A DNA stretch of 27,971 nucleotides. It comes from a virus. The notes beneath the pieces were generated by a model, which saw nothing but the letters and a program-made list of their open reading frames with translations, was not told the origin of the DNA and did no database searches. Location: IMG/VR virus record IMGVR_UViG_3300042868_000716, positions 1 to 27,971 of that record. The stretch is one strand, 5' to 3'. Below, piece by piece: positions 1-27,971 of this stretch. Numbering within the stretch: the first letter of the stretch is position 1; each line of letters starts with the position of its first letter. Made by a program: the position numbers and the translations under genes.

Positions 1-126
1 ATGGTTTTTATTTACCTTTCGATCATTAAACACTTGATGAAGATTGGTTACAATGTCTTCCCAATCATCATCTTCTCCTAGCTTTTCAAGGAGAGTCAGA
101 TAGATTCGGGATTTATAAAAATCAAT
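1..126 (-). CDS. partial hypothetical gene, cut by window edge, start uncertain
   Basis: An open leftward frame runs from about 126 to the first base and continues outside the window. Its visible product is acidic then basic, with LLEKLGEDDDWEDIVTNL in the middle, and has the look of real coding sequence. It has no ATG, GTG or TTG after the in-frame TGA at 133-135. The only candidate initiator is an ATT at 124-126, about ten bases after an AAAAGGAA purine run. It overlaps the stop codon of the 62-aa gene at 122-310 in the +1 frame, so the alternatives are a rare ATT start, a +1 frameshift out of the upstream gene, or a sequence error. I do not recognise the family. Confidence 0.5.
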   Translation of the reverse strand, partial: MDFYKSRIYLTLLEKLGEDDDWEDIVTNLHQVFNDRKVNKNH

Positions 127-310
127 CGTAGTTCATTTCCTTTTGACTATTGCCAGCGGCGCTACACGTTCCCTTGCCCTCAGCTATCACGAAGCCTTTT
201 CGTTTCATATCAGCACTAACCTTCAATGCCTTCGATACACCGAAGGGGCCTTGGCCGTACCAACAATTACGTAGGGAAGTATCCAACAGAACAGTGTAAG
301 CGTGAGACAT
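122..310 (-). CDS. small hypothetical protein (62 aa)
   Basis: Leftward frame of 62 codons with no recognised domain. The product is mildly basic and contains GPFGVSKALKVSADMKRKGF in its centre, which reads like a small soluble protein. The ATG at 308-310 has no Shine-Dalgarno sequence in the 20 bases before it, and a terminator (337-367) lies directly upstream, so expression would need read-through or a promoter I cannot see. A shorter start at the internal ATG of MKRKGF, preceded by GAAGG about 11 bases upstream, is possible. Its end overlaps the open frame that leaves the window. Moderate to low confidence that the full frame is translated as given. Confidence 0.5.
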   Translation of the reverse strand: MSHAYTVLLDTSLRNCWYGQGPFGVSKALKVSADMKRKGFVIAEGKGTCSAAGNSQKEMNYD

Positions 311-336
311 AATGATGATGTGAAATAATTAGGACG

Positions 337-367
337 AAGAAAAGCCCCCAGCCTTTAAGCTAGGGGC
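337..367 (-). terminator. rho-independent terminator, leftward
   Basis: On the minus strand the sequence GCCCCTAGC, a six-base loop (TTAAAG) and GCTGGGGGC form a nine-pair GC-rich stem with one G-T wobble. It is followed at once by TTTTCTTC. It sits 25 bases after the stop of the 71-aa gene at 392-607 and so ends the leftward transcript of that gene. Confidence 0.9.
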
Positions 368-391
368 ATATGATGAGGATGAAAGGAAGGG

Positions 392-607
392 TTAGATAAG
401 GATACCTTCTTCCTTCAGCTTCTTAGCTGTCTTGAAAGACAACGATGCGTTCCAATCGTTACGCTTGTAGGTGTGCTTGTTCTTGGCCCAAGCATCGGAG
501 ATATAGCCCTTCACCTTGCCATGTGCATTGGGGTTCTTCTCGTGTGCCACGATAAGGGCTTCAATCATAGCTGCGCCAACGTTGGTGTGAACGGTATGTG
601 TATTCAT
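392..607 (-). CDS. small hypothetical early protein (71 aa)
   Basis: Leftward gene of unknown function, last before a strong terminator. I chose the ATG at 605-607 (MNTHTVHTNVGAAMIEAL) because a GAG lies about seven bases upstream, whereas the ATG ten codons earlier has AGG only two bases away, too close to act. The product is small and rich in Lys, Asn and His, with an amphipathic first half and a basic C-terminal helix (SFKTAKKLKEEGILI). That composition would suit nucleic-acid or host-protein binding, but nothing identifies it. It follows the 194-aa gene after a 73-base gap that contains a perfect hairpin. Confidence 0.7.
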   Translation of the reverse strand: MNTHTVHTNVGAAMIEALIVAHEKNPNAHGKVKGYISDAWAKNKHTYKRNDWNASLSFKTAKKLKEEGILI

Positions 608-643
608 GACAATCTCATATAACAAAGCAGGCAACATCGCCTA

Positions 644-672
644 GATAGTACACTGTTTGGCAATGTACTATC
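644..672. repeat. perfect 9-bp inverted repeat in leftward intergenic gap
   Basis: GATAGTACA at 644-652 and TGTACTATC at 664-672 are exact reverse complements separated by 11 bases. The hairpin lies between the stop of the 194-aa gene and the start of the 71-aa gene. No T-run follows on either strand, so it is not a classical terminator. It could be a processing hairpin (RNase III type), an mRNA-stability element or an operator. Confidence 0.7.
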
Positions 673-680
673 GAAACGTA

Positions 681-1265
681 TTACATCAACGCTTCTTCTT
701 CCACTTCCGTAACGTTAATGTCACCCATGGCAGCCAGTACACCAACGATGGCATTCACATCGATTCCAACCTTGCCTTCTTCTTTCTTGAACAGAAGGGC
801 AAACAGCTCTGCTTGTGTCATGCCGTGGTCACGTGCTTCTTGCAAGCGCCGATCAAACATGGACTTAAAGCCCTTCTTGAATTGTTCAGGATCGAATGGC
901 TTTTGTTCCACTTCAATGTGACGCTCAGCCCATGAGAACATATTGTTCAATGGGTCAGCCAAGAACGCTTCCGTATCAATGGCAGCTTGATCGAAACGCT
1001 TCTTGCTTTTCTTCGTGAAAAGCTTTGTTGGTTCGTCGTAATGAAAGCCAGCAAAGTGTTTGAAGAAAACAACAGCCGCTTTCCGATTTACGGGCGTCAG
1101 AACAGCCAGCATTTGATTGACATAGCCAATGTTTTCCGTGGCATGAACAGCCGTCAGAACAGAACGTGAAAGCACATTCACTTGTTCACGGACGTTCTTC
1201 TCAGCCTTGCCCAATGCCCCAATACGGGCATTAAATTCCTTGTCGAAAGCCTTCTTATCAAACAT
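681..1265 (-). CDS. hypothetical early protein (194 aa)
   Basis: Leftward gene of unknown function. The start ATG at 1263-1265 follows AAGGAGA by seven bases, a strong ribosome site; the open frame upstream of it (to 1379) has no comparable site and is probably untranslated. The product begins MFDKKAFDKEFNARIGALGK, is highly charged and predicted mostly helical, with basic patches around KKSKKRFDQ and a short acidic tail (VTEVEEEALM). No catalytic motif, membrane segment or cysteine cluster is visible. It is the largest gene of the leftward cluster and lies downstream of the consensus promoter at 1503-1531. I do not recognise the family. Confidence 0.85.
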   Translation of the reverse strand: MFDKKAFDKEFNARIGALGKAEKNVREQVNVLSRSVLTAVHATENIGYVNQMLAVLTPVNRKAAVVFFKHFAGFHYDEPTKLFTKKSKKRFDQAAIDTEAFLADPLNNMFSWAERHIEVEQKPFDPEQFKKGFKSMFDRRLQEARDHGMTQAELFALLFKKEEGKVGIDVNAIVGVLAAMGDINVTEVEEEALM

Positions 1266-1348
1266 GGTATTTCTCCTTGCCCAATAGGGCATTAAACAGT
1301 GCAATAGCGCACAATCATAGGCTCTACATAAGAACCTATTGTTGTGAG

Positions 1349-1459
1349 TTATTCCTTTGGAACCAAGGACAATCCGCAATCAATCCACATCCATTCATGG
1401 CACTTGCAAGCCATAACGATCATACGATCATTGTAATTAGGGTATAAATCAGACCACAT
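1349..1459 (-). CDS. 36-aa Cys-containing small protein
   Basis: A 36-codon leftward gene, the first behind the sigma70 promoter at 1503-1531. The minus strand reads AAAGGGAAAGTAAA just before the ATG (1457-1459), a strong ribosome site at about seven bases. The product starts MWSDLYPNYNDRMIVMACKC and continues through HEWMWIDCGLSLVPKE. It has a CKCHEW motif and a third Cys eight residues later, so a small metal-binding or redox site is conceivable, and it is rich in Trp and Met. Immediate early position and small size fit a host-takeover peptide, but that is inference; no family is recognised. Confidence 0.72.
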   Translation of the reverse strand: MWSDLYPNYNDRMIVMACKCHEWMWIDCGLSLVPKE

Positions 1460-1476
1460 TTTACTTTCCCTTTCAA

Positions 1477-1524
1477 GGTAGTTTGTTTAACGCATGGGGT
1501 GAATCATACTCTAAACAAACCACC
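1477..1524. promoter_or_regulatory. operator-like inverted repeat across the sigma70 promoter
   Basis: GGTAGTTTGTTTA at 1477-1489 and TAAACAAACCACC at 1512-1524 are reverse complements at 12 of 13 positions, separated by 22 bases. One arm lies inside the -35/-10 spacer of the leftward promoter and the other in the first transcribed bases, so the dyad straddles the start site. Only one arm would be in the RNA, which favours a DNA-binding site for a repressor or activator over an RNA hairpin. Confidence 0.6.
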
Positions 1525-1531
1525 CTGTCAA
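1503..1531 (-). promoter_or_regulatory. leftward sigma70 promoter
   Basis: On the minus strand TTGACA (1526-1531) is followed after exactly 17 bases by TATGAT (1503-1508): a perfect -35 box and a 5/6 -10 box at ideal spacing. Transcription should start near 1496, giving a leader of about 37 bases before the 36-aa gene. This is the best promoter in the window and implies that host RNA polymerase transcribes the leftward genes. Confidence 0.88.
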
Positions 1532-1700
1532 CCATCCCCCTCAGTGAATAGACGTGACAAACCACTAGACTAACAATACCCGGCATGGTATGCCATGTTA
1601 TCGGGCAGGGTGTCAATCGTGATAGCTTGCTAGACTAGGCCATTGGGACTAGATAGTTTACAGGATGTATAGATTTTGAATGAACGAATTGGCAATGCTA

Positions 1701-1735
1701 CTATTGCACATGAAACATAGTTTCATTGTGCATAG
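1701..1735. repeat. 35-nt imperfect palindrome
   Basis: The core pairs GCACA-TGAAA (1706-1715) with TTTCA-T-TGTGC (1721-1731) around the loop CATAG. It extends outward through T1705-A1732 and CTA/TAG with one more bulged base. The result is a stem of about 14 pairs with two single-base bulges. It is not followed by a T-run. It may be an RNA structure in the leftward leader or a protein-binding site. Confidence 0.6.
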
Positions 1736-1809
1736 CGTCCTCGATTGGTGGATTGATTGACCATTGTTTATTCTCACTAGCCCGTCTGTTACGTCAGGCA
1801 CAAGAACCT

Positions 1810-1833
1810 CACGCATAGCATACTATGGACGTG
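1810..1833. repeat. hairpin with GA bulge
   Basis: CACGCATAG (1810-1818), loop CATA, then CTATG-GA-CGTG (1823-1833) form nine pairs interrupted by a two-base bulge. It is one of a series of short strong hairpins in the divergence region. Confidence 0.5.
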
Positions 1834-1976
1834 TAATTCCCTGCGGTTTTCGCATAAGGTAGTGTAAACGATGGCGTCAATCTACTGATTGTAACGCTTC
1901 GCATTGTCAAATTGTTAACGAACTAGGGGCAAGCCCTTACACACACCACGATAGATGTATGCATTTATTGGTTCAG

Positions 1977-2006
1977 ATTGTGCCATGCTTTGTGTGTGCT
2001 TGTCAA
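1977..2006 (-). promoter_or_regulatory. candidate leftward promoter (extended -10)
   Basis: On the minus strand TTGACA (2001-2006) is followed after 18 bases by TGG-CACAAT, where CACAAT (1977-1982) matches four of six -10 positions and the TG two bases upstream is an extended -10 element. A GATTG/CAATC dyad (1976-1980, 2004-2008) brackets it. No obvious gene lies directly downstream. Confidence 0.4.
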
Positions 2007-2157
2007 TCCCCTATTCTTGCCACATTTAAGGGCTAGGCGATTGTGCGTTATGTATCTCATGCCGTATCCCTACTGACGCACAAGTAACGCGATGCACACT
2101 AACACAGCACATTTTTAATGAACCTTCACACTAGACACGATGGCCTAGCATGTAGCG

Positions 2158-2188
2158 ATTATAAACACAGTTTGCAATCGCTTGTCAA
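2158..2188 (-). promoter_or_regulatory. candidate leftward promoter with 19-bp spacer and dyad
   Basis: On the minus strand a perfect TTGACA (2183-2188) and a perfect TATAAT (2158-2163) are separated by 19 bases, two longer than ideal. A perfect inverted repeat, AGCGATT (2154-2160) and AATCGCT (2176-2182), fills the spacer, one arm touching the -35 and the other overlapping the -10. The long spacer with a dyad is the arrangement used by activators that twist promoter DNA (MerR type), though a repressor site is equally possible. Confidence 0.5.
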
Positions 2189-2291
2189 CATTAATTTCCA
2201 GTCTAGCTATTCCGCTACTCTTGCGGCGCTTCTCGCCCTCTCGGGTCCACGTAGTCTACGTGCCTCACTAAACCGCTGACAGGAATTAATG
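2189..2291. other. multi-hairpin structured element closed by terminal inverted repeat
   Basis: CATTAATTTCC (2189-2199) pairs with GGAATTAATG (2282-2291) with one bulged T, closing a 103-nt domain. Inside, on the plus strand, are three hairpins in order: CCGC/GCGG (2212-2215, 2223-2226), CCC/GGG with a TCTC loop (2236-2245), and the perfect dyad CACGTAG-T-CTACGTG (2248-2262). The interior is clearly more GC-rich than its surroundings. The whole folds as a closing stem with three branches, resembling a structured RNA or a cruciform. It abuts the -35 box at 2183-2188. Identity unknown. Confidence 0.5.
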
Positions 2292-2331
2292 TAAGGGATA
2301 AAGCATCCAATCCAATGTGGGGTAAACCCTA

Positions 2332-2349
2332 GTACGTAACCCTACGTAC
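2332..2349. repeat. perfect 7-bp inverted repeat
   Basis: GTACGTA (2332-2338) and TACGTAC (2343-2349) with a four-base ACCC loop. It is preceded at once by a small GGG-TAAA-CCC hairpin (2320-2329). It could be an operator or hairpin in the divergence region. Confidence 0.6.
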
Positions 2350-2382
2350 AACATCATATGCCGAAGGCGTTACATATACATA

Positions 2383-2402
2383 ACGCGCGTGCGCGCATAT
2401 AC
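2383..2402. other. alternating purine-pyrimidine tract (Z-DNA-prone)
   Basis: Twenty consecutive bases alternate strictly purine-pyrimidine, with a core made almost entirely of CG and GC steps flanked by AT/AC steps. Such tracts adopt left-handed DNA under negative supercoiling. It lies in otherwise AT-rich DNA, about 40 bases upstream of the first CTCAAG repeat. Confidence 0.5.
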
Positions 2403-2443
2403 CACACAATCGGGCTGTAACCCGCATGAATGCTAGATTTATT

Positions 2444-2673
2444 CTCAAGAACGAATGCGAATGAGAATGAATATTAGGGGGTGTGTTCAATGCAACTCAT
2501 TCTCACTCAAGAAGCTGAATGAGAATTATTCTCAAGTACACTCTCAAGCATATGCTCAAGGGGTAGGCAGGGGGTTGGGTATAGATTCTATTGGTGCATT
2601 GCACCCTCAAAATATCTCATAGAAATTTACACATTCAGAAAGCTCAAGTATATTCTCAAGATTTATTCTCAAG
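2444..2673. repeat. CTCAAG iteron-like repeat array
   Basis: Eight exact CTCAAG hexamers occur at 2444, 2506, 2531, 2543, 2555, 2643, 2655 and 2668, all in one orientation. Two triplets are regularly spaced (12 and 12 bases; 12 and 13 bases). The unit CTCAAGTAYAYTCTCAAG occurs twice (2531-2548, 2643-2660). Embedded dyads are TGAGAAT-T-ATTCTCA (2520-2534) and TTATTCT-CA-AGAATAA (2663-2678). Between the triplets lie ATAGA-T-TCTAT (2581-2591) and GGTGC-ATT-GCACC (2593-2605). The array resembles initiator-binding iterons or a cooperative operator. Confidence 0.75.
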
Positions 2674-2723
2674 AATAATTTTTCAGAATATTCTTTCCTT
2701 TGTCCTCGGGAGAATGTATAGAC

Positions 2724-2738
2724 GTATGCTTCGCATAC
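2724..2738. repeat. short perfect hairpin upstream of late operon
   Basis: GTATGC-TTC-GCATAC is a six-pair stem with a three-base loop, followed by an AT-only run (TTTAATTAATTAA). A second small stem (GCCC-GAA-GGGC, 2763-2773) lies in the leader just before the fibre ribosome site. It may stabilise or start the rightward transcript. Confidence 0.45.
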
Positions 2739-2820
2739 AATTTAATTAATTAACGAAAGAATGCCCGAAGGGCGTAAAGGATTAACAAGCAGATTATGCG
2801 ACATAGTAAAAGGTTTTACA

Positions 2821-4449
2821 ATGGCTAAAATTACATTAAACAATATTACGAATACAAATCAAGTTTCTGTAATCAATGACAATTTTGATAAGATTGAGAA
2901 TGAATTACAGAATAAGGTTTTGTATAGAGACAATCCAAACAATGAACCCAATCCTCTGGTTACAGATGTAGATGTAAATCAAAGACGATTATACAATCTA
3001 CCAACTCCTGTATTGAGTCATCAGGCAGCTAGACTTAAAGATGTACAGAATGCTATTTCAGGAGCTACACAAGCCAATCTAATTAGCTTCACACCTTATG
3101 GGTCTATTTCTGCTGATACAGTACAAGGCGCTATTCAAGAGATTGTAGATGAGATGCCTACAGGTGGTGGAGGAGGTGGAGAAGCAGCTCCGGGAGGAGT
3201 AACTCTTTCAGATTTTGTTATTGATGCCACGACAGCAAACTCTCGTGTAGTGTTTACTGATACAGTTCCTGCTGGATGGAATATCAATGCAGGACGTTGT
3301 ACTGTAAGTTTTGACTTCCTTAGTAATGCATATTTCCAAGCCAACCCTACAGGACATATTGCTGTAGTTACTCGTGCTAATACGGATGTAATTGCTACAA
3401 GCGTATTTGGTACAGGTGTATGGATAGGTTATCTTGTAGGCGTAACTAACGCTAACGACTACGCTCCATCTATGGGCCTTGAGACGTGGGCTAATGGGGT
3501 TATGCCTAATAACAACTACTTGTTCCGTTATTCGGGCTCTCCTCGTAACATCCTACTTAAAGATGCTCAACAATATCGTGTTGTTATTGAGAGCACTAAA
3601 ACTACAGCGGGTGAAAGGTTTATTCGTTATAAGCTTTATGAACGTGAAGCTGTAAGTGAATATTGGAAGCTATTGAACGACACAGGGGATGTATTAGATC
3701 ATAATCGTTGGGCTGACTTAACAAAACACGGACTGGTTTTTGCTCACGTATTTGGAAGTAATCTGGTACCTTGGTCTTTAAGCTTTACCAATGTAAAGGT
3801 TACATGGAATGCTGCTCCTGCTGCTGTGTCAGATGCAACCAATAGGCTTTCTCGCTTTGGTGCAGACCTAGAAGGAGATTTGACATTACAAGGTAATGCA
3901 CGTCGTATCCGCGTAAACAACACAGGAAGTAATGCGGTCAATTGGACTTCGTTCCAAACAACGAACAGTAATGCCTCTACGTCCGTAATGGTAATCCCTA
4001 ACGGAACATCTACTACTTGTAATTTCTTTGCGGTTAATTCCAGCAACCCTGCTAGTTCTTATCGAGCAGCCACATTTGGAATGGCTGGAGGGGAAGCTTT
4101 AATTGAGACGTTTAATTTAGGACAAGTTGATCCAACGTTTAACATTAACATTGGGCCCGCAAACACTGTAGCTCGTTTCAAAACTACAGGTCTTAACATT
4201 CTAAATGCTGCTAGAGACATTGGTCAACCGGTTGAGTCGTATACGTTTATGAGTCAATGGGGAGGAAGTAGTGCAAAATCGTTTACAGACGGTACAGTGT
4301 TTAACGTAGATAGTGTTTGTACTGTCGGAACGATTCGTACGTTTATGAGTGCAACACCTACTAATGAACAAGTAGAAAATGCTTTACGTCCTCTCTACTG
4401 TATTGTATCAACCCTATACAAAGAACTAAAAGATAAGAAAGTTATTTAA
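2821..4449 (+). CDS. tail fibre / receptor-binding protein 1 (542 aa)
   Basis: Probable tail fibre. The start at 2821 (MAKITLNNITNTN) follows AAAAGG by seven bases and matches the start of the second fibre at 5752; the open frame to 2761 upstream is leader sequence. Residues 1-80 are the virion-anchoring domain, containing INDNFDKIENEL, VLYRDNP and RRLYNLPTP, a signature shared by many podovirus fibres. A poly-Gly hinge follows at about 115-120, then a beta-rich region (about 130-350) that looks like a lectin-type sandwich, and a C-terminal Asn/Thr/Ser-rich beta region. The last 40 residues (PTNEQVENALRPLYCIVSTL) form a helix that may trimerise. It opens the rightward operon and overlaps the next gene at TAATG. 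Confidence 0.85.
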   Translation: MAKITLNNITNTNQVSVINDNFDKIENELQNKVLYRDNPNNEPNPLVTDVDVNQRRLYNLPTPVLSHQAARLKDVQNAISGATQANLISFTPYGSISADTVQGAIQEIVDEMPTGGGGGGEAAPGGVTLSDFVIDATTANSRVVFTDTVPAGWNINAGRCTVSFDFLSNAYFQANPTGHIAVVTRANTDVIATSVFGTGVWIGYLVGVTNANDYAPSMGLETWANGVMPNNNYLFRYSGSPRNILLKDAQQYRVVIESTKTTAGERFIRYKLYEREAVSEYWKLLNDTGDVLDHNRWADLTKHGLVFAHVFGSNLVPWSLSFTNVKVTWNAAPAAVSDATNRLSRFGADLEGDLTLQGNARRIRVNNTGSNAVNWTSFQTTNSNASTSVMVIPNGTSTTCNFFAVNSSNPASSYRAATFGMAGGEALIETFNLGQVDPTFNINIGPANTVARFKTTGLNILNAARDIGQPVESYTFMSQWGGSSAKSFTDGTVFNVDSVCTVGTIRTFMSATPTNEQVENALRPLYCIVSTLYKELKDKKVI

Positions 4450-4586
4450 TGGAAAAGCAATTTATTGTATCGGGGAATCTGATTCAAGAAGTTATTAATT
4501 ATCTGCAAGAACGTCCATTTAAAGAAGTAGTGGGGCTAATCCAAGCCCTTGCTTCTTCGGTCCCTTACGTGAAGGAATTAGAATGA
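4449..4586 (+). CDS. 45-aa conserved-type small phage protein
   Basis: A short gene wedged between fibre 1 and the holin. The ATG overlaps the fibre stop (TAATG at 4447-4451) and its own TGA overlaps the holin start (ATGA at 4583-4586), so it is coupled on both sides. The product begins MEKQFIVSGNLIQEVINYLQ and continues ERPFKEVVGLIQAL, an amphipathic helical peptide. From memory, small proteins of the pattern LxxVIxYLxxxPFKEVxxLIxAL sit near fibre and lysis genes in other podoviruses. Function is unknown; a lysis-timing or fibre-associated role is speculation. Confidence 0.8.
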   Translation: MEKQFIVSGNLIQEVINYLQERPFKEVVGLIQALASSVPYVKELE

Positions 4587-4804
4587 TGCACGTAGTAGAT
4601 AATGTTTCAGATAGTGTAAAGATGGCTACAGCAACTGTAACTCCCGTATTAGCGTTAGCAGGTGTTCCTTTGGAACAATGGGTGTTCGTTCTTTCTGCAA
4701 TTCTAACTATCTTGTTTATCATTGAAAAAATTCCTAAAGCTTTTGTGAGCATCATGTGGATGTATCGTAAAATTGTTAGGAAACAAAATGCACCCAGCAA
4801 ATAA
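4583..4804 (+). CDS. holin (73 aa)
   Basis: Forms the inner-membrane lesion that triggers lysis. The product has two hydrophobic stretches, about residues 15-30 (ATATVTPVLALAGV) and 33-50 (WVFVLSAILTILFIIEK), followed by an amphipathic segment and a basic tail (RKIVRKQNAPSK). That is the usual class II holin size and layout. The ATG at 4583 follows AAGGA by six bases; ATG at 4586 is the alternative and would give a dual-start arrangement (MM). It directly precedes and overlaps the endolysin, with the spanins next, which supports the assignment. Because the endolysin looks like a SAR type, this may act as a pinholin; that is inference. Confidence 0.82.
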   Translation: MMHVVDNVSDSVKMATATVTPVLALAGVPLEQWVFVLSAILTILFIIEKIPKAFVSIMWMYRKIVRKQNAPSK

Positions 4805-5273
4805 ATGGTTATTAGGGTTGGCGGGTCCAGCCCTAATCTCCGGGGCCATGTTGTGGGAAGGCATTCGTACTACTTCGTATGAAGACCTAGCTGGAGTAAC
4901 CACAGTTTGCTACGGATACACAGGAGAGGATATTATAAAGGGTAAAACATATTCTAAGGGGGAATGTACCCTACTACTCCGTAAAGAGGTTCTAGAGCAT
5001 TCTAAGGGCGTTCTAGAGTGTGTTAAAGCTCCACTGAAAGAGAATGAGTATAATGCCTTTGTCCTTATGGCGTATAATGTTGGTGTGTCTGGGTTTTGTA
5101 GCTCACGAGCTTTACGTTTGTTTAATGAAGGTAAAACGATTGAGGCGTGCAGGGCAATAGCCTATTCTCCAAACGGTGCTCCTAACTGGAGCTATGTTAA
5201 GGGGAAGTTTGTCCAAGGGTTACATAACAGACGAATATATGAAATGAAGATGTGTTTAGGTCAACCTGTATGA
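4788..5273 (+). CDS. SAR-type endolysin, GH24 lysozyme (161 aa)
   Basis: Peptidoglycan-degrading muramidase. Counting from the ATG at 4788 (AGGA six bases upstream), the T4-lysozyme-type catalytic triad is E24 in WEG, D33 in YEDLAG and T39 in TTVCYGYT, with the canonical E-9-D-6-T spacing. Residues 7-22 (WLLGLAGPALISGAML) form a weakly hydrophobic Gly/Ala-rich segment without a cleavage site, typical of a signal-anchor-release domain. Six cysteines, one two residues after the catalytic Thr, would allow the disulfide control seen in P1 Lyz and R21 endolysins. The gene overlaps the holin by 17 bases, and its stop overlaps the i-spanin start (ATGA). A TTG at 4773 is in frame but too early for that ribosome site. 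Confidence 0.9.
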   Translation: MHPANKWLLGLAGPALISGAMLWEGIRTTSYEDLAGVTTVCYGYTGEDIIKGKTYSKGECTLLLRKEVLEHSKGVLECVKAPLKENEYNAFVLMAYNVGVSGFCSSRALRLFNEGKTIEACRAIAYSPNGAPNWSYVKGKFVQGLHNRRIYEMKMCLGQPV

Positions 5274-5755
5274 CAATCTATTATAAACTTATTCTTGCCA
5301 TTGTAATGCTAGGCTCTATCTGGGGCCTGCATTCATATGATAAAGAAAACGCAGTACGAAAAGCCGAAACTGCTATTGAGCTGCGTTTGAAAACCGAACA
5401 ACAACAAGCCGTCCTTGCAGCTATTGCTGATACGCAGAAAGCACAAGACGAGATTGTAAAGAAGTCTCTTGAGACTATTAAAGAACGAGATGAACAAATC
5501 AAAACTATTAAGCGTAAGCTTACTTCTGCTGTTGACAGCCTGCAAGACCGCCCCAGTCGTTCCGAGCAACATCCCAGCAATCCCGGTATTGCAAGCGCCT
5601 GCACCGGTAGAGAGCTTTCAAGAGAGGATGGAGAATTTCTTGCAAGGGAAGCTTCCGAAGCCGAGAAATTGATTTACGAACGAGACTACTATTATCAAGA
5701 ATACGAGACAGTTCGTATTCAACTTAATGAATTACGATTAAAAGGAAATAAATGA
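5270..5755 (+). CDS. Rz: i-spanin, Rz-like (161 aa)
   Basis: Inner-membrane spanin subunit that, with the lipoprotein encoded inside it, fuses inner and outer membranes at the last lysis step. One N-terminal membrane segment (about residues 5-22, YKLILAIVMLGSIWGL) is followed by a long charged coiled coil (about 30-100, with KAETAIELRLKTEQQQAVLA) reaching into the periplasm. The C-terminal third is Tyr/Glu-rich. The ATG at 5270 overlaps the endolysin stop; AGG nine bases upstream is its ribosome site. An earlier in-frame GTG at 5252 is less likely. The stop overlaps the fibre 2 start (ATGA at 5752-5755). Confidence 0.9.
   Translation: MTIYYKLILAIVMLGSIWGLHSYDKENAVRKAETAIELRLKTEQQQAVLAAIADTQKAQDEIVKKSLETIKERDEQIKTIKRKLTSAVDSLQDRPSRSEQHPSNPGIASACTGRELSREDGEFLAREASEAEKLIYERDYYYQEYETVRIQLNELRLKGNK
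5490..5672 (+). CDS. Rz1: o-spanin, Rz1-like lipoprotein, embedded in Rz (60 aa)
   Basis: Outer-membrane spanin lipoprotein encoded wholly within the i-spanin gene in another frame. From the ATG at 5490 the product is MNKSKLLSVSLLLLLTAC then KTAPVVPS: a basic start, a Leu-rich core and a lipobox (LTAC) with the lipidated Cys at residue 18. The mature 43 residues are Pro-rich (VVPSNIPAIPVLQAPAP), as in lambda Rz1. A TTG seven codons earlier is the alternative start. The fully embedded arrangement is the classical lambda one and confirms the spanin call for both genes. Confidence 0.92.
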   Translation: MNKSKLLSVSLLLLLTACKTAPVVPSNIPAIPVLQAPAPVESFQERMENFLQGKLPKPRN

Positions 5756-7035
5756 GCAAGATAACATTAGCTCCAATTCAAGGAGGCTACAATCTATCGG
5801 CTATTCAAAGCAACTTTGATGCAATTGCTCAAGAGTTGAATACAAGAGTTTTGTATAGAATCAATCCGGTAGGTGAACCTAATTCGTTTCAAACAGACTT
5901 TGACGCTAACGAGAAACGGATTTTTAATTTGCCAACCCCATTGTCAGCTTCTGAGCCAGTTCGTCTTATGGACTTGCAAGCGGCTATTGGAGGATCAGTA
6001 ACCTATTCTTGGAATGACATTACTGGTAAACCAACAACTTTTCCGCCTTCGGCTCATACTCATCCGATTACAGATATTGATGGCCTTGTTACAGCTTTAA
6101 CTGGTAAACAAGATACGCTTGTTAGTGGAACGAGTATTAAGACTGTTAATGGAAACAGCTTGTTAGGTTCAGGAGATATTGTTATTTCTGGAGGGGGAGG
6201 AGGTGGAGGTGACGTAGTTGGTCCAGCAAGTGCAACTAATAATGCTGTTGCTATTTTTAGCGGAACTACTGGAAAACTTTTAGCTGACAGTGCTAAAACC
6301 CTTCCTACTGGTACCGTGGTTGGAACCAGTGACACTCAAACACTAACCTCTAAGACACTAACTAGTCCCACAATCAACGGAGGTACTCATACTGCTTTAA
6401 CGTCTCTCGGTGTTCGTAACGCCGGTACTGGAGCGTTCGATATGACCATTGCTTATAATGGTACGCTAACAGCAGGACGTGCTCTTACGTGGAACTTAAA
6501 CGATGCTGCTAGAACGGTTTCTTTAGCTGGTAACATTACTACTGCAAATGCTTTTACCACGGCTGGAAACTTTGCTCTTACACTTACACAAACGGCTGCT
6601 ACTAACGTAACACTTCCTACAACCGGGACTCTTGCTACTCTGGCTGGAACGGAAACCTTGTCAAATAAGACACTGGCATCTCCTTCCGCTACTGGTACCT
6701 CTACGTTTCAAGGTATTCGTGAAACTGTTATTACAGCAAACACAGGGACAGCTTATACGGTAGTTAATACAGCAGGATCAATTCTAAATCTTACATTAAC
6801 CGGTAACTGTGTTTTTACTTTTCCAGCAGCTTCAAGTGGCGGACAATTTACACTGTTACTTTTACAAGATGCAACCGGGGCTAGAACTATTACTTGGCCA
6901 ACCAGCGTTCGCTGGCCCGGTGGAACGGCCCCTACTATAACTGCAACCGCTTCTCGTACCGACGTTATTTCGTTTGTATCAGATGGAACTTATTGGCTCG
7001 GGTTTGTTGGCGGTCAAAATTTTAATAGGGCTTAA
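5752..7035 (+). CDS. tail fibre protein 2 (427 aa)
   Basis: Second fibre, paralogous to the first at its N-terminus: 39 of the first 80 residues are identical in a gap-free alignment counted by eye, including NFD, VLYR, EPN and NLPTP. Next comes a common phage-fibre module (WNDITGKPTTFPPSAHTHP then ITDIDGLVTALTGKQ), a seven-Gly hinge at about 147-153, and Thr/Ser/Asn-rich shaft sequence with repeats of the type SNKTLASP / TSKTLTSP. The C-terminal part (FTLLLLQDATGARTITWP, WLGFVGGQNF) is a beta domain found at the end of many phage fibres. The ATG at 5752 follows AAAAGGA and overlaps the Rz stop. Shared anchors suggest both fibres attach to, or stack on, the same tail site. Confidence 0.87.
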   Translation: MSKITLAPIQGGYNLSAIQSNFDAIAQELNTRVLYRINPVGEPNSFQTDFDANEKRIFNLPTPLSASEPVRLMDLQAAIGGSVTYSWNDITGKPTTFPPSAHTHPITDIDGLVTALTGKQDTLVSGTSIKTVNGNSLLGSGDIVISGGGGGGGDVVGPASATNNAVAIFSGTTGKLLADSAKTLPTGTVVGTSDTQTLTSKTLTSPTINGGTHTALTSLGVRNAGTGAFDMTIAYNGTLTAGRALTWNLNDAARTVSLAGNITTANAFTTAGNFALTLTQTAATNVTLPTTGTLATLAGTETLSNKTLASPSATGTSTFQGIRETVITANTGTAYTVVNTAGSILNLTLTGNCVFTFPAASSGGQFTLLLLQDATGARTITWPTSVRWPGGTAPTITATASRTDVISFVSDGTYWLGFVGGQNFNRA

Positions 7036-7037
7036 AA

Positions 7038-7745
7038 ATGTTTACAACGAATAGGGCTGGGTTATTGGTAAGAAAAAATACAAATAGCGACCCAAACTTT
7101 GCAAACGTTTCGGTTCTAATGTCTTTTGACGGGGCCAATGGGTCAACCACGTTCACTGATCGCGGGCCGGGCACCAAATCATTCACCGGATTCAACAGCG
7201 CGCAGCTATCCACGGCGCAATCTATATCGGGCGGTTCGTCGCTGCTGTTGAACGGCACTGGTGCGTACATTCAGACAGCGGCGTCTGCGGACTTTGAGTT
7301 TCCCGGAGACTTCACCGTGGAGTGGTGGTCGCGCAAGTCCGCCGATGGTTCCGGTAGTTACGACACCGTAGCAACTACGGACACGTCAAACGCCTCGGGC
7401 ATTGACGGCTGGATCATTGAATTATCTGCCACGCGGGGCCTGTTCATGGGGTCGTCAGGGTCACCGCTCATCAGTGTTGCCCTGAACCCGAACACCAGCA
7501 CATGGGAACACTGGGCGGTGTGTCGATCAGGGTCAACGGTGCGGGGTTTTCGCGCGGGGGCGCTGGTGGGCACCGGGACATCTTCATTGTCGGTTCCAGC
7601 CCTCGGGCCCTTCGGTATAGGTCGCAACGTCAACCTCGCGTCGTACCCGTTCAACGGTCACATCGACGAGTTCCGCATCACCAAAGGCGTGGCTCTTTAC
7701 ACGTCAGCCTTCACGCCACCAACACCCCCACTTCCGGGAGCTTAA
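7038..7745 (+). CDS. LamG/concanavalin-like lectin domain protein (235 aa), GC-rich
   Basis: Probable carbohydrate-binding tail accessory protein. The product shows the usual order of phage LamG-like jelly rolls: SVLMSFDGANGSTTFTD, GGSSLLLNGTGAYIQ, FPGDFTVEWWSR, WEHWAVCRSGSTVRGFRAG and the C-terminal FNGHIDEFRITKGVALYTSA. It has no anchor domain like the fibres. From about 7130 to the stop the DNA is conspicuously GC-rich (about 60% by eye against low forties around it) with different codon choices, whereas the first 30 codons look like the phage, so most of the gene appears imported. It sits between fibre 2 and a fibre-associated gene, a hot spot for host-range swaps. Confidence 0.82.
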   Translation: MFTTNRAGLLVRKNTNSDPNFANVSVLMSFDGANGSTTFTDRGPGTKSFTGFNSAQLSTAQSISGGSSLLLNGTGAYIQTAASADFEFPGDFTVEWWSRKSADGSGSYDTVATTDTSNASGIDGWIIELSATRGLFMGSSGSPLISVALNPNTSTWEHWAVCRSGSTVRGFRAGALVGTGTSSLSVPALGPFGIGRNVNLASYPFNGHIDEFRITKGVALYTSAFTPPTPPLPGA

Positions 7746-8249
7746 ATGAATTATATTAATATTGAAACTTTACAAGCTGTATCTATCTATGATATTCGAT
7801 CTGCTAACCCAAATATGTCTATTCCTGATGGCGCATATCTAGAGGAATTAGGCTATGCTAGAATAGAAAGTAGCACGCCTCCAGATTTAGGTCCTTGGCA
7901 AACAGTTACACCCTCTTATCCAGTAAAGAAAGATGGTATTTGGTTTGAAGGATTTAATTTGATAACCTTATCTTCAGAGGAAATTATATTGTATGTAACA
8001 GCGGCAGTTCAACGAAGATTAGATGATTTTGCACGAACACATAACTACGACGGCATATTAAGCGCCTGTACTTATGCTACCAGTGCAATTCCTAAATTTG
8101 CATTGGAAGGTCAGTATGCCGTCCAAGCTCGTGATGAAACTTGGGCTACGTGTTATAGAATAATGGGGGAGGTTTTACAAGGGATTCGTCCTATGCCTTC
8201 GCTTGAAGCTGTTATTAATGAACTCCCTGAATTGAAATGGCCTGAATGA
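7746..8249 (+). CDS. fibre-associated protein, possible tail-fibre assembly chaperone (167 aa)
   Basis: Small protein right after the fibre/lectin genes. The N-terminal half has a domain of about 70 residues, with LGPWQTVTPSYPVKKDGIWF. The C-terminal part (RRLDDFARTHNYDGILSACT, then YATSAIPKFALEGQYAVQA and ARDETWATCYRIMGEVLQGI) matches a pattern frequent in DUF4376-like and fibre-assembly proteins of phages. The family usually assists fibre folding or attaches to it, so a chaperone or baseplate role is inferred from memory and position. Base composition returns abruptly to AT-rich at its first codon. The stop overlaps the next start (ATGA at 8246-8249). Confidence 0.65.
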   Translation: MNYINIETLQAVSIYDIRSANPNMSIPDGAYLEELGYARIESSTPPDLGPWQTVTPSYPVKKDGIWFEGFNLITLSSEEIILYVTAAVQRRLDDFARTHNYDGILSACTYATSAIPKFALEGQYAVQARDETWATCYRIMGEVLQGIRPMPSLEAVINELPELKWPE

Positions 8250-8746
8250 ATAAGCAAGAAACAATGCTAGACAGCATGGGTAAATTTCGTACTCAATCTC
8301 TATTTCTGGAGATTGGGTATGGAGATGATGCTGTATTCACTTTAAAAGATAATGACCACGAGCATAATGGTAAAACCTACCTTTCGCTTAAACGTCTATA
8401 TCTTGAACTGGAAGATCCTACGGAATATGAGTTTGCCAATCTACATCTGTTAGGTTGGAGACACTGGCAACGTATGTGTGAGAATAAGGTTATCAAGAAG
8501 CATGTAGAGGAGTGGAGAGAGGAGCTGGAAATTAAGCTTCGTTCTCAAGCAATTCGAGATGCTATTGCGCAAGCTAAGCAGGGACACTTCCAAGCCGCTA
8601 AATGGGTGGCAGATAGGGGTTGGGCTTCCCGAGGTGCTGGAAGGCCCTCTAAGGCCGAAATAGAGCGTGAGAAGGGCATCCAATCACGTATTAATGATGA
8701 GTATGACGGAGACGTTGTACGTATGTTTGCTAACCAAGGAAAATAA
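8246..8746 (+). CDS. terS: probable small terminase subunit (166 aa)
   Basis: Likely DNA-recognition subunit of the packaging motor, called mainly by position two genes before the large terminase and by a helical, charged make-up. The middle section (RHWQRMCENKVIKKHVEEWR, then EELEIKLRSQAIRDAIAQAK) is helical and could be an oligomerisation or DNA-binding core. The tail (WASRGAGRPSKAEIEREKGI) contains GRPSKAE, a basic motif common in phage terminase small subunits. No classical helix-turn-helix is obvious by eye. The start overlaps the previous stop, and the stop overlaps the 58-aa gene (TAATG), indicating coupled translation through to the large terminase. Confidence 0.65.
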   Translation: MNKQETMLDSMGKFRTQSLFLEIGYGDDAVFTLKDNDHEHNGKTYLSLKRLYLELEDPTEYEFANLHLLGWRHWQRMCENKVIKKHVEEWREELEIKLRSQAIRDAIAQAKQGHFQAAKWVADRGWASRGAGRPSKAEIEREKGIQSRINDEYDGDVVRMFANQGK

Positions 8747-8922
8747 TGGCTACACTATTAGGCGGAATGTCTGGTAAAGCAGAGAAAGCTATTCGTGATC
8801 GTAAGAGTCAATTGGACGATCAAGAGTCTAAGATTCTTGACACCAAGTATGACGAAAAGAAGAATAAAGATGCTGCTGATGGTAAGACACGTTTAACCAC
8901 TGACGATAAGAAATATAAATAA
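8746..8922 (+). CDS. 58-aa Lys/Asp-rich small protein between terminase genes
   Basis: A short gene filling the gap between the small and large terminase genes, joined to both by TAATG overlaps (8744-8748 and 8920-8924). The product begins MATLLGGMSGKAEKAIRDRK, and the rest is almost entirely Lys, Asp, Gln and Thr (LDTKYDEKKNKDAADGKTRL). It is probably disordered or a single helix. The exact abutment on both sides and in-register codon use make it credible despite its size. Function unknown; a terminase accessory role follows only from position. Confidence 0.75.
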   Translation: MATLLGGMSGKAEKAIRDRKSQLDDQESKILDTKYDEKKNKDAADGKTRLTTDDKKYK

Positions 8923-10532
8923 TGAGTAAGGAAGAAGATGATTGGCTCCAGCGGGCTCTAACAAAACTTGAAAAGATGCCTGAAGAGGCAAAGCAGATTA
9001 GAGAAACTGCAATGAACGACCTCTTCTTCTTTGCCAAGCTAGTTAATCCCGGATACGTATATGGTGAAGTGCATAAGGAGATTTTTCTCTGGATGCAAGA
9101 ATACACCCTATACGGTCAAGGGTCTACCCACGTAACTAACAAGCTTATTATGCTTCCTCGTGCCCATTTAAAAAGCCATATGGTGGCTACATGGGCAGCG
9201 TGGATTATAACTAGGCATCCTGAAGTGACCATCCTGTATGTGTCAGCTACTTCGGGACTGGCAGAGACTCAGCTCTTTGCTATTAAGAACATTTTAGAAA
9301 GCTCTGTCTATTCTCGTTACTTCCCAGAATACCTTCATCCTCAAGAGGGTAAGCGAGAGAAGTGGAGTCAGACAGCTATTTCCATTGACCATCCTAAGAG
9401 ACGGAAGGAAGGGATTCGAGACGCCACAATCTCTACAGCAGGACTGACAACCAATACAACCGGATGGCACGCAGACATTCTTATCCCAGACGACTTAGTT
9501 GTCCCTGAGAATGCCTATACAGAAGATGGACGAGAAAGCGTTTCTAAGAAAGCTTCTCAATTCACATCTATTCTGAATGCCGGTGGATTTACAATGGCTT
9601 GTGGAACTCGTTACCACCCGTCTGACATTTATGCAGACTGGAAGAAACAAGAGTTTGACATTTACGATGAGAACGATAACATTGTTGATCGTGTTAACGT
9701 TTGGGACGTAAAGGAATATGTTGTAGAGGTGGATGGTGTATTCATCTGGCCTCGTACTGTTCGCCCATCAGATGGTAAGTCTTTTGGATTTAATAATCAA
9801 GTTCTCTCTAAGATTCGGGCTCAATATGAAGACCGTGTACAATTTTTTGCTCAATACTACAATGACCCCAATGATGCTGGAAGCAATCGTATTGATCGCT
9901 CTAAGTTCCAGTATTATGATAAAAAGTTTCTAAAGCAATCAGATGGACATTGGTTTTATCGAAGCAGGCGCTTAAATGTGTATGCTGCTATCGACTTTGC
10001 TTTTAGTATGTCCAAGAAGGCCGACAGCACAGCTATTGTCGTTATTGGTATTGATGACGAGGGGTATATCTACATCCTTGATATTGACCGCTTTAAGAGC
10101 GATAAGATTGGAGAATACTTTAGCCGTGTTGCTCATCTACACTCGAAATGGGAGTTTAAGAAGCTCAGAGCTGAAGTGACAGTGGCTCAAGCTGTTATTG
10201 TTAGAGATTTGAAAGATAAGCTTCGTTCTGAAGGGCTCTCACTTTCTATTGATGAGCATCGTCCTACACGTAACGAAGGAACAAAAGAAGAGCGTATTGC
10301 AGCAGCCTTAGAGCATAAGTACGACAGCATGTCGGTATGGCACTTTAAAGGGGGTTATATGGACGTTCTAGAGGAGGAACTGGTTTTGGCTAGGCCACCC
10401 CATGACGACATTAAAGATGCCCTTGCAAGCGCCGTAGAGATCGCTGTAAAGCCTAAGACAGCTCGTCATAACGAGACAAGAGATAATATCGTAGCATTCC
10501 ACCCTCGTTTTGGTGGTGTTAAGTTTTCATAA
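8922..10532 (+). CDS. terL: large terminase subunit (536 aa)
   Basis: ATPase-nuclease that translocates phage DNA into proheads and cuts it. The N-terminal ATPase shows a Walker A variant PRAHLKS (residues 79-85), a second strand ILYVSATS (about 104-111), Walker B ILIPDD (186-191) and the coupling motif CGTRYHPSDIY (227-237). The C-terminal RNase H-like nuclease has AIDFAFS with D358, DSTAIVVIG, and a final acidic pair in HDDIKDAL (D495, D496). Length and motif order are typical of TerL. The Lys-shifted Walker A (PRxHLKS) is the form found in T7-like marine podoviruses. The start is coupled to the 58-aa gene; the ribosome site is otherwise weak. Confidence 0.95.
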   Translation: MSKEEDDWLQRALTKLEKMPEEAKQIRETAMNDLFFFAKLVNPGYVYGEVHKEIFLWMQEYTLYGQGSTHVTNKLIMLPRAHLKSHMVATWAAWIITRHPEVTILYVSATSGLAETQLFAIKNILESSVYSRYFPEYLHPQEGKREKWSQTAISIDHPKRRKEGIRDATISTAGLTTNTTGWHADILIPDDLVVPENAYTEDGRESVSKKASQFTSILNAGGFTMACGTRYHPSDIYADWKKQEFDIYDENDNIVDRVNVWDVKEYVVEVDGVFIWPRTVRPSDGKSFGFNNQVLSKIRAQYEDRVQFFAQYYNDPNDAGSNRIDRSKFQYYDKKFLKQSDGHWFYRSRRLNVYAAIDFAFSMSKKADSTAIVVIGIDDEGYIYILDIDRFKSDKIGEYFSRVAHLHSKWEFKKLRAEVTVAQAVIVRDLKDKLRSEGLSLSIDEHRPTRNEGTKEERIAAALEHKYDSMSVWHFKGGYMDVLEEELVLARPPHDDIKDALASAVEIAVKPKTARHNETRDNIVAFHPRFGGVKFS

Positions 10533-10540
10533 GGAATTAA

Positions 10541-12289
10541 ATGGCAACCAAGCCTCTAGAAATAACCTCTATGTTCGGACAGGACACAGAGGCTAAATAC
10601 ATTGCACATACGTGGCATACATACAACAGTCAACGATTCCCTCGAATCGAAGCGTGGAAAGAACTGCGCAATTATGTGTTTGCAACAGATACATCCACTA
10701 CGTCTAATAAAAAGCTTCCTTGGAAAAACAGCACTACGCTTCCAAAGCTTTGTCAGATTCGGGACAACCTTCATTCCAATTACATCTCTGCATTGTTCCC
10801 TAACGATGACTGGTTGAAATGGGAAGCCCACAGTAAGAAGGATGCGTCTAAGGATAAGGTTACGGCTATTGAGGCATACATGTCCAATAAAACCCGTATG
10901 AGCCCCTTTAGAGCCGAAATTAGCAAGCTCCTATACGACTACATTGATTATGGTAATGCGTTCGCTACAGTTGATTTTGAAGCGTCCTACACGCTTACCG
11001 ATCAAGGCGAGAGGCTAGCTAACTATGTTGGCCCTGTTGCTACTCGCATCAGTCCTCTGGACATTGTGTTCAATCCTTTAGCAAAGTCTTTCCAAGATTC
11101 GTTTAAGATTGTACGCTCTGTCAAAACTGTTGGTGAGCTGTATAAGATGGCTGAGCAACATCCAGAAAATGCCTACCTTAAGGATGCTCTATTGAAGCGT
11201 TCGGAGATGATGGGTAAGATGGGGACGTATTCTGTTGAAGATACGAATAAGGCTGAAGGAGTTATGATTGATGGCTTCGGTAACTACTTTGAATATCTTC
11301 AAAGCGGATATGTAGAGTTTCTGGAGTTCTACGGTGACATTCATAACCAAGCAACTAATGAAATTCAATCTGGACGTGTCATTACGGTTATTGATCGTAT
11401 GTACACTATCCGTAACGAACCTCTCCCTAGCTGGCTTGGACACGCTCCTATCTACCACGTAGGCTGGAGAACACGTCCTGACAATCTATGGGCTATGGGT
11501 CCTCTAGAGAATCTGGTTGGTATGCAATATCGCATTGACCATCTGGAGAATCTGAAGGCTGACGCTATGGACTTGGCTGTTATGCCTCCTCTGGTTATTA
11601 AGGGGGAAGTAGAGAGCTTTAGATGGGCTCCTAACGCTGAGATTCACATTGATGAGAATGGCTCTGTAGAAGAGCTTGGTAAGGGCGTACAGTGGGTTAT
11701 TACTGCTGAGAACAGCATTGATAAGCTTGAGATGCGTATGGAGCAATATGCAGGCGCTCCTCGTGAAGCTATGGGTATTCGCTCTGCCGGAGAGAAGACA
11801 GCATTTGAAGTTCAACAATTACAAAATGCTGCTGGTCGTATCTTCCAAGAGAAAATCACTACGTTTGAAATTGAGCTTCTGGAACGCATTCTTAACGCTA
11901 TGCTAGAAACAGGACGTAGGAATATGGATTCCGCAGACTGGGTACGTGTGTTGGATGATGACCTTGGTGTTACGCAGTTTATGGAGATTACGAGAGATGA
12001 CATTACGGCATCTGGAGTTCTTCGTCCTATTGGTGCAAGGCACTTTGCTGCTCAAGCTCAGCTTGTTCAGAACGTAACAGGTTTGGCTAATACGCCTATC
12101 TGGCAACAAGTTGCTCCTCATATGAGTTCTATCAATCTGGCTAAGATGATTGAAGACGTATTGGGCATTGGTCGTTTTGATCTGTTCCGTCCTAACGTAG
12201 CAGTTATTGAACAACAAGATACTCAACGTATGATGAATCAAACGACTGAAGACCTACAAGTTGAACAACAAGTTGGTATGCAACCATGA
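10541..12289 (+). CDS. portal / head-tail connector protein (582 aa)
   Basis: Dodecameric ring at the packaging vertex through which DNA enters and leaves. Length, position after TerL and before scaffold, and helical composition fit podovirus portals. Characteristic stretches are LRNYVFATDTSTTSNKKLPW and LPKLCQIRDNLHSNYISALF near the N-terminus, LLYDYIDYGNAFATVDFE in the stem/wing region, and a Gln-rich C-terminus (EQQDTQRMMNQTTEDLQ). MEQYAGAPREAMGIRSAGEK in the third quarter resembles the portal segment around the channel loop. AAGGA precedes the ATG by six bases. The stop overlaps the next gene (ATGA at 12286-12289). Confidence 0.9.
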   Translation: MATKPLEITSMFGQDTEAKYIAHTWHTYNSQRFPRIEAWKELRNYVFATDTSTTSNKKLPWKNSTTLPKLCQIRDNLHSNYISALFPNDDWLKWEAHSKKDASKDKVTAIEAYMSNKTRMSPFRAEISKLLYDYIDYGNAFATVDFEASYTLTDQGERLANYVGPVATRISPLDIVFNPLAKSFQDSFKIVRSVKTVGELYKMAEQHPENAYLKDALLKRSEMMGKMGTYSVEDTNKAEGVMIDGFGNYFEYLQSGYVEFLEFYGDIHNQATNEIQSGRVITVIDRMYTIRNEPLPSWLGHAPIYHVGWRTRPDNLWAMGPLENLVGMQYRIDHLENLKADAMDLAVMPPLVIKGEVESFRWAPNAEIHIDENGSVEELGKGVQWVITAENSIDKLEMRMEQYAGAPREAMGIRSAGEKTAFEVQQLQNAAGRIFQEKITTFEIELLERILNAMLETGRRNMDSADWVRVLDDDLGVTQFMEITRDDITASGVLRPIGARHFAAQAQLVQNVTGLANTPIWQQVAPHMSSINLAKMIEDVLGIGRFDLFRPNVAVIEQQDTQRMMNQTTEDLQVEQQVGMQP

Positions 12290-12528
12290 AGACAGTATGG
12301 ACTAAAGGTTTAACAGGACAAGAGAAAGAGGAGATGACGAATAGCTTCGTCTCCTCTGCTCACGCAAGATCACGTCTTTCGTTCATTATTGAAGAGAAGA
12401 TTGAAGCTAAACGTAAAGCTAACGTATCTGAAGAACGCTATGAATCGCCCGGTTGGGCGTATCAACAAGCAGACGCAGTAGGTTACGAAAGAGCTATGCG
12501 AGAAATACTTTCAATTATTTCAGCGTAA
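12286..12528 (+). CDS. small hypothetical protein after portal (80 aa)
   Basis: Coupled to the portal by an ATGA overlap. The product begins MKTVWTKGLTGQEKEEMTNS and continues FVSSAHARSRLSFIIEEKIE: a short beta start, then a charged helical protein. Small genes of this size are common between portal and scaffold in T7-like podoviruses, usually of unknown function. No motif suggests an enzyme. It may be an assembly factor, but the sequence does not show that. It is the last gene before the AT-rich gap with the tRNA. Confidence 0.75.
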   Translation: MKTVWTKGLTGQEKEEMTNSFVSSAHARSRLSFIIEEKIEAKRKANVSEERYESPGWAYQQADAVGYERAMREILSIISA

Positions 12529-12656
12529 GAGAGTCACAAAGTAGCTGTTTTCGGGGTATATGCTTATACATAAGTATAGTATAGTATATATTAGAAATAC
12601 AATCGAAGAGTGTATTAGATAATAGAAATATTATACATCTCTAGAAATACTTAATA
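12529..12656 (+). other. AT-rich leader upstream of tRNA
   Basis: A non-coding stretch, strongly AT-rich. It holds TATAC-ATAA-GTATA (12565-12578), a run of TATAGTATAGTATATA, three copies of TAGAAATA (12592, 12623, 12642) and a perfect ATAATA-GAAA-TATTAT hairpin (12619-12634) with a GNRA-type loop. I see no -35/-10 pair of good quality. It probably serves tRNA processing and separates tRNA from the portal mRNA. Confidence 0.5.
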
Positions 12657-12730
12657 GCGATTTTAGTTTAATGGTAAAACAGTTTCCTTCCAAGTAACAG
12701 TCATCGGTTCGATTCCGATAATTCGCTCCA
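12657..12730 (+). tRNA. tRNA-Gly (anticodon UCC)
   Basis: A complete 74-nt cloverleaf with encoded CCA. Acceptor GCGATTT pairs with AATTCGC (one T-T mismatch at pair five). The D arm is GTTT/AAAC with loop AATGGTA. The anticodon arm is GTTTC-CTTCCAA-GTAAC, giving anticodon TCC with one T-T mismatch. The T arm ATCGG/CCGAT is perfect with loop TTCGATT. The discriminator is T as in bacterial glycine tRNAs. It reads GGA (and GGG) codons, which are frequent in this phage. It lies inside the virion operon between the 80-aa gene and the scaffold. Confidence 0.93.
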
Positions 12731-12757
12731 CAGAACATTTTTATAAAGGAACATCGA

Positions 12758-13585
12758 ATGTCAGACCCGACTTCGATCTTTAATGGTCAATCGCAGGAAA
12801 CCCCTGCAACACAGAACACCCAACAAGGTGTACCCCCAGCTCAACCAAACGATGACCTATCTACCCTGTTAGGCGCAATTAGGAACGAGCGAGGAGAGCA
12901 AAAGTATCGTACAGTTCACGATGCACTTACAGCACTTCAGCATTCGCAAGAATACATTCCGGAGCTATCACAAAAGTTGAAACAGCAGGAACAAGAATTA
13001 GCAGAAGCGAAAGCAGCAGCGGCCAAAGTGTCTGAACTGGAACAGATTGTTCTCACTCTTGCGCAAGAGAAAAATAAACCCTCACAAGAAACACCCACTC
13101 AAACAGGTTTAGACCCTTCGCAAGTTGAAGAGCTAATCTCCAAGACTCTGACTAAACGTCAACAAGAGGAGAAGGCTAAAGAAAATGTAGCGTCAGTAAC
13201 AACTGCGGTACGTCAGGCGTTTGGTGAAAAAGCTGAAGAAGTGTTCTATGGACGAGCTGCCGAATTAGGCATGTCTCAAGAACAGTTCAACACCTTAGCA
13301 GCCACTACACCGAAAGCAGTGCTCAAGCTGTTAGGTTTGGAAGCTAAAGCCCCTCAAGGTTTTCAGTCCACTACCTCTAGCATCAACACTGCTGGTATGT
13401 CACCTCGACAAGAATCATACATTGGACGTAATAGCAAGCCTATGCTTGTTGGTGCGACATTTGATGATTTGCGTCAAGAAAATATCAATGCTCGTAAGAT
13501 GGTTGATGAACTACACGCTCAAGGAAAAGAGATTAGTAGCATCACTTCTTACAGTGAATACAAGAAACACTTTTTGAATAAGTAA
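12758..13585 (+). CDS. capsid scaffolding protein (275 aa)
   Basis: Internal scaffold that shapes the prohead and leaves before packaging. It lies directly before the major capsid gene, is acidic and Gln/Glu/Ala-rich, and has a disordered N-terminus (SQETPATQNTQQGVPPAQPN). A long coiled coil covers about residues 65-115 (LSQKLKQQEQELAEAKAAAA), with more helices after it, and there is a basic C-terminal segment (SYSEYKKHFLNK) of the kind that binds capsid protein. The start is supported by AAAGGA seven bases upstream, just after the tRNA. Scaffolds diverge quickly, so the call rests on composition and position. Confidence 0.88.
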   Translation: MSDPTSIFNGQSQETPATQNTQQGVPPAQPNDDLSTLLGAIRNERGEQKYRTVHDALTALQHSQEYIPELSQKLKQQEQELAEAKAAAAKVSELEQIVLTLAQEKNKPSQETPTQTGLDPSQVEELISKTLTKRQQEEKAKENVASVTTAVRQAFGEKAEEVFYGRAAELGMSQEQFNTLAATTPKAVLKLLGLEAKAPQGFQSTTSSINTAGMSPRQESYIGRNSKPMLVGATFDDLRQENINARKMVDELHAQGKEISSITSYSEYKKHFLNK

Positions 13586-13594
13586 GGATTTTTA

Positions 13595-14548
13595 ATGTCT
13601 CAGAATCGTGCTAATAGCACTGCATTTATTGAAGCAGAACAGTATTCGGCCTTCATTCTTCGTAACCTCGAAGATGGTATGCTGCCGGGTCAAATGTTCC
13701 GCAATGTCTCGGACTTTGGTTCGGGCAACACTCTCCACATCAAGACTGTCGGTAGCGTTACCATTCAAGATGGAGCTGAAGAAGTTCCGTTCGATTATAC
13801 GCCTATCGAGTCTGGTGAAGTTCTGCTGACCATCACGGACTATGTTGGTGATGCTTGGTACGTTACCGATGAACTGCGTGAAGACGGTGCTCAAGTTGAA
13901 GCCCTCATGTCTGCTCGTGCTTCGGAATCGACTCGTGCCATCCAAGAAACGTTTGAAACTCGTTTCCTGCGTCGTTGCAACACTTCGCAAACTAACGCTA
14001 ATGCTAACGTCATTAACGGATTTGCTCACCGTATTGCTTCTTCGGTTGCTACGGCTGGTAGTGAAAACACCATTACCCTCGACCACTTCATTCGTATGAA
14101 GCTGGCATTCGACAAGGCTAATGTGCCTATGTCGGGACGTGTTGCCATTCTGGACCCAGTGGCTGGTGCTACTCTGGATCGTCTGGTTAGTATCGGTCGT
14201 GATGTAACCCCATTCGGTCAGCAGATTCTGCAGAACGGCTTTGACCGTGAGCACAATTTCCTGATGAACCTGTATGGATGGAACATCATCACCTCTAACC
14301 GTCTGGATCGTGGCTCGTTCAGCGATGGTACTACGACTGTTACCAACGGTGTTGCTAACGTGTTCATGTGCGTTGCAGATGACAACACCAAGCCCATCAT
14401 GGCTGCATGGCGTCGTATGCCCAAGGTTGAAGGCGAACGTAACAAGGACCTGCGTCGTGACGAATTCGTTACCTCTGCACGTTGGGGCTTTGGTACACAG
14501 CGTGTCGACACTCTGGGTATCGTCATCACTGATGCTGTTAAGATTTAA
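13595..14548 (+). CDS. major capsid protein (317 aa)
   Basis: HK97-fold shell protein. The gene follows the scaffold by nine bases, with AAGGA before the ATG. Recognisable parts are the N-terminal arm (NRANSTAFIEAEQYSAFILR), the E-loop region (GSGNTLHIKTVGSVTIQDGA), a long spine helix (ALMSARASESTRAIQETFET), and a P-domain with VPMSGRVAILDPVAGATLD. Codon choice is visibly biased (CGT, GGT, CTG, AAC, TTC, ATC), more than in its neighbours, as expected for the most abundant product. The opposite strand is open for more than 400 codons here, a by-product of that bias. Confidence 0.92.
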   Translation: MSQNRANSTAFIEAEQYSAFILRNLEDGMLPGQMFRNVSDFGSGNTLHIKTVGSVTIQDGAEEVPFDYTPIESGEVLLTITDYVGDAWYVTDELREDGAQVEALMSARASESTRAIQETFETRFLRRCNTSQTNANANVINGFAHRIASSVATAGSENTITLDHFIRMKLAFDKANVPMSGRVAILDPVAGATLDRLVSIGRDVTPFGQQILQNGFDREHNFLMNLYGWNIITSNRLDRGSFSDGTTTVTNGVANVFMCVADDNTKPIMAAWRRMPKVEGERNKDLRRDEFVTSARWGFGTQRVDTLGIVITDAVKI

Positions 14549-14560
14549 GGAAAATAAATA

Positions 14561-15046
14561 ATGCCATTTGAAGCAAACAACGGACTCGGTGGAGTCTCTA
14601 ATTACTACGGCCCCCGCGATACTGGGGGTAGCGTAGGTTCCGAGGAAACCGATCAGTCGATTCGTCAGTATTCCATCGCGTTTACTGGTGCATCGCTGAA
14701 TAGCTCGTTTCTCCCTCCTGTAGTGCTGCCACGAGGAGCTAAGCAGCTTCGTGCTACGCTGCGTGTGGATGAAGCTTTCGCTCTCACTGGAACGAACCCT
14801 ACCGTCATCTTTGGTGGTACGGCTCCAGCAACTAACGGTATTGTTCTCACTCAAGCTGAGCTGCAAGCTATTGGTACTAAGACCCCTGCATCGACAGGTA
14901 CTGGTACTTGGGCTGTAGCATCGGCCACTGGCACTACTGCTGCTGAACGTATTACTCGTGCCCTTGGTGGTACCACTCCTGCTGTGTCGCCCACAGTTGG
15001 TAAGGCAACGCTGACTATCGAGTTCATCAATAAGACTAAGGTCTAA
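14561..15046 (+). CDS. probable head decoration / minor capsid protein (161 aa)
   Basis: It lies 12 bases after the capsid gene behind AAGGA, and shares its codon bias, so it is likely made in quantity. The product starts MPFEANNGLGGVSNYYGPRD and is rich in Gly, Thr and Ala with beta-type alternation (LRATLRVDEAFALTGTNPTV) and no membrane segment. Proteins beginning MPF/YxAxNGxGGVxNYYGPR follow the capsid gene in other podoviruses, as I recall; a decoration role is inferred from that and from its position. A strong terminator follows. Confidence 0.65.
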   Translation: MPFEANNGLGGVSNYYGPRDTGGSVGSEETDQSIRQYSIAFTGASLNSSFLPPVVLPRGAKQLRATLRVDEAFALTGTNPTVIFGGTAPATNGIVLTQAELQAIGTKTPASTGTGTWAVASATGTTAAERITRALGGTTPAVSPTVGKATLTIEFINKTKV

Positions 15047-15052
15047 ACATCT

Positions 15053-15075
15053 AAGGGGCCTCGTGCCCCTTTTTT
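15053..15075 (+). terminator. rho-independent terminator, rightward
   Basis: AAGGGGC, loop CTCGT, GCCCCTT followed by a T-run (TTTTTT at 15070-15075). It is seven bases after the stop of the decoration-like gene and 18 bases before the next start, so it probably trims transcription of the tail and core genes relative to capsid genes rather than ending it fully. Confidence 0.92.
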
Positions 15076-15092
15076 GTTTCTAAAGGAATAAT

Positions 15093-15770
15093 ATGGCTAT
15101 TGAGCATAGAGTTATCCCTGATTCTGAACTACATGAACCAAAAGGTGTTGTTGCTGCTGCCAGTAATACAACTTATTTTGCTAATGGTTCTGGTACAGGT
15201 GCTTGGAAAAAGGTAGGAGCTGAAACACTTAAAGGCATTGCCGGTGATTCAGGGCTCTCCGATAGAAAGCTGCTAACCGATGGGGCTAATGGATTCAAAC
15301 TCGTCCTAGATAAAGCTCACGGTGTTATGGCGATTACTGAGAACGGTAATGCCAAGGTTATGACGGCTGCTGCTGATCCTACGTTAGCTAATACAGCGGA
15401 CTATGTGTTGTTCTCGGGAACTGGAGCCCCATGGGCCAGCGAAAGCCTGTTTAACACAACTTTCAATACAGATCGCCTAATTGCCTCTGTACCGGGTGTA
15501 TATAACTTTCGTGCATGGATTAACCTTTCTGCGTATCCAACCAATACAGCTTTGGTAGGTTTTAGGTTCAAGATTAGTAATTCTACATTCTCTCCTCGTA
15601 CAAGCATTCTTAAATCCAACTCAGCAGGAGATCACGGTAATTTTTCAGCATTTGGTTTGGTTACTCTCGGATTAGGAGATTACGTTCAACTCTATGTTGC
15701 CTCTAGTGCGGCAGGTAATCTGGTTGTTCGTAATGCCAATTGCACTCTTGAACTCGTAAGGGCTACATAA
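15093..15770 (+). CDS. head-fibre-like structural protein (225 aa)
   Basis: Virion surface protein. The N-terminus (MAIEHRVIPDSELHEPKGVV then AAASNTTYFANGSGTGAWKK) is a common phage capsid-attachment module. The C-terminal 110 residues (GVYNFRAWINLSAYPTNTAL, LGLGDYVQLYVASSAAGNLV) form a C1q/TNF-like jelly roll used for surface binding. Between them is a short linker. AAAGGA stands six bases before the ATG, right after the terminator. It may bind sugars or mucus on or near the host; that role is inference. The stop overlaps the tail tubular A start (TAATG). Confidence 0.75.
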   Translation: MAIEHRVIPDSELHEPKGVVAAASNTTYFANGSGTGAWKKVGAETLKGIAGDSGLSDRKLLTDGANGFKLVLDKAHGVMAITENGNAKVMTAAADPTLANTADYVLFSGTGAPWASESLFNTTFNTDRLIASVPGVYNFRAWINLSAYPTNTALVGFRFKISNSTFSPRTSILKSNSAGDHGNFSAFGLVTLGLGDYVQLYVASSAAGNLVVRNANCTLELVRAT

Positions 15771-16525
15771 TGAAAATGTCTCTTCTGGAGATGGTTCAAG
15801 ATATTCTTAATGATCTTGATTCTGACGAAGTAAATAACATTGACGACACTATTGAATCTCAGCAAATTGCTCAGATTATTAAGACATGTTATTTTGAGAT
15901 GATGGCTAACAGAAACTGGCCTCACCTTCGTAAGCTGATTCAGCTTGAACCTTCTGAACAAGTTGATAAGCCTAATTACCTCAGAATCCCGTCTCTCATG
16001 AAGCAGATGGAGCTGTTCCGTTATGATGTACGGAAACAGCATGAGGATAATGTAGAGCTTAAGGAAATCATGTTTGTCTATCCAGATGAGTTTCTTCGTA
16101 GAACCTCTAGTCGGAATAGCTCAAACGCAAACATCACTACGGTTACAGACTTTAGTGGGAGCAAGCTTCTGATTCAGAATGATAAAGCTCCAGACTATTG
16201 GACTACGTTTGATGACACGTATCTCGTTACGGATTCGTATAATATCGAAGTCGACGATACATTAAAGAATAGTAAAACACAATGCCTTGCTTATATGCAC
16301 CCACTGTGGGTACGTACAAACGAAGCTGTTCCTAATCTCCCTTCTGAAGCATTCCCTGCCCTATTAGAAGAAGCTAAGAGCACAGCCTTCGTAACACTTA
16401 AGCAAATGGTTAATCAAAAAGCAGAACAGAAAGCAGCTCGTCAACAACGATGGCTCTCTCGTAAAGCTTGGAACCTTGAAGGAGGTGTTCGTTATGAAGA
16501 TTATGGTAGAAAAGGTCGTCGATGA
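15770..16525 (+). CDS. tail tubular protein A, gp11-like adaptor (251 aa)
   Basis: Adaptor ring between portal and nozzle in short-tailed phages. The product has the helical N-terminus typical of T7 gp11 relatives (MSLLEMVQDILNDLDSDEVN, IAQIIKTCYFEMMANRNWPH), a central beta insertion (TTVTDFSGSKLLIQN, APDYWTTFDDTYL) and a C-terminal helix (LLEEAKSTAFVTLKQMVNQK). Its length is close to gp11-type proteins, and the next large gene is the matching nozzle. AAGGG is seven bases before the ATG. The stop overlaps the next gene (ATGA at 16522-16525). Confidence 0.88.
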   Translation: MKMSLLEMVQDILNDLDSDEVNNIDDTIESQQIAQIIKTCYFEMMANRNWPHLRKLIQLEPSEQVDKPNYLRIPSLMKQMELFRYDVRKQHEDNVELKEIMFVYPDEFLRRTSSRNSSNANITTVTDFSGSKLLIQNDKAPDYWTTFDDTYLVTDSYNIEVDDTLKNSKTQCLAYMHPLWVRTNEAVPNLPSEAFPALLEEAKSTAFVTLKQMVNQKAEQKAARQQRWLSRKAWNLEGGVRYEDYGRKGRR

Positions 16526-16725
16526 TCGTTGAGTATAAAGACTACCAGATTAAACCAAACCCTCTTAGTCCTAAGAGCTACTTAATAGTAACATCAGGAA
16601 GGGGAGGGAAAATTCCTGATGTTATGACTGGGATGTTCACATCAATAGGAATTGCTAAACAAGTTATTGATTCTTATATTGAAAAGAAAGAGCAGACCAA
16701 TGGTAAAAAAGGCAGCCAAGGCTGA
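16522..16725 (+). CDS. small conserved phage protein (67 aa)
   Basis: Coupled to tail tubular A by an ATGA overlap and overlapping the start of tail tubular B by 26 bases. The product begins MIVEYKDYQIKPNPLSPKSY and contains GRGGKIPDVMTGMFTSIGIA and a helical end (KQVIDSYIEKKE), a compact alpha/beta mini-domain. Similar short proteins with GRGGKIPDxxxGxFTSxGxAK lie beside the nozzle gene in other podoviruses, as I recall. Function unknown. The nested arrangement suggests it is made in proportion to the tail proteins. Confidence 0.78.
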   Translation: MIVEYKDYQIKPNPLSPKSYLIVTSGRGGKIPDVMTGMFTSIGIAKQVIDSYIEKKEQTNGKKGSQG

Positions 16726-18997
16726 GATAAATGCTTTTGTAAGGGGATTGATTACAGAGGCAAATCCTCTTAACTTCCCCGAGAACGCATCTGTAGACGA
16801 AGTTAATTTTGAGCTTGATCGTGATGGTTCCCGCTCTAGACGTTTAGGTATGGATTACGAAAGTGGATATATGCTTCGTAGTCCTACCCTCTCGGCTCCG
16901 GTTACAAGAGACACACCCATACAGACATTTGAATGGGAGAATGCTGGGTCTATTCCCGGTAAAACCCTTTTAGTAGTTCAGATTCTAAACAGTCTAGACT
17001 TTTTTGATTTAAGTCTCTCTCCTGTGTCGGCTTCTGGATTTCTTGGAAACATTGTATTAACCTCCACGCCGTCTAGCGATAACAGATATTCTCTGGCTTC
17101 TGTAGATGGACGCTTGGTTGTTGTAGATGGTTCTGGAGATATTTCGATTGTATCTTTTGATGGCACAAGCTTCACTCAAGAAACAAAGCGTATTCGAGTA
17201 CGTGATACGTGGGGAATTTCTTATGAACCTACTGACAACGATCCTACGTTTACACCAACTGTAAATTCAGATTTTCATAAGTACAATTTATACAATCAGT
17301 CTTGGGGACTTCCTAGACGTAATTACGGCAATGCTGGTGCGTACGTAGACCCAATGACTTTGTATCGTACTGAGTACAGTAAGTATCCTTCCGATAGCGA
17401 AGTGGTGTACACAGGATTACAGCTACAGCCAGTAAGTCCTCCCAGTGTACCTACAGAACGCCTATTCATCAATCTGTACAAAGAACAGTTCGGTATTACG
17501 GTTAAAGCTTCACGAGGCTACTTCCTTATCGACCTGCTTCGTAGAGGGGCTTCTAGAGCCTCTGAGGTGGCTACAAACGCCACTAAGCATCCTGAGATGG
17601 AGATGCAATCCTTAACTTGCCCGCAAGACTATACACCTAATGGTGCTAATGTAGTTTGTGAATTTGCAGGACGAGTGTTTTATGCTGGATTCTCTGGCAC
17701 TGTTGTAGATGGTGATGGGCGTAGTCCTGATCTTTCTAACTATATTGCATTCTCGATGTTGGTTAAGAATAAGAATGACATTGTAAAATGTTATCAAGAG
17801 GGCGATCCTACTTCCCGAGAAGGGAGCGATCTAGTAGATACAGACGGTGGACTAATCCGTATCTCTGGTGCTGATGGTATTCTGCAAATGATTAACATCG
17901 GAACCAACCTCGTTGTGTTCGCTCGTAACGGTGTATGGGTTGTAAGTGGGGGTTCAGACTATGGATTCTCAGCTACCAACTATAAAGTTTCTCGTATTAC
18001 GAAGTTTGGACTGTTAAGTGCTAATTCGGTTGTACAGGAAACTGGAAGAGCTTTCTATTGGTCTACGGATGGTATCTACGCAATTGTCCCTACGCAAGTG
18101 GGAGACTTAACTGTAGAGAATATCACTGAGACAACGATTCAAACATTGTACGAATCAATCAGTACAGCTGATAAGTCTCGGGTCAAAGGTACATATGATT
18201 TGACAGGTAAGAAGATTCGCTGGATTTATACTCAAGATGTTCCTGAAAAGAGTACCTATGTAACCACAGAGCTTATCTTCGATACGGTACTAAAGGCATT
18301 CTACAAACATGAGATTGTTAAATTCAGTTATCAGTTTGGTCCTGAAATAGCTGGCATCTTTAAGTCTCCTCCATTCAGTTTCTCCAGTACTTTATCTAAT
18401 GTAACAGCAGGTGGTGTAGACGTTATTGCTAACGGTAATCCAGTAGTTTATGGTGTGTCCGATTCCATTACAGGAGTTAAGTCAACACGCTATCTATCTA
18501 TTGAGATTAGTGGGGGTATTGCTACATATACTTTTGCTAATTACAGCAACGGTTTGTTCCGTGATTGGCAAGGTGTTAATGGCGTAGGTATTGATGCTAA
18601 AGCATATTTACTAACAGGAGCTATCACAGCTGGTGATTCGTCTATTGCCAAGCAGGCCCCTTATCTGGTTATGCACTTCGAACGAACTGAAGATGGATTG
18701 TCTGGAGTATACGAGCCAACCAACCCATCTAGCTGTTTAGTACGTAGTCAATGGGATTTTACTAACACAATCAATTCTAACAAATGGGGGCCTTTGTTCC
18801 AAGCTTATCGTTATTCTCGTGCATTTATTCCTGAATCAACAGCCACAGACTTTGATAATGGATATGAAATTGTAACGAGTAAGAATAAGCTACGAGGACG
18901 AGGCCGCGCCCTATCTCTGTACATGGAGACAGAGAGCGGTAAGGATTGTAGAATTATGGGCTGGTCCCTTACACTAAATGGAAATTCAGTCACCTAG
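16700..18997 (+). CDS. tail tubular protein B, gp12-like nozzle (765 aa)
   Basis: Hexameric nozzle at the end of the short tail. I place the start at 16700 (MVKKAAKAEINAFVRGLITE) because the following NPLNFPENASVDEVNFELDR is the standard N-terminus of this family; the open frame upstream to 16652 lies within the preceding gene and has no purpose. The body is beta-rich and repetitive, with SGADGILQMINIGTNLVVFA, NGVWVVSGGSDYGFSATNYK and AFYWSTDGIYAI, as in the propeller of T7 gp12. Length is in the family range. It overlaps the next gene by 20 bases. Confidence 0.88.
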   Translation: MVKKAAKAEINAFVRGLITEANPLNFPENASVDEVNFELDRDGSRSRRLGMDYESGYMLRSPTLSAPVTRDTPIQTFEWENAGSIPGKTLLVVQILNSLDFFDLSLSPVSASGFLGNIVLTSTPSSDNRYSLASVDGRLVVVDGSGDISIVSFDGTSFTQETKRIRVRDTWGISYEPTDNDPTFTPTVNSDFHKYNLYNQSWGLPRRNYGNAGAYVDPMTLYRTEYSKYPSDSEVVYTGLQLQPVSPPSVPTERLFINLYKEQFGITVKASRGYFLIDLLRRGASRASEVATNATKHPEMEMQSLTCPQDYTPNGANVVCEFAGRVFYAGFSGTVVDGDGRSPDLSNYIAFSMLVKNKNDIVKCYQEGDPTSREGSDLVDTDGGLIRISGADGILQMINIGTNLVVFARNGVWVVSGGSDYGFSATNYKVSRITKFGLLSANSVVQETGRAFYWSTDGIYAIVPTQVGDLTVENITETTIQTLYESISTADKSRVKGTYDLTGKKIRWIYTQDVPEKSTYVTTELIFDTVLKAFYKHEIVKFSYQFGPEIAGIFKSPPFSFSSTLSNVTAGGVDVIANGNPVVYGVSDSITGVKSTRYLSIEISGGIATYTFANYSNGLFRDWQGVNGVGIDAKAYLLTGAITAGDSSIAKQAPYLVMHFERTEDGLSGVYEPTNPSSCLVRSQWDFTNTINSNKWGPLFQAYRYSRAFIPESTATDFDNGYEIVTSKNKLRGRGRALSLYMETESGKDCRIMGWSLTLNGNSVT

Positions 18998-19286
18998 AAT
19001 TACTTATTACGAGAATTCAGATTTTAAGTTTGAATATGAACGTGCAGGTAATGAGGTTTGCATCCATTGTGAGATTTACAATTGGAAGCTTTCCGTATTA
19101 AGATTTGGGTACTCAGTAATTAATTCGCTATTGGAAGAATGTAAAAAGAACGGTGTGGAGATTGTATATACGATCTCCCCCAATCCTAAATTCGCAAAGC
19201 TCTATGGCGGTAAGTCTGTCAAGGCTTTCACCTTAAACAACACAGAATATGAGATTGTAATATGGGACTTGAGACAGCAACCCTAG
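18978..19286 (+). CDS. small protein in the gp13 position, GNAT-like C-terminus (102 aa)
   Basis: It lies between the nozzle and the first core protein, where T7 has gene 13. The product begins MEIQSPRITYYENSDFKFEY; the C-terminal half (KKNGVEIVYTISPNPKFAKL then YGGKSVKAFTLNNTEYEIVI) has the pattern 'strand - NPxxxKLYG - strand' seen at the end of acetyltransferase-like folds and in T7 gp13 (NTSHIRFLKTIGAVF). There is no evident acetyl-CoA loop, so it is probably not an enzyme. It overlaps its neighbours on both sides (20 and 25 bases). Assignment by position and weak similarity. Confidence 0.68.
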   Translation: MEIQSPRITYYENSDFKFEYERAGNEVCIHCEIYNWKLSVLRFGYSVINSLLEECKKNGVEIVYTISPNPKFAKLYGGKSVKAFTLNNTEYEIVIWDLRQQP

Positions 19287-19750
19287 CCCTGATTGCTACT
19301 GGTGCTTCGGTAGCAGGCACAGTAGCTGGTGTTATGAATAATAACAAAGCTAGGCAAGAACAGAAGAAAGTACAAGCTGAACAGAATGCTTCCAATAGAG
19401 CACAACAGCTTGAAGAACAACGTAGACAAATTCGAGAAGAGCGTGTTAAACGAGCGCGTGTTATGCAAGCATCTGAAAACACAGGAGTAGCAGAGAGTTC
19501 AGGAGAGACAGGCGCTATAGCAAGCATGTCTACACAACTATCTACGAATATGGCATTTAATGCCGGAGCCGCACAACGAGCTAGTAATATCGGACAGTTT
19601 CAACAGAATGCTGCTGATGCTGCTGGTAGGGCTCAGATGGCAACCTCCCTTGGACAGTTTGCCCCTACCGCTTTGAATCTCGGTAATAGTATTTTTAACA
19701 CCGTTGATTCAGACCCTCTGGGTACATTTATCAAACAAAAAGGATTGTAA
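19262..19750 (+). CDS. internal virion protein, gp14-like (162 aa)
   Basis: Probable ejection protein that forms the outer-membrane part of the DNA channel. It has a small-residue hydrophobic segment at the N-terminus (about 5-25, TATLALIATGASVAGTVAGV), then a charged coiled coil (QEQKKVQAEQNASNRAQQLE, EQRRQIREERVKRARVMQAS) and a low-complexity Ala/Gln/Asn-rich tail (GAAQRASNIGQFQQNAADAA). Size and layout match T7 gp14. The stop overlaps the start of the giant core protein (TAATG at 19748-19752). Confidence 0.82.
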   Translation: MGLETATLALIATGASVAGTVAGVMNNNKARQEQKKVQAEQNASNRAQQLEEQRRQIREERVKRARVMQASENTGVAESSGETGAIASMSTQLSTNMAFNAGAAQRASNIGQFQQNAADAAGRAQMATSLGQFAPTALNLGNSIFNTVDSDPLGTFIKQKGL

Positions 19751-22700
19751 TGAATGAGATTGACAGCCTTCTAGGCGTTGAGTCTACTCCTGTAGAGCTG
19801 AAGGATATTGTAGGAACCAACCTCCCTTCTATCTCTCTTCCACAAGCAGCTATCCGTAACCGAGCATCTACAGTAGCTCTGTTGTCTGAAGACCCTGCTA
19901 AGGCTGTCGATAATTATCAAGTTATGATGGCTGAAGGAGAGAGCGGTTCCGATACCATCGTAAAGAGTCAGCAAGAGCGTATCCTCTCCCAAGCAGAGCA
20001 AGACGATACGAAGAACTTTATGACTGTATTATCTGACCCCTCCATCCCTATGGAACGTAAGCAAGCAGTTATCAAGAACATGTATAACAATCCTGTACGT
20101 AAGGATGTTACTACTAAGCTGATGACAGACTCCTTAGCTAAGGAGAGTGCTGGTGAAACCATCGAAGCAGAAGATGCTCGTATTGGTGCCACCTCTAGAG
20201 CTATTAACGAAATCTATCGTGCTCGTGAAGAGATTCAAGGATTGGTTAATGCTCACGGTGCTTCTCTGGGTCAAGGAGGTACTGCTCGTGCCGTAGGTGA
20301 AATTGCCAGCTCTTGGGTTGCTCCTCTGAGCCAGAACATTCTGATGGCTACGCTCACTCAGAACAAGCCCGGAGCAACTCTCTGGGATGCTGTGAAGGCA
20401 TTGGCTCTTCCCGGAAGTGCTAAGGAGAAGATGTTCAATGAGCTGAAGAATCTTCCTCCCGCTGAACGGGTTAAGGCTTCTAAAGAATTCTTAGATTTGA
20501 TTTCTAAGAACAGTCAAACCCTGTTTGCAAACAATAACCAATTTGCTCAATACGAATTGGCTCGTGATGCGTTTAACGAAGGAAGTTATACCAGCTTTGA
20601 CAAATGGCTTGATAACATCACTGGTGTTCTTGACATTGTAGGTTTAGGTGCTGTCGGACGTGTACCTAGAGGAGTTGCAAAGCTCGAAGCAGAGGCTAAT
20701 GCTGCCAGTAAGGGGGTAGGTGCTCCTCAATCTGTACAGCCTGCTGTAGAGGCTTCTAGGGGCCTTCCTGCCGGTATTACGACTGGAGATTTGGCTAAGG
20801 TTGAAGCTAAGCCCACACGAGGGGTGTTTGATGGTAGAATTGCTTCGTTGGAAGAGCAGAAAGCTAAGTTGCTTGGTGAAGGGGGTAACATGCTCGATAA
20901 CGGGCAAGTTGCTTCTCTGACACAAGAGCGTAAGCAAATTGCTTCCACGTTGCCAGATGTTAAGGCTTTGGCTAAGGACATTCAGGCAGAGCAAGGGGTT
21001 ACGAGTAAGGAAGCTAAGAAGCGTGCTGAAAGCATCTTTGCTGAACGTAGCACTGAAGTTCAATCTACTCTGGCTCGTATTGATTCTCAGCTTGAAACCA
21101 ATCGTAATGCTTCTACTGTTACGCAGAAGATTGCTGACATTGAGAAAGAGATTGCTCTTCTTCAGAAGCGTAACACAGAAGTGTTCATTCCGAAGAATCC
21201 TCTGGCTGATGCCATTTCTCGTATTGAGCTGAATGCTCCAGTGCGTATGGCTAACCCAGCTTCTCCTATTGAAGTTATTAAGCTGGCTAATCCACAGCAA
21301 GCACGTAATATGCACGAGCTGTTGGTTAAGAGTGCAGACGATTCGGTAGCCGAAGGTATTGCTGGTACATCCCGTATGCAGGCTATTGTCAACAATGTGT
21401 TCCCACAAGTTACTACGCCTAGTGGACGTGTAGCTGCACAGCCTGTTGATATTGAGCGTAATCTCCGTAGAGAAATGCAAGTGCCTGATTCCATCTACAA
21501 AGCAATTTGGGATGATGGTGGTATTATGTATACGCCTCAAGAGAAAGCTGTTGCTAAGGCTAATCTGGTAAGAGACTTCCAGAAGGCTGAGGGATTGGTT
21601 ATGCGTCAGAACATGGGTGGATTCCATGATGATGGGTTGCGCTTTAACATCTCCGCTGTATATGGAACTCCTGAAGGGGATTTCAAGAATGCACGTCAGG
21701 CTTTTGAACAAGCTAAGTATGCCCTCCGTCAACAGGGTGTTCTTGATGACGAGATTGAAATTCTGAGCAAGGAAGGTTTAGACTACGTTCCAGTTAAGCT
21801 GGCAGATGTAGGTGAGTCGGAAGGTAGTTATCTGGTTCGTGTAAATACGAAACATGAGATTGATCCTACTGATGTTGTTAGCTTTGAACAATCTAAAGTT
21901 AAGCTAAACTTTTTGGACCGTCTCCCCGGAACCCAATGGGGACAACACGGTAACGCCTCCCGCTATCTGTTCGATGCTTCTTCCATGCTTGATCCGAAGT
22001 ACACAGGAGCTGCTAGTGTAGCAACTGATCGTGCTGCTGGATTTGAGAAGCTTATGTTGGATGTGGCTACTCGCTATTCTGACATTTACACGAAACTGTC
22101 GAAGGACGCTAAGGTTCGTGTAGACAGCTACTTGCTTGAAGCTAACTACAATCAACTGGCATTTGATGCAGGTGATTTGCGTAAGCGTGGTATGCAGGCT
22201 GATGAAATTCAAGCCGTAAAGGAATGGAGACATTTCTGGGACGGACATTTCTATTTGGAAAATCTGGATATGGTCCGTACCTTGAACAGTCAAGGCTATT
22301 CCATGTTCAAGAATGCTAACGCTGAACTGTTTGCAAAGCCTGTTAGTAAGAACAGCTCTATCGGTAAGGTGTATGATCCTGCTACGGATACGATTGTAAC
22401 GCTCTCACAAAAGGAGCTGGATGATCTATATAACACTAACGGTACATACGCTCGTCTCCGTCGTCCTACAGATTTTGGAGGGACTGTTGTTGAACACATG
22501 ATTGTTCGTAACACACCTACTGAATATCTCCGTAAGATTCGAGATAATGATCGTGTTCTTAATTACCGAGAAGGATATTTCCAACTTCAATATAATGCTC
22601 CTAGATTCGTAGATGAGATTAGTGTTGGAGCCAATGGTGAGAAGATTCGTAAGGCTGTTGCTGTTGCAGGAGATACACCTGAAGCTAAACGTTTTGCAGA

Positions 22701-24810
22701 ACGTATGAATGCTAATGCTCCTCCGGGAGTTGTCTACATTGATCGTGCTGATGAACGTGCTCTCCGTAGAGGCAGTGATGATTGGTTTGATGTGAATTCT
22801 GCTTCTGGGCGTATTGCTCAGAGACACAGAGGGAAGCTTCTGGAAGATGCAGCAGGCATGAATCATCTGGGAGACGGAAGCTACATCCTTGATCCTGTTA
22901 CATCCGCTATCAGGGCTGCTAGAAGCATCTCTGGACGTACAGTTACTAGGCCCATGCTGGAAGCCTCTAAGGCTAGATTCATGGAACAATACAAACACCT
23001 GCTTCCTTCTGATGGTATGGGCGGTGTACGTATGCCTAATTCTGTTGGAGAGATTGGTGAGAAAGGTAAAGTTCTTGGCTCTGAAGTTGCTGATGCTCGT
23101 ACTGTGTTCAACAACATCCACTATCTGGAGAACGGATATATCAATGGACTGGATTCTGTATGGAAGCAGTTTTTCTATTCGTTAGCTGAGAAGGCTGGGG
23201 ATAAAGGTCTTGGAAAGTCTCAACGAGCACTTCTGGGAACAGGTGAAATTGCTCCAGCACAACTTGGTAAAGAGAGTGTGTTCATGGCAACCATTGGAAC
23301 AAACCCTCTGCGACAATGGATTGTACAGGCTCACCAAGGCACCCGTATGATTGCTTACAATCCTATCGGATGGATGAATGGTCAAATCCCATATCTGTTT
23401 GCTGGATTTATGGAATCTAGAATTTCTGGTCGTCCTATCTCCAAGGAGATGGCTAAGTTCGTTGATTTCGTAGAAAGCAGCGGAATGATGGCAGCAGTGG
23501 ATAAGCAGAATCTGGTACGCGGAACCTTAGTTGATGCTGCTGATTCGTCTAACAAAGCTGTACGAATGGCTGTTGCTGGACCAAACCTCTTACGTAAAAT
23601 CGGCTTCGATACGAGTGAAATGGCAAATACGTTAGTTCACTTAGCTGCTGTATATGAGCGTGAAGTTCGTGCAGGTAAAGATTTGACGAATAAAGCATTA
23701 CGGGATGAAGCATATTCTACGACACGAGCTGTTAGCTGGGATATGAACTTTGCAGGAGACATGCCTTATAACCAAACAGCTCCGAGCTTGATTCTTCAGT
23801 TTATGCAAGTACCTCATAAGGCGTTCTTGCAGCTTCTGAATAGACGAATCCCTGTGGGCGATAGAGCAAGACTTATTGGCGGAGATATTATCTTCTGGGG
23901 ACCTCCTACATTATTGGTTAGCGAAATGATGGGTGGAGATATTCTTCCTGAGAATAAAGATTTGAGAGAGCTGTTTACGTATGGAGCCGAAAGCCTCCTG
24001 TTAAACAAAGCTTTCCAAACACTTCTAAAGGATGATTCAATCAACATTGATTGGTCTTCTTTGGCTCCGTATGATATGCACGGATGGGCTCAGATTCTCC
24101 ATGGGTTCTATACGGGCGGTATTCAGAAAGCTATTGCTAATAGTCCAGCAGGTCAAATGTTCTTATCTGACGGAGGACGTGTACAGCAAGCCCTTGGGTC
24201 TGCTCTGCGTTTCTTCGGAATGTCTGAACCTATTGGTGAAACGCCAGACTCGTATCTGCATGTCATCAACGAAGTAATGAAGATTTCTTCAGGATGGAGT
24301 AATGCAACCAAAGCATACATTGCTCTGGAAGCTGGTAAGCGTCAAGATAAATATGGACGTCCTGTTGCTGACAGTGTGCATAACGCTGAAGCTATCATGT
24401 TGGCGTTCGGATTTAACGATGCTTCTCAACGAGACAATTGGAAGCTGATTGAAAAGTCTAACAAGATGACAAAATCCTTCAAGGATGATGTACTCAAAGA
24501 CTATAAGAACATCCTCCAATACTACCAGTCGGAAATGGGTAAGGGGGTACAGTCGGTTGAACAAATGACTGCTGTAACTTCCTTTGTCCTGAAGCGTTAT
24601 GAAGGTAATCCGGAGGCTTTGGAAATCATCCAGAGACAGCTTGCTCTTGACTTGACTGATCCCAACTCTAAACTGTTATATCAGATTATGAAGGCCAGTG
24701 GTCTTCCTGAAGCTGAAAAGCTTAAGGACTCCATTCGTATGGCTAACATTCCTGATGACCAAAAGAAACTGGTTCTTGATCGTTTAGACGACATTCAAGC
24801 ACTTAAATAA
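19750..24810 (+). CDS. giant internal virion / ejection protein, gp16-like (1686 aa)
   Basis: Largest gene in the window and the likely inner-membrane channel protein of DNA ejection. It is mostly helical and charged, with coiled-coil stretches (SLEEQKAKLLGEGGNMLDNG, IADIEKEIALLQKRNTEVFI) and weakly hydrophobic segments late in the chain (NPIGWMNGQIPYLFAGFM, IIFWGPPTLLVSEMMGGDIL). NPLRQWIVQAHQGTRMIAYN is a stretch I associate with podovirus core proteins. T7 gp16 carries an N-terminal transglycosylase; I see no such motif here, so a separate cell-wall activity may be needed. AT-biased codons match its neighbours. Confidence 0.85.
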   Translation: MNEIDSLLGVESTPVELKDIVGTNLPSISLPQAAIRNRASTVALLSEDPAKAVDNYQVMMAEGESGSDTIVKSQQERILSQAEQDDTKNFMTVLSDPSIPMERKQAVIKNMYNNPVRKDVTTKLMTDSLAKESAGETIEAEDARIGATSRAINEIYRAREEIQGLVNAHGASLGQGGTARAVGEIASSWVAPLSQNILMATLTQNKPGATLWDAVKALALPGSAKEKMFNELKNLPPAERVKASKEFLDLISKNSQTLFANNNQFAQYELARDAFNEGSYTSFDKWLDNITGVLDIVGLGAVGRVPRGVAKLEAEANAASKGVGAPQSVQPAVEASRGLPAGITTGDLAKVEAKPTRGVFDGRIASLEEQKAKLLGEGGNMLDNGQVASLTQERKQIASTLPDVKALAKDIQAEQGVTSKEAKKRAESIFAERSTEVQSTLARIDSQLETNRNASTVTQKIADIEKEIALLQKRNTEVFIPKNPLADAISRIELNAPVRMANPASPIEVIKLANPQQARNMHELLVKSADDSVAEGIAGTSRMQAIVNNVFPQVTTPSGRVAAQPVDIERNLRREMQVPDSIYKAIWDDGGIMYTPQEKAVAKANLVRDFQKAEGLVMRQNMGGFHDDGLRFNISAVYGTPEGDFKNARQAFEQAKYALRQQGVLDDEIEILSKEGLDYVPVKLADVGESEGSYLVRVNTKHEIDPTDVVSFEQSKVKLNFLDRLPGTQWGQHGNASRYLFDASSMLDPKYTGAASVATDRAAGFEKLMLDVATRYSDIYTKLSKDAKVRVDSYLLEANYNQLAFDAGDLRKRGMQADEIQAVKEWRHFWDGHFYLENLDMVRTLNSQGYSMFKNANAELFAKPVSKNSSIGKVYDPATDTIVTLSQKELDDLYNTNGTYARLRRPTDFGGTVVEHMIVRNTPTEYLRKIRDNDRVLNYREGYFQLQYNAPRFVDEISVGANGEKIRKAVAVAGDTPEAKRFAERMNANAPPGVVYIDRADERALRRGSDDWFDVNSASGRIAQRHRGKLLEDAAGMNHLGDGSYILDPVTSAIRAARSISGRTVTRPMLEASKARFMEQYKHLLPSDGMGGVRMPNSVGEIGEKGKVLGSEVADARTVFNNIHYLENGYINGLDSVWKQFFYSLAEKAGDKGLGKSQRALLGTGEIAPAQLGKESVFMATIGTNPLRQWIVQAHQGTRMIAYNPIGWMNGQIPYLFAGFMESRISGRPISKEMAKFVDFVESSGMMAAVDKQNLVRGTLVDAADSSNKAVRMAVAGPNLLRKIGFDTSEMANTLVHLAAVYEREVRAGKDLTNKALRDEAYSTTRAVSWDMNFAGDMPYNQTAPSLILQFMQVPHKAFLQLLNRRIPVGDRARLIGGDIIFWGPPTLLVSEMMGGDILPENKDLRELFTYGAESLLLNKAFQTLLKDDSINIDWSSLAPYDMHGWAQILHGFYTGGIQKAIANSPAGQMFLSDGGRVQQALGSALRFFGMSEPIGETPDSYLHVINEVMKISSGWSNATKAYIALEAGKRQDKYGRPVADSVHNAEAIMLAFGFNDASQRDNWKLIEKSNKMTKSFKDDVLKDYKNILQYYQSEMGKGVQSVEQMTAVTSFVLKRYEGNPEALEIIQRQLALDLTDPNSKLLYQIMKASGLPEAEKLKDSIRMANIPDDQKKLVLDRLDDIQALK

Positions 24811-24822
24811 TAAAAGGAATAT

Positions 24823-26640
24823 ATGGCAGAATTTGGTGAACGTGCCACACAGCTCTCTCCCCCTCAAGGGGCGGGAGCTTCCCCTATTGCTCCGGTTACG
24901 GCAGGGCTGATGGATAATGGGGTTTTCAAAGGTATAGCAAACATCGTAGACATCTTTGAGAAGGGTTTACAGAACGATGCTAAAGCTAAGGCAGCAGCAG
25001 CAGAACAAGCTGTCGTAGGAGGATATGCTAAGAAGCTACAAGCTCTTAACGATGCTGCTACGTCTGGGCAGATGAAGCCTAGTGAAGTGGCTGCTAGACA
25101 ACGAGCCTTACACAGCGAGTACGTAGGGGGCTATTCCCAATACGTAGACAGCTTGGATAAGGTGAGTAAGTCGTTCAAGGGTACGGAGATTGGAGCGGCT
25201 GAGGATAAGATTAAGACAGAGCAGGAGCTTCGTAAGGAAGCTGTTTCTGCTGCTCAGAAGGCCGGATTCCCTATTACTGAGGGAATGGGTGAGAAGACTG
25301 TTCAGGCGATGGTTGACGCACATCAAACGGCTGTTAGAACTGATGCCGAATTCCAGCGGTATACGGCTAAGGCTGCTGAAGAGAGAGCTTCTGGGAGATA
25401 CTCTCAGGATGTTACAGATAGGGAATACAAGCAAAAGAGCCTGATGCTTGTTAACGAAGTAGCTAATACCAATTTATCTACCGCTTCACAATATGCTATG
25501 GACATTGGTGAACGGCTACGAGCTAACAAGATTGATTTGAATACAGCTAATGCTGAATGGGCTACATACACAGCACGTATTGAAGCTCAGATTCAATCTG
25601 CTTCTGGAATCAATCCAGAACTGGCTGCTCCTTATCGTTCTTTGTTTGCTGATTTGAAACTTACTGGAGCTAAGCTTTTTGATCCAAAGGCTGAACTTGA
25701 TGTTATTAACAATCAAATCAACCTCATCCAAGCGCGTGGTAAACTAGCAGCACTAGGAGACCCGCAGGTAGCTGCTGCTGTCGTAGGCTCTCAACTGTTA
25801 GGTACTAATGCTGATTTGGCATTACGCGCTTCTCCAGTGATGCTTAAAGCTATTGATAAGTTGTCCAAGCTAGATGTAAACGCTCCAGGATATAAGCCTC
25901 AAGTTGTAGGTAATCCTGAAGTTGAAAAGCCTACTCTCGACTTCATTAAAGATAGTATTGATCGTCTAGGTACTGGTCGTTATAAAGATGAGCCCCAAGC
26001 TAAAACTGAACTGACTAACACCATCAATAACATGTTGGCACAAGTTGGTAAAGAGATGGGGAATAACGGAGCGGATGCTAAGTATCTAAAGAACGTAGCA
26101 GATTTCGTTGCATCTACTAAATATGGTAAGTATGCTTCTGAAAATCCTATGGACGCTAAGACACTTGCTATGGCTACCAAGACGTTCCAGACAGCATATG
26201 AAGGACCTGTTGTAGCTAGTATCGACAAGAAGCTTACTGAAGCTTTCGTTACCAATACAGGGCTTGTTCCCAATCGTGCTGCTACAGGAGGAACTCTCCA
26301 ACCTACGGAGAAAACATTTGATCGTTCCAATCTGAAGATTAATTTCTCCGGTAGTGGTATTTATTTTGATTTAGCTAAGACACCTACTGATCCTATTGAG
26401 CGTCAAAACGCACAGAAGACAATACAGGCGTTGAAGGAAGCGGAGACAGGTGTTAACCAGTTGATTCGTCTAGGTGCTCACTTGGAAGGATCGGTTAACT
26501 ACGCTAAGTATTGGGAAGATAATAAGCACATTATTCTGCCTCGACTGTTCTCTAAGTACGAAGGACTAGAGATTGGTCAAGTGGTTAATGGTAAGACTTA
26601 TATGGGGGGTGATGCTCGTGACGCAACCAACTGGAAGTAA
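24823..26640 (+). CDS. internal virion protein, gp15-like (605 aa)
   Basis: Second large core protein, preceded by AAAGGA. The product is Ala/Lys/Glu-rich and helical, with an N-terminal disordered segment (ERATQLSPPQGAGASPIAPV), a coiled coil (KGLQNDAKAKAAAAEQAVVG) and a more globular C-terminus (FSGSGIYFDLAKTPTD, KYWEDNKHIILPRLFSKYEG). Composition and place fit the periplasmic tunnel protein (T7 gp15). The order here is 14-16-15 compared with T7's 14-15-16, so assignment to gp15 is by size and composition only. Its 3' end overlaps the next gene by 23 bases. Confidence 0.75.
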   Translation: MAEFGERATQLSPPQGAGASPIAPVTAGLMDNGVFKGIANIVDIFEKGLQNDAKAKAAAAEQAVVGGYAKKLQALNDAATSGQMKPSEVAARQRALHSEYVGGYSQYVDSLDKVSKSFKGTEIGAAEDKIKTEQELRKEAVSAAQKAGFPITEGMGEKTVQAMVDAHQTAVRTDAEFQRYTAKAAEERASGRYSQDVTDREYKQKSLMLVNEVANTNLSTASQYAMDIGERLRANKIDLNTANAEWATYTARIEAQIQSASGINPELAAPYRSLFADLKLTGAKLFDPKAELDVINNQINLIQARGKLAALGDPQVAAAVVGSQLLGTNADLALRASPVMLKAIDKLSKLDVNAPGYKPQVVGNPEVEKPTLDFIKDSIDRLGTGRYKDEPQAKTELTNTINNMLAQVGKEMGNNGADAKYLKNVADFVASTKYGKYASENPMDAKTLAMATKTFQTAYEGPVVASIDKKLTEAFVTNTGLVPNRAATGGTLQPTEKTFDRSNLKINFSGSGIYFDLAKTPTDPIERQNAQKTIQALKEAETGVNQLIRLGAHLEGSVNYAKYWEDNKHIILPRLFSKYEGLEIGQVVNGKTYMGGDARDATNWK

Positions 26641-27661
26641 TGAAGCTCCCAAGGAACAAATGCCTTGGGAGATGACTTGGACTGAAAAAGCTAAGCAAGC
26701 TATCACATCTACAATCGACACAGCTAAGAAGGCTGTAGAAGGCGTCCAGATGCCTTGGGAACGCGATTGGAAAGAGAAGCCAAGGGTAGCCCCTACCCCA
26801 GCTCCTGAGAAGCCTGTAGACCTTTCTAAGCCCGTCTATCCTACTGAATCTTCTATGAAGGTTGCGGCTAAGCTCTCTCCACAAGAGGAGGCTAGAAGTG
26901 CAGCTAGAGAACGTTCTAGCCAGAACATTAAGGAGCTTCAGAAGGAGATTGAGAGAACGAAGGACCCTAAAGCTAAGAAGGTGCTTACGGACTATATGAC
27001 TTCTTTAGGAGGGACAACCTCACAAAAAGAAATAGGGGCGGGTACAGATAAGGGTGATGCTAAGTTAAAAACACTACTTGATAACGCAGCTAACAATTCT
27101 GACTTTAAGACCCTTTATTCTTTCCTCCAAGATAAGAACAGTCTCCCTGAGATGAAAGTAGATCCTTCTATTGACAGTAGGGGCGTATTTACATACGGAG
27201 ATGGAATGCCTAGCTCTGGGGTTCTGTCTGTAGGTGGTTCCTCGCAAGGGTATGTCTCTACGTTGGTACATGAGATGACTCATGCTGCTGATCGTCAAAT
27301 GATACGCTTGTCTCAGGATATTGAAAAAGCTATTCGTAACAAAGAGAAAGTCTCTAACGAAGAGAAACAATTCTTAGAGAACTGGAAGAAGTCCTTTGGA
27401 GCACGTAGTATTGGCGAGGGTGGTGGAGAAGCTGTAGGGATGAAGTCGTTGATGAAGTCTGTAGCTGATCCTAAATGGCTATCTGATAATCAAGACTATC
27501 GCACTACACGTTCTGAATCTATTGCTCACGGAGTAGGTAATGTAAATAAGAAAGCTTCTGAAATCTACAATTTACAAACACACATGGACCCATCTATCGC
27601 AACAGAGTTTATGATTCTTCTGAATCAAGCGAATAAGATTAGTAAGAAACGAAAGGACTAA
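26618..27661 (+). CDS. HExxH metallopeptidase-like virion-module protein (347 aa)
   Basis: Probable zinc metallopeptidase. From the GTG at 26618 (GGGGGG eight bases upstream), the product has two copies of a QMPWExxWxEK motif near the N-terminus, a Pro-rich linker (VAPTPAPEKPVDLSKPVYP), a helical region, then GYVSTLVHEMTHAADRQM with the HExxH site at H218-E219-H222. About 78 residues later TRSESIAHGVG supplies a plausible third ligand (a Glu), as in gluzincins. ATG starts at 26612 or 26588 are alternatives. It ends the core-protein block, so it may be packaged and act on the host envelope or trim virion proteins. No signal peptide. Confidence 0.7.
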   Translation: MTQPTGSNEAPKEQMPWEMTWTEKAKQAITSTIDTAKKAVEGVQMPWERDWKEKPRVAPTPAPEKPVDLSKPVYPTESSMKVAAKLSPQEEARSAARERSSQNIKELQKEIERTKDPKAKKVLTDYMTSLGGTTSQKEIGAGTDKGDAKLKTLLDNAANNSDFKTLYSFLQDKNSLPEMKVDPSIDSRGVFTYGDGMPSSGVLSVGGSSQGYVSTLVHEMTHAADRQMIRLSQDIEKAIRNKEKVSNEEKQFLENWKKSFGARSIGEGGGEAVGMKSLMKSVADPKWLSDNQDYRTTRSESIAHGVGNVNKKASEIYNLQTHMDPSIATEFMILLNQANKISKKRKD

Positions 27662-27662
27662 T

Positions 27663-27941
27663 ATGCCCCAAAAAGGTGAATTTAAGAAGGGCGCTAAGCC
27701 GGACAGTGTACGACAGAGAGCGTATAATTCTAAGCCCTCAAGTAAGAAAGATAGAGCTTCTCGTAATGCAGCCCGTAGTGAAGCTATGAAAGACGGGAAG
27801 GTTAAGAAGGGAGATGGTAAGGATATTGACCATAAGAATTCCAACCCTCGTGACAATCGTAAGGGTAACACCCAAGTTATGCCAGCTAGTAAGAATCGTG
27901 CAATGAATCAACACGATCCTCGTCAAAAGAAGAAGAAATAA
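27663..27941 (+). CDS. small HNH-like nuclease / DNA-binding protein (92 aa)
   Basis: Very basic protein. The N-terminal half (RQRAYNSKPSSKKDRASRNA) is a positively charged helix. The C-terminal half carries KDIDHKNSNPRDNRKGNTQV then MPASKNRAMNQ, the pattern of a minimal HNH/His-Me finger: D56-H57, N61, N65, N69 and N78. The third metal-ligand His of the classical site is Asn here, as in many active phage HNH proteins. AAGGA precedes the ATG by five bases. Small HNH proteins assist TerL-mediated packaging in other phages, but this one lies far from terL, so a homing or recombination role is also possible. Confidence 0.68.
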   Translation: MPQKGEFKKGAKPDSVRQRAYNSKPSSKKDRASRNAARSEAMKDGKVKKGDGKDIDHKNSNPRDNRKGNTQVMPASKNRAMNQHDPRQKKKK

Positions 27942-27955
27942 CCTTAAGGAATATC

Positions 27956-27971
27956 ATGGCACGTAAACAAG
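27956..27971 (+). CDS. start of next rightward gene (partial)
   Basis: ATG GCA CGT AAA CAA (MARKQ) begins 14 bases after the HNH-like gene, with AAGGA six bases upstream. It continues the operon past the window edge. Nothing else can be said. Confidence 0.65.

Follow-up and report, generated by a model that had tools for sequence, protein, structure and literature searches.

A CTCAAG short-repeat array at the predicted concatemer junction of a Zobellviridae-like podovirus

A phased array of the hexamer CTCAAG in a Zobellviridae-like podovirus probably marks the place where long replicated DNA is cut into packaged genomes, judging from sequence comparisons with related phages. We favor the reading, with a probability of roughly 0.7, that the array belongs to the concatemer junction of this phage and works like the short-repeat arrays of phages T7 and T3.

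The phage fragment and its CTCAAG array

The DNA that was analyzed (the window) is 27,971 bases long, makes up an entire IMG/VR virus record, and represents a genome fragment. Its large terminase subunit (8922-10532, plus strand) has 71.6% identity over 99% to that of PQ867841 and 68.7% identity to that of PA11, both members of the Zobellviridae. Residues 367-464 of this protein resemble the RNase H-like domain of the T7 terminase with a score of 26.7 bits, which is just below the Pfam cut-off of 27. A 166-aa protein (8246-8746, plus strand) is a candidate small terminase on the basis only of its position just upstream of the large subunit. The structure model of this protein has a mean pLDDT of 78.5, and its best PDB match, the phage protein 2ao9, is too weak (Z = 2.9) to supply a name. 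Four BFVD matches were found at E <= 0.001, with no terminase name among them.

The final long leftward open reading frame starts at 1379. The first rightward gene (2821-4449, plus strand) encodes a protein with a tail fiber-like N-terminus and starts at 2821 or at an upstream in-frame ATG at 2761. To the left of the array, a 65-bp noncoding stretch (2282-2346) has 80% identity to PQ867852. A blastn search of the array region against a phage collection returned weak matches in large phages only; those to positions 2453-2540 fall in five such phages, and in two of these the match lies at 552-674 counted from where the record starts. Six copies of TAAGAA are also present at 27643-27890, close to the end of the record.

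All eight CTCAAG copies of the array are exact and lie on the plus strand within 230 bp, where the minus strand has none. One copy (2444-2449) is to the left of the left cut of the terminal repeat predicted below, four (2506-2511, 2531-2536, 2543-2548, and 2555-2560) are inside this repeat with the last of them at -44 from the right cut, and three (2643-2648, 2655-2660, and 2668-2673) are to the right of the predicted right cut. Their start-to-start spacings are 62, 25, 12, 12, 88, 12, and 13 bp and include two triplets with 12/12 and 12/13 periods. An 18-bp unit begins at both 2531 and 2643, and the palindromes TGAGAAT-T-ATTCTCA and TTATTCT-CA-AGAATAA begin at 2520 and 2663, respectively. The counts, periods, and repeated elements in the preliminary description are thus all borne out.

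The array is real and beyond chance. When the window was shuffled 300 times with its dinucleotides preserved, no hexamer had more than five copies in any 230 bp, a count reached in 3/300 shuffles, and CTCAAG itself had at most three copies in 2000 shuffles of positions 2280-2820, a count reached in 1/2000. The preliminary description had proposed that an equal density of CTCAAG elsewhere would speak against a special element, and the window-wide count gives 34.8 copies per kb in the array versus 0.61 per kb on the plus strand outside it. The rest of the window holds 17 copies on the plus strand and four on the minus strand. Because the total on both strands is 29 versus 18.8 (sd 3.6) expected in shuffles, the surplus in the window is mostly due to the array. 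Outside the array in the whole records of relatives, CTCAAG is somewhat commoner than its backwards control.

Conserved core and predicted terminal repeat

Homology to the recorded ends of phages O4, K4, and RIO-1 predicts a direct terminal repeat of 108 bp at 2491-2598 (plus strand). Three elements on the same strand make up a core at its right end. A G-rich part (GGGGTAGGCAGGGGGTTGGG) occupies 2560-2579, a dyad GGTGCA/TTGCACC occupies 2593-2605 with the predicted cut (the slash here and below) between 2598 and 2599, and a AAAATATCT...AGAAATT...ACATT element that is conserved in relatives lies immediately to the right of this cut at 2609-2636. The core of the relatives has the corresponding order of G-runs, GGTGCA/TTGCACC, and a AAATTTCT...AAATT...ACAAT element.

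A core profile built from 14 seeds, window included, matches 56 of 137 sources at E <= 1e-5 and never twice in the same source; many of the sources do not extend over the junction. Removal of duplicates left 43 core regions, which together with RIO-1 (E = 0.015) give a set of 44 with 14 seeds and 30 non-seeds. This set omits 16 duplicates, overlapping pieces, or partial records and, except for RIO-1, everything with E > 1e-5. The window, itself a seed, matches at E = 6.5e-17, and the non-seed Zobellviridae matches include Pecta (8.9e-13), Klyazma (1.2e-10), CVT22 (1.4e-9), and CW02 (3.4e-7). The profile found no match in VpV262 or PQ867852.

Several other observations concern the core elements. 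Most of the genomes listed have three to four G-runs ahead of the right cut (2560-2579 in the window), which might form a G-quadruplex. In PA11-like phages, two further intergenic sites have weak matches (E 0.15-0.8) to the AAATTTCT-type element (L085:20346-20382 and 1755-1801; L106:21429-21464 and 41296-41342), and L089, L090, and L095 have more copies of this type after the core. In phage O4 (L101:123-590), the "endonuclease" gene of NC_031274 begins 49 bp to the right of the right cut, inside the conserved element.

The recorded genome ends of some family members tie this core to the terminal repeat. The O4 and K4 records each have an exact 74-bp end repeat with a right end of AGGTGCA/TTGAC and a left end of GTGCAA/TACACC, and the K4 ends were possibly set by analogy to O4. 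RIO-1 has an annotated terminal repeat of 121 bp with a right end of GGTGCA/TAGCACC. In all three, the right end of the recorded repeat coincides with the core dyad. By eye, a similar AT-rich element adjoins the right end of the terminal repeat in VpV262 (138 bp) and in ICBM1 (172 bp). The window shares with the termini of O4, K4, RIO-1, VpV262, and ICBM1 the same site between the early and late modules and a G-rich part, but ends are recorded in those phages, whereas they are predicted by homology in the window. Homology gives good support for placing the array across the predicted concatemer junction of this Zobellviridae-like phage.

Recorded terminal repeats are 74-172 bp long with the exception of Klyazma, where a differently placed repeat of 711 bp is recorded. 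This repeat stops at the left cut site in both Klyazma sources (L109 and L110) so that the core falls outside it, and its placement counts against a simple rule linking core and terminal repeat. The Pecta record seems to begin at the left site. No exact end repeat of at least 10 bp is present in the TC6, IME180, Ty, CVT22, CW02, Pecta, or GP100 records, of which Pecta alone entered the comparison of ends, through its record start. A 127-bp end overlap in JSF23 probably stems from assembly and was disregarded, and the JSF23 pieces that were compared stop short of the junction.

Parts of these termini have been described before. In the passages that concern termini, one paper gives ends of 159-173 bp for three ICBM phages from PacBio reads and describes a G+C-rich region that the terminal repeats of cobaviruses conserve (PMC6775973), and another gives family terminal repeats, where described, of 74-138 bp and 711 bp for Klyazma (PMC9960094). 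A CTCAAG-type array goes unmentioned in these published passages on Zobellviridae termini. Literature searches, several of them directed at T7 or at termini in a broad sense, yielded no Zobellviridae paper on such arrays among the matches listed.

Word, strand, and spacing in relatives

The closest relatives of the window likewise have copies to the left of, within, and to the right of the predicted repeat. Fifteen junctions, including that of the window, each have a single form of the word. Eight have CTCAAG (56 copies) and no CTTGAG, six have its reverse complement CTTGAG (37 copies) and no CTCAAG, and one has CTCAGG (six copies). These 15 (12 plus 3) were chosen for having copies, and the three were found with patterns that require two like copies. 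Five of them (L006, L123, L127, L168, and L221) are truncated by contig ends, L028 and L094 are close kin, and the three copies of L123 alone are not above chance. L096 was omitted because it nearly duplicates L095, and L128 has a single copy and falls outside the 15.

The preliminary description had named loss of spacing in close relatives as a sign against the array. With gaps above 40 bp excluded, 42 of the 48 gaps in the compared genomes are 10-14 bp, and the commonest is 13 bp (17 gaps). The short step within groups is therefore mostly kept, whereas the positions of the groups vary.

Measured from the right cut, the last copy ahead of the G-runs lies at -43 to -46 in 12 of the 13 genomes compared and at -51 in the remaining one, and this distance is kept whichever strand carries the copy. 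Functionless repeats that slippage or recombination had multiplied close to the DNA ends could account for words that are lineage-specific and for the many family members without an array. They would not readily account for a last copy that keeps its place in spite of strand differences, for phased groups that recur, or for a layout like that of T7 and T3, and we judge this origin to be very unlikely. Because the array recurs in relatives and is uniform in strand, the comparisons support a functional phased array of the protein-binding type.

The core is widespread, and the CTCAAG-type array was detected in part of the Zobellviridae, with many members that have the core showing no array in the tests used. 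By the hexamer test, the best word is equaled in at most 2 of 300 shuffles for 12 of the 44 regions. Nine of these regions have CTCAAG or CTTGAG, and L033, L089, and L062 have other words. O4 and K4, which have the best-defined ends, show no array by this test. In the direct-repeat test, which omits junctions from sources shorter than 8000 bases or with fewer than 300 bases on the left, 9 of 22 junctions rank among the top 5% when compared with all windows of the same genome and 5 of 22 among the top 1%, and VpV262, CW02, O4, and others are without enrichment. In a 5-mer test, scores as high were reached in 2/500 shuffles for VpV262, 1/500 for ICBM1, and 233/500 for RIO-1.

A different binding partner was considered for the palindromes of the array. 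The sequence at 2520-2534 (TGAGAATTATTCTCA) resembles a Fur box, and TGAGAAT repeats occur in L062, which could point to sites for a host factor that recognizes Fur-like 7-1-7 palindromes (TGAGAATNATTCTCA). However, most CTCAAG copies are outside palindromes of this kind, and few or no TGAGAAT sequences occur near CTTGAG arrays, which makes host-factor sites extremely improbable.

The best reading of the history of the array in the family is a turnover of word and strand. Within the Zobellviridae, the whole array may have switched to its reverse complement or to another word while the core of the cut site stayed unchanged. The five CTCAAG genomes with the 166-aa protein group into one clade in the tree of this protein (support 95/92). 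Because 8 of the 12 inner branches of this tree are open, the number of strand switches cannot be read from it.

Likeness to known systems and a possible role

The preliminary description stated that no known podovirus element came to mind, but the short-repeat arrays at the terminal repeats of T7 and T3 match in layout. CTAAAG occurs 13 times in T7 and 10 times in T3, around and inside their terminal repeats of 160 and 231 bp, respectively. When put through the same hexamer test, both arrays have a commonest step of 13 bp, no copy on the other strand, and no shuffle as high (0/500). The T7 array also has steps of 19, 24-26, and 29 bp, and its three copies within the repeat follow one another at 24 and 19 bp. 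These arrays, called SRL and SRR in the T7 literature, were described long ago with an uncertain role, and that description was not among the matches listed in the literature searches. To our knowledge, the role of the T7 and T3 short repeats has never been settled.

The likeness has several components. A short word occurs in groups, most often at a step of 13 bp, both within and to either side of a terminal repeat, which in the window is one predicted by homology. Copies follow one another at steps of about 12-13 bp, as do those in the window (12, 12 and 12, 13). One strand alone is used, with eight of eight copies in the window, one form in 15 of 15 chosen junctions, and none reversed in T7 or T3. 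The differences are that the word is CTAAAG or CCTAAAG there and CTCAAG here, that the phages belong to another family, and that the strand of the array is reversed in some Zobellviridae lineages. Because the word differs, we call the CTCAAG array T7/T3-like in its working, by virtue of layout, and do not consider it a member of that class. CTCAAG is one base away from CTAAAG, which could reflect either homology or chance.

The preliminary description had suggested initiator iterons or a cooperative operator for rightward transcription. The part of this suggestion that stands is a phased array of the protein-binding type, but its place is the predicted genome-end region and not simply an operator. 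If the copies were replication iterons, then they would bind a phage initiator that opens the DNA near the divergence region. Like plasmid iterons, they are directional, iterated short repeats in an intergenic region, and the sign of the GC skew switches near 2500, an effect that divergent transcription would have by itself as well. Plasmid iterons have a step of roughly 20-22 bp, in contrast to the 12-13 bp steps here. Annotated relatives name primase/helicase, DNA polymerase, and exonucleases among many hypothetical genes, with no gene named initiator seen, and the early region of the window is mostly missing. The place of the array is also fixed relative to the predicted right cut, and we regard iterons as unlikely.

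The position of the array between divergent modules would fit a cooperative operator, or activator sites, serving either the late (rightward) or the early (leftward) genes. The weak recurrence of the AAATTTCT-type element at other intergenic sites in PA11-like phages and a sigma factor encoded by relatives also favor regulation. Against this, the copies both flank and occupy the predicted terminal repeat at a fixed distance from the right cut, and their strand is reversed between lineages. A regulatory function also seems unlikely to us.

From its layout and conservation, we infer that the array has a role in DNA maturation or packaging at the concatemer junction. Replicated genomes would be joined head to tail, and the terminase would make two cuts, one after 2490 and the other about 108 bp further on, after 2598. 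Every packaged genome would then carry the intervening piece as a direct terminal repeat. Most likely, the repeats would be bound by a multimeric protein, which is perhaps the small terminase and may recognize the junction or may guide the cutting and duplication of the terminal repeat.

A broader possibility, which we hold tentatively and at somewhat less than even odds, is that T7-type podoviruses in general use short-repeat arrays at genome ends as a maturation code. Two families have single-strand arrays with steps of about 13 bp around terminal repeats, in keeping with such a code. If it exists, then the protein would read a strand-uniform array whose orientation to the cuts is free to change. 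A T7/T3-like layout in a second family, together with natural variants in word and strand that retain the core, provides a comparative set that could be used to test the part that these repeats play in DNA maturation, terminal-repeat duplication, or packaging. The array and core may also help to predict the genome ends of Zobellviridae that are known solely from metagenomes.

What the first reader, a model, noticed from the sequence alone, without database searches (positions are those of the whole stretch)
26618..27661. HExxH metallopeptidase in the internal-virion-protein module
HEMTH with a plausible downstream Glu ligand, coupled to the gp15-like gene. Ejection proteins normally supply transglycosylase activity; the 1686-aa core protein here shows no such motif. 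A packaged zinc protease (acting on envelope proteins, peptidoglycan cross-links or virion precursors) would be a different strategy.
Basis: partly seen in the sequence, partly recalled or inferred. Interest (0 to 1): 0.65.

Follow-up and report, generated by a model that had tools for sequence, protein, structure and literature searches.

The report
Tagged zinc protease in phage ejection module
A Zobellviridae-like bacterial virus carries, at the position where its relatives usually keep a cell-wall-cutting enzyme that is probably delivered with the DNA, a predicted zinc protease with the same N-terminal tag, so the tag looks like a constant carrier and the enzyme like an exchangeable load.

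Summary
Window 26618-27661 (GTG start, 347 aa) carries HEMTH at residues 218-222. In 44 aligned relatives H218, E219, H222, Y294, E300, H322 and D324 are invariant. A model of residues 141-347 (pLDDT 84, pTM 0.85) is a gluzincin resembling the M34 fold (lethal factor/PPEP) and, more weakly, the HExxH domain of the N4 virion RNA polymerase.

The window is a fragment of a Zobellviridae-like podophage. The gene lies between IVP-C and an HNH gene. In 26 related loci this slot encodes a protein whose N-terminus usually bears PW motifs, often tandem PWxxxW: 20 carry an SLT transglycosylase, 2 of these also an unrelated HEVQH zincin-like domain, and 6 carry only tag plus helical module. The window protein is that tag, that module and the zincin. 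Separate lysozymes elsewhere in at least seven SLT-slot genomes indicate that the slot SLT is not the lysis endolysin. Zincin homologues elsewhere lie mostly next to portal genes, some fused to SLT.

Best reading: an ejection-module cargo, a zinc endopeptidase loaded by the tag and acting on protein at or after ejection. Packaging, activity and substrate are inferred. Closest precedents: N4 vRNAP and polyvalent-protein metallopeptidases. New variant of a known kind.

The parts
26618..27661 (+). tagged zincin gene, 347 aa, GTG start, overlaps the IVP-C gene by 23 nt
   Evidence: ORF and translation; overlap
26663..26680 (+). tag motif 1, PWEMTW (residues 16-21)
   Evidence: tandem pattern matches once in the window, 0 in 100 shuffles; homologous to the N-termini of slot SLT proteins, blastp E 1e-20 to 3e-21
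26753..26770 (+). tag motif 2, PWERDW (residues 46-51)
26828..27007 (+). helical linker module (residues ~71-130), which ends the enzyme-less slot proteins of relatives
   Evidence: 41 bits to L130 and 27-35 bits to L135, L128, L145, against a shuffle maximum of 7.7; helices in the model
27038..27658 (+). zincin domain (residues 141-347)
   Evidence: AF2 pLDDT 84, pTM 0.85; fold matches to M34 and other zincins; family profile E 5e-61 at 27053-27658
27269..27283 (+). HEMTH active-site motif (residues 218-222)
   Evidence: H218, E219, H222 invariant in 44 sequences
27497..27517 (+). Y294-R295-x4-E300: probable catalytic Tyr and third zinc ligand
   Evidence: invariant; E300 at the start of helix 298-308 in the model
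27581..27589 (+). H322-x-D324, invariant pair of unknown role
24823..26640 (+). IVP-C (T7 gp15-like position), upstream partner
   Evidence: phrog_18587 E 2e-28; Zobellviridae homologues
19750..24810 (+). IVP-D, 1686-aa core ejection protein without an SLT match
   Evidence: Zobellviridae homologues; no SLT
19262..19750 (+). IVP-B position
   Evidence: phrog_8168, synteny
27663..27941 (+). small HNH endonuclease-like gene that closes the slot
   Evidence: PF13392 at its cut-off; same position in relatives
4583..5755 (+). separate lysis cassette: holin-like, Phage_lysozyme endolysin, Rz-like spanin

Best explanation
The gene encodes a cargo protein of the ejection module. An N-terminal tandem PWxxxW tag and a helical module, shared with the slot proteins of related Zobellviridae-like phages, dock the protein to the ejection proteins (most likely IVP-C or IVP-D) during assembly. 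The C-terminal LF/PPEP-type gluzincin domain leaves the virion with the ejection proteins and cleaves a protein substrate at or after ejection, most likely a host envelope or periplasmic protein that hinders the ejection channel, or a host protein in the cell. Shown here by sequence: gene position, homology of tag and module, zincin family and invariant residues, predicted fold, and the occurrence of SLT or zincin on one tag at one conserved slot. Inferred: packaging, ejection, zinc binding, catalysis, and the substrate class.
For: Zincin: invariant HExxH, Tyr, Glu in 44 relatives; AF2 domain model pLDDT 84, pTM 0.85; VIA-align Z 9.8, rmsd 3.8 over 156 residues to lethal factor, Z 7.4 to PPEP-3, Z 4.9 to the N4 vRNAP HExxH domain, the listed rows dominated by zincin folds; hhalign to the N4 domain E 1.6e-4, probability 50%. 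Ejection module: IVP-B, IVP-D, IVP-C directly upstream. Slot: of 26 related loci with a readable slot gene, 20 have SLT, 6 have tag plus module only; Pfam SLT confirmed in L097, L099, L100, L101, L125, L137, L140. Tag homology: 51% over 69 residues to L097 and L100, E 1e-20. The tag is not chance: 15 viral contigs match the tandem pattern, 1 matches a permuted control, and the matches lie at the N-termini of large proteins, placed in ejection-like modules in L105, L113, L115. The slot enzyme is not the lysis endolysin in genomes that carry both SLT in the slot and a lysozyme or amidase elsewhere; the window has its own lysis cassette at 4583-5755. Association with SLT elsewhere: 13 of 38 large zincin proteins start with an SLT domain, and about 40 of 70 zincin genes lie next to a portal gene.
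Against: No virion proteomics or activity data exist for this virus. No PW-tagged protein was shown to be packaged. In Zobellviridae such as PA11 and CVT22 the same position holds the lysis endolysin, so the slot does not by itself prove virion location. Six relatives have no enzyme in the slot and no SLT in the record, so the benefit of any enzyme there is unclear. Foldseek E-values against PDB are weak (0.3), no Pfam family reaches its cut-off, and several Z values lie in the range where unrelated models also score.
Confidence: 0.6

Rival explanations
1. The zincin is a processing protease. It cuts virion proteins or itself during head maturation or packaging, and may stay in the virion only as a by-product.
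For: About 40 of 70 homologous genes lie next to the portal gene. In the giant proteins the zincin domain is flanked by repeated [FYM]A-x-GG-x-V linkers, 97 observed against 3.6 expected, on both sides of the domain in 15 of 31, which look like possible cutting sites. PMC5512222 proposes autoproteolysis for polyvalent metallopeptidases and cites processing of P1 DdrB.
Against: Standalone versions of about 205 aa have no fused partner to cut. Related Zobellviridae-like phages do without any zincin of this family (positive control), so it is not an essential maturation protease in this lineage. N4 vRNAP, with a zincin-like domain, is packaged uncut (PMC5512222).
Confidence: 0.22
2. It is a peptidoglycan endopeptidase that takes over the wall-opening job of the slot transglycosylase.
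For: It sits in the SLT slot with the SLT protein's tag, and homologous zincins are fused to SLT domains.
Against: The nearest folds are protein endopeptidases of M34. SLT-less, zincin-less relatives exist, so a wall enzyme in the slot is not required. L137 and L140 carry SLT together with a different zincin-like domain, which suggests different jobs.
Confidence: 0.1
3. It is not packaged: a late-expressed protein acting inside the infected cell or in lysis, placed by chance in a slot that holds lysis genes in other Zobellviridae.
For: In PA11, GP100, CVT22, Pecta and Klyazma this position holds the lysis endolysin.
Against: The window has a full lysis cassette elsewhere, and the tag is found on ejection-module-like proteins in unrelated podoviruses.
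Confidence: 0.1
4. The HExxH domain is no peptidase: an oxygenase-like or catalytically dead relative used as a structural part.
For: The alpha-ketoglutarate HExxH domain of ChlB also matches the model (Z 6.3), and PMC12633501 notes that HExxH occurs in such enzymes.
Against: Complete invariance of the HExxH, Tyr and Glu set across 44 divergent sequences is that of a gluzincin active site; M34 folds score higher.
Confidence: 0.06

Closest known systems
SLT lytic transglycosylase slot proteins of Zobellviridae-like phages (e.g. L097, L100, L101, L099; T4S1-k141_462158)
   Same: same slot between IVP-C and HNH; homologous tandem PW tag in the L097/L100/L101/L099 type
   Different: catalytic domain is SLT; the window has a zincin and an extra helical module instead
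Coliphage N4 virion RNA polymerase gp50, C1 HExxH domain
   Same: packaged and ejected podophage protein with a zincin-like domain (PMC12633501); fold match Z 4.9-5.1, profile match E 1.6e-4
   Different: a 3500-aa polymerase of another phage family; the zincin is internal there, and no PW tag was seen in the fragment examined
MPTase-PolyVal zincins of polyvalent proteins (PF18818; Iyer et al. 2017, PMC5512222)
   Same: LF-like zincin fold, Asp three residues after HExxH, fusion to transglycosylase domains, giant multidomain relatives
   Different: sequence below the Pfam cut-off (14.8 against 27.5 bits); the window protein is small and tag-borne
M34 peptidases (PPEP-1/2/3, lethal factor)
   Same: best fold matches over the whole domain; Tyr shortly before the ligand Glu (M34 Tyr position from own knowledge)
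   Different: no sequence-level match; about 15% identity
T7 gp16 / internal virion transglycosylases
   Same: enzyme domain delivered with ejection proteins (own knowledge)
   Different: zincin instead of transglycosylase, on a separate small protein

Membership tests
Zincin superfamily, gluzincin type (clan MA) | HExxH on an active-site helix | tested here: met
   H218-E219-H222 invariant; helix 213-240
Zincin superfamily, gluzincin type (clan MA) | downstream Glu ligand on a following helix | tested here: met
   E300 invariant, helix 298-308; distance to the His pair not measured
Zincin superfamily, gluzincin type (clan MA) | zinc binding and proteolysis | not testable with these tools
   needs purified protein
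MPTase-PolyVal (PF18818) | Pfam score above the curated cut-off | tested here: not met
   14.8 bits against 27.5
MPTase-PolyVal (PF18818) | occurs in large multidomain mobile-element proteins | tested here: inconclusive
   true of 38 of 70 relatives, not of the window protein
Peptidase M34 (LF/PPEP) | fold | tested here: met
   Z 9.8, rmsd 3.8, 156 residues to LF; Z 7.4 to PPEP-3; a shared fold, not proof of function
Peptidase M34 (LF/PPEP) | sequence-level match | tested here: not met
   no M34 model or chain among Pfam or PDB sequence matches
Peptidase M91 (PF14891) | Pfam score above the curated cut-off | tested here: not met
   17.1 bits against 25
Zobellviridae IVP-C slot proteins | gene between IVP-C and HNH with tandem PW tag | tested here: met
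Zobellviridae IVP-C slot proteins | SLT domain (present in 20 of 26, so not universal) | tested here: not met
   no SLT in protein or record
Virion ejection proteins | present in virions and ejected | not testable with these tools
   needs virion mass spectrometry

The most novel reading that the evidence does not exclude
Tandem PWxxxW motifs at the N-terminus are a general docking signal by which podoviruses load exchangeable cargo (transglycosylase, zinc protease, large pilot-like proteins) into the ejection machine; this phage has plugged in a zinc protease where its relatives carry a wall-cutting enzyme.
Probability: 0.4. Interest if true: 0.75.

Novelty: new variant of a known kind. Interest (0 to 1): 0.58.

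Why it matters
What ejected phage enzymes other than transglycosylases do to the host is largely untested. Here nature has made a domain exchange at one conserved slot: same tag, three loads (transglycosylase, zinc protease, none). That gives a simple system to test what tags a protein for packaging and what an ejected protease adds. The tag itself was found on other podovirus ejection-module-like proteins; the only paper search made for it (the literal string PWEMDW, one library) gave no hits.

Tried and rejected
Direct search of annotated phages with the protein gave nothing. The genome collection gave no relative with the alignment query, so no cellular relative was found at that sensitivity. 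The IVP-D query found no loci in viral contigs; the IVP-C alignment did. An alignment that included the tagged SLT proteins forced SLT onto zincin (A2) and was replaced by A3 and A4. Homology of the HEVQH domain of L140 to this zincin family was tested and not found (hhalign probability 2%); it is treated as a separate zincin-like domain. Papers: no hits for the tag string or for internal virion protein with transglycosylase and metallopeptidase. Peptidoglycan cleavage was considered and ranked low. Amidase_2 was not found in the five tagged-SLT records, so their lysis enzyme is unknown except for the L099 record (lysozyme). The neighbours of the 419/657-aa type standalone loci were not identified by my seeds; that they are terminase and portal is only a guess from position and size.

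Full report
OBSERVATION. The ORF at 26618-27661 is real: GTG start with a G-rich ribosome-binding stretch, 347 aa, 23-nt overlap with the upstream gene. HEMTH lies at residues 218-222. It is the only HExxH in the 24 plausible window genes; 0.1 are expected after shuffling. Two scans of viral contigs gave 12 and then 71 loci that encode relatives. HExxH is present in 70 of 70 examined, and in a 44-sequence alignment H218, E219, H222, Y294, R295, E300, H322, D324, A328 and T329 never vary. Many of these loci are near copies of each other, so the number of independent lineages is smaller. No relative was found in annotated phages by direct protein search or among bacterial and archaeal genomes.

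FOLD. AlphaFold2 with 41 sequences gives residues 141-347 at pLDDT 84 and pTM 0.85: helices, a three-stranded sheet, the HExxH helix, and a later helix that begins near E300 (full-length model). Structural second look: lethal factor Z 9.8 (rmsd 3.8, 156 residues), Certhrax 8.0, PPEP-3 7.4, an alpha-ketoglutarate HExxH domain 6.3, lugdulysin (M30) 5.4, N4 vRNAP 4.9. Foldseek alone is weak (E 0.3), so the claim rests on the list being dominated by zincin folds together with the invariant residues. No Pfam family reaches its cut-off; among the weak ones are zincins such as DUF6782, M91, SprT-like and MPTase-PolyVal. The invariant Tyr six residues before the Glu recalls the catalytic Tyr of M34 peptidases (own knowledge). 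Profile comparison with the N4 vRNAP HExxH domain gives E 1.6e-4, probability 50%.

WHERE IT SITS. IVP-D and IVP-C have Zobellviridae homologues at 22-34% identity. The record is a 27,971-base virus record, probably a fragment, as complete relatives are about 45-54 kb. Zobellviridae follow the order tube B, IVP-A or GNAT, IVP-B, IVP-D, IVP-C, slot, HNH. In PA11, GP100, CVT22 and relatives the slot is the lysis endolysin, with holin and spanin in some. In T4S1-k141_462158 and T4S1-k141_502596 an amidase and spanin lie upstream of the terminase and the slot holds a separate SLT. The window has the second layout: holin-like, lysozyme and Rz-like genes at 4583-5755.

THE TAG AND THE EXCHANGE. The slot protein of T5S1-k141_444551 begins with two PWxMxW motifs, as the window protein begins with PWEMTW and PWERDW. 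A DNA pattern for the tandem motif found eight viral contigs; five are slot proteins of Zobellviridae-like phages with an SLT domain or the start of one. L097 and L100 share 51% identity over 69 residues with the window N-terminus (E 1e-20), although their catalytic domain is SLT. A scan led by IVP-C then gave 28 loci, 26 with a readable slot gene: 20 with SLT, of which L137 and L140 carry a further HEVQH domain at the C-terminus, and 6 with tag and helical module but no enzyme. Nearly all have at least one PW motif; L148 has none. The helical module of the window protein matches the enzyme-less proteins at up to 41 bits against a shuffle maximum of 7.7. The window protein therefore reads as an enzyme-less slot protein with a zincin appended, or as an SLT exchanged for a zincin; the data do not separate the two histories. 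The six enzyme-less records contain no PF01464 match. None of 20 related records has a zincin of this family; a control run found it in the window and three zincin loci.

WHY THE SLOT ENZYME IS NOT THE LYSIS ENZYME. The L099/L144 record has SLT in the slot and a Phage_lysozyme elsewhere, as do six further SLT-slot records: those of L133, L136, L139, L140, L141 and L148.

THE TAG ELSEWHERE. With a shorter spacing the tandem motif is found in 15 further contigs, against 1 for a permuted control pattern. These are larger proteins with the tag at the N-terminus. In L105, L113 and L115 they follow genes that look like internal virion proteins and precede tail-fibre-like genes (judged by eye from order and sequence). 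This supports, but does not prove, a docking role.

THE ZINCIN ELSEWHERE. 32 of 70 relatives are ORFs under 300 aa and 38 lie in larger proteins. About 40 lie next to a portal homologue and many directly after a terminase. 13 of the 38 large proteins begin with an SLT domain (Pfam E 1e-11 to 1e-12 in L007 and L009). BFVD fold matches include large polyvalent proteins and a transglycosylase protein. Iyer et al. (PMC5512222) describe LF-like metallopeptidase domains in polyvalent phage proteins, including N4 vRNAP, whose metallopeptidase region is needed for packaging, and their fusion to transglycosylases. The N4 structure preprint reports a conserved HExxH in the C1 domain (PMC12633501).

MECHANISM. 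Most likely the tag and module bring the protein into the virion with the ejection proteins, and the zincin cuts a protein at or after ejection. Confidence 0.6 for the whole statement; about 0.93 for the zincin identity and 0.8 for ejection-module cargo (own estimates). A processing role is the main rival. Membership: it meets the fold and residue criteria of the gluzincins, does not meet the sequence cut-offs of MPTase-PolyVal or M91, and lacks the SLT domain of most of its slot relatives.

Noticed in passing
L044-L089 giant proteins, e.g. L072:590-3988: Repeated [FYM]A-x-GG-x-V linkers at domain borders, 97 observed against 3.6 expected, on both sides of the zincin in 15 of 31; possible processing sites.
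   Followed up: partly
L137:6793-8169, L140:6787-8157: Slot proteins with tag, SLT and an unrelated HEVQH zincin-like domain: a second, apparently independent zincin in the same slot.
   Followed up: partly
L102-L116: Tandem PW[ED]MxW tag at the N-terminus of 550-830-aa proteins (or fragments cut by the locus end), ejection-like in the three loci read (L105, L113, L115); families of unknown function in PHROGs where matched.
   Followed up: partly
L071, L073, L075, L083: Giant zincin proteins carry a second HE[LT]EH motif further on, possibly another metallopeptidase domain.
   Followed up: no
window 18978-19286: Gene at the position where other Zobellviridae carry a GNAT-like protein; no significant Pfam match.
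   Followed up: no
window 2761-4449 and 5752-7035: Two tail-fibre-like genes with similar N-terminal anchors on either side of the lysis cassette.
   Followed up: no
L014, L018 against window and L092: The lysis cassette of Zobellviridae lies either after IVP-C or upstream of the terminase, so it has moved in the family.
   Followed up: partly
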